From positions 1,308,501-1,372,500 of the forward strand of contig NC_082421.1 in the NCBI RefSeq assembly GCF_004011695.2: a DNA stretch of 64,000 bases, written 5' to 3'. Shown here piece after piece: positions 1-64,000 of the stretch. The notes beneath the pieces were generated by a model, which saw nothing but the letters and a program-made list of their open reading frames with translations, was not told the origin of the DNA and did not search any database. The stretch's first letter is position 1, and every line of letters starts with the position of its first letter. Source of the DNA: Ascochyta rabiei (Eukaryota; Ascomycota; Dothideomycetes; Pleosporales; Didymellaceae). The position numbers and the translations under genes are program-made.

Positions 1-1282
1 TAAGATTATACTATAATAAGCCTAAAAGAGATAGAATATACTCTTAAATTTTACCTAGCAACAAGCTAGCCTAGTTAACAATAGACTTACCTATTGCGGT
101 CTTCTTGTTAATAGACATAGGCGTAGTAGTAGCAGGTATTATAGAGGTAGTTTTAATGCTAGCTATATTAATAATAGTAGTATAAGTAGTAGTAACTAGG
201 TAGCAGCTAGAGTAAAGGTGCGCTATATTGCTAGAAAGCCTTAAATAGCTATTAGCGTACTTATTAGGGCCCTAAACGTGTTAAAAGATGCTAAAACAAG
301 CTAAAAGGAGATAAAACACGTACTAATAGGTAATTCTTATTACTATTATAACACTCTCTATAGTAGTAGGCCTAGGTGTCCCTATAACATAGGCTACCCT
401 ATAAAGCTAGGTTAGTAGAGAAATAACCTACTCTATAGATATTACTATTAGTAATATAGTAGACATATAGCATACAGTACTACTTAGTAGTTCTACTATT
501 CTTAGTAATGTTAATCTTATAGTAAGTAGGTATTAACATAACAGCTATAGTAAATAGTAGTTAGTAATAGTTAGTAATAGTTAGGGGTAGGTAGTAGTAG
601 TTAGAAGTAGTTTAGAAAGGTTACTAAGGCGTGTTATGCAGTACTATCTGCTAAAACATATTAGAACATGCTAGAAAGACATAGAAAATCCCTTAGCTAT
701 CCTTATAAAAGTGCTAGACAGAATAGGTTAGTACTTACTAAAATAAAGTAGGATATAGTAGTAACTAATAAAACTAGGGGTATAGATAGCTTATATACTG
801 CTAGCTACCTAGTTAGAGCTTTAGCCTGCGTAAGCAGCTGCCTAAACCCTAGAGGTAAAGTAAGAGGTAAAAGAGGATTTCTGTTTAACCTTTACTAGGT
901 AAAGGCAGAATTAGGATTAAGCTCTATCTAGCCTTATAAGGCGTCTAAAATGCCTAAATCTAGTTAGAATTAGCTATAACAGGATAGATAGAGTAAACAC
1001 GTCTAAAGCTAGGCTAAAATAATACAGTATTACTAATTATACTATTATTTAAGCTAAACAATCTAGAGAAGGGAGGTATTATTAGGTGCTAGGCCTAGAG
1101 GTACCTCTGCTAGTCTTAGTAAGCTACTATAGGGCTAGCTAGCCCAGACTATATAAAGGTGTTAGAGGTTATTACTAATACTTTAGTAATTAGTCTTGTT
1201 ACTATATACTACGTACCTTAAAACACCTACTATCCTCTTTAACCCTATCTTCTCTTGTAATTGCTTTGTACACTCTTTATAG
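1..1282. repeat. AT-rich, RIP-degraded repeat of unknown class
   Basis: No open frame of useful length exists on either strand. The stretch is dominated by TAG, CTA and TTA words, as left when CpA is converted to TpA. I could not recognise an LTR, TIR or protein motif, so the original element is not identified. It abuts a truncated Fot1/pogo-type element at about 1283, which suggests that another element or a deletion removed that element's 5' part. Confidence 0.6.
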
Positions 1283-3717
1283 CAGTCGTAAACCCTAAGT
1301 AACACCCTTAAACTTAGGTTATAATTAATGCTTATAAAGATAAGGATTTAGAGGTATATAGATAGCTTACCTACCTCTATAGTTAAAGCGTTTAAAAAGG
1401 TCTTAAAGGGGGTAGCTATAATTGCGTATAAGCTAGTGTTAGTATAATAGGAGATTACTAAGCTTTAAGCTGCTAATAAGATAGCTATATAACAAAAACT
1501 ACACAAAAGAAAGTAGGTTAAGAAAGAAGGTACTCTAATATTTAAAGAGGGCTAACGTACCCTACGGGCGAGCCGCTTAACAGGCGAGCCGCTTACTTTT
1601 GCCAAGCCCCTACCAAACTTCTCCTCCTACACTAATGTCTTCTTAACAACACCATTTAGACGCGTTAAAGGAAGCTTAGATACAGCTTACGCTCTAGGCT
1701 CTTAAACAAGACATAAATCTCTCTTAGCAACGCGCTGCAGCTATCTACAGGGTCCCTTAAAAGACACTAAGTAACTAACATACAGAACAACCTTTATACA
1801 CAGATTCTATAGCTAACTTACAGAAGCTAGATAATAATAAGAAGGAGGTAATTATTAAGCATGTTCTTAAGCTAGATGCGCGAGAATTTTCCTCTTAGCT
1901 CTTAGATATAGCTACTATAGCTAATTCTTTGCGCGCTAAGCGCAATCTAGGCCCTATTAGCGTAAACTGGCCTAGTACGTTTGTTAAGCAACACCTAGAG
2001 CTTAAAGTTAAGTTTAATCACAAGTACGACTATAAGAGAGCCCTCTATAAGGATTCTAAGGTTCTACAGGGCTGGTTTAGCCTAGTAGCTAATATTAAAG
2101 CTAAGTATAGCATCTAGGATAAAGACACGTACAACTTTAACAAGACAGGCTTTATAATAGGCTAGATCTCTCTAGAAGCAGTTGTTACAGCTTTAGAACG
2201 ACAGGGTCGGCCAAAGGCTATCCAGCCAGGCAACTAAGAGTGGGCTACGGCTATAGTAAGCATTAATGCTAAAGGATAGGCTATTCTGGCCTTCCTTATC
2301 TTTAAAGCCTACTACTACCTCTCTGCCTAGTACAAAGAAGAGGATCTGCCTTACAACTGGGTTATTAGAGTCTCTAATAACAGCTGAACTACTAACAAGC
2401 TTAGTCTTAACTAGTTAAAGCACTTTAACAGGCATACAAAGGAGCGTACTATTAGCACCTACTATTTGCTTATTATTAATAGTTATAAGAGCTATAACTC
2501 TCTTAAATTCCAGCAATACTGCAAGGATAACAAGATTATTACTCTCTGTTTACCTTCTTACTTATTACACCTTACATAGCCCCTTAATATAGGTTATTTT
2601 ACTACTTTAAAGAAGGTGTATAGGCGCTAAGCTAAAATACTTATATATAACTAGATTAACTATATTATAAAGACAGAGTTCCTGCTATACTTTATATGCG
2701 CCTATAATGCTATAATTACTTCTAAGAATATCTAGGGAGGGTTCTAAGGTGCTAGATTAGTCCTATTTAACCTAGACTAGGTTATAATGGCCCTTAATAT
2801 AAAGTTGCGCACTCTATTACTACTACTACCTATTAATAACAAGCTCTGGCAGTCGCAAACCCTAAGCAACACCCTTAAACTTAGGTTGTAATTAACGCTT
2901 ATAAAGACAAGGATTTAGAGGTATATAGATAGTTTGCCTACCTCTATAGTTAAGGCGTTTAAGAAGGTAGTAAAAGAGGCAGCAATAATTGCGTATAAGC
3001 TAGTGTTAGCGCAACAGAAGATTACTTAGCTTTAAGCTGCTAATAAGGCAGCTATATAACAAAAATTACATAAAAGAAAGCAAGTTTAGGTAGAAGAGAC
3101 CCTAATAGTTAAAAATAGCCTGTAATTAACAACTCTAAAGGAGTTTAGGGCGCGTAGTAATAGGAAGAAGGCAAAGAAGCAGGTGCGTGCTAAAGGAGGT
3201 GAGCCCTCCTAAAGACGCTGTGGACAGTGTAATCAGACAGGACACAACGCGCGAACGTGTTAGAAAGAGGTAGAAGTAGTTTCTAAATAGTATTATAGGC
3301 TATACTGCACTTTACAGCACTAAACTAGGTTGTTTTAGGCCATAATAGGGTGGAGTTTGGTAGGGGCTTGGCAAAAGTAAGCGGCTCGCCTGTTGAGTGG
3401 CTCGCCCGTAGGGTACGTTAGCAATTAACAGCTCTAAAAGAGTTTAGAGTGCGTAGTAATAGTAAGAAGGCAAAGAAGTAGGTGCGTGCTAATAGGGCTA
3501 AGCTAACCTAAAGGCGCTGTAGATAGTGTAGTAAGACTAGACATAACGCATAAACGTACAAGAATAAAGTAGAAGTAGTCTCTAAGTAATATTACAGCTT
3601 GTCTTGCCTTATACAGCGCTAGTTTATAGTGTTTTAGGCTATAATAGGGTGAGTTTAAGTGGGGGCTTGGCAAAAGTGATTCTCTTGTCTGTTGATTCTT
3701 TCGTCCGTGGGATACGT
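1283..3717 (+). mobile_element. Outer Fot1/pogo-type element, 5'-truncated and interrupted
   Basis: The 3' portion of a DDE_1 transposon is present in two blocks, 1283-1552 and 3421-3717, separated by a complete related element. The first block aligns base for base, with many C/T and G/A differences, to 2850-3120 of the inner element. The second aligns to 3121-3418 and ends in a degenerate copy of the right terminal inverted repeat (about 3660-3717), followed by TA. Everything 5' of about 1283 is missing. The reading frame is full of TAG stops. Degradation is at least as strong as in the inner copy, as expected if it was there first. Confidence 0.75.
1555..3418 (+). mobile_element. Inner Fot1/pogo-type DNA transposon, complete but RIP-inactivated
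   Basis: The element is 1864 bp with terminal inverted repeats of about 60 bp. The left end starts ACGTACCCTACGGGCGAGCC and the right end is its reverse complement with few mismatches. TA is duplicated at both ends (1553-1554 and 3419-3420), which is the target-site signature of the Tc1/mariner-pogo group. The relic transposase reads HTH region, then the DDE_1 motif YNFNKTGFIIG (about 2128-2160), then LNIGYFTTLKKVYRR (about 2580-2625), then a C-terminal zinc-knuckle-like RCGQCNQTGHNARTC (about 3215-3260). Many TAG codons stand where Q or W is expected, so it cannot make protein. Size and structure fit Fot1 and the Molly-like elements of Pleosporales (family name from memory). Confidence 0.85.
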
Positions 3718-3718
3718 T

Positions 3719-4114
3719 ATTAAGCATTAAAAACAGAGTAACGCGTTGTGTTGGGTGGCCGAACACTAGGGGTGGCCGAACACTAGGGGGCCGATCTTAA
3801 AGGTAGTCTAACGGTAAAGGGACAAAGTCGCGAGCATGCTTGGCCAAACTTCAGGCCACCATGATCCTTTTGCTTCTGCAACGGTCCCCAGGATATCGCA
3901 AACGAAGCCCACTTCGATGTTGCCTTGCGTGTTATAATAGCGGGAATATAGCAGGCTTATGTGTGGTCAACATCCACCTTCCGAGCCACGTCGCTCCACC
4001 GCCTTCATGCAGTGTCTGTTGCGAGCTGCAGAAGATATTCAACAAGAAAGAATCGAGCAAACAATTCATCCCCTTGCAAATATGCAAATCGTTATCTGCT
4101 CCAAAGACCTGTGC
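3719..4114. other. Border between repeat block and genes
   Basis: No gene is seen. A perfect 17-bp direct repeat (GTGGCCGAACACTAGGG) occupies 3755-3771 and 3772-3788. Base composition switches here from AT-rich to about 50 percent GC. The rest is probably 3' flank of the minus-strand BTB-RING gene. Confidence 0.5.
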
Positions 4115-5017
4115 CTAGTTTTCCTCGTCCTCGACCTTACCGCCATCTTCCGGCACACGTAGATCGCCCTTGATGTGACCTTCAGCCACCAGCATACTCC
4201 AAACGTCCTTCCCCTCTGCGAAGTTTTTGCTCTTTTCCATGAATGATTGGGCCAAGTCGATGAGGAACAGATGTGAGACGTTACCCTCCTTGAGCGATTG
4301 TGCATCTCCAGTCAGAGCATACAGGTCGACTAGGAACCGTCGGAGCGAACAAGGCTTTCGGGTGGTCTTGTAAGCGTAGTCAATGGCGTTGTAGCCGAGG
4401 CCAGCTTCTACGGCAGTTTCGATAATTTCGTTACGGACCGCCAGAAGGAAATCCTGGTCCCGGACTGTGTTGCCTAGAAGATGCGCCTTAAGCATGCGAA
4501 TGCAGCGAGCATTGGCATCTATGTCTGCATCGTAGCTAGGAATCTGTTGCGAGTACAACCACTGGACGTAAACCTCAAAGCCTTCGGGATCGAGCTGATC
4601 GAAAGTAGAACTGTGCATGTTGGGCCACTTCTTCCACACTGTGCGGCATGTCGGACATGTGTTCCCATTCTTCAGCCATTGGTCCATACACTTAGCATGA
4701 AAGTTCTGGCCGCATGTCCTGCAGAAGACCGTCTCGATAGCGACTGGCTCCAGCTTGTCGAGGCAGACCGCGCACTTCCCACAAATATCCTTACGCACTT
4801 TTTGGAATCGCTCCTTGAAGTAAGCCGAACGAGAACAAAGCACCTCTTCATGTGCCGAGAACTTGCGGTTGCGCGGTCCGATATGCATATGAACAAAGGT
4901 CCCACCAAACCTACTGATTGTTAGGTATTACAGAAGCTGGGAATGAGGCTTCAGTTACATAATTGGCTTGTGTTTTGCGATCTTCCGTACCACACCACGA
5001 TTTCTGGTAGCAGTCAT
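4115..5017 (-). CDS. BTB/POZ-like protein with an internal RING finger
   Basis: Predicted 285 aa from two exons (5017-4959 and 4913-4115; 45-bp intron with GTAACT donor, CTAAC branch point and CAG acceptor). The BTB fold starts at about residue 35 (HIGPRNRKFSAHEEVLCSRS) and resumes at about 120 (DPEGFEVYVQWLYSQQIP). Between the two halves lies a zinc finger with ligands C67, C70, C84, C87, H92, C95, C106 and C109, plus the typical CMDQWL and CPTC of RING E3 ligases. In the family, BTB proteins are substrate adaptors for cullin-3 and RING fingers recruit E2 enzymes; an autonomous E3 role is inference. A sister gene lies at 62841-63487. It sits alone between two RIP-degraded repeat blocks but is itself not visibly mutated. 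The start in exon 1 is less certain than the domain core. Confidence 0.75.
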
Positions 5018-6530
5018 GTCTGCGCGAGAACGAATCACGGTAGAGCACAGGTTCCGTGGATAGAGTGCAGGTCAAAGTCTTCGGTTGAGCGAGCGATGAT
5101 TCGTGCAAGGAAGGAAGAAGAGCCTCCACGCGACGAGATGAAGTGAAAGCGTGGTTATGGAAAGAGCCGCGCTAACGCACATCCAGCATACATACAAACG
5201 CAAAACTAAGCATGCCCCTCGCACCGCTGTGCTCGCTCGCTCATATATAGCTTCGTTCGGCTCTTTCAAAGGTGCCTCCTGGATCTGATGGCAATTTCTA
5301 GGCACCAGTGCTAAGCTGGCAAAATCCATTATAGCCACGTCCTGCGAGTAAGTTGTTCAGAAAACTACAACTCATAATCTTCAAATCGACTAGCCGCGGT
5401 ATCCCATGCTTTTTGAGATTGTTCATCTTGATCGGCGTCTATGGCGGTTCTTCAGGTTTCTTGCCTCATCGAATTGCGCTTATACCTGTCCCACGAACAA
5501 GTCACAAGCAAATCGATAGCAGCCTAGCAACAGATCACCACCTTCACTATCGCACGACAAACAAACCATGTTTTCTGTTTCTTAGATGTGCTGTCTCGTG
5601 GTTTGTGGTCCCGGTTGTTGTGACAACGGCATTATCGCTGCTCAGCGCTCGGAATGCATGGAGACGCATGCAGAGTTCAAGAGTTTACCTTTTTATATCG
5701 ATTGTTTAGGACATCAGAGATCTCAATGCTTCGAACAGGTCACCGATAGTCCCCAAGTACTTCTTGGCCAGCTGAGCACTCTCCGTTGAAGTCGCAGGGA
5801 ATCTTGGACAAGAGGTTGGTGTTCGCAGTGGTCAGTATATCCTCCCACGACCCTGCAGCAGAACTCGGCGTCGAAGCAAACTAGTCGAAAGGTTACTGGT
5901 GTTCCTGAGCGGTAGTATGTGTTTAGTGAATCGTTCGTTTCAAGGTGCCTAATCGAGGCCGAGCGGGTTATGGAAAGTCCTCGGCGGCTTCTTGCGCTGA
6001 TTACCATCAACAAGAACAATAAACAGAGAGTCCTTTAGGAGGATGGTGACGTACTGGGATTGAGGGTTGCAATATTATGAGATGAGATGAAATGTTGTCA
6101 TCTTTGCATGTCATGACGTTGATATCTGCCAAGGAAATCGAGTACGCGAGACGCTGAATCGACCAATGATGCGCTTCCACTTTCCGCTGATCTGTCCACG
6201 ATCGGAAGTTGGCAGAAGGCTAAGAGCCTCAGTCAGTGATCAGTATTGCACGTGGGGAGGCGCACCTCCACATATCATTGTCAGGCCTAACCCAAACCCA
6301 TCAGCTGATTCTCTGGTGCGGAATGCAGGCTAACCGGGTGCAGCCGTTGCTTTACGACTTCAAGTTACAGTACCAAGAAGTATGTTTTTGGAATTGGTGT
6401 GAATCGATAAACCGTTGCTCTTCCGGCGGCTTGGGGTACGTCATGGATGTTTGTAGATCGGGTTTCCGGACTTGAGCTATAGGTCATCTCACTAATCAGA
6501 AGCTCGGACGCGAGGTGTAAAGTGTAGCTG
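5018..6530. other. Intergenic, no supportable gene
   Basis: About 1.5 kb of normal base composition. Short open stretches occur on the minus strand at 5700-6020, for example a run reading LAKKYLGTIGDLFEALRSL before a stop near 5710, but frames change and no start, intron set or family could be fixed. It may be a decayed gene. The last 100 bp grade into AT-rich sequence. Confidence 0.4.
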
Positions 6531-7013
6531 CGCTAAGCATCTAAGAGACTTTAGTGCTGTGCTCTACAGAAGCACCTATTACCCCTTACTAAAATCTCTA
6601 CTAGTTAACCTTTAATATAATATTTGTAGTATTACTACACTAGAAGAGAGAGTAGAGCTCTAAAAAAAATAGATATTCTATAAGTATATAGTTAGTAGTA
6701 ATGCAGAAGAATAGAAGACTTCTTAAGTTCTTAGTAAAAGAAAATAGTTTTTCTTTATCTATTCGACAAATTTACATAATACTATAGACATAAAGGAATA
6801 ATCCTTAGGATATTGAAATCAACATAAAGAGAAAATTGTTAGGCCGAGATGGGCCGGCATGTGGCATCGTCGACCTCTAACCTGGTACTGGCAATAAGTA
6901 CTGTTCTGGCCTACATGCTCACATCTGAGTAAGCATTAATATCTTTTAGAGGTTGGCTAGCACAGTGGGCAGAGCCGTGTCTTAACAAAATTTAGTTTTA
7001 AATTTTTATTTTA
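6531..7013. repeat. AT-rich RIP-like sequence 5' of the third transposon
   Basis: Stops in all frames, TA-rich words and A/T runs are seen at 6540-6840. A more GC-rich patch at 6840-6975 contains two related inverted words (ACCTCTAACC at about 6872 and AGAGGTTGG at about 6948). No element class is recognised. The TA at 7012-7013 is the target-site copy of the adjoining transposon. Confidence 0.45.
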
Positions 7014-8876
7014 ACGTACTCTACGGGTAAGCGGATCAAACAGGTGAGCGGATCACTCTGCCAAGACCACACCAAACCTCCACCTTACCACGCAATGCCT
7101 TAACAATAACATTAATCTACGCCCTTAAGAGAAGCTGTGATACAGCTTGCGCTCTAGGCAATTAAATAAGACGTAATACTTACTTTGTAACGCGCTACAG
7201 CTATATATAACGCGCCTTACAGCACACTACACGCTTAATATACAGAACAACCTACATAAGCTAATTATACGCTAGTTTAATAGATTATAGACTAGACTAA
7301 GGAGGATATAATTGCTAAGTATATCCTTAAGCTAGATGCATAAGGATTTGCCCCTTAGCTGGCTGCTATAGCTAATATAGCTAATTCTTTACGTACTAAG
7401 CATAATATAGGCTATGTTAGCATAAACTAGCCTAACACATTTATTAAGTACTGCTCTAACCTTAAAGTAAGGTTTAATTGCAAGTACAACTATAAGAGAG
7501 CCCTCTATAAAGATCTAGAGATTATTAGGGGCTGGCTTAGGCTTATAGCAAATGTTAAAGCTAAGTATAGTATCTAGGACAATAACACATATAACTTTAA
7601 TAAGACAGGCTTTATAATAGGCTAGATATTAACAGGAGCAGTTATTACAGGCTTAGAGCGTTAAGGACAGCTAAAGGTAGTGTAGTAGGGTAATTAAGAG
7701 TAGAAAACAGTCATATAGGGCATTAATGGCACAGGGTAGGCTATTCTACCCTTTATTATCTTTAAAGGCTGTAACTACCTCTCTGCCTGGTACAAAGAGG
7801 ACAATCTGCCCTATAACTGGGTTATTGGAGTCTCTAAGAACAGATAGACTACTAACAAGCTTAGTCTAGACTAGTTAAAGCACTTTAATGCCTATATAAA
7901 GACGCGCACCTAAGGAGTGTACTAGCTGCTCCTTATTAATAGCCACAAGAGCTACAACTCTCTTAACTTCTAACAATACTGTAAGGAAGTAAAGATTGTT
8001 ATACTATATATGCCTCTATACTTATCTTACCTCTTATAACTACTAGATATAGGTTATTTTGCCCCTCTAAAGAAGGTATATAGGCGCTAAGCTAAGAATC
8101 TTATATATAACTATATTACTTATATTACTAAAACTAAGTTCCTACTATGCTTTATAGACGCCTATAAGGAGACATTTACTTCTAGTAATATCTAAGGAGG
8201 CTTCTAAGGCGCTAGAATAGTCCCTCTTAACCTAGAACAGGTTATAATAGGTCTTAATGTCCGCCTACGTACCTTACCACTACCTACTGTAGAAGATAAG
8301 CCCTAGCAGTCCTAAACCCTAAGCACTACCCTGCAATTAGGGTCGCAATTAACGCTAGTTTAAGAGAGGATTTAAAGGCATGCAAGCAGCTTACTAACTT
8401 TAATAGTTAAGGCCTTTAAAAAGCTTGCTAAAGGCGCAGCTATAGTAGCGCATAAGCTAGTGTTAGCTTAAAGGGAGATTACTAGGCTTTAAGCAGTAAA
8501 TAAGGCTGCTATGCAACGTAAATTGCATAAAAGAAAGTAATTACAGCAGAAGAAAGTCCTAACAGCTAAGGAAGGCCTTTAATTAACTACTCTAACTAAG
8601 TTTAGGGCGCATAGTAATAGTAAGAAGGCAAAGAAGCAAGTGCGTGCTAAAGGAGGGGAAGTAACCTAAAGATGCTGTATAAAGTGCTATAACGTTAGAC
8701 ATAACTTACATACATATAAGAAGGCTGTAGAAGATGTTTCTAAATAATATTATGTACTGCACTACTGTATACAAGGCTAAAGTGGGCTAATGCAAGCTAT
8801 AATAGGGTAGAGATTTAGTGTAGTCTTGGCAGAGTGATCCGCTCACCCGTTTGATCTGCTCACCTGTGGAGTACGT
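7014..8876 (+). mobile_element. Third Fot1/pogo-type DNA transposon, complete but RIP-inactivated
   Basis: 1863 bp, bounded by TIRs of about 60 bp (left ACGTACTCTACGGGTAAGCG; the right end is its reverse complement with a few mismatches) and TA duplications at 7012-7013 and 8877-8878. It is colinear with the element at 1555-3418 over its whole length. The same relic motifs are readable: YNFNKTGFIIG at about 7592-7624, LDIGYFAPLKKVYRR at about 8047-8090 and a cysteine knuckle near 8675-8720. TAG stops replace expected Q and W codons throughout. Its sequence differs clearly from the first copy, including the TIRs, so it represents a separate insertion or subfamily. Confidence 0.85.
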
Positions 8877-9090
8877 TATAAATATAACGTATAGTTAATC
8901 AACTAAGATCTTCTAGACGCTCTTCTTAAGTTTGGCTCCACTCACGTTAGCAGCCACTTACTAAGCACCGGCGGAGCGGCTGAAATCAATATAAGCTTCG
9001 GGGACCTGCGCAAGTTTCCAATCTGTTGTACAAGTACCTGGCTTCCGGCATTTGGGATTTGCGTACCATTCGACATTCTCATCACACAAC

Positions 9091-9900
9091 ATGTTCGGCA
9101 AAACTATCCTCACTGTCGCTGCTGCGATGGGCGCTGCGATCGCGCAGACGGGACCAGGCTTCCCTGTGCCTGCTACCCAAGCTTTGACTGTGAGCTTCGG
9201 CAACAACACGGTGTCTCCCGCGGGAGAGCTAATTCCACGTCCTGGTATGCATCGAATTGCAAGTCTCAGAAGGCTGTTCCGTCTGACATGGTGTTTAGAA
9301 ACCGTCAACCCTCCTAGTATCAGCACTCCAGTCTGGTGGGCCTCTTCTGACACTGAGAGCCCCAACCCACCACTTGGTGTGCTGCTGATAGTTGACCTGG
9401 ATGTACCGCGCAACAACACGCGAGTTCAGCTTCTGCACTGGCTAGCCACAAACGTATCACTTGGCTCTGGCGGGACCAACTCAAGCTCGACGCCTCTCGT
9501 CATTCCCAATGGACCCGTGCCCTACCTGCAGCCATCGCCACCTGTAGGCGACGTGCCGCATTCGTACAACATTGTTGTATTCCGACAACCTGCCAACTTC
9601 TCCATCCCTGCGCAGTACAGAAATCTTACAAACAGCCGCTTGCCTTTCAACGTCAGCCAGTTCGTCAGCGACACTGGCCTCGGCCAGCCGTTTGCCGGTA
9701 GCTATTTCAAAGTGCAGAACTTGACTGGCACACCTACAACTACGTATCCGCCTGCGAGGTCTCCGACGTCGACCAGCGGTGGTAATGGAAGCTCGCCGCT
9801 TCCTTTCTCCGGTGCTGCAACTCAATTGATGAGTGATAGGACTATGTGGGTCGGTCTTTCGACTGCGCTCATTGCTGGATTCGCCGCATTTGCGTTGTAA
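9091..9900 (+). CDS. Secreted, probably GPI-anchored PEBP-like protein
   Basis: Predicted 251 aa. An N-terminal signal peptide is visible (MFGKTILTVAAAMGAAIAQ), which is why the ATG at 9091 is preferred to the in-frame upstream methionine at 9052. A 54-bp intron (9245-9298, GTATGC...TAG) is a multiple of three and therefore hidden in the open frame; splicing it gives RPETVNPPS. Phosphatidylethanolamine-binding-protein hallmarks are LLIVDLDVPRNNTRVQLLHW (residues about 85-104) and DVPHSYNIVVFRQP (about 145-158). A Ser/Thr/Gly-rich linker and a hydrophobic C-terminus (WVGLSTALIAGFAAFAL) suggest a GPI anchor. Ligand and role are unknown. It starts only 214 bp after the RIP-degraded transposon. 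Confidence 0.85.
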   Translation: MFGKTILTVAAAMGAAIAQTGPGFPVPATQALTVSFGNNTVSPAGELIPRPGMHRIASLRRLFRLTWCLETVNPPSISTPVWWASSDTESPNPPLGVLLIVDLDVPRNNTRVQLLHWLATNVSLGSGGTNSSSTPLVIPNGPVPYLQPSPPVGDVPHSYNIVVFRQPANFSIPAQYRNLTNSRLPFNVSQFVSDTGLGQPFAGSYFKVQNLTGTPTTTYPPARSPTSTSGGNGSSPLPFSGAATQLMSDRTMWVGLSTALIAGFAAFAL

Positions 9901-10347
9901 GAACTCATGGTGCTAGCTTTTAGAAATATGCAAGAACGGTACTTTGAAAGAGGATGTCTGTCGACCCACGTGCAAGTTGATGTCATGGAGCGGCGCTAAA
10001 CCCGCTTGAGCATTGCGAGATCGCCTGGTGGGGTAGCATACGTGGTGGGGTAACTATTGAGAGTCAACGCGAGCAACAAACATCAATTGCGCGTCAAGAG
10101 AGCATTGCCCGCCTTTGTAAAATAGATCCTACGGTCGCTGTTGAAGCGTCAACCGCCGTTGAAATAGAGATACATCAATCCACCATGCTCGCCATCGACG
10201 TTTGCGTCGCGACACTTCTGAGACGCAAATCCTCTGATTGGACCAACTAACTAACGAAAAGTTGCGGGCGGCCAAGTCCGTTTTATATCTCCACGGCCGC
10301 CGCACCCGTTCGTCTCTCATCCCTCACGTCACTCTCCTCGATCGAAC
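9901..10347. other. Intergenic, promoter side of adenylosuccinate synthetase
   Basis: No gene is seen. The region combines the 3' flank of the PEBP-like gene and the 5' flank of the purine gene. No clear TATA box or repeat was found. Confidence 0.4.
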
Positions 10348-11827
10348 ATGTCTACGACGGTTGTCCTCGGCGCCCAATGGGGCGACGAAGGCAAGGGCAA
10401 ACTCGCCGACATCCTCGCCAACGAATCCCAATTATGCTGCCGCGCTCAGGGTGGTAACAACGCCGGACACACTATCGTCGCCAATGGTGTCACATACGAC
10501 TTCCACATCCTCCCATCTGGCCTCGTCAACCCGAGCTGCATTAACGTCATCGGCAGCGGCTGCGTCGTCCATGTTCCTAGCTTCTTCAAGGAGCTGGAGG
10601 CATTGGACAAGCACGGCCTAGACACCAAGGACCGCATATACATCTCCGACAGGGCACACGTCGTTTTCGACATTCACCAGTTGGTTGATGGCCTGGAGGA
10701 GGTCGAGCTCGGTGGTGGAAACATTGGTGGGCATTCTTTTGAACAAATACGGGGAGAAGTGCTGACATTTTAATCTCAGGCACCACAAGGAAGGGCATTG
10801 GTTAGTGCTGAGTCATTCCAGATACCTGAGCCTTAGATGACTAACGTACTGCAGGCCCAGCATACAGCTCCAAGATGACCAGGAGCGGTCTCCGTATGTG
10901 CGACCTCTTTGATGAGAAGGTTTTCGAGCAGAAGCTCCGCCGTGTCGCAGCAGGCTACCAAAAGCGCTTTGGTGATCTGCTCAAGTACGACGTCGAAGAG
11001 GAAATCGCAAGGTACAAGGTAGGGACGGCATCTACCCACATTGGGCCTTGCAAAACTGACATGATCTCCTAGGACCTCCGCGAGAAGGTTGCACCCTACG
11101 TTGTCGACCAAGTCCCCCTCCTCGCGTCCGCCAAGGAGAAGAACGCAAAGATCCTGGTTGAGGGAGCCAACGCCCTTATGCTCGACATCGACTATGGCAC
11201 ATATCCCTTCGTCACGTCCTCGAACACCGGTCTTGGAGGCGTCATCACAGGTCTCACTCTGGGATGGCGCTCGATCAAGGAGGTCATTGGTGTAGTGAAG
11301 GCATACACGACCCGTGTCGGATCGTAAGCTCGCTACGTCATCATATCTGAATGAGCACACTAACACAATACAGTGGTCCCTTCCCCACAGAACAGCTGAA
11401 CGAGTTCGGCGAGAAGCTCCAGAAGGTTGGTCACGAAGTTGGTGTCACCACTGGTCGCAAGCGTCGTTGCGGTTGGCTCGATCTCGTTGTCCTCAAGCAC
11501 TCGCACGCTTGCAACGACTACACCTCGCTCAACCTTACTAAGCTTGATGTCCTCGACGACTTCGAGGAGCTCAAGATCGCAACTTCTTACTCGCACAAGG
11601 GTCAGAAGCTCGAAGGCTTCCCCTCGAATCCTGATGTCCTGGCCGAGGTTGAGGTTCACTACGAGACTCTGCCTGGATGGAAGAAGCCCACGACTGGTGC
11701 AAAGAGCTACTACGACCTACCCAGCCAAGCGAGGGAGTACATCGAGTACATTGAGAAGTTCGTTGGCGTCAAGGTCAAGTGGATTGGTGTTGGACCTGCG
11801 CGTGATCACATGGTCGTCAGATCGTGA
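10348..11827 (+). CDS. ADE12: Adenylosuccinate synthetase
   Basis: Predicted 422 aa from five exons (10348-10726, 10780-10800, 10855-11018, 11073-11323, 11374-11827); one exon is only 21 nt. The enzyme makes adenylosuccinate from IMP, aspartate and GTP, the first committed step from IMP to AMP, in the cytosol. The N-terminal GTP-binding signature [14 protein letters not shown] (residues about 8-21) contains the catalytic Asp and the P-loop. QGGNNAGHT follows at about 34-42. [20 protein letters not shown] matches the second family signature. [11 protein letters not shown] near the C-terminus is the aspartate/GTP region. Length equals that of other fungal enzymes and no residue appears to be missing. 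Symbol is the yeast name. Confidence 0.97.
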
Positions 11828-12284
11828 TCCGCGAGATGGGACCTTAGGCACTAAGCCCGCATCAATATCTTTCCTTATTTTGTGTATGTGCATTTGCCAA
11901 ACCGTGTTCAATGGAACAGCTTGGAGATGAAAAAGGTGCTCGGTCTAAAGAACTTTGGAGCTTATAGACGTACATATGACAAATTCTGCGCCACGATAGC
12001 AACCATGAATATATCAACGTTAGACTCACAGCTGCTAGATCAATTGTCCTATTCTTGAGCTCTGCCAAAAGTGGGGGCAGCGAGCTCCTTCCATAGTGAG
12101 CTACCCCGCTTTCGTCATCGAAACCTAGTATAACATGGTGTGATTGGTCATCTGAATGGCGATGTGAAGTATGACGCCCTCTTTATATTCTCATCTTGCC
12201 TTATTTCCAAATACCAAGATCTCTCATTTCGAGCAGCTCTTTAATCACGCAGCCTGACACACCAGCATCCCAATCCGAGCAAGC
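11828..12284. other. Intergenic between ADE12 and GST genes
   Basis: No gene is seen. A TTTATATTCTC word at about 12181 lies roughly 100 bp before the GST start codon and could be a TATA-like element. Confidence 0.3.
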
Positions 12285-13197
12285 ATGGGCAAAGATCATC
12301 CTGACGCAAACCTCCACCCAGAGGCAACCGGGCTAGCAGCGAAGACCGTGCAGGTGGGCCAATGCAAATCCACTTGCCGTCCCAGTATGTTGATGGGCTC
12401 TAGGCACATTCCGCAGAGAACGATCTAAAGCTGTACTCTGGCTGGTTCTGTCCCTTTGTCCAGCGCGTCTGGATCGCACTTGAAGAAAAGGGTATTCAAT
12501 ACCAGTACATCGAAGTGAATCCATACCACAAGCCGCAATCCCTCCTGGATCTCAATCCACGCGGCCTCGTACCGACACTGCAGTACCAGGGCAAGCCGTT
12601 GTACGAGAGCACAGTACTTTGCGAGTTCCTGGAAGAAGCCTACCCGGACCACACGCCAAAGCTACTTCCCGACGATCCATACCTGCGCGCACGGACTAGG
12701 ATCTGGACTGATTGTGAGATGTTCAAGTTCTCTAGAGATAGACATGGTTACTGACAGCTGCAGATGTCGGGTCTCGGATTATCCCCGCCTACCACCGCTT
12801 TCTGCAGCACCAGGGCGAGGATGGCCTCAAGGAGAAGCAGACCGCGTTCCTCAACCACCTCAAGGAGTTCACCAGCGAGATGGATCCCGAGGGCCCTTTC
12901 TTCCTCGGCAAGGAGTTCAGCTTGATTGATATTGTGATTGCGCCCTGGGCCAACCGTCTCTGGGTGTTCGACCACTTCAAGGGCGGGTCCGGCATTCCGG
13001 AGGAGGGACGGGGTGGTAATTTCGAAGAAGTCTGGAAACGCTGGAGGAAGTGGTTGAGTGCGGTGGAGAGCAGGAAGAGTGTCAAGGAGACGCTGAGCGA
13101 CAGGGAGCATTACTTGCCTATCTATGGCCGCTATGCGAGAGATGAGGCACAGTCGGAGGCTGCGAAGGCTATCAGAGCTGGAAGGGGTATTCCCTAG
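12285..13197 (+). CDS. Omega-type glutathione S-transferase
   Basis: Predicted 270 aa from three exons (12285-12353, 12404-12713, 12764-13197; both introns 50 bp). The thioredoxin-fold N-domain has GWFCPFVQRVWIALEEKGI with the catalytic cysteine C39 in a CPF motif, as in omega-class enzymes, rather than the Tyr or Ser of other classes. NPRGLVPTLQY and YESTVLCEFLEE follow (glutathione contact region with the conserved ESTVLCE). The alpha-helical C-domain contains FSLIDIVIAPWANRLWV. Members reduce dehydroascorbate, glutathionyl adducts and mixed disulfides; the exact substrate cannot be told. It converges on the SKI3 C-terminal piece with only 195 bp between the stop codons. Confidence 0.92.
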
Positions 13198-13392
13198 CTC
13201 ATGATTGGGGCCGAGTATTGATAGCGCTTTTGCAAACCAGCATGCACTAATCCACAAGTTGTAACAGCGTGATAAGCACAGACTGCGTTGTTCCTTTGCA
13301 GATCAATTATGTTCTGATTTACTTAAGTTGTACAAATAATTATGGGTATACAACGCTATCATCGTCGCTGCTCTTACGCGGTCATTGGGCAC

Positions 13393-16300
13393 TCAGGCGC
13401 TTTGCAAGCACTCAACAAGCCCGCTCCAGCCGTCCTTGCTCCACGGTGCGAGGACAATCGCTCTCTGCGCATCACCCGCGTCGCCAGTTGCAGCCATAGC
13501 ACTAGCCAGACCGACAGCGCTGAGAGTGCCGTTCGGCGGTGCGTTTCTACGAGCAGTCTCCTTTGCGAGCGTACTAGCAAACACATCGCCACCAGCCGCA
13601 TCAGCCAGCTCTGACCAGCCTGTGTGCTTCCAGGGCGCGAGCACGACGCTTCGTCGCGCTTCGTCGAGCTCTTGGTCTGCACCGCCGAGGCTGATGGAGA
13701 TGGCTTCGACTATCTTCTCGATGCGTGCAAGCTGCTCGTCAGTAAGGGTTTTGTCGGTGCGCAGGCGGTCGAGGTCATCCTTGATGACTTCCATGGTTTC
13801 GAGATCGTCGTCTAGGACAGTCATTGCGCCGACGAGCGTGAGGATGCCGACGTGTGACTCGTGCTTCTCGGAGGCGGTGAAGAGCTGTTCACGCGCGACC
13901 TGTCTTTCGTTGTCGCCTCCCTTTGCCCAGAGCACCTCTGCGAGCAGGCAGATAATGTCTGGGTGAGACCCTGTGGCTTCGAGCGATGTGCGGAAGTAAG
14001 GTAGCGCTGCATCAAGTGCACCGCTGAAGTAGTGTGCGAGACCGGCGGTAAGGCGAGCGGACAACCGTATTTTGTCAAGTTGCTCGGCAGACAAGATCGA
14101 CTGGCCAGTGTCACCTTCAAGCTCAGCCATGAGGTCCAACGCAGTCTCTGCCTCCTCTACCGCGGAGTCATTTGAACCTAGCGCAAGTTGGTTCCGCGCA
14201 AGATCGTTCTTCGCTTGGACAATACGCGCAAGAGCAGGTAAAGCCTCAGACTTCTCGTACTCTTGTTCGGCAGCTTCGGAAACAGCCTGTAGAGCGGCCA
14301 CCGAAGCGTCGTAATTACCGACTCGCTCCAGGAACAGCGCTGCGAGATGCTTGTGCGATAGGTCGTATGGTACCTGACGGTTGAGCTGCTGGAGAGCGAA
14401 CAGTGGCTGTATCAGATTGACGATCGTGTTCGAAGATGACGGTGATGACACAAGGAAGTCGAACGCCGAGACTGCATACTGTCGCTTGGTCAGGAGTAAC
14501 GAGGAATCTGACAACTCGAACGCATGCGTGAAGTGCGCAAATGCGTCGCTCTCCTTCCCACCAAGAAGGGCGACTAATCCCATACCCACCCAGGCTAAAG
14601 CGTAATCAGGGTCTTGGGCTTGTGCGCGTCCAAATGCTGTGTCAGCAAGATGGAGGTCGTTTTGGAGTAGGTAGAGCGTGCCTAGATTTGTCCAGACGTG
14701 CACGTTGCGGTCGTTGAGATGCAGAGAACGTACGAACGCGTGCTGAGCGACCTTGGGACTGAGTGTCGTCGTTATCACGCCGAGAGAGTTCCAGAATTCA
14801 GAGTTGCCAGCTTCGAGCTCGATGGCGCGCTTGAAGCATTTCATTGCTGCTCTCAAGAAAGCTGTGAGTTTCTGCTCATCGTTCCCTTCCTGTTCCAGGC
14901 AGACGTGAGCACGGTACTCAGTCCAGCCAAGGTTGTACCATGCTACAGCCTGAGCGTGGATGTCGTGCTCGCAGCTGGCAATAGCTCGCTTTTGCGCGAG
15001 AATGGAAGCCTTCAATACCTTTGTGAGGATTGACACCTCTGTCGAAGAGAAAGTAGCGAGATCATCGTTGCCAATGTTGTCGATGTCTTTGTGTGTATCG
15101 AAGTTGACGCCAACGTCTGATTGGCTTCGCAATAAGCGCTCAACGTCTGCAGAAGGGAACTTCTCAAGCTTTTCCTGCACCCAACTGAACAAACTGCACG
15201 CATCTCCGACTGCCTTCCAGAGGTTAAATGCATCGGGCTTGTACTCTGTGACTGTGTAGGCGACCTCAATGGCTCGGATGGCGCTGTCCACGGCTTCACC
15301 GTAGAATCCGGTCTCGATGCAGTGCCAGCCCTTTTCTACGAGTGTCTGAATGAGGGCAATCGATACTCCGAACTCTTGTGACCGTTGGGAAAGAACAGCT
15401 TCGTAGCCTTGGAGTGCTTCATCATACTCGCTAAGCTCCCGGTTGACGTTTGCAAGCATATACTTGGTAAACCAGCTTTCGTTATCGGTCTTCTTCATGA
15501 TAACATCGTCTGATGGATTCTCGGCGTAGTTGAAGGCACGTTGTGCGGAGTTGTAGCGTCCAGAATTATGGTAACTCTCACCAAGACCGACATAGGAGTA
15601 GTAGTCATCTGGGCTGATGCGAAGAGCGGACAGGAATGAGATGATGCTCTGCTGGTACTCTTGCTTGTTCATTTGAACAACTCCCAATGCAGAGAACGGC
15701 CAGCTGACACCCTTCTTCTTTGAGCCTGGGGTTGGTTTTGCTTTGCCAGAGTCAACGACTCTCTGTGAGACAGCCTCAACAATATCCCATTCACCCTGAT
15801 TGGCGAACAGTCGGGCCAACCGCTCAGCTGCAACGATCTCGGACGGAGATAGTTCGAAGGCTTTCTGGAAACATTGCCTTGCTCGTTTGCGGTCCTTGTT
15901 GTAGTCCTCGTAGAATATACCAAGCAGAGTGTATGCGGGTGCATAGTTCGGGTTTGCTTTGATCGCAGCGAGAAGCCTAGCGTAAGCTCCTTGTCGGTCC
16001 TTTCGTGCAGCTTTCGAAGGGTCGAGCTCCCATATACACACACCGATCCGGTATAGAGTCTGTGCACGTAATTCTCTACCGCGTGAGTTGGATGCGTCCA
16101 TTTGTGGGTGGTCAATATAGCCTTCGAGCTTGTCCAGTCCGGCCTTATAATCGCCATCGAGTGCCTGACACCAAGCTGCTTCTGCTCCAATGCGACCATT
16201 ATCCGGGTCTTGCTTCAGGGCCTGCTCCAAGAACTCCGCGGCTTCCTTGTAATCCTCATCTTCCTCAAGTATGAGACCGAGACCAATCAGCGCAGCCGTG

Positions 16301-16985
16301 AACCTTGGTTTCCGCTTGAGTATCTCCCGGAAGATCTGTTTAGCTTCCAGGTGGTTCCTAGGCGCCTGGTAGTAAACAAGTGCTGTGGCAAGTGTACTGC
16401 TCAGCGCATCACGTGTGCTAGGCTGGTCAGTATACAGATCAGGATATCATTTTTTCAACTCAACAACCTACCGCTGGAATGACAGATCCGTCTTCTTGGC
16501 TTCGTTTGCTGCAAGCTTCAAACCTTTCCGAGTACACTCGACAGCACTCTCGTACTCTTCCAAGGAAAGATAGAAATCGCCTAATAAGACATGTGCAAGT
16601 GGTGACTTCCTGGCTTCGAGAATACCTTCCTATTCTGTGGTCAGCATAGATCTCCTCCAAGGAAGCCGGTTTCTCAGTGGTGTGATAGCCACTTTGCATA
16701 TCCCGAGACTGGAATGAGACATCAACTTTGGTTGGCACTTACTGTCATTAGGGCCAGACAGTCGTCTTGTGAGACAGGCAGATCGACGCTGAGGGATACC
16801 CCGCCTTCGCTCAGATCTGGCGCATCTCCCTTCTCTTGCGTGAGTGGATATTTCGATATGCCACTGCTCAGATATCCTGTGATAACTTTCGACAAACCCT
16901 CAGTTGGGAAGAGCTCGACATATTGCCGCAATGTGCCTATGTCGAGATCTAAGAGGTCGTGCGCACTGTCCGCATGTGACGCCAT
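13393..16985 (-). CDS. SKI3: Superkiller protein 3, C-terminal four-fifths (split gene)
   Basis: Predicted 1141 aa from three exons (16985-16743, 16629-16472, 16417-13393). The product is a TPR solenoid: repeated A-x3-G-x3-Y helices such as AYTLLGIFYEDYNKDRKRA and YSYVGLGESYHNSGRYNSA. In the Ski complex Ski3 scaffolds the Ski2 helicase and Ski8 and feeds mRNA to the cytoplasmic exosome. The first residues (DLDIGTLRQYVELFPTEGLS, from residue 10) correspond to the part of Ski3 that should follow about 290 N-terminal residues. Those residues are encoded in reverse orientation at 17314-18226. The first in-frame ATG is 16985; an open frame extends upstream without any ATG. Together the two pieces total about 1430 aa, close to full-length fungal Ski3. 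Whether this piece is expressed alone is unknown. Confidence 0.85.
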
Positions 16986-17313
16986 GACTGCTGAACTTTT
17001 CGAATCCAACTCTTTCTTAATGCAGAGCTCCGGCCAGTGCAAACACAAGTATAAACGGGACTTCTGGAGTGGTCGAACCCAGCGAACGACGCTGAGATGG
17101 TAGGTTGGTGTGATGGTATGCGGCGAGAGCGAAGTTGTGATGTTTGCGTTCCTATAGGGCTGATCGATCTCACACTAGTGCACGTCATTCATTGCCTGCT
17201 CTTCGATGAAGAGCCCCACCTAAACCTTCAACCACGACCAAATGGACTACTCACAACATCGACTCTGCCGTGTTGACGGCTCAACATCCTCACGCATATA
17301 CTAAACTACCACA
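16986..17313. promoter_or_regulatory. SKI3: Intergenic region between the two head-to-head SKI3 pieces
   Basis: This 328-bp segment lies between two divergent start codons. If the inversion reading is right, its right part (next to 17314) is the original SKI3 promoter turned around, and its left part is sequence that once lay further upstream. It could drive both fragments. No distinct TATA box was seen. Confidence 0.5.
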
Positions 17314-18226
17314 ATGTCTACCAAAACTGCGCTGAAGGCCGCCAAATCGGCGATTGATACCAAGAACTGGGAGGAGGCTATTGAGCAGGCGAATACCGTG
17401 CTTGAAAAGGACCCCAACAACTACTTCGCGAAACTTTTCTTGGGACGCGCCAATGACGGGTTGAGCAAGTACGACGATGCAGCGAGGGCTTACAATGACG
17501 CGACAAAGCTCAAGCCTGACGATGCGCAAGCATGGCTTGGATTGAGGGGCATGTACGAGGGGCTGGGCGGTCGAAATGTCGACGAGAATATTGAGGTCGG
17601 CCTGAGGCTGGCGGAGATATACGCAAATCTGTTCGTAACGCGCTCCGTGTGGCTTGAACTAGGAGCTAACAGAAGCCAGCGACGACGCCCACCGCAGCCA
17701 GTCCGCCATCGATAAGCTCGTAGACCATGCTCGCAAGCACGGCACAAAGACACAGTACGCACGCGCACTGGCCACACAGCTACCCTCTTCGCCTATATAT
17801 TCCTACCTCGAGGGGCGTCTGCCTCAGCCGTCAGCAGTATTGACGCGCATCGCCGAGATCCACGAGACACAAGAGACAGCGACGATAAAGAAGCTGATCG
17901 ATGAGCGGAGACTACGCCTAGGCGCAACACTCGACAACACCACAAAGACGGTGAAGAACGAGGTCTACGGACAGAGTCCGCTAGAGGGAATATACGAGGA
18001 AATCATCAACTGGACGAATGACGACGAGCTGAGGAGAGAATATGAGGAAAAGCTATTGGAGCGAGTTTATGATACCCTGCTTGTGCTTCCCGCAGGCCAG
18101 AAGGAGGAGAAGCGACAGAAGGTTATGAAGTTGGCACACGACATGGTGGTCATCAAGCATCCATACCACCTTGCGTGGCAGATCGAGCTTGAGTGGCGGT
18201 CAGGATTGGATGTGGAGGCGTACTAG
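17314..18226 (+). CDS. SKI3: Superkiller protein 3, N-terminal fifth (split gene)
   Basis: Predicted 287 aa from exons 17314-17630 and 17680-18226 (49-bp intron; phase-2 join gives AEIYANLDDAHRSQ). The N-terminus MSTKTALKAAKSAIDTKNWE is typical of fungal Ski3, with TPR units through LGRANDGLSKYDDAARAYND. The frame continues through GTKTQYARALATQLPSSPIY and ends with WQIELEWRSGLDVEAY before a TAG. In the family this point is followed directly by the D-x-D-x-x-x-LR-x-[YF] region, which here is found on the opposite strand at the start of the 16985-13393 gene. So the coding content seems complete but divided. The exact ancestral link sequence is uncertain. Confidence 0.85.
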
Positions 18227-18395
18227 GATAAGCCAACGAGACCTAGAATGGCGGAAGCGCATAGATTTCACGCAAACTTTGAGGCGTCACATTGGCTTCT
18301 CATATTGAACACAATATCAAGCTATTCAGAGGAACATTTCAAAACGCCAGAACTCCACCCATGCAGAATATCAATGTGATCGTCGAGCATGAAAT

Positions 18396-19020
18396 TTAAG
18401 CCTTAGACGTGGCAATAACCCTCCTCTTTTCCTCCACCGAGAACAGACTCTCGCCCTGCTTCAGCGCATGAATGAGCATGGGGATACTGTTCGCCTTGAA
18501 ATCTTGAGCTTCGCGCACTTTGTCGAGATCATCGGCCAGCTCAGTAGTAATCTTGCGGATGTAGATGGCGTCGTACTCTTCCTCTTCTTTTCCGGATGCT
18601 GCCTTGGATTTAGAGACTGGCGCCGACACGGGTGCAGGAGAGAGCGAGGGCGACGCATCGCTCATGGAAATGTCGCCATTTGAGGTCGGTGCTGGGATTG
18701 ATTTGGACCTCTTCTTCTCTTTCTTGGTGGGTGCTGGGGTGGGCTCTGGCGTGGTGTCCGCAGACTGGTATGAATCAATGACAAGTAGATTGGGGGTTTT
18801 CGTTTGGTCGCACCTCTGGCTCTGTTGAAGGGCTTTTCCTGTTCTTCTTTTGCTCTACTTCGCTGTCGCTGGAGGACTCTGAGGAGGAGACTTTGAATGA
18901 TCAGTTTTTATGTGTCGGATGCTGCGTTGTGTACGGATTTCACGCACCCTCTGTTCTTGACTTCCTCTTCTTTGACTTGCGCTTCTTCTCAACACCTCGT
19001 GGTGCCTTCTGTGCTGCCAT
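18396..19020 (-). CDS. RSA3: Ribosome assembly protein 3
   Basis: Predicted 172 aa from three exons (19020-18948, 18890-18814, 18764-18396). The lysine-rich N-terminus (GVEKKRKSKKRKSR) is a nucleolar-type basic stretch, followed by an acidic Ser-rich linker and another basic block (KKEKKRSKS). The conserved C-terminal Rsa3 domain is clear: YIRKITTELADDLDKVREAQ (about 118-137), then DFKANSIPMLIHALKQGESL and FSVEEKRRVI. In yeast Rsa3 acts in early 60S subunit assembly in the nucleolus. Length is somewhat below yeast Rsa3 (220 aa), mainly in the linker. Two introns of about 50 bp fit cleanly in phase. Confidence 0.88.
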
Positions 19021-19076
19021 TTTGTTGTTTTTACTCGGGATGGAAAAGTTCCAGAACGGTGAATGGAAGGCTTGTC

Positions 19077-20136
19077 TTAGCGGCACGTGCACGCTAGTGG
19101 CTTCTTCTCTTTTTCATCTCGTGGCTGCCATCGCCGTTTCCTTCGCGGCAGATGCATGCTCACCCCACAAAATGAACTACATACACTATCAGAGTCACGA
19201 CGGGATTTGCTTCGATGCGATGTTCTTGATTTGAATTCCATGAGTGTGGCTGCTACAGCTACTGCTATGTCGCCTGCCATGTTGTCCTCTCTCCTCCTGG
19301 GCTCATCTAAATTCTCATGGTAGAATAACAATGGTTTTGTTACCATGTCTCCGGAAACGGGAGCTGGTTGACACTCCATCGCCATAGCGCGAGATCGAAG
19401 AGAAAGTCGGACGCCCCTCCCAGCATCTAACATGCGCCGGCCACCTCTATGGGCGTAGAAGTCCACTGCCAGCCATCTTGCAGGACTTTTACTTGTAGTT
19501 CCCTCATACAGCTCGACAATCGTTTCAAAATTCAACTGGGATCGCAACGCCACGTCGGAAAGCGCCCCTTTTGGTGTTTTCGGGACCATGTTGTTGAGGA
19601 ATGATGCGGTTTTTAACCCTGGGGTCCTCGAGTTTTTCGGCAAGTACGCACAGCTGCACGAGAGTTGCCCATTCTTTTGGATCCTTTGCACTGGAGCATT
19701 TCGTCGCAATAGATCCGGAGTACGTCAGATTGACGTACAAATTGAAGACTGAAGCATTGTCCTTGAGCATCGCAATTTCCCATGGTATAGGTCCAGACTC
19801 GGCTTGCTTGACTGCGCGCACAAAGAATCCGGATCGAGACGAGAAGAGTCGTTTGTGAACTCTGAAGCTGCGCCTCCCGGACTCTATCGAACCAATGAAG
19901 ACACTGATTGTTGACGAATCGAAGCTAGCTAACTCGTCAGATGAAGTGACACATTCTGCTTGTTTCTGTAGACTTACTAGATGGCATCATGAAGGGCGAT
20001 GCGTGGGTCCCTGGTTAGCGCCCTGCTTGGGCGAAGCTACATTAGAGGCGACCTGTGAACCCAGCAGCGGACTTTTAGTGCCACCGAACATTGACGGTTC
20101 AGTTACTTTTTGTGGGCTGGAGGCTGGTTGTGCCAT
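19077..20136 (-). pseudogene. Frameshifted BTB/POZ-domain gene, tandem sister of the next gene
   Basis: The same plan as the intact neighbour at 20505-21480 is visible: Ser/Pro-rich N-terminus (MAQPASSPQKVTEPSMFGG, ATG at 20136), a phase-2 intron at 19925-19977, a BTB core (FRVHKRLFSSRSGFF, then VFNLYVNLTYSGSIATK), then KEWATLVQLCVLAEKLEDP and RWLAVDFYAHRGGRRML. The frame of the N-terminal exon and the BTB frame differ by one base somewhere between about 19985 and 20060. A second shift falls at a run of five A (19610-19614), after which homology continues in another frame to 19077. Either two real indels or sequencing errors explain this. RIP is not the cause of a frameshift. Confidence 0.65.
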
Positions 20137-20504
20137 GTTGAAAATTGGCTATAACTCCGACAGCTGAACCTCAGAAGCAAGCACACAGAATCGATACATT
20201 TGGCACTGCGTCTGATCAGCGGAACCTCAGTTCGCGACCTACAACTTATACTTAGATGCAGGTTGCAATGTACCATGTACCGTAGTCGGTAACTGTGACA
20301 CTATCCAAATCCTGCTTGTTACGAGTTCGTCTCGCAGACGCTCCTTCAACATTCCTTTCGGTAATGTGTGCAGACCCCTAGACCGAACCGTCTTACACGT
20401 GAAGACCACCATCATGCGTACATTTCCCCATAGATCAAAATATAAAAAGCTATGTCACAGTGGCGGGAGCAGACTTCGTCTTTCCTTCGCACAGATCTCT
20501 CAGC
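20137..20504. other. Intergenic between the tandem BTB genes
   Basis: 368 bp, no gene seen. It is the probable promoter of the broken copy and 3' flank of the intact copy. TATAAAAAGC at about 20441 is A/T-rich but not in promoter position for either gene. Confidence 0.35.
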
Positions 20505-21480
20505 TTACTCAACCCCTGCTTTTTGCTCTGTTGCCGCCGGCTTATCCGTTGCGATGACCGCCTCATGGTAGTACAAGGACGAAGTCTTGAAGGACCCCGA
20601 TGCAAAAAGTGATGAAGGACGCTTCTGCATCAGACGAACTGCAATATCGAACATAAATTCTGCTGGGTACTTGTTCTTCTCAGACAGTAACCATTCTGCG
20701 CGCCCACTCTGGACGTAGTAGTCGACAGCAAGCCTGCGCGCTGCACTATTCTCTGGTGTATGTTCGTACAGCCACGCCAAGGATGTTGCATCGATGTTGG
20801 TGCGATCTTTAGCCACTGGTGTAGATGAGAACAAGGGCAGTGTTTCCTGCAGGCAGAGGATCATGCCATCTATGGTTAGATTCTTTGTCTTGACATCCTG
20901 TAGTCTTTCGGCCAGTATGTATAGTCTGCAGAGCCAGTGCCACTCCTCGGGGCCTTTCGTCGCCAACTTGCTGGTATAGAGGAGGTTGACGTAGATGGCA
21001 AACGTCTCCGGGCGGACGTCGAGGAGATCGACACGTCGAAAGACGGCCGTGTGAAGTTTCGAAACTTCGGTCTTGAAGAACTTCGACCGATCTTTGAGGA
21101 AATCCTCATGTACATAAAAGTCTTTCTCCTTTCGAACGTGCTTTACCCGAACATGAAGGATGTTGGGAGCAAGGAAACAACTGAAGCTTTACGTCAACGC
21201 AAGTACATATTTATAGAACGTGGACTTACTCGAGAATGCTCTTGTAGGAAGTGCGTAGATCAGCTTCAGGAATATGCTGGCACTTGGACTGTAGCTCATC
21301 TCGCGTATAAGTTGGAGGCGGAGATTCAAAGACTGATCTCTTTCGCGGTTCGGGGCCACTGAATAACCTTGGAGAAAAAACGGATACTGCAGGTGGTTGT
21401 GGGTTTGATGTTACGCTTCTGCCGGAATCAGCAGTAGGTGGGGCTGAAGTGTTGGGCGGGGCTGGAGTGGTAGTTTGCAT
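20505..21480 (-). CDS. BTB/POZ-domain protein of unknown partner
   Basis: Predicted 308 aa from two exons (21480-21230 and 21180-20505; 49-bp intron, phase 2). The N-terminal 80 residues are Pro/Ser/Thr-rich and probably disordered. The BTB core runs from about residue 88: HVRVKHVRKEKDFYVHEDFL, KDRSKFFKTEVSK, VRPETFAIYVNLLYTSKLAT. The C-terminal helical region has WHWLCRLYILAERLQDVKTK and RRLAVDYYVQSGRAEWLL. This family is greatly expanded in Pleosporales and its members are presumed adaptor or dimerisation proteins; no partner can be inferred. It was evidently duplicated in tandem, the other copy being broken. Confidence 0.8.
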
Positions 21481-24400
21481 TGCTGATCGTACTGACGTGA
21501 AAGTTCAACTCTCATTTACACACGAAAGCCCTATTTGTATCATACACAGACTTGCAGGAATGCAGGGGCAAAGCAGCCGCCAACTCTTCGCTTACCTATG
21601 TCGATGGTTTCAGCCACGTTTTCATGATGCGCGCGCGTTCCAAGTCGCCTACCAAACTATCGGGTTCCCGCCCAAGATAACAACAGGATCTCCAGCTTTG
21701 TTGTTGCACCGGTGAATGCACTCGCGTATGCAATGTTGTTACAGCTCCTGGCACATACGGCGCAGCGTCGGGGCACAACCGCATCTACCACGTACAGCTC
21801 TCTCGCAGCGATGACAAAGGGTTTTCTTCCGACACGTCTGTTCGTGTAGCTCAAGTATAGCATGAACAGCTTCGTTGTCCGTCTCAGACTTTTGAATGCC
21901 AGATCGACCTGCTAAGCAACACGACGTGAGCAGCGCTTCTTTCGGATTGAGGCCCTCTGAGTACGCATACCATCGATATTAACTGGTGGCCATCAAACCC
22001 AGCTGACAAATCGTTTTCTTAGTCTCGGATAGGCGCTATCTCCATCCTTTGCGGTCGTCGTTGGTCCAATGGAATCAGGAGGAGGCGCGAAGAGCCGCGC
22101 AGAAACGTCGGCAACAGAGAGTAAAACACTTGCGTAGACGGTGCTGATAATACCCATCGTGTGCGACCTAGAGAGTAACAAAGATTCGGGGCTGAAGAAA
22201 GACACGTTGGGCATTTCTCACTGATGTATGTATACTAGAGCGAAGTGTTACGCAAGGGTGCGGCACAGTTCAAGGTCGCCGAGTCATGTACATGCCAAAC
22301 AAAAAAGTATTCGATCGACTGCTATCGTTGCGTTTTTGGTACTTTTGGTAGCTACAGTCTGCCCTAGATATGCAGAGGGCGCTTTTCGGTCAAAAAGCAA
22401 GCATCAAGCAGAAAAAGCACGGCTAAGCCACGAGTCAACACAACGCCAGTTGAGATTATTCACTTTAGCTTCCATCGCCATTTACCACCTCATTCTATTG
22501 AAAATATTTGCTTTGCTGTGCTTTGTCGAGCCGAGTTTGTCGGTAAGGTTTGCTTTCCTAGCAACCTCGACCTCCTCACGATATCATCCAACTTCTTCAT
22601 GTCCTTGGCATTTCCATACGGTCGGACCGGCCCATCGAGATTACCAATACCAGAACTCAACGGTCGTGGCTCGTGGCTGAGTAAGGTGAATTTGAGGCCC
22701 TCTGATCTCCGAATTTTCTTACTAAGAAGGCAATATAAGGCTAGTGTCATCGATAGTAGTATGGTCCCAATGTATTACCACTCAAATCGAAGATTACACT
22801 CCACACGTTATTATGTCGTTGTTTTTCAAATTTTTTGAAAGCCCAGTAGTATATGTGTAGACAAGAGTAGCCGACGCTACCCTCCCAGATGCTAGCCGTC
22901 GTACAGTTGACTGTAACGATGACAGCCACAAGGGAATGGTGTAGAGACATAATCTTACCAAGATCTGCAAAAATCTCGTAGGAACTCGTTTGACCGTGCT
23001 CTTGAAGATTCCCTACAAGGTTTGACGAACTATATTCTGAAGTGCTGTAGTCCATACTTATAACAAGATTGATCGCACGAAGCTGTGTGAACTCACATAC
23101 AGAGGGGATGGTGATGTATAGAGCAAGCATAGAAACTTGCTGACGGAAGCACGGGGACGTGTGCTGTCAGCTACACTACAGTCTGGTCGATGACTCTCTT
23201 GCATAAGCAACGACCATGCTGGAAAGTTCTTCGTTGATTCGTTTGCAGGTATTAGACCACAGTCCCCTCACAGCCGCGGAGTCAGGTAGAAGACAGCTGT
23301 ATATTACATTGCGGACTTCAGCAAGGAGATTGAGAAACCCTGTGATGGACAGTCGGTGGTCGTCTTTTGTAGTGTTCTGACGCATGTGGTGGATATGTTG
23401 AGTCGACGCTTCCAATAGCTCTTGCCACAACTCCAGCATACGCTTACCAGCGGCTGCACTCTTATTGAGGTGTCTGAGAAGCGAGTCTACATCTCTTTGT
23501 TGGAGCCAGTGTATTGCATCTTAATAAGGGAGTTAGCGGTTTAAGGTGATAAGTAAGGTTGCCGAGTTAATTTGTCGGTGTTGACAAGACATGGCTGATG
23601 ATGAGTGAAGGAACCGCGAGTATCGGTACTTTGCTGGCTTCAAGGGATTTCCGTCCAGGTGATGCATTCAGCAGTAGTTCCGATTTCTCTCAGACGTACG
23701 ACATGACGTGCGAGGATCTTCCCTGGCATAACGTCGCAAGATTCTAGCTCTTTCTCCCAGCTTTCAGTCGATCCAAACGTAGCCGCAATGTCGTTTTGAG
23801 GTCGTTGTTTCTCTCCCTGTCCTATACTTTCGCGATTGCTATCACTGACAGACGGTGGCTGGAAACCCGGCTTTCGCAGTCGAAGCGTGCCGCCATGTGC
23901 AGTTATAGGTGGAGGTTCTATCGGTGGTTCCCTATAAAAAATTTCGCCGTCGCCCCCCTCGGTGCGACGCTTTTCAGTGCATTCTTCACCTGTGCTAGAT
24001 GTCGTATCTTGCCAATCAACGAACGATCGAACAAGCGAAATGAGAGAGACGTTGGTGGCTGTTCGTAGTATCATCAGATCATGGACACCGTTGAGGTAGC
24101 ACATATTGGTACAACAAAGGTCAGCCAACGGACTTGGCCTCTTGGCGACGTGTATCGCATGAGGTATGCTCAAGATCGACTGAGAAGATAGTGTATTCTT
24201 CGAAGCTCAGATTGAGACATTTTATAGTGTTGAGAAAAGACATATCGCTACTGTGGTTGCTGAATCACAATGAAGCATCGGCGGCTATGGTCGGTCCTTG
24301 AATTTGTCTAGATGAACTTTGGTAAGCAATTACTGCGCCCTCGAAATTGTTAGGGCTGATGTTTGTATCAGGGTTAGTACCGCAGCAGGGTTGAGTGGAG

Positions 24401-25633
24401 ATGTTGGTCGTGCCAACTAGAGACATCGACATGCTGTTTGTTGGTATGTTGACGAGCATCTGAGCTGCACAATGTAGACTACCATTTTATCGATATCTGG
24501 TCCTCATAAAAGTTGGAACTCTTCAATAGCCCTTACTGTGACTGGTTTCTGATCATATCGTTCATATTGTTCATTTAAGCCTTTTGGTGGGGTTACCATC
24601 TAGGGTCTGATAACAGCCAGTCTGCTCTTGATGATAGTGGGAATCGAAAGCTATAAACGGATATGATCTGCATGGTCTACTCAGGGTACTGAATGCTTCT
24701 GAATAGTCGAGATGCAACGCTTCAAATTTTGTGTCGTGCTGATGTCGTTGATTGCAAGAGGTCGAATGCTGGAAACCAAATTCGGGTTCGAATGTTGCAA
24801 TCCATGGTTCGTAAAGCACATAGTCCGTTTATTGCGGTAGTCTTCTTCTTTTGAGAGAACCTTCTAGTGCTGGAACAGTGGGGCTCTCAGCTCATGAGTC
24901 TGTCTTCTCCTCAACCCAGCTCCTCTCAAGGTAAACGCGCCTCTCGATGATCTCCTGGCGTTCGTGATATGGTAAGTTCAGAGCACTGAGCGCCAGACCT
25001 GGTACCCGATGGAAAAAGTTTGTTACGGTTCTGTTGTCGAGATAGGGTCGCTTGGAACGATGCTGCTCTGGCAGTTGTGGTCTCTCTGAGTGCACCTAGA
25101 AATTTTGCATGTTACGCGCATTCTATTGTGACTGAGAAGGGGCTACATGCCTTTTGTACTCGGGAGTTAAAATGCTAATTGTCGACAAAATTAGAGGAAC
25201 CAATGAGTGAACAACCAACCAGATGGCGGCACAAGACTACCTAGGTACTACTTATCAAGGTACTTGACAAAACAGTATCTTGCAATGCGTGCTGTCGCTC
25301 TCGCCAATTATGTTGTGATAGTCGCGGACGCCGAACTCGGACTACCGCGGGAGCGCATCGGCGTGACGACCAGCTCCACAGACGGCTACTGAAGGCTAGT
25401 CCGGTAACGAAGCCGACATTGCATACACAAGTACAGTACAACATGTATCGCCTCAAAACGTCTTCCAAGACTCACCCATATTAAACGCTTAGAGAAGATC
25501 ATTCTGCAAATCGATCTGTCCGGATAAGATATCCACGAACAACGCAGCTCTTCCAGGTACATCACATCAGGAACCCCGCCAAATACCCCTCCACAACACA
25601 ACCACCGCATCTAACAGCAACACACGACACACA
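21481..25633. other. Gene-poor 4.1-kb stretch with fragmentary ORFs
   Basis: No well-supported gene. Short minus-strand frames are seen. At 23176-23490 one reads GFLNLLAEVRNVIYSCLLP, reminiscent of the LPAEVRNxIY motif of fungal F-box-like proteins, preceded by LLRHLNKSAAAGKRMLELWQ, which may be a gene remnant. A frame at 24892-25090 ends in ERQEIIERRVYLERSWVEEK. A short frame at 21993-22157 starts with a hydrophobic MGIISTVYASVLLSVADVSA and could be a small secreted peptide. None has an intron set or family match I can defend. Composition is normal, so this is not a RIP block. Confidence 0.4.
23640..24074 (-). CDS. Hypothetical 144-aa ORF
   Basis: An open frame from ATG at 24074 (MILRTATNVSLISLVRSFVD) to a stop at 23640. 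The middle is charged and proline-rich (EPPIEPPPITAHGGTLRLRK). No domain, signal peptide or homologous family is recognised. It lies in a gene-poor stretch and may be chance or a remnant. Confidence 0.15.
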   Translation of the reverse strand: MILRTATNVSLISLVRSFVDWQDTTSSTGEECTEKRRTEGGDGEIFYREPPIEPPPITAHGGTLRLRKPGFQPPSVSDSNRESIGQGEKQRPQNDIAATFGSTESWEKELESCDVMPGKILARHVVRLREIGTTAECITWTEIP

Positions 25634-26694
25634 ATGGCCCCCAACGTCCCCAAGTCCGGCATCTGGGTGCCCGCCGTGACCTTCTATGACGCCAAAACGG
25701 GGCGTCTGGACCTTGTCGCGCAGAAGAAGTACTTCACCTACCTCAAGTCGACGGGGCTTGCAGGACTTGTAGTCCTGGGGACCAATGCCGAAGCGCTCCT
25801 CTTGACCCGGGATGAACGCATTGCGATTACAGTAGCTGCACGGCAGGCCGTCGGTCCGGATTTCCCGCTCATGGTTGGCGTGTCTGGGTTCTCCGTCATT
25901 CAGGTGCAGGAGTATATCGACGACGCCAAGAAGGCTGGCGCTGACTATGGGCTGCTGTGAGTATGAATCATTCAAGAACATATACAGAATACTGACGCTT
26001 CTTTTCAGTCTGCCAGCTGCGTACTTTGTAAGTCTGAACATTGCTATTGATATTACATTCCACTCACTTGACCTCCCTAACGCAACACCAGGGCGCCGCA
26101 ACAACCAAAGAAGTAGTAAGCAACTTCTACGACGAAGTAGCAAAGAGCAGTCCACTGCCTCTAGTAATCTACAACTTCCCCGGCGTCAGCAACGGCGTCG
26201 ACCTAGACTCCGTCACCATCTCCGACCTCGCACGCAAGAACCCCGGAAAAATCGTCGGCGTAAAGCTAACCTGCGGGAGCGTCGCAAAGATCACGCGTCT
26301 CTCCGCCGAGCTCCCCCCCTCAGACTTCGCCACCTTCGCAGGCCAAGCCGACTTCTTGATCGGCGGGCTGGCCGTCGGCGCCGCGGGGTGCGTCACAGGC
26401 TTCGGCAACATCTTCCCCAAGACGGTGGTTAGGATCTACGAGCTGTACACGGCCGGGAAGCACCAGGAGGCTCTGGATCTGCACCGCAGGGCGGCGCTCG
26501 CGGAAAGCCCCGTGAAGGCTGGGATCGCGAGTGTCAAGTACGCCGTCAGCCAGTACAGCGCTGTAGCGGCGGGGATCGAGGACGCCGAGGCCAAGCTGGC
26601 GCCGCGGAGGCCATATGTTCCTGTTGGTGAGACGGTCAAGAAGGGGATTACGACGACGATGGAGGAGGTGGCGCGGATTGAGGCCGGGTTGTAG
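25634..26694 (+). CDS. DapA-family (DHDPS/HOGA/KDG-type) aldolase
   Basis: Predicted 314 aa from three exons (25634-25956, a 19-nt exon 26009-26027, and 26092-26694). The TIM-barrel class I aldolase signatures are GLVVLGTNAEALLLTRDE (residues about 42-59; GTNAE where bacterial DapA has GTTGE), LPLVIYNFPG with the catalytic Tyr at 141, and VGVKLTCG with the Schiff-base Lys at 172. Fungi make lysine by the aminoadipate route and do not need DapA, so a role as 4-hydroxy-2-oxoglutarate aldolase or a 2-keto-3-deoxy sugar-acid aldolase is more likely. The substrate cannot be read from sequence. No signal peptide; probably cytosolic or mitochondrial. Confidence 0.9.
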
Positions 26695-27261
26695 GTGTTG
26701 TTGGTGTTGACGTGTGAGCGTTGATGTGTGAGCTATACACAGTCCACGATGATTCAATGTTACCGCATACCACACACTATGTATCTTCTCTACCGCTCTT
26801 GTCTAATCCGCTCCGCTCCATCCCCCTGTACGTCGTGTGCACCTGCACTAAACAATCACATTCAGCATCACAATAACACCCACTCGTGCGTTACCATCAC
26901 TGCAAGAACCTGTGCGCGCAGAACCCTAGCGTTCAATAAGGACACTCTACTTAGCATTAGACTAAGCGTTGGTTTAGTTCTATTCAGTGTAGGCGTGGAG
27001 GTAGTAGAAGCAGGAGTTGGGTCGAAGCATAGACAGAAGTAGAGGTAGAGGTAGAAGTAACGATAAAAGTAAAAACAGAAACAAAGACAAACGGTTCTAT
27101 TAAAAGTAAGAAGTACCGAGTACATAACCTGCCTACTCTAGTTGATAACTTTTTCTGAGTAGTAGCTAAAGGTAGCTTCTTAGAAACAGCGTTACTCGTA
27201 AGAAAAGAGAAGCAATTGACAATAATATATTATTTAGCTCTACCTATAATGTAGAGAGGAT
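26695..27261. other. Intergenic passing into an AT-rich RIP-like island
   Basis: The first 200 bp are normal 3' flank. From about 26930 the sequence becomes rich in TAG/GTA words (for example repeated GTAGAG/GTAGAA hexamers at 27035-27060) and stops in all frames. No element could be named. The island leads straight into the mutated copy of the RSC gene 3' end. Confidence 0.45.
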
Positions 27262-27510
27262 TAATTAAAGAGTATTAGATAGAATAGGGCTAGCTACGCT
27301 AAATACTCTTCTCTAGCTGCGCCGTTATGCCTGTAACAAGCAACTGCTGGCTGTCCTTGCGCTGCCTTTAATGCGTATCTCTTTCTGCCTTCTGTGCAGC
27401 TGTATAGCTCTGCATATCTAGAAGGCCCTCTATAACCCTCTTTACAGCGTTGCAGTTTTTACTATTATTATCTACCTATATAGGTAGTTCTTTCTTATAG
27501 TAAAGAAGAT
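27262..27510 (-). repeat. RIP-mutated tandem copy of the 3' end of the RSC1/2 gene
   Basis: This 249-bp segment is a head-to-tail duplicate of 27511-27759. The first roughly 65 bp are essentially identical in both. Beyond that, nearly all differences place T or A in this copy where the gene copy has C or G (for example CTGTATAGCTC against CTGCACGGCTC near 27410 and 27660). In the minus orientation it would encode the last residues of the RSC protein, but the frame is destroyed. Confidence 0.85.
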
Positions 27511-27547
27511 GAATTAAAGAGTATTAGATAGAATAGGGCTAGCTACG

Positions 27548-30285
27548 CTAAATACTCTTCTCTAGCTGCGCCGTCATGCCTGTGACAAGCATCTGCTGGC
27601 CGTCCTTGCGCTGCCTTTGACGCGCATCTCTTTCCGCCTTCTGTGCAGCTGCACGGCTCTGCATGTCCAACAGGCCCTCTACGACCCTCTTCACAGCGTT
27701 GCTGTCGTCGTCTGCCTGGGCGTGCAGCTCTGCCTTGGTAGCGGCGGCGAGCTGGTCCTGCAGGGCGGCGAGGGCCTTGGCTCCGAGGTCTGCGACAGCG
27801 CTCTGCAGGTTCAGCTCCGAGTCGCGGCGTGCTTTCTTGGCGGCAGAGTCGCGCTCGGACGAGGCAGCGGCATCCGCTTTGCGCTTCTCTGCTTTTGCCT
27901 TTTCGCGTCGCGCGCGGGCGGCGAGGTAGGCGGCCGAGTGGCCCAGGACCCTCCCGCCCTTTGCCAGAGGCTGCGAGACGTTGAGAGGCGGCGCGGTGAA
28001 GAAGAGGACGCGGCCCTTTTCGTCGCGCTGGAACTGCTCGCGGATGTCCTCTGGGATGCTGGCGTTTGCGTGGTCGTTCAGGATGTAGACCTCGACCGGT
28101 GGCGGGGCCTTGTAGCCGGCCGGTGGGTGCTGAACGTACGGCTGCTGGTAGCCTGGGGCGGGGCGGGGGGTCTGGTACTGCTGCATGGGCGCCGGGGGCT
28201 GGGGAGTGAAGGGGACGTGCGGTGTGATGGGTTGGTACGAGGGCGGCTGTGGTGCTTGTGGGTGCATGTGCGGGGCAGGTGATTGCGAGGCGTGGTAGTG
28301 GCCGGGGTGTGTGGGTGTGTAGGCGGAGGCGATGTGGTGGTGCTGCGGCGTGGGCGCGGGCATGGGCGTGGGCGCTGGCGCTTGCGCCAGGGGGTAGTTG
28401 GACGAGGGCGCGGCGCCGTAGCTGCTCGAGTCGGCCCTGGGCAGGCTCGGCGTGGGCATGGCGGGCGCTGGCGGGGGCGTGGGCGGCGGAGGGGGCGTGG
28501 GCTCCGGCGGAGGCGAGTCCTTGGGGTCGCGCGGACGGCAGTGGACTGCGCCAATCTTGGGAGGCGCATTCTCGGCCCCCCACTCGGGCTTGGGCAGGTC
28601 GTCCGTCTCCTTCTGGTCGGGCTTGAGCAGGTAGGCGATGGGGCTGGGGAGCTTCTTCAGCTTTCGCTGGGCGTCGAACAGGTCCATGACGTAGTCCTTG
28701 TCGCGGACCTCGTCGGGCAGACAGCTGGCCCAGGTCTTGATCTTGTTCAGCTTGTGGTTCTCCTCGTTGTAGCGGGCCTCGCAGACGTAGATCTCCTTGT
28801 CCGGGGGGAAGTCGCGCGGGCGGCCCTTGTTGTAGCGGGTGACGAACATGACAAAGCAGCGGTCGACGACCTCGTCGATGCGGTGGTCGCGGTACTGGCC
28901 CGTCTTGACGACCTCGTTCTCGAGGAAGTGGCGGTCGAAGCGGTGGACCGTCTGCTCGGGGCGGTAGTACCAGCAGGCGTTGACCCACTTGCCGCCCTCT
29001 GCGTCCTGCCAGGTGCGGTAGATCTGGGCGACAATCGGCTTGGTCAGGTCGTTTGCGTTCTGGATGTGGACCCAGTCGCCGACCTTCCACAGCTCGCCGT
29101 TGTGCAGGATGCCGTTGGGCATGGGGATGCGGCCCTCGTCCATGACAAAGTCGGTGTCGGGCTTGTCCTGCTCGGCCTTTGCGACCTTGCGCGCCTCGCG
29201 CTGCAGGTGGACGGCGTCCCTGTGGATCTGGCTGTGCTCCTCGTTGTACTGCTTGGCGTTGTCGAACATGAGCTCGACGTCGAGCATGAAGTGGTCGACG
29301 GAGCTGTACTTTTTGCGCTTCAGCTTGCGCTTGAGGATGTCCATGGCCATGGGGGTGCGGATGGCGGCGTGGTACTCGGGCATGACGGCCTTGTCGGGCA
29401 CGCGCTCGAAGCCGCTGACCATGAGCTTGTTGTCCTGGTTGCGGGGCTTGCGGATCGCCTTCATGATGGCCTTGATGCGCGCCTCCATGGGCGTGTCGAC
29501 GCGCGGGGGGCGGCCGCGCTTCTTGCGCGACTCGGGGTCGTCGGCCTTGGCCTCTTCCTTTGCTCGCGCGCCGCCGTCGCGCTTGGCGACGGCGGCGGTG
29601 GAGCGAGGGCCGCGTCGTCGCTTGCGCTTGGCGTCGCCGGCGCCGTCGTCGTCGTCGTCGTCCTCTTCGTCGACCTCGAGCTCCTCGTCGTCGTCGTCGT
29701 CGTCGTCGTCCTCGTCGTCCTCGGGCAGCAGCGGGTCCTGCTCGGGGATCTCGCCGAGGTAGGGCAGGGCGGCGACGGTGTCGGTGATGGTGCCGGCGGC
29801 GACCAAGCGCTGCAGCTCGGCCTCGATGAGCTTCTTGACGTCGAGGGCGTCGACGTAGGCCTGCGAGTCCTGGCGATTGTAGACCTGGGCGTTGTGGGGG
29901 ATGAGGGCGAGGTCGCGCACAAAGCCGGAGAAGCTCGTGTACTCGTTTGCGGCGACGCGGGCCCTGACGGTGCTGAGGGCCACGGGCTCCTTGATGATGT
30001 CGTAGTAGTCGGGGACGGCGCGCTTGTTGACCTTGCGCTGGAAGAGCTTGGTGGGGTCGTAGCCACTGGGAGGGGGGGGGTTGGTCAGCAGCGGTGCGTG
30101 AGAGGGGCGAGGTTCGCGCCAGGGCCGGCCTACTCCTCGTTGCGGTGGTTGTAGATGCGGGCGAGCGTGTCCGCCATGGCCCTGTGCTCGGCCTCGGTCA
30201 CGGTCGAGGCCGCGCCATCGACGCCCGGGTCCGCCGATTCCGTCGTCGGCACCGGCGTCGAGCTCTGCGCGCGGGCGGACGCCAT
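27548..30285 (-). CDS. RSC1: RSC chromatin-remodelling subunit Rsc1/Rsc2 (two bromodomains plus BAH)
   Basis: Predicted 889 aa from two exons (30285-30134 and 30065-27548; 68-bp intron). Bromodomain 1 (about 40-150) contains NKRAVPDYYDIIKEPVAL and NAQVYNRQDS. An acidic Asp/Glu run (about 170-200) is encoded by GAC/GTC-type trinucleotide repeats. Bromodomain 2 (about 245-350) contains VMPEYHAAIRTPMAMD and LMFDNAKQYNEEHS. The BAH domain (about 375-510) contains GELWKVGDWVHIQNA and WYYRPEQTVH. A Pro-rich region and a charged coiled-coil-like tail follow. The RSC complex slides and evicts nucleosomes; Rsc1 and Rsc2 are yeast paralogues and filamentous fungi usually have one. The open frame continues upstream to 30721, but splicing from the ATG at 30285 restores the conserved start of bromodomain 1. 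The last codons lie in RIP-like AT-rich DNA. Confidence 0.93.
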
Positions 30286-31238
30286 GTGAGCGGGGGAGCA
30301 GCGTTGGGGGATGGGCGTTGGGGGATGGGCGTTGGGGGGGTGGGCGGCGGCGCGCGGTGAGTGTCGTCGACGGCAAGTCAACGGCAGCGTGGTCCGAGCG
30401 CGCGGTGAGTGTCGCAGGTCGACCGTCAACGGCAGCGTGGTCCGAGCGCGCGGTGAGTGTCGCAGGTCGACCGTCAACGGCAGCGTGGTCCGAGCGCGCG
30501 GTGAGTGTCGCAGGTCGACCGTCAACGGCAGCGTGGTCCGAGCGCGCGGTGAGTGTCGCAGGTCGACCGTCAACGGCAGCGTGGTCCGAGCGCGCGGTGA
30601 GTGTCGCAGGTCGACCGTCAACGGCAGCGTGGTCCGAGCGCGCGGTGAGTGTCGCAGGTCGACCGTCGACGGCAGCGTGGTCCGAGCGCGCGACCGGGGT
30701 GCTGTCAGTGTCCATCACCACATGACCAGGACGGTCAGGACTCAGGACTCAGGACCGCGACCTTGACAGCGACAGCCACGGCCACAGCCACCCACGCCAC
30801 GGCCACGGCGACGAGACGACAACCACCGCGATGCTCCCGCAACCTTCACCAGCGCTGCGCCCCGTCGGCCCTCAGCACTCGCCCGTAGCCTGCACTCTGT
30901 CGTAGTTGCCGTTGTTGCCGTCGTCCACTCTCTGCCGCGTGCCTCCCCTCACTCTCTCGGCGTGCCTCTCTCTCGTCGTCCCTCTCCCACCGTCAGTCCC
31001 CATCGCGCCTTCCGTCCAGCCCCACCCTCACGTCCAACCTCGCCTTCACCCTCACACCTCCACTCCACCCTCCCTCCCTCCACCCTTCCTCCCCTCCACC
31101 CTTCCTCCACTCCACCCTTCCTCCACTCCACCCTTCCTCCACTCCACCCTTCCTCCACTCCACCCTCCCTCCACTCCACCCTCACGTCCAACCTCCCTCC
31201 ACCCCCTCCACCCCCTCCACCGAGACTCCCCCCCCAAC
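30286..31238. promoter_or_regulatory. Divergent intergenic region between RSC1/2 and OTU1
   Basis: Both genes start outward from this 953-bp segment. It holds a 48-bp minisatellite on the RSC side (30356-30691). On the OTU1 side there is a long C/T-rich tract with irregular CTCCACCCTTC repeats (about 31060-31220), which would lie in or next to the OTU1 5' untranslated region. Confidence 0.6.
30356..30691. repeat. Minisatellite, seven copies of 48 bp
   Basis: The unit begins GGTGAGTGTCGCAGGTCGAC and ends GGTCCGAGCGCGC. Copies 2-6 are identical. The first (30356-30403) differs in the middle and the last (30644-30691) has one change (GTCGACGG for GTCAACGG). There are no spacers. Each unit carries the palindrome GGTCGACC and a GCGCGC word. 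Because 48 is a multiple of three, all copies stay open in several frames on both strands, producing artificial 16-residue protein repeats. Confidence 0.95.
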
Positions 31239-32222
31239 ATGCCCATCCGCATCCGCCTACGCGCCCCCAACGGCCAGCACACGCTCGCCCTCGACGACAA
31301 CGCCGCCGTCTCCGACCTGCTCTCCGCCATCGCCGCCTCGACCGACCTGCCGCTGTACAGCCTCAAGTGGGGCTTCCCGCCCCAGCCCCTCGACCCTTCG
31401 CTGTACGGCCTGTCGACGCAGCTCAAACACACGGACCTCCAGCTCAACGGCGCCCAGATCATCGTCATCGCGCAGGCAACCGGCGACCCCAGCGAGCAGA
31501 GGCAGGACGCCGAGCCCTCCACAGCACACCCAGCCGCGCCCCTGTCGCTGCAACGGAAGGAGCAGCCCGCGCTCACGGACACGCCCGAGGTGTCTGTGCC
31601 CGACCGCAGCGGCACCCTCGTGCTGCGCGTCATGCCCGACGACAACTCGTGCTTGTTCCGCGCCGTGGGCAGCGCCGTCCTCACCGACGCCCTCGACTCG
31701 ATGACGGAGCTGCGCTCCCTGGTCGCACAGACCATCCAGCGCGACCCCGACCACTACAACGAGGCCATTCTGCAGCGCGACCCCGACGACTACTGCAAGT
31801 GGATCCAGTACGCCGACTCGTGGGGCGGCGGCATCGAGCTGAGCATCCTCTCCCAGGAGTTCGACGTGGAGATTGCGAGCATCAACGTGCAGGACCTGCG
31901 CGTCGACCGCTTCAACGAGGGCCGCCCTCGCCGCTGCATCCTCGTCTACTCGGGCATCCACTACGACACCATCGCCCTCGTCCCTAACGGCGCGCCCACC
32001 TTCAGCCCCGAGAATGACGTCAAGCTCTTCGACGCCGCCGATGATGTCATACTGGAAGGCGCCCGCCGGCTGTGCGGCGAGCTGAAGAAGCAAAACTACT
32101 ACACCGACACGCAAAAGTTCGACATCAAGTGCAATACATGCGGCTGGCGCGGCGCAGGCGAGCGCGGCGCCGTCCAGCACGCCGAAGAGACGGGGCACGT
32201 CGACTTTGGCGAGGGCAAGTAG
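31239..32222 (+). CDS. OTU1: OTU1/YOD1-type ubiquitin thioesterase
   Basis: Intronless, 327 aa. A ubiquitin-like UBX-type N-domain (MPIRIRLRAPNGQHTLALDD) binds Cdc48/p97 in the family. The OTU protease domain has the catalytic loop MPDDNSCLFRAVG with D135 and C138, and GIHYDTIAL with the catalytic His at 241. The C-terminus carries a C2H2 zinc finger (KCNTCGWRG, then HAEETGH). Otu1 trims ubiquitin chains from Cdc48-bound substrates in endoplasmic-reticulum-associated degradation. Yeast Otu1 is about 300 aa, so length fits. The ATG at 31239 is the first to give the conserved N-terminus. Frames that run in from 30906 read through a low-complexity pyrimidine tract and are not believed. Confidence 0.95.
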   Translation: MPIRIRLRAPNGQHTLALDDNAAVSDLLSAIAASTDLPLYSLKWGFPPQPLDPSLYGLSTQLKHTDLQLNGAQIIVIAQATGDPSEQRQDAEPSTAHPAAPLSLQRKEQPALTDTPEVSVPDRSGTLVLRVMPDDNSCLFRAVGSAVLTDALDSMTELRSLVAQTIQRDPDHYNEAILQRDPDDYCKWIQYADSWGGGIELSILSQEFDVEIASINVQDLRVDRFNEGRPRRCILVYSGIHYDTIALVPNGAPTFSPENDVKLFDAADDVILEGARRLCGELKKQNYYTDTQKFDIKCNTCGWRGAGERGAVQHAEETGHVDFGEGK

Positions 32223-35200
32223 GGCTGTAGATGGGTGGTGACGACGTAGAAATAGATACCCTGGTTGGAATTCACAGCAGAAGAATGGACAGCAGCCCCA
32301 CTCACTGAAACACCCACCTTCTGCCCCAAGATCATTCTCCTCGAAACGAGAAACCTAATCACCCCCCAGGAAAAGATTCCATAGTGACATCTTCTACTGC
32401 ACCTGTATATACTCTCCTCGCCTACCCACTCACGCACTCTCATGCAAATGCACTCTCTATCCTCGATCCTTGCTCAACCCCAACCCCACCTCCACTACCA
32501 CCTCCACAGCCACAACCACAGCCACAGCCACCCATTCCACAGACGCCATTCCCAGAACGCAGCCTGCTAGCGGGAATCCCCCGCTTCTATAAAGCGACCT
32601 AGCAAAACGGAGGTCGAAAGAAACGCAGATGAAAGAGTTTCTTTACTGGAGATGGGAATTGGATGGTGGAGTAGAGAGCAGAATAAAAAGTAGACATGTG
32701 TGTGTGAGAACTGAAAGGGGGTATTTTATCCTATTTACACTGTTGGTGGATGGATGAATGGGTGGATAAGTGGATGGATGGAAAGCAACGAGATGCCCTG
32801 GGCTGTACCTGACATGTAAATACGGAAAACCCAGGAAAACCTAGTTGCAGCACGCAGATGCACGATAAATAACGCGTAGATGGTAGATGGTAGATGGTAG
32901 ATGGCAGACACCAAAACCCCCCGCAGAGCAGCAAACACAACACAACACAACACAACACAGCCCCCTCGAACCCAACACCAACAGCACACGCACCACCCCG
33001 GCCGCGAACCCGTCGATCTCCCGAGCGAGCGATGCCGCGTTCCCAGCTCGCGAGGCACGGGAAAGCGCCGCCTCTTGACCGCCCCCCCGCATTCTTCTGT
33101 GGGCGCACAGAGAGAGAAAGAGAGAGAGAGGGAAAGTCGTCTGGTCGCTGTTCGGCTGTTGCGTGCAACAGCACAGGTTCGGACGCTTGGCTGTGTCTGC
33201 TGCTGGCCGCATGGAGCGGTGGGCGCTTTGCTAGCCACTTGTGGGCTCTCTGCCAGGTGAGCTGGTGGGTGCTACGCGTTTTGCTTTTGGCATGCGAGTG
33301 GGTTGATGGTGTATGTAGTAGTGTGTGTAGTAGTGTGTGTAGTAGTGTGTGTAGTAGTGTGTGTAGTAGTGTATGTAGTAGTGTATGTAGTAGTGTATGT
33401 AGTAGTGTATGTAGTAGTGTAGTGTATGTAGTGTAGTGCATGTAGTGTAGAACAGGCGCAGAGCGGGGCATCGAGCTCCCATCCGTCCGTTTGTGCGTGG
33501 TATATCTTTCTAAGCGCTTTGCCGCGCTCTCTCACACATCAATCAATACATGTTCTCCCTCGCCGCGTAGCCCTGGTCACGGCGTAGGCAGCCCTGGATC
33601 CTCTGGGCGTCTCCCCGGTGCGAAATGCGTCCTCGCTGGCTGCACGTCCTGCGCGCCGGGGCTGCTTCCGCTTGTTGCTGCGCGTCTGCGTCGCTGCGCC
33701 TTTTCTGAGGCTGGGGAATCCCATGCAGTGTGTGCGAATCGTTCCCAAATACGAAGTTGGCGCTGCATTGAATCGTCACCTTGAATTAGCGTCAACTGTA
33801 ATTCGACTGCGCGTGTGTATTCCCGGCTGGCCAAGGTCGTCGGTTTTTTGGTAGCGTCTTCGTAGAGCGGGGACGAGTTGTGTTGCTGCAGGCCGTTGTT
33901 TGGGTACGTTGCTGCGGCTTGTCGCTCTGGGTTTTGAGCGTGCTCGGAGTTGTTGGGCTGGCTTTGAGAGTGGCATGTCTGCTGAAGCGCGGCTTGCGGT
34001 TTGTCAAATTTGGCTACGAGGACCTTGCGAGCAATCGTTTTGCGTGCTCCAGAAAAAAGACGCCCAGGCAGACGCTTGCTGCTACTACCGTTGGCATGCA
34101 TCGTGAAAGTGCGCCTTGTCATTTTAGCCCAGCAACTTCAGACAACGAAATCGTCATGTTTCCAATGGTCATAATTTTTCTCCAGGCCCAAGACAGTCCC
34201 AATGTCCTTTGTGTGGTGATTTCGATGGCTGGGCGCGACTCGCTGTCCGGAGGCGTTTCTCGATTCTGGCACTGCTAGATCGGTAGCCATGAGCGCCCTG
34301 CAAAGTCGAATGGATCGGCTCGCATGTCGTGCTCTTTGCGGCAGCTAACATCAGTGACGTCCTTCGTCGAAGTGCCGTGCTGCGGTTTCCGGTACACGCA
34401 GGCTGCGCACTGTCTGGTAAGAGCTCCTTCGCTACGCGGTGTGTAGCGCCCACGTTTTGATTACGATGAGCAGCTTCGAAATCGAATCGCTTTCATGAGT
34501 GAGGGTACTCTGTGATGGATGGACGAGGTCTCGTTCAGTCGCTATGGGTAAACCGGTCGCTCCTGAGTCGGCGAGTTTCGGTTCTCCAGCATCGTTGCAG
34601 AAGGACCGTCGAGTCTCGTCTGTCAGTAGGCGGTGAGTAGTGGTAAGGCGGTGCGGAAATTGTGCGAAATCGATTGATGTAAAGAGCAGTGTCGAAATCG
34701 GGCAAACAGTTGGACTGAACTCGCAACGGTTGCCTCGAGTGGCCGCAGTCAAAAGACTTCGTTACGAATTTCCTGTATGAGGGATAGCAGCTTTGGCCAT
34801 GATGCATCGTCGAGTCTGCAAAAGCGAATTCATACTCAACTATCTGGTCCAAGATTTCTTTGAGTGATTTGGGCCAGAGTCAACTTGTGCTGTTCCCAGA
34901 CGTTGTAGCTATCAACCTCATGATGGTCAGTACGCTCTTCTTGATGTTCTTGGATTCGTTACGAAGTATCCACCGGGTTACGTGACGGGAGCTCCACACA
35001 TGAGTCTCGAACAGCCGTTGGCACCTCTTGCCTGATCATCGATCTCCCTATCATGTGGTACCGGCATGTAGGCCACTTGAGCCGAGCTGTGTTGCCACTT
35101 CGACTCGGTGTGGACTAACCAACTTCTGGCGGGACCCTTGCCCACGCGAATCTCAGATCTGCTCGGTCTACCGTGCCGGATGTATCCCAACCAGTAATTT

Positions 35201-35741
35201 TCATGGAACACGCATGAGAAGATGGCTGGGATCTCGATTGTGGGGCTGAAAGACGGCGCGCCCGCCTTCGAACGTTGTCGCGGTGCTTCACTGTCTTAGT
35301 AATTCGGCGCCAAAGCCTGGCTTTTGCTGCCACGATTTCACAACTGTTCGAGCACAGTAGAGTCAGGCTGCGATAGCGGGCCATCGGCCTGCTCTTATGA
35401 TTGATGGCCATCTGCGTGGTGTTTGGTTGATAGGGTTTGACGTAAGGCCGTAGCCTCGTTATGGACACAGCGTTACGTCTGTTTTCCGGCCACGTCCTTA
35501 ACGCCTGCACAATCACAACTGACTTTTTTGGTCGCTACGTACCCGGTATTGATTCTGCAGCGACTAGACTATGGCAGATTTATCACAAAATCGAAGGACG
35601 ATTAGGGTAAGACTGACGCAAGGCAAAAGTGTCATAGCACATGGTCAAGAATAGCAACACCCTCGAAACGACATAGACTACTGCAACCCTCACAACAACA
35701 CATTCGATTCGACTTTCAACTTCGAGGTCCAGCAGCCAAAG
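32223..35741. other. 3.5-kb intergenic region with microsatellites
   Basis: No gene could be supported. It holds CA/CCA-rich runs (about 32480-32540), a CACAA microsatellite (about 32936-32957), a GA-rich run (about 33110-33132) and a 12-bp minisatellite (33311-33418). From 33500 to 35700 the sequence is of normal composition with only chance ORFs. The last part is the promoter side of the Zn2Cys6 regulator. Confidence 0.45.
33311..33418. repeat. Minisatellite, nine copies of 12 bp
   Basis: The unit is GT[A/G]TGTAGTAGT. The first copy has A at position 3, the next four have G, and the last four have A again, so two subtypes are arranged in blocks. Degenerate continuation runs to about 33450. 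Translated ORFs here are simple-sequence artefacts. Confidence 0.9.
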
Positions 35742-37596
35742 ATGGGTAAATATCGCTCCAGAAGCGGATGGTCAGTAAATTGTGACAAGCCGTGGTCGCT
35801 TAGGCTGACGAACCGCTTCTCAGTCTCACGTGTCGAGCACGTCGCGTGAAATGTAAGCTGCTATATCTGAAGTATGGACGCATCACCCTGTCTGACCTGG
35901 TACAGGCGACGAAGTACATCCCGTGTGCAAGGCCTGCAGCAAAAAGAATCGCCCATGTCAGTGGGAGGCCCCACACACGAAATTCAAGGACTATCAACCG
36001 TCCGACGCGCAATTGAGCAAGCCTGCTGCTGGCGACGGTGAGCATGACGAGATGGAAGTTGATGAAACTGATGATGGGGCAAGCCAAGCGAGCCGGAGCA
36101 CTACACCGAGTGATCGGCCTGGGGCACCCTTGGACAGCGCGTCACGGTCGACAAACGATCCTTTACCAAATGATTCGGTCGGTATATTTTCACCGGGCTC
36201 ACCATCTTCGCTCGAAGGGCCTCGCACTACAAGCAGCATTTCTGTAGCAAGCCTGCTGCGAAATCCGTTGCCGGAGAGGGGTACCCGACGCTATTCTCGG
36301 GAAGCGGTTTCCCTGTCGCAGAGAGAAGCTCGGCTCGTGCACCACTACTCGGAACATCTTGGCCGCTGGCTCGACTGCACAGATGCAACACGCCAATTCA
36401 CTCTAGGAGTACCGGAGAAGGTCAGGTACTGTCCTGTCCTCTGCCATGCCGTCCTGTCGTTCGCAGCTCGCCACCAGAGGGAAGACGCCGCTGCTGACGC
36501 TGCATACCAACGCTGCATTGCTTTGATCATCGATCGGCTGAACGAGCCGGCAGCGAGCCACGATGAGACGTTACTATGCGCCATTGTCATTTTGCGGTTC
36601 TATGAGCAGCTCAACGGTAGGCTTCACATCATATGTGCACCGGTGTCCCAGCTGACGTTCAAAGTACCTTCTTCCACAGGCTCAGATGCCGGACAGCATC
36701 TAGCAGGGTCTTCAGCAATACTGCGCGCCTCTCAAGGTAACCACTACGTAGATCCTTCAGCGCCAACTCTCCGTGAAGCTGCTTTCTGGGTCTACGTCCG
36801 TCAGTGTCTCTACACAGCTACCATCAATCAGCAACCACCCGACATAGACTTCTCACTGCAGCTGCACCCCACACCAGGCTCAATGCAAGACTCACATCCG
36901 CTAGCGCGCTTAAGGCTGGAAACTGCCTGGGCTAATCAGATGACATGGAACACAGCTCTGATTGTGAACTTTTGTTTCGAAGCAGACCCGTCAATGGAGC
37001 GCAATAGCAGAATTGATCGATGGCATGAGCTCTGGGATCTCGTCCAAAAATGGGCTCAAGACAGGCCTGGAGGCTTTGATACTATCTGGCACGGACCGGC
37101 TGGCGAGGACGGGAATAGCTGTTTTCCGCAAATGTGGTTTACGGCCGATTGGCACGGTGCGTTGACATCTACTGTTGTGAATGACTCAAGTTAACAAGTC
37201 TCGCAGCTGTGGCGTTTGGTCTGTACCACTTTTCCTGCATCATGCTCCTCAGTTTCAAGCCAGGGCCGCGGTTTGCCATTCGGAACGTTGGGAGATTGTC
37301 AAGCACTGACTTGAGTTATCCCCACACGGCTACCTCGAGAGGCTCACTAATTGTATCAGCGTCAGATTTTGGAGCATGCACGCGCAATATGCGGCTCTTG
37401 TAAGAGCACACCCGAGATAGTGCAGTTATCAATAATCTTGTGTCACACCATCTTCATTTGGGGGCCTCTGGTGACAGATTTACGAGAGCGAGATGAAGTC
37501 CTGCAGCTCCTCCTGGACTTTGAGTCAAACAGCGTTTGGCCCACTACCTGGATTATTAACGCTCTCAGGGCAGAATGGGGTATGAGTGTGGGTTGA
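35742..37596 (+). CDS. Zn2Cys6 (Gal4-type) transcription factor
   Basis: About 520 aa from six exons (35742-35770, 35824-35852, 35906-36616, 36680-37156, 37207-37286, 37360-37596). The binuclear zinc cluster is split over the first three exons with the canonical spacing C10-x2-C13-x6-C20-x6-C27-x2-C30-x6-C37, preceded by basic residues. A Ser/Pro/acidic linker follows, then a fungal-specific regulatory domain (RLVHHYSEHLGRWLDCTDA, and late ILEHARAICGSCKSTP and WPTTWIINALRAEWG). It resembles the ARCA-like group. The last junction is uncertain: an in-frame join needs an unusual GTTGGG donor, otherwise a one-base shift is required there. The target genes may include the kinase-like gene 1.3 kb downstream. 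Confidence 0.8.
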
Positions 37597-38886
37597 TTCT
37601 GTCGATTCGGTCATACAAGCGACGACTGGCAGCAGCGTAGCCTCAACAATTGACACCTCTAATCCCAAGTTTTCCCGTTCCACCTCCTCGACTAATTGAT
37701 CTCTCTACAAGGGTTATGTTTGGCTCACAGTTCTTCACCTAGCGTCTGCACGAACCTCAGAAATAGCTCTAGCAGATGCATATGTCTAGTTTGGGGTAAC
37801 GCTTATATACAAGGCTAGCCAGCGGCTCCTTGGGACGCATTTCCGGTGGTAAAAACTTCCGCTATCCTGTCAAGAAGCTACAAGCATGCTGATACTTCCC
37901 CATTTGTCCGTGACCCCTTGCCAGTTTGTGTAAATCTATTCGCGGGTATTTGTGCCGCTGTCGTGCCATGCACATGGGTTCCGCGTCGCCTCAAATCGTG
38001 AAACTACAAGAGACTATCCGGCCGTGTCAATGAACCCAGACGCGGCAAGACCCAATCTCCACAGCCCTACCATGTTCTCGAGCTTGATAGATCCTATCTG
38101 GTCTGCGGTGGCTGCCGTTCCGTCGTAATACAATCGCTTCGTGGCGCGATTTCCTGGGGACCCCTTGTGAATCCTGTCCTTATCGTGCAACAGTTCCCAC
38201 ATACTTCAACCTTCCTGTATCCTATGAACGATTGGGATCGTGTGATTGGCATCGAGTGGATGTATCACAGTCCCTTCAGGGGCAAGCGTTCACGACAGCT
38301 GCATCTCCACCTCCCAACCTGTACCCTCATTGGTATCTTGATATCACCCTCTGATCTTGGTGTAATGCCCACAGGTTTTGACGTCGTTATCGGTGTGTCG
38401 GTATGCGGGATCGTGGTATAGCCTGACCGCGATAGATTAGCGATTCCCAGTCTCACACGCTGAATGTGGCCGAATTTCAAGGCCCATAAGGGTTTTGAGC
38501 TGTTCCGTTAGCCTTGGAACCACTTTTTTTACCAAATACAGCCCGAAAGGATTGGTTTGGAAGAGGCAATCGAGTGTGGTGCTTACTTGTGCACGGCACG
38601 TCATCGTCAACAACTGCGGGTGTCTGTCGACATCTATACCGATTTGCGTAACTCGTTTCGAATACACGTGACTTTCCTATATCGAAGGATTACTGCATGC
38701 TGGTTTACAGGCTTGGTCTCCATGCTGGTAAGCGGTGAATAATCCTTTGGCTACTGCCTATAAGAATCCCGAGAAGTCATACATGACTGTCTCTCCGCAC
38801 GAGATTAGTGTCTGTTGATGGCCACTTTCTCTTCTGCGCTCGAAGTGCGTGCTTGGCTTAGGTAGTTGAGCGCAGTTCCCCTCACA
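37597..38886. other. Intergenic between regulator and kinase-like gene
   Basis: 1.3 kb of normal composition. No gene, repeat or RNA was recognised; the short frames at 38167-38421 have no coding character that I can defend. Confidence 0.4.
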
Positions 38887-40344
38887 ATGCGACGTGAAGA
38901 CTCAGCAACGGACGATAGAAGCGTCTTTCCACAACAGAGAGGCACTGAAGAATTCATGAGGGCCAGCCCTGACCTCACTGTTTTGGGCATCTGCACCGGC
39001 AGTGGACTAAGTCATCTAAATTTCGCGTTAGTTCATTTCGGCCAGAACAACCCTTCTGCTCCGCTACACATGCAAGTAGAGCAGGTCAGTGCTTAGCTGC
39101 CCCGTTGCCCTCCTGCAACTCACTTACTTTACACGCAGTCTGGCCATATACCCGTCCCGTCGTCAGTGAGAGACTCTCTTTTCAACTGCCTACGATTAGG
39201 CCGACACGGAGCCAAGGCTGCATCACGCATCGACGAGCTGCTCGGTCGTCTGTTTTCTGGCGGTATCAAGGCTTTCTGTCGGAAACATGCCATCGATATC
39301 ACTTCTATCGACCTCGTGGGCACTCATACCGAGGCCCTGGAACTCTTGCGCCGACAATTGAGCCTAGCTGGCATGCGAGAGCACCAGCTTAATTGGAACA
39401 GGATCGTAGCCTCAGAGACAGGCATCAGTACCGTCTTCGATTTCGCAGTCATCGAACGTGACGTCGTTCGTTCTCGCTTGCACCCAACCGCCTATGTCGA
39501 TACGATGCTCTTACAGCACCCTCAGAAATTCCGGGTCTGTCTCAACATCAACGAGCTTTCGACGTTGAGCTTTATACCGGCACATAGTTACAATGGCGCG
39601 CAAGCAGCGATGTCTCACGATTGCGGGCCAGGCAGCCTCCTGATCGACTACGCAATGCGATACTGCACATCCAACGACCAGTCAGAAGATCGTGATGGGA
39701 AAGTGGCTTCGCTGGGAAAAGTCAACCAAGACATCGTAGATCGTTTCCTCAGCGGACACGACTATATCCGCCAACCACCTTCCTTGAGTATAGCCACCGA
39801 GATGTTTGGTGACCATGAAGCGCAACAACTCATCGACGCGTGTCTGTATAGCAACATGTCTGATCACGACACCCTCGCGACTGTTACGCGAGTAACAGCA
39901 CAAAATATCCTGAACCAGTATCACCGCCTACTCAAGCTCTTCTTCCTCCCGGGGCAGGAAGTCGACGAGCTCTTCTTCTGCGGCCTGGGCGCAAGGAACT
40001 CCAGCATCATCGACTATCTCAAGAGCCAGCTCCCCGCGATCGTCACCACAAGACCGCTACACGATATCGGGATACCAGGCGATGCCCACGAGGCCGTTTG
40101 CTACGCGCAGCTCGCGCTCGAAGCAGTGCTGAGCTGGCCCACACAGTCGGCTGACGTGCCACTCGTGCCGAGCTCGACACATCCACAAGTGGAAACTGTG
40201 AGAGCGAGCGTTGTGCCAGGCACGAGATGGAAAGAGTTGATGAGCCGCGTGCTGGACTACAGTGGTGGCGAAGACATACACGCACCGACAAATGTGTGCA
40301 TAACGGGCAACCTTGAAGCCGGGATTCAAGATATGAATCTATAG
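38887..40344 (+). CDS. AnmK/levoglucosan-kinase-like sugar kinase, divergent
   Basis: Predicted 467 aa from two exons (38887-39084 and 39139-40344; 54-bp intron giving VEQSGHIPVP). The start is the first ATG of the open frame; an ATG at 38956 is an alternative. The family (UPF0075) phosphorylates 1,6-anhydro sugars: anhydro-MurNAc in bacteria, levoglucosan in fungi. Conserved pieces are SHDCGPGSLLIDYAM, corresponding to the DTGPGN catalytic/sugar loop, and VDELFFCGLGARNSSIIDYL, corresponding to the GGGxxN nucleotide region. Two normally conserved motifs are altered: GICTGSGLSHLNFA stands where SGTSMDG is usual, and DLVGTHTEALEL where D-x-x-x-HGQT is usual. It may have a changed substrate or no activity. 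Function is therefore only a family-level call. Confidence 0.75.
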
Positions 40345-41228
40345 TAACGGAACTGTAATCCCTCGCGACACCAAGCCGTAAAACGTACGGGAGGCGTCTC
40401 TGTCGACATTGGAGTTTTGGCGCTTTAGCGAGATACGACCTGGCGGAGATCCATAAAGCGGCGTACCGGCAGTGGCAAAAGCGATTTCTTTGGCTGGGAA
40501 TCCGTCGTCCAGATATCACGAACGTTTCTTTATCAGAGTTCCTGGAAACAAGTAATACTTATCGCTACCGGTGCTGCACTGTAGAACGTCGAGACTACTT
40601 AACAGACTGCGAAGCGCAAGCCTGCCCTTTTCTAGACGGCATATCGCTCCGAGTGGACCTCGGTGCTTTTCTCCTACCCAGTCAGCTACCTGCTGTGGTC
40701 ATAGCGGAAGGTTAAACAGACGTCGTGAGTCGCACGTGATGTTGACGTCGCTGCCGCGTCTGCTGAGATACAGGGAGCTGCAGGACCTGCAGGACACGAT
40801 CGACTTCGTTAAGGGTACAGTCTGTCAATGCCGCTCAGCTGGGAGAGAGGAACTCTGGACTCTGCATGGGTTTCATAATAGTAATAAGCTCGGTTTTGGA
40901 GTTCAGATGGCCTGGGAGGTGGAAGACGGCTATCTGCTTCAGTGCTATCGCTGGCCAAGTATTCGTCTTATCCATGTTATTTCTTCACTCCATGCTGGAG
41001 CTGAAGCTGAGCTATACTCGCGCCTACTTGCACTCATGTTTCGTCTTTTGGCTTACGTCTTCTTCTGTTCTGCGCTGCTGCACCTACACCCATCACCACT
41101 ACGGTACCACATCAGGGCTGTTTGCAATGGTAGAAGGTGAAAGTGTTATGTTCAGCTGCTTAAAGATCTAGTTGAGTTTTCTATGCACTCAGCAGTATCG
41201 AACGGGACGCAGCTCACTGCTCGCAGCA
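40345..41228. other. Intergenic, convergent 3' flanks
   Basis: 884 bp between the stop codons of two convergent genes. Open frames at 40571-41140 have no recognisable domain and overlap in several frames, so they are treated as chance. Confidence 0.4.
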
Positions 41229-42764
41229 TTACCTCGCAACGTCCTGCAACACCTGCGTGACAACCGGCAGATCTCTCTCGACGTTGACCATCCAGTTCGA
41301 TACGGCGAAACGACACGCAGGCTTGCCTTCCCAGCTTGTTCCTGAAACGTAGATTTTACTGCTCGCTTTGATCTTATCTACGAGCTGCTGGTTCAAAGCC
41401 TCTTTCTTGGCGCGGAATAGGACGATGATGTATATCTTCCCCAGCACATCATCCGTATCCTCGCCGCGCACGGGTAGTAATTCGAATTCCTCACTTGACG
41501 AGATATATCTAGCGATACCCCGAGATAACGCAATCTGGCGCTCCAACATGTCCCGGTACCCTGCAGCGCCGTACGCAACCAGACTGGCATACACGGGCAA
41601 CGCCCGGAAACGCCTCGAGTTCTCCAGCCCAATGTTCAGCGGGGACATGATTCCATCGGCCGCGGCGCCGGCGGCGAGATACGCAGCATTTGGGTTTGCG
41701 AAGACGCGCTCTGCGAGCGAGCGGTGCCGCGAGAGGAAGAAGCCGCAGTCGTAGGGCACGTTGAGCAGCTTGTGTCCGTCGCCGGTGATGCTGTCGGCAA
41801 GTTCCAGGCCGGTGGTGCAGTTCTTTATGGTTTCGTATTGGGGCGTGGACGGCAGTAAGCGCGCGAGGATGCCAAAGGCGCCATCGACGTGGATCCAAGC
41901 GCCGTACATATCGCAGATTCTGCGAATCTCTTGCATTTCCTGAAAGCTCGAGGTCGCGAAGAGGCCGGTGTTCACTTCTGAGGCCGAGACGGCTACTATG
42001 CTCGCTGCGCCAGGTTGCGACAGGTGTTTCTGCAGCATAGCCATGTCAAATTTGTGCGGTGCATCTGTGCGGCCTATGCATTTGACGCAGCTCCGGCCTA
42101 AACCTAGGATGGAAGCAGCTTTACTTAGAGAGGAGTGAGGTACGGTTGTCAGGATCTGTATGTTGTCGATTCCGGCGAGTCGCATGGCTTCCACGATTCC
42201 CTGCTCACCAACACTGACTTCAGCATCGGTGCGGTGCGCGCTGGCTTCGGCGATGACGTACTCGCGGCCGCAGGCTAGCCCAAGGATGTTGGATGTTGTG
42301 GCGCCAGTGGTGAAGGTGCGGTGAGGCCACTGAGATGGGCTGAAGTCAAGGAGGGAGCAGAGGAGGGTAAGTGTGCGGTCTTCTATGTCTGTGGCCAAGG
42401 TCTCGTTGGGCAGGTGAACTTGGACGTTTTGATCGTAGTGTGTCACTAGATTGTCGGCGAGGGACGCTGCAGGCGTAGAGCCGCCTGTGACGAAGCCGTA
42501 GTAGGTTGCTGAACGGGACGAGGCATTGAGTGCTGGTCCGAGGTCTTGAGTTAGGTGGCAGATGGTGTTTTCGAGGCCAGCTCCTTGTTCGGGCAAGACA
42601 TCAACCAAGGTTGCACGCGCTTTCGAGAGCGTTTCTTGAGAGGGTAGAACATCTGCTGGTGGTGGTGAGGTCTGAAGACTGGCAATTGCAGTGGAAAGCT
42701 TTTGTATCGAATCTGGGGTTTGAGCGTTCAGCATGGACGCAGAGGGTGTCAACTTTGAATTCAT
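41229..42764 (-). CDS. Group II PLP-dependent decarboxylase
   Basis: Intronless, 511 aa from ATG 42764; the frame is open further up but only with non-ATG starts. Domain plan is that of glutamate/aromatic-amino-acid/tyrosine decarboxylases. YYGFVTGGSTPAASLAD is the N-terminal substrate-side segment, HRTFTTGATTSNILGLACGR binds PLP phosphate, IHVDGAFG carries the Asp that pairs with the pyridine nitrogen, and SITGDGHKLLNVPYDCGFF holds the PLP lysine, K332. HVDGA and HKLLN differ slightly from the usual HVDAA and HKW of aromatic decarboxylases, so the substrate is open. No targeting signal is visible. It is transcribed divergently from the RecQ gene. Confidence 0.9.
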   Translation of the reverse strand: MNSKLTPSASMLNAQTPDSIQKLSTAIASLQTSPPPADVLPSQETLSKARATLVDVLPEQGAGLENTICHLTQDLGPALNASSRSATYYGFVTGGSTPAASLADNLVTHYDQNVQVHLPNETLATDIEDRTLTLLCSLLDFSPSQWPHRTFTTGATTSNILGLACGREYVIAEASAHRTDAEVSVGEQGIVEAMRLAGIDNIQILTTVPHSSLSKAASILGLGRSCVKCIGRTDAPHKFDMAMLQKHLSQPGAASIVAVSASEVNTGLFATSSFQEMQEIRRICDMYGAWIHVDGAFGILARLLPSTPQYETIKNCTTGLELADSITGDGHKLLNVPYDCGFFLSRHRSLAERVFANPNAAYLAAGAAADGIMSPLNIGLENSRRFRALPVYASLVAYGAAGYRDMLERQIALSRGIARYISSSEEFELLPVRGEDTDDVLGKIYIIVLFRAKKEALNQQLVDKIKASSKIYVSGTSWEGKPACRFAVSNWMVNVERDLPVVTQVLQDVAR

Positions 42765-43201
42765 GTTTGTATAGGCTTGCACTGCCCCGTCAACAATCGG
42801 CGTGAGGGATATAATAATCTGTGAGGTCAAGGTGATGCGTGGAGGTGAGTTCAAGTTTCAAAAGGAAAAGAACAATGCAAAACCACTATGACTATTGTGG
42901 CATCCACCCCGGTAGTGCTGACACAGGCTGTGTCCTAGAGAACATTTGCTCAAGCTGGCGACTAGGCGCCTCGAGTGACGATGCCGCAAAATTGTTGTCT
43001 CGCAAAGTGCTGCCATGCTTCAGTGGAAATGTGGATCGCGGAGATAAGCGGAGAAAAGGGTCCACGTGATGGCGCGATTGCCGCCAACAAGACGCCGTCG
43101 ACCACGAACAACGCCACCAGCACTCCTACGACTCGGAGAAACGGCGCGTACAGACGCGTTGGCGACCTGCAGGACCTTGGAAAGAAGCATGTGTGGCTCC
43201 C
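42765..43201. promoter_or_regulatory. Divergent promoter region, decarboxylase and RecQ genes
   Basis: 437 bp between two outward start codons. No repeat or clear core promoter element was seen. Shared regulation is possible but not shown. Confidence 0.4.
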
Positions 43202-46200
43202 ATGCCTCCTCAGAACAACCTTAAGCAGCATCTCAAGTGGCTGTTGTCCGCGAAGCCTTTCATCACGCCTTCCGTGCCGCTCGTTGCCTACAGCCCAGAC
43301 GACAACACCGACTTCAACGCGCCCCCAGGAGAAGAATTCCACCCGGCCGATGCCGCGATAAGCAATGAACCAGCGCCAGCTATCCAGCTTGCTCTCGCCC
43401 CTACCCGCCCACCGCCACCCGGCACCCTCACTCGCACCAAGACAGTCGATATACACAAGCTACTACCAGAGGCAGGGGGAGTCGAGGGTGACATGGCAAG
43501 GCTGCGCACCACACCGAGTAACGGAAGACCCAGACTCATGCTAGCTGGTGTCCCACCTTATGCCTCGACACCGTCCACGAGTAGACAGCAGCAGGACGAT
43601 GACGAAACGTGTAGTCATGCACCTAAGCACAACCGTGGCGAAGCTGCATGGGTCAGCGCACGCGACTCATCGAGCGCAGCTGAGCCCTCGACACTGCACC
43701 AGCCACGTGTGCAGGTGTTCGATGTTGAGGCAATCGACCTGACGGGCGACGATGAGGTCCCTTCCTCGCCAGTGCCCAACCACTTCAACAAGGGCAAGAA
43801 GAGGAAGAGCGACGAGTACAAAGAGGATCTTGTGCGGAAACGGCCGTCCAAGCCAACGCACAAGCCAGCTACACATAGCCCAGAACCCGTGGAAGATGAA
43901 TTCACCGACATTGACGATTTCATTACGCGACCAGACAGCCCGGTACCGGCTAGCCCGCCTCCACCATATTCGACCGTAGCCCTCAGCAGAGAACAGAAGC
44001 AGCAAGAAGCAATTGCTGCAGCCGAGGAGGATGCCGGGTTTGTACAATGGTCAGAGGAGGAAGGACCAGCCGTTGCGAGTCGCAAACGAAAGTCTCTGAG
44101 TCGTGCCCCTTCAGAAACCTTGGCTCCAGCTCGTAAGATTGGCAGGCAAGCACAAAGCCCTTCGCCGACAAAGCTCGCCTCAGTCGAGCCTACACAGACA
44201 CCCACAACCAGACGCGTCGGACATGCAGTGCTGGATTCAGAGGATGAAGAAGAGGACTTTGGTGATTTGGATGTCATGGAACTGGACTTGCTGCCCAAAT
44301 CATCACCGACAAAACGAACGCGCAAACAGACCGCGAGTCGCAGCCCAACGAAACCACCAACACAATTACAACTGCCAATTCGATCTCCCAGCAGGCCAGC
44401 TCGAAGCGTCACTCCGAGTGAAAACAAGCAATGTTCGATACCTACGCCAGACACGACGCAGTCTCCTCGTAGAGAAAAACTTTCCCCTAAGAAGTCGCAG
44501 TCTAGACCGCCGGCCACACAACCGCTAACGACGCAGCCTGTGCTCTCGTCATCAGAACTGTCGAAAGACCAGAAAGCGAGCATACACAAAACGATTGCTT
44601 TCTTCGTAGCACCAGACGGTGCTCGACACCTTACATCTGTGACTGTGGCCTGGGAGAAAGCCAAGACAGCATTCGTTGAGCAGGTCGGTCTCGATGACCC
44701 AGATCCACACGTCCGAGAGAATCTGGAGCGCCTGCGGCCGCGAAAAGACGCTGTAGAACAGCTGATAGCCCTCAAGGAGAGGTACGACCAAACCAGTGCT
44801 GAGCGAGATGTTCTCAAGAAGAAAGTGACAGACGACATAGAGGAAGGCATCTATGAGGAGGCGGACTACTCAGCTCTTAGGACGACATCGAAATCCCTTG
44901 AGGATCTCGAAATGCAGATACACCACTACATTGGCGTTGCAGGTATCCAGCAACCAAAGGCTATCATAAAGGAGCTGCGGAAGCCTGCTATCAAGGTCGA
45001 AGCTAAGACACCACATCATGTCGTTGTTGAGGCAACGCAGGCAAGCCCTGCCCGATGGAAGCAAAACAGACCCATCGATGTAGGGCCTGGTCATGTCCCA
45101 CAGACGCAGCTTCCAAACCAACGTATATGGTCTCCCAGTCGTCACATACGGTTCGCCGCAGATGAAATCGTCGCGCCTCCACCACCCGTAAGACCCACGA
45201 CCAGATACCAGGAGCCGTCGTATCGTCATCAATCTCGCTCTGAGCATGCTGCTACTCGCGGATCTACTGGAAACGAGTCGTATCACACAGCAGAAGACTT
45301 CGGCGACATAGACTTCAGCGACGAAGAGAATGTGTTCACCGAGCACATGGATCCGGCCCCTGGGATCTCAAATGGACGTGCTGGCGAGAGCGATGGCGGA
45401 GATGATTTCGGGTTGGACGATGACGAAGACCTCCTTTACGAGATGGATAACTTGGGCAACCAAGAGTCCGGCCATTTTGATTGGAGGGGAGACAGGACGA
45501 ACGTCGCAGTGCCCTCGCGTACACGCGAAATGCTTTGCGAAACCACAGTCAATAAGGTGCATTCACAAACCAAGCCTCCCTCGCCCAAGAAGGCAGCAAC
45601 GAGCATACCTGGTAAAGGAGTCCCTGGCATGAACCACCCTTGGTCAAAAGATGTAAGAGCTGCACTCATACAAAAGTTCAAGCTTAGAGGCTTTCGTCCC
45701 GGTCAGCTAGAAGCAATCAACGCAACGCTGGCTGGAGAGCATTGTTTTGTTCTCATGCCCACTGGGGGTGGTAAATCATTGTGCTATCAGCTACCTTCAG
45801 TCATACGATCAGGGAAAACAAGCGGGGTGACCATCGTGGTATCTCCCCTACTGAGTCTGATGGAGGACCAAGTTGAATCCGCGATGACCCGTTTTAAGGT
45901 TCAGGCATGCCTCATCAATGGACAAACGCCCTCGGACGAGAAAAAAGAGATCATGGATAAACTAGAGAAGAAGGAGGACCCTGGCAAGTTCATTCAACTT
46001 CTCTATGTAACGCCAGAGATGCTCAACAAGAATCAGCGGATGGTCAGCGCTTTTCAACGGCTGTACAACAAAGGCCAACTGGCTCGCATTGTTATCGATG
46101 AAGCGCATTGTGTCAGCCAATGGGGTCATGATTTCCGCCCAGATTACAAGGCCCTAGGAGACGTCGTGCGCCAATTTCCTGGAACACCTATCATCGCACT

Positions 46201-48432
46201 CACAGCAACGGCAACTCAACTCGTCCGCGCCGATGTGAGGTCAAACCTTGGTATTGAGAGCGGGCGTATGTTCTCCCAGAGTTTCAACAGACCAAACCTT
46301 TCCTACGAAGTGTTGCCAAAGGGCAAAGGCATGGTCAACACTTTTGCAGATTTAATAAAGCAGAGGTATCATCGTAAATCAGGCATTATCTACTGTCTGT
46401 CCCGCAAGAACTGCGAAGACGTGGCGAAGAAGCTTACAGACCTTGGCGTCCGTGCCTTCCATTATCACGCAGGCATGCCAGCGGACGAGCGATCAGAAGT
46501 CCAGAAGAAGTGGCAGAGCAATGAATACCATGTCATTGTTGCTACAATCGCATTCGGCATGGGCATTGACAAAGCTGACGTCCGATACGTCATCCATCAC
46601 ACCATGCCGAAGAGTCTGGAAGGCTACTATCAGGAGACCGGCCGTGCGGGACGTGATGGCAAGAGATCAGACTGCTTCCTGTACTATCAATTCGCCGACA
46701 CAAGGATGCTGCGAAAGATGATTGACGAAGGCGAAGGCAGTCGAGAGCAGAAGCAGCGCCTTCATGACATGCTGCGGACTGTGGTTCAGTATTGCGAGAA
46801 TAAGGCCGACTGTCGACGTGCGCAAGTACTTGGCTACTTTAGCGAGCCCTTCGATCCTGCCAACTGCAATCAGACTTGCGACAACTGTCGTTCGGATGCA
46901 TCCTTTGTTACGAAGGATTTGACGGAGTACGCTGCTATGGCTATCAAGCTTATCAGCAAGGTGCATGAGGATAATGTCACTATGCACCAATGCGTCGATG
47001 CTTTCAGAGGTGCAAAGACCGCAAAGATCAAGAAGAGTGGCCTTGAGAAGTATGGCTGGGGCTTTGGTATCGACCTGGAGCGAGGGGACAACGAGCGAAT
47101 TTTCCAGTCCCTGTTGGAATCTGGTGCCCTTAAGGAGAAGAGCATAGTCAACAAGGTCGGCTTTGCGACTAACTACCTTCATGTAAGCTTTTTTTTTCCG
47201 CTACCCTCAGCAACCGCTAATACTTCTAGCCTGCCACGTTCCGCAACGATTACGAGACCAAGCGAAAGCAGCTGAAGCTGCAAGTTCGAGCTTCTCCCGC
47301 CAAGGCTCCCGTTAGGAAGAGGCAAACGAAGAAGCAACAAGCGGATTACCCTTCCACAAATGTTTCCTCGCCCGTTCGCGCGTCGAAACGAAAGATCCAG
47401 GACTTTGTCTACCAGCAACAGAATTATGATAGCGACGACAATCATTTCGCAAAACCTCGACATCCCACACGGGACCAGAAAAGTCGCAGCCGTCAAGCCG
47501 AAGACTTTGACGACGAGTTTGCGCAAGTACGAGTGGCGAAGCCTCCGAGAGCTGCTAGACAGCCTAAGGGGTTGGGCAAGCCTATCACGGTGGACGAAAG
47601 GACAGCTAGACTCAGTGAGTTTGAGCAAGATATACTACACGACTTCCTCGACGGTGCCAAGCGCTTGAGACAGGACCTCATGACGAACAACGGCCATCGT
47701 CAAGCGATCTTCTCCGACACAGTGCTCCGAGAGATGGCCCTTCGCCTACCTGCTGATCTTGAGGAGATGAGAACTATACCTAGCATTCGGCCGGAGATGG
47801 TAGAAAGATACGGTAGGAAGTTCATGCTTCTGATCAACAATACCAGAGAAATGTATGGGGGCTATGCACCTGCTTCTCGAAGCCGTGCGCCCCAACATCA
47901 ACAGGCGGAGGTGCTCTCGGGCAACGATTATCAGGAAGAGGATGACGAGCAGGTTTTTGATCCAAACCATCAAGAACAAGTCCTCATCGACTTCACTGCT
48001 GACAGCGACGGCGACGTGCCACTCCCCGCCAGAGATTCTGAAAGCGACTACTCGTACGGCGAAAGTGATGACGACGAAGCTCTACACCAGAGCCACCACT
48101 TTACGCAGCCTATTGACCCTGAAGTGGAAGAGTTCAATAACCGGTTGACGCAAACTGCGAACGTGAAGGCAGCTACCTCCAAAGCCATAGCGTCGAGAAG
48201 AGCGCTTAGAGCATCCTCATCTGGGCCAAAGAAGAGAGGTCCAAATAGGAAGTCTGGTAGTTTCGGCGGGAAAGGCTCGTTCGCAGGTGTGAAAAAACGA
48301 GCCTCGAGCAAGCCCTCAAGCAGCAACGCTCCCGCTGTGAGTCGAAAGCCTGCTGGTGGAGGCTCACGAAGAGGAGGAGCAAGCGGTGGCGGAGGGAATG
48401 GCTGGAGCGCAATCATGGGCATGCCCACTTAA
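43202..48432 (+). CDS. SGS1: RecQ family DNA helicase (Sgs1/BLM/QDE-3 type)
   Basis: Predicted 1727 aa from two exons (43202-47182 and 47230-48432; 47-bp intron). The start is the first ATG; the open frame begins slightly earlier with a GTG. The long acidic, Ser/Pro-rich N-terminus (about 1-800) is typical of Sgs1/BLM. The helicase core has Walker A MPTGGGKSLCYQ (about 853), the DEAH box VIDEAHCVSQWGHDFRPDY (about 965) and motif VI QETGRAGRDG (about 1140). A zinc-binding/RQC region with C-rich ENKADCRRAQVLGYF and CNQTCDNCRSD follows. The intron lies within the RQC-to-HRDC linker. The HRDC domain is at about 1457-1540 (FEQDILHDFLDGAKRLRQDL). The tail is basic and Gly-rich (RRGGASGGGGNGW). It unwinds recombination and replication intermediates with topoisomerase III in the nucleus, and in Neurospora the orthologue also acts in quelling. 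Confidence 0.95.
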
Positions 48433-49669
48433 GAACCTACACCGGACAAACAAGCGTATGGCTACTCCTGGCTTGACATTGTTGTATTTTCTGGCGCTTC
48501 GGTTGGCAGCCAGGGACATTTACGACGGAACGCATCTCTATCACGCATCCTACGCTGATCATGTTGGCTCGAATAGACCCATTGGGCATGTTTATATGGG
48601 ATTGTACTGTGCAGTAATATCATTCAGACGAATCGAATACCATGCATATGCACCACTCACTCCAATGCTCCAATATTACCGACTCAAACAGGTAGCCCGA
48701 GAAGTTGAGGCTCCAGCCACGGCGGGGACAATTACTGCTGGTCTTGCACTAGTCCTCGCTTCGAGGCCCACAGAGCCGCACTTGCGGCGTCTATTCCTTT
48801 CTGTACCCGAAACGGTAGCTACTAGCTACTAGCCTGACTCCATACAATCTCTCGAAAGCAATTTACGCCGCAGCCTCGAAGCTTTTCCAGCAAAAGCTCG
48901 ACAAAAGCGCCCGCACAGATGGCAGAGAAAGAGACAGCGGAAAGAAACGGCGCGGAACGGCGCGAGGCCTGATCCTGGGGAAAACTGGGGTTGCTTTTGA
49001 CACTATGGGGTCTCCAGGCTTCATATTCAGTCACGGCGGTCTCTGCAGCTTGTGGTCGGATGCGATGACGTCGGCGAGACGTATATCCAGTATACACCTT
49101 CCCCAATGTAAGCGGGATGCGCATAGGTTTTGCAGCTGAACTCGAAGACGGATCGAATGATGATTGAGGGCTCTTCCCTTATCCTCTTCGACTACAACTG
49201 ACCATCGCGTCATGAACAAATTGATACATCTCGGCAGACCTCGGACCCCAGGCCCACAGAAACATCTCGCATGTTTGCAGTCAACAGATTGCCCCGTGCG
49301 CGTCCTCCACCTGCAATTGAAACCTGCATTTCTGCAAGCCAAGACCTCTCGCATCTTCTTCGACTGACGTGCCGAGTCAATTCACCCCGGCCGTGAAATC
49401 ACGTTACACGCAAGGGGCCCTCCACGACAAGAAATTCAGCCAATTATACTCAGGCAATTGTCGCTATTCAGCCTGCACATCCCCGACTTCGGCAGACAGA
49501 AACCCAAGAGCATCAGCAAGTCGCAAGCACTAGCACAATAGACCTTGACTGACAATCCACACGGGCAGACACACGTGCAGAGAAGGACTTGTATAAGAAC
49601 TGGACCATTGCTCCTCCAATCTAGATCTGCATCCATTAGTTTGGACATCTTCATCCACCACCAGTGAGC
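48433..49669. other. Intergenic, 1.2 kb
   Basis: No gene recognised. A TATAAG word at about 49592, some 78 bp before the transporter start codon, may be a TATA element. Confidence 0.4.
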
Positions 49670-51561
49670 ATGGACAATCTCAACAAGAACGACAAGGCAG
49701 ATGCGATTGACGCGGCGCCAACACAGATCCATCGTGAGGTTATGCAGGGTGAACAGTTGATCGGGGCTGCGAGGGAGTCGTATGGACCTGGTGGTATGTT
49801 GATGCCGTGCTGGGGCATATCGTGTGGAGCATATATCAACAGCTGATGACATGTAGGGTTTAAGGGGCTGTTCGCGAACCACTATGTTGCCATGTGCGCT
49901 ATTTTTGCCACTATTGGAGGTTTGCTTTTCGGCTACGATCAAGGTGTTATTTCAGTCACGCTTGTCATGGACCAGTTTCTTGAGACTTTCCCTCGAGTAT
50001 CGGAAACAGCATCTGGAGCGGGTTTCTGGAAAGGCCTTATGACTGCTATGCTCGAGCTTGGCGCTCTAATCGGAGCCCTGTTTGCTGGCTACCTTGCGGA
50101 TAAACTGAGCAGAAAGTACTCTATTGTCGTGGCTGTTATTGTATTCACGGTTGGAAGTATCCTGCAGACAGCGGCTGTGGGGTACAGTATGCTTACGGTC
50201 GGGCGACTGATTGGTGGTATGGGTATTGGAGCGTGAGTCGACAAGCCTAAGTTCGGACTTGGGAACAGTACTGACGAAACACAGACTAGCCTGCATCGCG
50301 CCCCTCTACATTTCTGAAATCGCGCCTCCAGAGATCCGTGGAACACTCCTCGTTCTCCAAGAATTCAGCATCGTCTTCGGTATTGTCGTTGCCTTTTGGA
50401 CAACCTATGGCACGCGCTACATGGCTGGCCAATGGTCGTGGCGACTTCCTTTCCTTATTCAGATGATTCCTGGGGTTGTCCTGGGTGTGGGGATCGTGTT
50501 CCTACCATTTTCGCCCCGCTGGTTGTCAAGCAAAGGCCGTGACGACGAGGCGCTGCAAGTTTTGGCCAAACTTCGCGGTCTGCCCACGACAGACTCTCGC
50601 GTCTACCGCGAATGGTGCGAGATCCGTGCCGAAGTTGCCTTCACGCGGGAGGTTAACTGCGAGAAACACCCCAATCTCCAGGATGGCACGCGCGCAAGCA
50701 ACTTCAAACTCGAGCTCGCGTCCTGGACAGATTGTTTCCGCCACGGTTGCTGGAAACGCACCGTTGTCGGCGTGGGCATTATGTTCTTCCAGCAGGTCAG
50801 TGACAGCAACTACTCGCAGAAAATGAGACGAGCTAAAATACTTCAGTTTGTTGGTATAAACGCCTTGATCTACTACGCGCCCAGCTTGTTCGGTACTCTC
50901 GGACAGGAGTATGAGATGCAACTGCTACTCTCCGGCATCATCAACTGCACCCAACTCGTCGGCGTCATCACATCTCTCTGGACTATGGACCGCTTCGGTC
51001 GCCGCCCACTCCTGCTCACCGGTGCCGGACTCATGTTCATCTGCCACCTGATCATTGCAGTCTTAGTTGGTAAATACGGCGGACGATGGGCCGACTACGC
51101 AACCGAGGGCTGGGTTGCCGTCGCGTTCCTCTTCTTCTACATGTTCAGCTTCGGCGCAACATGGGGCCCAGTCCCATGGGCCATGCCCTCAGAAATTTTC
51201 CCAAGCAGTCTGAGAGCAAAAGGCGTCGCGCTGTCAACTTGCTCCAATTGGTTCAACAACTTCATCATCGTAAGTCATGCCCTTCCCGCACCTTGAACCA
51301 TGACCTAACTAACACCCTCAGGGACTCATCACGCCTCCACTCGTCCAAAACACAGGCTATGGTGCGTACACTTTCTTCGCCATCTTTTGTCTACTCGCCT
51401 TCGTCTTTACGTTCTTCTGCATCCCCGAGACGGCGGGCAAGACGCTCGAGCAAATGGACGAGGTGTTCAAGGACGTCAACAGCGTCGAGGAGGAGCAACG
51501 CAAGGCGCGCATCATGGGCGATATCGTTCAAGGGAAAAGAGACACCTTTGCTGCTCCGTGA
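49670..51561 (+). CDS. MFS sugar transporter (hexose-transporter family)
   Basis: Predicted 557 aa from five exons (49670-49793, 49857-50232, 50285-50795, 50847-51269, 51322-51561). Sugar-porter hallmarks: GGLLFGYDQGVISVTL in helix 1, a D-x2-SRKYS loop 2-3 motif (DKLSRKYS), GRLIGGMGIGA at the end of helix 4, PFSPRWLSSKGR after helix 6 (usual PESPR), MDRFGRRPLL in loop 8-9, and PETAGKTLEQMDEVF after helix 12. Twelve hydrophobic segments can be followed. The family carries hexoses, quinate or oligosaccharides by proton symport across the plasma membrane; the substrate is not determinable. The N-terminus has no signal peptide, as expected. Confidence 0.93.
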
Positions 51562-53738
51562 ATGCATGTGAGCAGACCAGGATAGTAGACGACTGCAATT
51601 AGGTGTGAGTATGGAACGTGACTTGCTTGTTTCGATGTTGTTCGCTTGCGTGACCTCTTTGCTTGGTGTGGTGATTTCTCAACTACAGAGGACTGTTGAT
51701 TAACTATAGTAACGGAGCCGATCATGGTTATGTTACGCCCCTGTCGATCCATGCGCATAGAAACCGAAATGGCAGGCCATTAAGGTCATGACTAGAGGCC
51801 CTATTTTTTAGCACAATTTGCACGACTTCGAGGAGCATGCTAAGTTCCTACATGCGATTGCAAACTGTCGAGACTGTCCGGATGGCATGCAATGCCAGTT
51901 TCGGTGCTGCGCGACCGGGAAATCACGGTCTGCAGGCCAGTCGAGCCTGATAACATCATTTTCGTGCGGTACTATCACACGAAAGCCGCCTCTTAGTAAA
52001 AGGTACGCAGAATCATTGAGGCAATGGCGGATCTTAAAGCCTGAGCCATGAGGATCTTCTGTGATTGCAGAGATGTTGCTAGGAGGTGGAAAAGTCCATA
52101 AGATCTGCGTCATCTTGTTGGTTGAGCACCGGAGCTCTAGAATGAAAAAATAAAACAATCAGACTTCTCTTAGGATGAACAAAAAAGCTTAGAAGAATGA
52201 ATAGAGTGTACACCTCAAAAGTGGACGACTGAGGCTACATGTTGCCGTGGTTTGGTAGTTTGACAAGCGGCGTGAGCAGCATGGTAGTTAAGCCAATATC
52301 CTAGACTGGAAACCCTGTCGCTCTATCACTGTTCGTTGTGACCAGCTTGACGCAGCGGCATGAAATACGGTCCGAATACCAGACTCTGACTTTTTGTATC
52401 CTGCTGCCTGACCAGTATTTCACCTTTTCCAGATTGCCAACACCGCAGACAAGATTGTTGACGTTTTAGGCCAGAACATCCAGATGCGATCACGGAATAG
52501 CTTTACTATGTTAATGCAGCGAAACTAGAATGCGGTAAATTCTGATTTCTGAAGGCAGTTGTTTTGGTGGAACCGGAGCACGTCCTCAACGGTGGAGGAT
52601 CGAGGACGCTGGAGCTATGTTCTAAGAAAGCCGTGGCCGCTGGGGTGGATACATGAGTCGATGTGCATGCTATCAAGAACAGAAACGTGAATGGCTGGAA
52701 GTCTGAAACGTATAGCACAGCTCTTACCGCTTCTTAAGCTTTTCGCCTGCCTTACAAGATCTTACCATTGGCAGAAATCGATCATCAAATCATCTCTCCA
52801 GTGTCTAACTAGTGTTGATACTACAAGCAGTCAACGCCATTGATCAGCAAATTGTCTCTAGTGTCCGGAGGTATCATAAGTCATGGTGGATTCTGTTACT
52901 TATCTTTTACTCTGTAAGCACTGGAAGTTAAGCCTTCGACCTAAACGCTTTGGAGCCAGCTTACAACGAGACTATATGCAGGCAAGGACAGACCACCTCA
53001 TATAGAATTATCCTTATCATGGTAGGCTTTTACGATAACTTCTTAGATTAGAGTTGTTGAGCCTGAGTGACACGAAGAGCCACTTTTTACTATCTCAATA
53101 GCAGTCCAGTCTACGAAGCTAATGCTACTAAAGTAATTATCTTTTCATGTTTAGGCCAAGATAGTGTAAAACTCACCACGATCTAAATGAACCCGAAGCT
53201 ACGATGAAATTTGTGCTTAGCCGTGTTGGTTTATCTTGGTGTCGAAGTTGTGCAACAATAAGGGCTTGATGTTGATGCTAGACTATCGTACCATCTCTTC
53301 TGGACGCTGTCAGATGTCTGTGTACAGATTACCACCGAGATTACACCGTATACGAGCTTTTGGCGCTGGATGTGCCTCTATCTCCGCATCCTAGTCGTGA
53401 GATTAGCCGTCAGGCTGCAGCCGGACATGCAACCATTCGCGGCACAAGATTGAGGCGCGTGCACGCAGGGCCAGAAGCCGAATCGCAAGCAGCAGGAGTG
53501 CGTTCTCAGGTCGGGGCTTTGTTCATGTGCGGCTGGACGAGCGAAGCCAGCAGTTAGACCTGCATGATGCGAGTCGCTGCGACCAGGGTCGAGGCCCACT
53601 CGCAGGCCTTGTCTTGTCCGCCAAGCTCCAAATGTTCACAATAGTCTTCTGTCAGGTCTCATCCCTCTATTTGTTTTTCACAATTTTGGCACAGAGGCAC
53701 GTTCAGTGTACCCCGTTACAAAGCGGAGTGGAGTAAAA
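51562..53738. other. Intergenic, 2.2 kb
   Basis: No gene supported. A minus-strand frame near 51808-52113 starts MTQILWTFPPPSNISAITED and is cysteine-containing at its end, but has no signal peptide or homologue I recognise. Composition is mildly AT-rich at 52740-53200, without RIP-type TAG clustering. Confidence 0.35.
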
Positions 53739-55731
53739 ATGGTGGGCTTTGCTTGTGGAATTGCGATAGTACTATGCTCCTTCGTTGCTCGTTCATCTGC
53801 GCAAGGAAGGGTGCTGCAGAGCTCAGCAGAAAATGCAACGTACGATTATGTGGGTATGTAACTCTACACCAATAGCTGCTTTGAATGCTTCTTGTCAAAG
53901 CCTTGTTTCTGACGCAGGCATAGTCATCGGCGGAGGGACAGCAGGGCTTGCGATTGCATCTAGGCTTTCACTGCATGCATCAGTCGCTGTGATTGAAGCT
54001 GGTGGTCTTTACGAAAGCGATAATGGCAACCAGTCCGTGGTTCCCTACTACGGTCTGGTCATGCCTGTAGGAAAGGTCCCTCCTTAAGCCGTTATGCATG
54101 CTTACGGCCATTTAGGTACTAGGCACAACGGAGGATTATCCACACAACTCGCTAGTAGATTGGGACTTACTTTCCACGCCGCAGGTGTCAGCTGGAGGAC
54201 GGCGTATTCACTATGCGCAAGGTAAGACACTCGGAGGTAGCTCAGCCCTGAACACCATGGCCTATCATCGAGGTACCGCTGGCTCATATCAGCGTTGGGC
54301 TGATCTGGTCGGCGATCAAAGCTACGCTTTCGATCGTATTCTGCCCTACTTTCAGCGATCTTCCTCTTTGACTCCTCCCAATCTCCAGAAGCGGAATGCT
54401 CCCAATGCTACCGTCTCGTACGACTCTGCTGCTTTTAACAACAGGCTGTATGGCCCCCTCCAGGTGTCTTGGGCGAACTGGGTTGATCCGACTCAGAGTT
54501 GGCTTGCCCGTGCTCTTCAAGCTATTGGGCAAACGCTCAGCCCCAGCGGGCTTAGCAGTGGTCAAGTGGACGGCGGAGCATGGGTGCCAACAACCATCGA
54601 CCCGAGAGATGCTACAAGAAGTACCTCCAAGAGCAGCTATCTAGCGGCTGCAATGCGAGATAATAAAGCCCAGATCACCGTGCATCTACGAACGCAGGCT
54701 TCGAAGATTATATTCAATAAGAGTAAGAAGGCATCTGCTGTAGCAATAACAAGTAACGGTCAAAATTATGCGCTCGCTGCAAGAAAAGAGGTCATTCTTT
54801 CAGCAGGCGTGTTTCATTCGCCGCAGCTCCTGCAGTTATCGGGTAAGTCCTCGTTGCTCCGAATTTGTGGTCCATACTAACCACCGCAGGCATTGGGCCG
54901 AAAGGTACGCTCCTTTCAAATTCTATCAGTGTGATCTCGGATCTTGCAGGTGTTGGACAGAACCTCCAGGACCAGATCTTCTTCAACATCCTTCGTGGCA
55001 TCAGTGTACCGAACACCGGCACATACCTAGCGACACCTCATCAAAAGGCGCTCGCGGTTAAACAATACCTCACCAACGCTACAGGGCCCTACAGCTCTGC
55101 TGGTGGATATCTGTCGTTCGAGAAATTACCAGAAAAGAGTCGCAAATTATTGTCGCCGCGTACTTTGGAACTACTTGCAAACTACCCGTCCGATTGGCCG
55201 GAGATCGAGTATATTGCCTCTGGATTCCCTGGTACCTATTTGAATCTGACTACAGTCGGTGCAATAAGCGGTACATTGTTGAAAACATCTTCCAAGGGCA
55301 ATGTAACAATCAAAAGCGGTTCCGTCACAGACCCACCCGTTATCAATCTGAATTGGCTTAGCGATCCTGCCGATGGAGAGGTCTTGGTGGCTGCCTTCAA
55401 ACGAGTCCGCGAAGCATGGAACACTACCGCTATCTCAAGTATCGTAGTTGGTCCTGAGATCACGCCTGGCGAGGCTGTGTCTACCGATGCAGAGATTTTG
55501 GATTATATCAAGAACTCGGCCCAGCCCATCTGGCATGCAAGTTCGACCTGCAGTATGGGCAAGGCGGGACAAAAGAGTGCCGTAGTTGATTCGAAAGCCA
55601 GGGTGTTTGGTGTCAAAGGACTTAGAGTGGTGGACGCATCAGTGATACCATTCAGTCTGCCAGGCCATCCACAGAGCTCGGTGTACATGCTGGCAGAGAA
55701 AATTGCAGAAGACATCTTGAAGGATAGATGA
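53739..55731 (+). CDS. Secreted GMC oxidoreductase (aryl-alcohol/glucose-oxidase-like)
   Basis: Predicted 610 aa from four exons (53739-53853, 53918-54066, 54116-54842, 54890-55731). A signal peptide is clear ([20 protein letters not shown]). The FAD dinucleotide motif is [18 protein letters not shown] (about 39-56). GMC signature 1 is around [19 protein letters not shown] and signature 2 is [18 protein letters not shown], spanning the last intron. The catalytic histidine pair is in [11 protein letters not shown] (about 544) and [17 protein letters not shown] (about 589). These flavoenzymes oxidise alcohols or sugars and pass electrons to oxygen, making hydrogen peroxide, or to quinones. Length fits the extracellular group. 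The heme-thiolate peroxidase 6 kb away could use the peroxide. Confidence 0.92.
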
Positions 55732-55988
55732 TGAACTAGGCAGAGAATTTCGAGATGTGGTGGTCGGAGTACGTCCGCGGTCAGCGTTCATTGTTGTCAT
55801 GCTGCACAGAATGAAAGCGAGAAGATAATTGCACCGATATTTCACTCAACTTGAGCATGATCTTGCTCTTTAAGAGCCTTGACGCATCAAGCGCCTGGTG
55901 ATTGATGTAGCACTCCGCGTACTTGTGTATGTTCTTGAGGGTTTCGTACGATTGTATAGATATGCTCATGATCAACATGGGTCCCTTG

Positions 55989-57420
55989 CTAGTCATCGCA
56001 TCGTACTGTTGCTTGCAGAAGGCTCTTGTTTGATGTTGCTGCTCGTATACTGTGCTCAGGATTCGCGATCTGAATCGGTCGCTCTACATCGAGCTGTTCC
56101 AAGCTTACAACCGTGGCGTTTCCAGTATAGTACCCTGAGTCTACGGTGGGAAGGCCCAGGATCTGGCCGCTATTAGGGTCTCGCACTGCGATGAAGGCCC
56201 CTGATGGGCCCCGTTCTCGCTTCGACAATATTTGTGTCCGTACGAACGTGTATATGATAGGCAAGCAGGTGCAGACTATGCCTAGCCACATCTCAACCAG
56301 TCTGCCATCGTTAGCAATGGTTGATGATTTGAAGTATAGGAGTAGATACATACAACCAAATAAAATTGGCTACCAAACCCCATGTGGCGTCTGTGGGCAC
56401 AATCTTCATTCCATGGACAACTTGCTCAACTCGAATGAGGCTGACCACGCACACACTAGATTTCGTTAAGACGCATGATGAAACGTGTCAAGTGCTTTAC
56501 TCACAAGGAAGCTGTCATTAGCAGCAGTGCTGCTCCAATCTTCCGACGCAAAGGAAGTTGCAGCTTGTGTAGTATAAAAACAGGCAGTACAAGCAAAACC
56601 AGACCGGTGGCTGCATTGATACATGCCGTAGCGAGGAAATAAGAGTTAAGGTTGATGCAGTCCCCAGTCGTGATGGAGAAATCCCAATATTTCTCGATCG
56701 GCTGGCAGACCCATGCAAAGCCAAGTGCGTTGAGCATACCATTCACGACCGAGACACACATAACAAGGTAGACAGTAAGACGGAAACTAGCCTTGAAGGG
56801 GGACACTCTCAAGTAAAACAGGCATAGCGAGACTTTTGTGAGCATAGTCGCAAAATTGGATAGTATAGGTCCTGCTATGTCGCCGATCTTATTTTAATCG
56901 GTCAGTACAGTATACACATTGAAGCTGCCGCTTTTTCGAAGGGAAGAGTGCTTTACCTTCATCAATGCGTAGAACTTATCAGCTGGGCAGTCCCAGATAT
57001 GAATACCAAGGCAGTTTGTTGTTTCTGGACACTGTCAATAACCTCAATGCACAGTAGTATATTCACTACTCACGGTAGCACACGTAGACTGAAAAGCCCA
57101 GAGCAAATGTCTATCGAACTTCAGCAAAGGCGCAGGTTGTAAGGAATATCCGTTATGTACCGTTGCCAGCATGATAGAATCTACGTGAGTCAGTATGGGG
57201 TGCTGTTTTCGATCAAGCAATACTTGCAGTCATCCCATCCAAAGTTGCGCAGTATGCGGTGCTTCGTGTACAACCTAACGAGACAGATAGGTATAGTGAT
57301 CACGGCGCCGAGCACAGAGACAACGATAACACGATGCGCGATCGACTCTGGATCGTTGAAGTTCGAGACAACACCTGGGGGAGGGGGCATCGCTCCAACC
57401 ATGCTGCTATCTGAACGCAT
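55989..57420 (-). CDS. PTH11-type seven-helix membrane protein (fungal rhodopsin-like domain)
   Basis: Predicted 371 aa from seven exons (57420-57228, 57180-57161, 57110-57074, 57024-56957, 56887-56505, 56455-56354, 56301-55989). The frame closes exactly only if the first intron uses a GC donor (GCAAGT at 57227-57222). Splicing then gives FGWDDYSIMLATTFALGFSV and later GIHIWDCPADKFYALMK, both hallmarks of this family. Seven hydrophobic segments follow, for example LTVYLVMCVSVVNGMLNAL, with a conserved Cys-rich loop (FAWVCQPIEKYW ... DCINLN) and a cytoplasmic tail rich in Ser/Thr. Members include PTH11-like candidate GPCRs of plant-associated fungi. The ligand is unknown. No disruption is visible. 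Confidence 0.85.
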
Positions 57421-58941
57421 GTCAGGGTGCGATGAGCGGTGTTCGGTCCACCCTCAGACAGTGATGAGAGGAAGGCCTAAAGCATAGTGATAAGGAGGCG
57501 AGTGGCCATTGCTCATGATTCTTTGTCCTGCTACCATGGGCGGCTGGCCCTGTACCGGTAGATCTTGAGACGGCGCGACAGGTTCTAGCCCCGAATGCCA
57601 TATGTGCGGGAAAGGGGCCCCGAGCCGCGCCGTGCTCGCGCACACCAATGGTTCACTCACTCGGCGAAATAATCGGTCCGTCTACATTCCAATTTTTCAC
57701 CGAAACCAGTGCATGAACGCCTCATCGTAAGAGCTCCAATCTGATGCTGTCGATCATCTGCAAGTCCGCGACAGCAATCGCGCCCACGTCTGGGATCGAC
57801 CCATATTTCGCTAGTTGTTAATTCGATGCCAGTGTGTATCTAATTGTCGTCTTTATGAACTTACATCATCCGGCACGCAAACGACAGCCCTGGGTTCTTT
57901 TGCGGTCCTGCAATCTTGCGAACGACTTCAGTCTGCAACACAACACCTTACGCATCGCACACCAGCTCTATGTTGGCCATTGAGGTCGCAACTAAGACAT
58001 TATTCGCTAGTAAATCATTGACTAGTCAGTAAAAAGTCTGTAACGAAACTCAGGGCACCCCATATCTCATAAATTCCCGAGGACGAATCTTTGTACTTCC
58101 CTGATCCGGCTGCTAGAAATGCCCTGGTGTTGCGGGACTTTTGTGAATACTTCGTAGATAGGCTAACTGTCCGCCAACACATGAGATTAGCCCACACAAG
58201 TCATGGACATTGACAACGACAAATGCTCTGCGGATGCTTTTTTTGGCGATTAAAATCGCAACATTTTCGTTCTCTACACGCTCCGAGGTCACAAGAGGTC
58301 GCAAGAGCTATGGTTCGAGCTGGAATGTCGTTCTGGTTATCATCAGCTGCAGATCGGCTGAGAGGATTATCAGGGTACTGTTGAGAACCATGCAATAATT
58401 CGGCGGCTATCGGCCGTAAGGCACCGCAGGACTCGGAAGTCATCATGCATCCTTCAAGCATAAAGGCGAAGAATGTTCTCATCTTTGTTCACTGTTGTTC
58501 TTCCTAGTCATTTTGCCTTGGTAGTATTTAGTAATTATACACTTTCTAATTTAGCTGCCAGTTGGAATCTTTGTATTCCAAGTGAACAGAGTGTGTAGGT
58601 CAAAGGAACCACTAGTCGTGAGTGTGACAGTCATTCTAGAACGATTGAGGCAAGTGGACCATACGCAGACGCGACTCCACCGTGAATGATGCCGTGCACG
58701 TACGCATCACCCAGAAATTGGTATCAACCACAACTTGTCGGTCAAAGGAAAACGGGCGATTAAGCACCATGGAGAACCCAGACCTCGTCCAATGGCACAA
58801 CAGAGGCTTTTGTCAGTCCCAGCGTGAGATGACGAAGCCGGGCCATGGTTGTGTCCATCAGGGGAAGGTAAACAGAGACAATCGAACTGTCCAGTGCTTC
58901 CCTAATCGATGCGTCCGAGCTTTCTTCAAGCGATGCAGAGG
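57421..58941. other. Intergenic, 1.5 kb
   Basis: No gene, repeat or RNA recognised. Short frames on both strands (for example 58201-58482 minus) lack coding character that I can defend. Confidence 0.35.
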
Positions 58942-60943
58942 CTAAGGTACAAGACTTGGCTGTATCGTCTTGTGGTTGTGACGTGGGTCAAGCTGGTCCT
59001 CTAGTCCTGGTGAAGTGCTTACGCCCGCAGAACTGGTATCTCGCCATGTATCCGGGCTCTCCAAAAGGGCTCTAAGTTGTGCCAAATCTGGAAGAAGCGT
59101 TTTGTTTAAGGATTCCAGGACTATAAGCGCCTCTGAACATGGCACTAGCTTTTCGACGTAGTCATGTAGTTCCTTTTTACCCAGCGCAATTCGCTCTTGG
59201 GTGACGTTTCTTTCCAGATGACGATTTATTGTAGCTATCGGAAGCCAGTTGACAAACTCAGGAAACAGTGCGCCTGTTTCGACTCCCACGGGACTCACGC
59301 CCTGGAGCTGGTCAACAATGATGGTCCGCCAGAGGATCTCGACTCAGGACTGATGGCTGTTCACAGTTAATCTCTGCTTATACTGATACAATGTGGGTTC
59401 GAGCTACTAGCTTGGGCGTATTTTGGCGATGTTTCGGTAAGTCAAGCTTCAATGCCAGAGCGCACATATCTGCAATCCCGAAATCCAGCCGATCCACATC
59501 ATTGGGTTAAGTTGCATGTGCAGGACTGCAACCGATGCTAGTGCTCTGACCACAACATCTACACGGGTCTCTGCAACGCAGAGCCTCATGTTAGGTAGGA
59601 GCTCAAATGTTGGTTGATGGCTCCAAGTAGGTCCGGACAGTAACGTGTTTTTTCCACCTCCAACCACGACTCCGAGAGCTTTCTGTTGGACGAGTAATCC
59701 GGAAACCAAGACGGAAGTGTTGCTGCAGTAGGTCCAGCGCTTACGAGAGAAAGTATAGCGAGCTCGAACCTTGCCTGCATCACGGAGTAGGTTAATTTCA
59801 CGAACGCCTGTTCAACCTATTTCGTATAATCGGATACAATCCTGGATACGCTGCCTCCTTGCAACTCGGAGACAATTTCCAGAAGGGCGTAGAGCTTACC
59901 TCGTGGATAAGTCGCTGTTAGCGAGTGGCTTGCAGTAATGACAGAAAGAAAGTCCGGCGGCTTACCGCTCGCAACCTTCTCCTGGCAGTGGCCAGTACAG
60001 GTTTCTGTATCGAGTTGAAAACCCTCTCTGTTACAGCAGTCGATGCGAAATCCGGGAACCTTTTTGCTGCAGCAAATGCTGATTTAGCGAAGCTGTAGTC
60101 TCGACCATTTACACACTCGACGTTTGCGGCGTGCAGGAGCAGTTGATAGTTGAAGCATAGGTCACCCAATAGCACTCCAATGCGAGGTGACAGGACACGT
60201 TCTTGTAGCACCCACATTCTGAAGAAACAGTTCCGGGACATGATCGCTAGAAAGGCAACCTGCTCTTCTGTGTCCAGGTCTTTCAGTCCCTTGTATCCTT
60301 GGTTGGGTGAAGGTACGTGATCGGTTGATGTTGACACCTCAACTCCTGCATTTTGGGCCACTTTGCCAAGATACGGCTGGGCGCCTGCTATATATTCATA
60401 TGACTCTCCTAGCCACACAATGGTGTGGCTCGCTTGCGTACAGATCTTACCCATCAAGGAGACTTGTTGAGAGCGTTCACGCAGATCTTCCTGACTGATG
60501 CTTTGTGCATCAATCCAGAAATAGGCAGTCGCTCCATAGGCTCTTTCTAAGAGTGTCTTTGAATTCGGTTCTTTGTAGCTATCAAACATTTCTTCTCCAT
60601 GTGTGCGCCATGACTGGAATTGTCGTATCCGCCGCAGTGCGTCCCGGAGATCGCGCGAGGCAAGGATAATCCGATCTCGACAGAGAACTGGGTAGCAACG
60701 AAAGACTTTGGTAGAGATGTTCGTGCAAGGATCGGTGTTTGGGCTCGGGTCTCCACAGGTGTATGAAAGCGCAGTGTAAGGAGGATCTGTGCTGAGTGGT
60801 GAAGAGATTAAGTTTATCTTGAGCTCTTCATGAATGTCGCTTACATCTATGGCTTTTTCGATGGAGACAAGACGTATCCAGCTATCTTGCAGGGGGTGAT
60901 AATCAAAGTATGGTGAATCTCTCTTCGATTTGAAATTCTTCAT
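58942..60943 (-). pseudogene. Decayed heterokaryon-incompatibility (HET-domain) gene
   Basis: From ATG 60943 the N-terminal part is intact: WIRLVSIEKAIDVSD, then the HET-domain blocks TALSYTCGDPSPNTDP, ATAYFWIDAQSISQEDLRER, SLMGKICTQASHTIVWLGE and RMWVLQERVLSPRIGVLLGD. After residue 341 a TAA (59918-59920) stops the frame. Homology resumes one base out of frame (TYPRGKLYALLEIVSELQGG), hits a TAG at 59817-59819, continues (LPSWFPDYSSNRKLSESW), shifts again near 59640 and ends with FVNWLPIATINRHLER at about 59200-59260. So at least two stops and two frameshifts. HET proteins trigger vegetative incompatibility. The intact first 341 residues might still be translated. Confidence 0.8.
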
Positions 60944-61169
60944 CCTAATTCATGTCCAAACTGACTTACCATTCTGGTATTCGAGGCTGTTCGACCTGTT
61001 ATTGAAAGACGAATCGCGTGGTGTAAGCGGCACTATCTTATAGAGTTCAAATTAGGCCAGAGAATAGAGCAGCTAATCATAGACGTCAAAGCGGACATAA
61101 CACAGACGGAAAGCCTTTGTGTTAAAACAAAACCCGCTTCATCTCCTAATAAGATCAAAAGTATCTCAC

Positions 61170-62140
61170 CTACAACCCAAGCGTCGAACTAATCCCCTCT
61201 GTCAAATTCGCCAAGATATTACTTCCACCCACAACCGCAACCAGGACATCTTTATAGCTGTCGGCGAGAATCTTTGCACCCTCGGGAATAGGCTCAGGAC
61301 TGCTACCGTACAGCTGCACCACCATATTACCCACACTCGCTAGGGTGATAGGCGCCTTACTTGGCCTCCAGCCGAGGTTGTACGGCAACTGCTCCTTCTC
61401 GAACAGGCTGCGCACGTAGTCGATATTAGCCATGCCGCTAACCGGGTCGCTCATAGCTTGGAGGTAAAGAGCGTTTTCACCATACGAAAGGATGGCTTCG
61501 CGGACGCCGTATGTGAAGTCCGGGTTCTTGGTCAAGCTGTCGTTGTAACGAGCGAACTTGGCCTTGCTGGCCGTTGGCACGTCGGTGACAGTCTTGCCAT
61601 TGAAGAAGGCAATGTACTGTTGCCAATTAGGGTTGTAGAATGGCTGGTCGTTGCCAAGAGCGGCGTCCTGACGGGATATAGACGCGTCATGCTCGATGGG
61701 AAAGTTGTGCATGTTCAGGTCGTCTAGGTCGAAGGAGCCCCCGAGCGGATTAGGCGAGGAGAGAAGACCGGCGCCGCCGATGGCAACTGTGAAGTCGGCG
61801 CCAATATTTAGGCCTTCTGCAAGGCCCTTGATCAGGACGGGGATAGTGTTGCCCTTGCCATTGTGCGGGATAAAGTTGTGGTTTGCGAGGGTGTTTAGAG
61901 CAGGACATGGAGAGCGGACTGCACCACATTGTTAGCATTGGCAATCGGTAGTATACAAACGCACTCACCATCACCAGACCCTGCAGGCTTGAAGTTGGTG
62001 AACCGAGGATCATTTGCAGGGGCCGGGCCAAGTGATTTGAGCAGAGCGCCAATGCCGAGCGGCAGGCCGAGCATCGAGCCGCCCTGGGGATGCGCAGCAA
62101 CGGTGGCTACCAAAACACCAGCTGCAATGGTAAGACGCAT
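61170..62140 (-). CDS. Secreted heme-thiolate peroxidase (chloroperoxidase/UPO family)
   Basis: Predicted 306 aa from two exons (62140-61969 and 61918-61170; 50-bp intron). The ATG at 62140 is chosen because it starts a signal peptide (MRLTIAAGVLVATVAAHPQG). The proximal heme ligand motif is SPCPALNTLANHNFIPHNGK with C62 in PCP. The distal acid-base motif is EHDASISRQDA (E133, H134, D135, S137, R140). The family uses hydrogen peroxide to halogenate or hydroxylate organic compounds (peroxygenase activity). EHD at this place resembles the short UPO/CPO types. Downstream YGSSPEPIPEGAKIL and a short hydrophobic C-terminus follow. Extracellular location is inferred from the signal peptide. Confidence 0.9.
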
Positions 62141-62840
62141 ACTGAATACGAAGTGTAGATATCGCGAGGTCACGGAGAAAGAGTAGGCGTAGAAGGCCAA
62201 ATTGGGGGCAGAGCAGCCTTTTGACCCAATAACGGCCATGACAATCCGATGACTACATCTTGTAATTTCGATGCTGCTAAGATCGCACAGTTACCTCGGA
62301 GTTTTTTGTTCTTCTTTCAGTAGGGCTGCTACGGACAGGAACAGGAGTGATGGGCGATAATCGACGTAGATGGCGTGTGGTTAGCTCCGGGTAGACTCAG
62401 ATCCGGCCCAAAGTGGACAAGCCGATCTACTGGTAATAGCAGAGCGTGGGAAGGCGGGGTCGAAGCAGAAGGGTAAGAAAGATAGTGATTGGTACTCAAT
62501 GTAAACTCGCCTTTCCATTCCACCAGTACATGCCTGTCTCTCTAAATTCCCGTTTTCGTCTGGGCAGTGCGAAACTGCAGATTGGCCTCGCTCTAGAGAT
62601 CGTCTGATTCGCCATTCGAAGACACATGCGGGAGGAGCTTGGCTGTGAGGTTCTCCAATGTATATACCTTGACATCTGCGCTTCAATCTACTAGGCATAA
62701 AGCCAGGTCACGCCAAACTCTGTTGGTATATTGTCGCGATTGCGCAAGAGGTATTCCAGGTCATCAGCTTCTATCTCTGCATACAGCCCAATGAAAACTT
62801 CCCTTAAACTGCAAGGACCGGGCGTTTTGTCGTATGCCAT
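62141..62840. other. Intergenic, 0.7 kb
   Basis: Promoter side of the peroxidase gene and 3' flank of the broken BTB-RING gene. Nothing else recognised. Confidence 0.4.
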
Positions 62841-63487
62841 TTACACTGCTCCGGGCCATGGGTATTCATTACCGCCACCGCAATCCTCGACGATCAACTG
62901 CAAGGTAGCTTTGCAGAACTCTGTTTCTTCCAAGTGCAGGCCAACGGTGTATGCATCGACGAGATCCTCCATCCAGTCGCCATCGTGGTCCACAGTCTCT
63001 GCCAGGAACCTGCCGCGATACAGCCGCTCAATGTAGATGTCCAAGCCGCGTCCGCTCACAGTTGGCAAATATCTGGTGAAGCTCGATGATCTTGTAGTCC
63101 AGTTGTGTCGACAAAGTGGGCATTTTGCGGTACCAGGCGCCGCCTGCTGAGTTCACTCTTGCAGACAGGAGGAATGGAAGTTTCCGCCGCACAAAGTACT
63201 ACAGTAGATCAAGTCTTCGGTGTGTGGCAGAAGCTCCCCGTGGCAGATAGGACAGTCGCCTTCAACGACCTGTCGTTTTGGCTGGAGGAGCTTGCGAAAG
63301 AAAGGAGAGCTCTTGCAGATTACGTCTTCGTGTAGTGTGAAACCCTTCTTTTGCGGGCCAACTCTAACATGCACCGTTCTCCAACCAAGACTGTTTGAGT
63401 GTAAGTAACAGTCTCCGAGTCCTTGATTTGGCTGACACACTGAACTCCATGCTTCTTGCGAACGCTGACGCTCGGCAACTTTGGCAT
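62841..63487 (-). pseudogene. BTB-RING gene with one in-frame nonsense codon
   Basis: Sister of the gene at 4115-5017. Exons 63487-63441 and 63390-62841 (50-bp intron) encode 198 codons in one frame, interrupted only by TGA at 63155-63153. The BTB first half is VHVRVGPQKKGFTLHEDVIC. The RING insert has CPICHGELL, a CSTLC pair, NFHSSC and, past the stop, KCPLCRHNW. The BTB remainder is LDIYIERLYRGRFLAETVD. The stop stands where the 4.1-kb gene has the Trp of CMDQW, so a TGG-to-TGA transition explains it. The reading frame elsewhere is clean, so the loss is recent, or the TGA is read through or a sequencing error. Confidence 0.75.
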
Positions 63488-63774
63488 ATCGGGGAGGAAG
63501 AAGCTCAACTCTTGTGTTTGTAGCACAATGAGCGTACTTCTACGATATTGCCTGCTCAAAATCAGCAACCGCTACCATGTTACGAGGTAAAGAACAACCT
63601 TCGGCGTGCGACGGGGCAACCAACGGTAGTTGTACGAGATACAACGAAGATGATATTTCATAAGGACTCACCTTGTTCACACACAGCCTCCCTCACCTCT
63701 TGTTAGCAGCAAGAAGAGGCGAAGCGAGAGAGCGAAGCATATCGGCTTGAGGCAACACCTAACTGAGTGCGTGT

Positions 63775-63990
63775 GCAAATGAGAGAGGGAGAGGAAAGGA
63801 GAGAAAAAAAAGAGAGAGAGAGAGAGAAAAAAAAGAGAGAGAGAGAAAAAAAGAGAGAGAGAGAGAGAGAAAAAGGAGAGAGAGAGAGAGAGAAAAAGAG
63901 AGAGAGAGAGAGAGAAAAAAGAGAGAGAGAGAGAGAGAAAAAAGAGAGAGAGAGAGAGAGAGAAAAAAGAGAGAAGACAGCAGCAAGCCA
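63775..63990. repeat. GA-rich purine microsatellite
   Basis: Runs of (GA)n alternate with short A-tracts (GAGAAAAAAG) over about 200 bp. On the minus strand this gives artificial Ser/Leu/Phe repeat ORFs. The stretch between 63488 and 63774 holds no recognised gene. Confidence 0.9.
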
Positions 63991-64000
63991 ACAAACCCAA

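Follow-up and report, generated by a model that had tools for sequence, protein, structure and literature searches.

Ski3 is encoded by two head-to-head genes in Ascochyta rabiei, the product of a gene fission common to Pleosporales and allied fungi

Ski3 is the scaffold of an RNA-decay machine conserved from yeast to man, the Ski2-Ski3-Ski8 helicase complex, which feeds RNA to the cytoplasmic exosome. The N-terminal arm of the yeast protein is said, in work by Wang and others in RNA in 2005, to have a Ski7-binding role. Yeast Ski3 (PDB 4buj, 5mc6) carries its arm and its C-terminal part in a single chain of 1432 residues, and human TTC37/SKI3 is one chain of at least 1568 residues in which the arm is unseparated. 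Passages of PMC8860381 describe the human arm (TPR 1-8) as flexible and unmodelled in cryo-EM structures and connect human SKI3 mutations with disease, and passages of PMC11540850 place the binding site of human SKI7 on SKI3 at TPR 29-30, outside the arm. The fused Ski3 of other Dothideomycetes (Macrophomina, Phyllosticta, Aureobasidium, Venturia, Verruconis, Aulographum, and Rhizodiscina) is a single protein too, of ~1385-1440 residues for most of those listed. Gene fission in fungi has been described as a class (PMC2557144), in which a coding sequence is split and inversion is named as a possible cause; the passages in question name neither Ski3 nor Dothideomycetes, and the split reported here is ancient, places the halves head to head, and is conserved at order level. 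Within the open-licence literature, which leaves most subscription papers outside, no description of a split Ski3, or of Ski3 in connection with Pleosporales, was found.

We analyzed a 64,000-nucleotide stretch of the A. rabiei genome (the window), for which a preliminary description had placed SKI3 in two head-to-head pieces, one of 287 residues on the plus strand (17314-18226) and one of 1141 residues on the minus strand (16985-13393). These limits proved exact to the base. Splicing of the window also bore out that both pieces are intron-bearing and open, since the N piece (SKI3-N) is a two-exon gene and the C piece (SKI3-C) a three-exon gene, each open from ATG to stop, with the two ATGs pointing apart (Table 1). 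Thus, whereas arm and C part share one polypeptide in Ski3/TTC37, here they lie on opposite strands with their own starts and stops. A plus-strand glutathione S-transferase (GST) gene ending at 13197 flanks the SKI3-C side, and the next gene past the end of SKI3-N, convergent with it, is the minus-strand gene for Rsa3 (ribosome assembly 3; 18396-18851). Further out, plus-strand adenylosuccinate synthetase exons (10845-11827) lie upstream of the GST gene, and two minus-strand BTB/POZ-like open frames, possibly a tandem pair, fall just below (19525-19986) and just above (20505-21188) the Pfam cut-off. Each Ski3 piece is single copy in the 40.9-Mb A. rabiei assembly, in which neither a second copy or remnant of either piece nor the second intact SKI3 envisaged in the preliminary description was found.

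Table 1. Features of the SKI3-N and SKI3-C genes, in positions of the window.
Feature	Positions	Strand	Evidence
SKI3-C exon 3, stop codon at end	13393-16417	-	splicing; yeast Ski3 match
SKI3-C exon 2	16472-16629	-	splicing
SKI3-C exon 1, begins with ATG	16743-16985	-	splicing
New N-terminal leader of SKI3-C, MASHADSAH	16959-16985	-	kept in relatives holding the start
Intergenic, 328 bp between the two ATGs, presumed bidirectional promoter	16986-17313	.	coordinates; part matched by the P0128 leader
SKI3-N exon 1	17314-17630	+	splicing; homologues
SKI3-N intron, 49 bp, GT...AG, CTAAC branch-point-like sequence	17631-17679	+	splicing
SKI3-N exon 2, stop codon at end	17680-18226	+	splicing
New C-terminal tail of SKI3-N, RSGLDVEAY and stop, in place of run-on into the C part	18197-18226	+	arm comparison

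Both the N-terminal TPR arm and the long C-terminal TPR part of yeast Ski3 have homologues at this locus. SKI3-N corresponded to yeast Ski3 residues 5-296 (5mc6 numbering) in the sequence search (E 3.5e-24) and to residues 2-298 by fold, and was matched by sequence to human TTC37/SKI3 as well. Exon 3 of SKI3-C matched yeast Ski3 with an E value of 1e-89, while P0123, a 92%-identical relative standing in for the C piece, covered yeast residues 400-1336 (E 9e-100), with residues 9-50 in this search aligning to yeast 295-336 at a weak score of 2.8 bits. By these alignments (5-296, 295-336, and 400-1336), the N piece ends where the C piece begins in Ski3 coordinates, in agreement with the preliminary description, and the two adjoin without lost helices. 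Two different, unrelated TPR genes, another possibility raised there, were rejected given that Ski3 is the best match of both pieces, which occupy abutting parts of it. The cut lies past the last helix of the arm (...IELEW). In fused proteins, IELEW is followed by a short stretch and then by a helix common to the C pieces (...REFVEFFP vs ...RQYVELFP), a motif seen in the minority of the 120 listed fused proteins that fitted our search pattern. The residues around the cut are alignable to the fused Dothideomycetes proteins, which have the same C part.

The split had been presented as a local peculiarity, with the suggestion that relatives be checked for it; it turned out to be shared in many assemblies and common to Pleosporales, Mytilinidiales, Gloniales, and Zopfia. 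The search with the N piece used a length rule of ~158-502 residues, so that it proves the existence of stand-alone arms rather than the absence of fused ones. It gave 165 matches, and among the best 120, 98 were 280-304 residues long, 17 were shorter than 240 residues (mostly exon 2 alone, starting at about residue 107, just past the SKI3-N intron), and 5 were others. Stand-alone arms of ~287 residues occurred, among the matches listed, throughout the sampled Pleosporales (many families) and, outside this order, in Lophium mytilinum and Lepidopterella palustris (Mytilinidiales), Glonium stellatum (Gloniales), and Zopfia rhizophila (incertae sedis). The search with the C piece, which admitted fused proteins, gave 1535 matches, with no full-length Ski3 among the best 120, the longest being 1243 residues; these 120 hold no C pieces of Mytilinidiales or Gloniales, in which the split is known from the arms alone. 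Scans of the public contig sets genome_contigs and viral_contigs for fungal DNA returned no relative.

A padded search for long arm-bearing proteins yielded 235 matches, of which 117 of the 120 listed had at least 1338 residues, with identities of at most 61%, the best value for the arm of the fused Dothideomycetes proteins. The named sources of the fused Ski3 listed included Botryosphaeriales, Dothideales, Myriangiales, Capnodiales and kin, Venturiales, Aulographales, Trypetheliales, and Acrospermales, the order having been checked for seven of these sources. Pleosporales, Mytilinidiales, and Gloniales were absent from the named sources of these 120 of 235 proteins. One full-length fungal Ski3, P0281, is filed under the tree Carpinus fangiana and is probably fungal contamination of the plant assembly.

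If SKI3 were really one gene, the split could be an artefact of assembly or annotation, for long genes are often broken up by gene predictors, and automatic annotation is the source of many of the names listed. However, the window has the halves on opposite strands, the stop of the arm and the leader of the C piece recur in many species, and full-length proteins number zero among the best 120 relatives of the C piece. Since the same two proteins recur across many assemblies, we rejected the misassembly that the preliminary description had allowed for, and we consider an artefact of either kind vanishingly unlikely.

A carefully built tree with 47 arms of the split type and 43 of the fused type contained one change of state (support 97/94), as did a quick FastTree tree of 241 arms, 121 split and 120 fused (support 84, unstarred, for the single split branch). 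Because yeast and human Ski3 are fused, this single change is a fission, and the locus displays what defines one: fused outgroups, a split of single origin, and retention of both halves. Judged from the arm sequences, the fission is older than the parting of Pleosporales from Mytilinidiales and Gloniales, and passages of PMC7912389 date the Pleosporales crown to 206 (171-254) My. Pleosporomycetidae was considered as a name for the clade and dropped: as delimited by NCBI, it also contains fused Venturiales (Verruconis) and Aulographales (Rhizodiscina and Aulographum), so the split marks only part of the subclass.

The two genes have also stayed together. Running locus tags were adjacent for the halves in six of the six species showing both among the matches listed, namely Alternaria dauci, A. 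incomplexa, A. rosae, Plenodomus biglobosus, P. lingam, and Boeremia exigua; JGI-style numbers are not known to track gene order and were left out of this count. In addition, 32 contigs of equal length in bp, used here as a stand-in for the same contig, were common to the best 120 N and best 120 C matches (the shortest being 5,933 bp). These counts carry no strand order. Evidence on orientation came from P0128, a C relative whose gene model has a 97-residue leader: residues 1-76 of this leader matched the minus strand of 17068-17280, antisense to SKI3-N, at 39.7 bits, compared with 28.1 bits for the best of 1000 shuffled leaders, and the match reached within 33 nt of the arm start in A. rabiei. 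The intergenic DNA of P0128 thus has the same orientation beside its C gene. For P0236, the other C relative with an extended leader, the intergenic stretch went unmatched (17.7 bits, E 0.11), so P0128 is the one relative in which the head-to-head order is seen in the DNA itself, and for most relatives we infer this order.

Each product has acquired a new end. Nearly every full stand-alone arm among the matches listed stops 3-15 residues past EW, with a tail of the form -RSGxxVEAY in most Pleosporales and a shorter one in Lophium, Glonium, Lepidopterella, and Zopfia; in the model of the D. exigua arm, pLDDT falls below 50 at residues 282-287. The leader of the C piece was present as MASxxDSAHD in 62 of the 120 C proteins listed, within the first 12 residues in 60 of those 62, and most of the listed C proteins without it are predictions beginning further in. 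In an alignment of 36 C pieces, identity averaged 94% over the leading 12 columns compared with 85% overall, and 7 of the 12 were invariant compared with 438 of 1142 overall. In contrast, the last nine columns of the aligned arms averaged 62%, compared with 78% overall. Thus, the new leader is well kept, whereas the new tail is not, and the leader exceeds the mean conservation of SKI3-C despite having arisen at the fission.

We consider it likely that an old inversion carrying the promoter and the arm split SKI3, that the promoter serves both halves, and that the cell makes a two-chain Ski3. The ancestor of Pleosporales, Mytilinidiales, and Gloniales would have had an ordinary fused SKI3 gene. 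One breakpoint of an inversion of ~1.2-1.3 kb would have fallen in the codons linking the last helix of the arm to the C part, and the second would have lain upstream of the promoter, so that promoter and arm were flipped where they stood. The arm would have retained its own promoter and start and drawn its stop and short tail from former upstream DNA, and the C part would have acquired its start and its leader of nine residues from the reverse side of the promoter, which would thereafter have been bidirectional. Such an inversion could keep both halves expressed from day one, a need for the survival of a change of this kind. The simple inversion of roughly 1.3 kb with promoter and 5' exons proposed in the preliminary description thus stands as the simplest account at 1.2-1.3 kb, while the mechanism itself is one that we infer. 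No significant inverted repeat was found at the presumed inversion ends: the 10-bp pair at 16974-16983 and 18283-18292 is at chance level, as further pairs of 10 bp occur in the same 2 kb, and an inversion via short inverted repeats was rejected.

This lack of a repeat is also in keeping with two other routes to fission, an inverted duplication of SKI3 or a local transposition of the arm, each with complementary loss afterwards. The same end state, with products that work alike, would be expected from them. Nevertheless, such a route requires more steps, the genome is without a remnant of a second copy, and the two parts abut with no helices missing. We regard it as unlikely and favor the inversion.

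After an inversion, SKI3-N and SKI3-C would be made and fold separately and would join without a peptide bond, with a single complex of Ski2, Ski3-N, Ski3-C, and two Ski8 expected. Because the cut falls after a complete helix, both chains could fold and dock over the former junction, and the flexibility of the human arm, unresolved in the structures that passages of PMC8860381 describe, may be why its separation was tolerated. The gene for the partner helicase, SKI2, is present in the A. rabiei genome: DSHCT matches lie on two contigs (C12 and C7), and the C7 open frame scored 307 bits to Ski2 vs 182 to Mtr4; the other DSHCT locus (L006) had no PDB match with the frame taken. Thirteen stand-alone arms on contigs shorter than 2 kb read straight over the intron site, which would suit mRNA, although we do not take it as proof of expression.

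We compared arm and C distances among 25 split species (the window and 24 co-housed pairs, left from the 32 after removal of eight that were partial or near-duplicates) and among 45 of the 120 listed fused proteins, in bins equal in C distance, the pairs being non-independent. The median arm/C ratio for split and fused proteins, respectively, was 1.30 (78 pairs) vs 1.07 (7 pairs) in the shortest bin, 1.14 (135 pairs) vs 1.10 (12 pairs) in the middle bin, and 1.10 (87 pairs) vs 1.07 (41 pairs) in the largest. These ratios indicate that the arm has stayed under about the same constraint as in fused Ski3, although the slight rise at short distance may be real. That rise would suit an arm that has left the Ski complex, with SKI3-N a separate protein in another role and only the C piece serving in Ski2-Ski3-Ski8, as would the flexible, unmodelled human arm and the human SKI7 site outside it, both known from the passages cited above. 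However, the other ratios are as in fused proteins, the genes remained adjacent, and fold and length fit the yeast arm throughout, and we hold such a departure to be quite improbable. Instead, Ski3 is probably assembled from two chains in these fungi. The preliminary description had offered loss of Ski3, a two-chain Ski3, or loss of the arm; the second is best supported, and the losses were not supported, the arm being still conserved.

More tentatively, and with doubt outweighing expectation, the two chains may form part of a regulated five-chain Ski complex (Ski2, Ski3-N, Ski3-C, and two Ski8) with a detachable arm, lacking in other eukaryotes. If so, SKI3-N would join and leave, coupling the helicase to, or uncoupling it from, arm-bound partners such as the ribosome or an exosome adaptor through the supply or modification of the arm. 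Since the short gene is often annotated as being of unknown function, the Ski3 arm is easily missed in these genomes. The locus offers a clean, dated gene fission, the probable result of an inversion around a promoter able to serve both halves at once. In a clade that includes crop pathogens and saprobes, the arm would have been a chain of its own for some 200 million years, a natural experiment on the role of the arm and on the need for a covalent bond, and a ready two-chain system for the study of Ski3.
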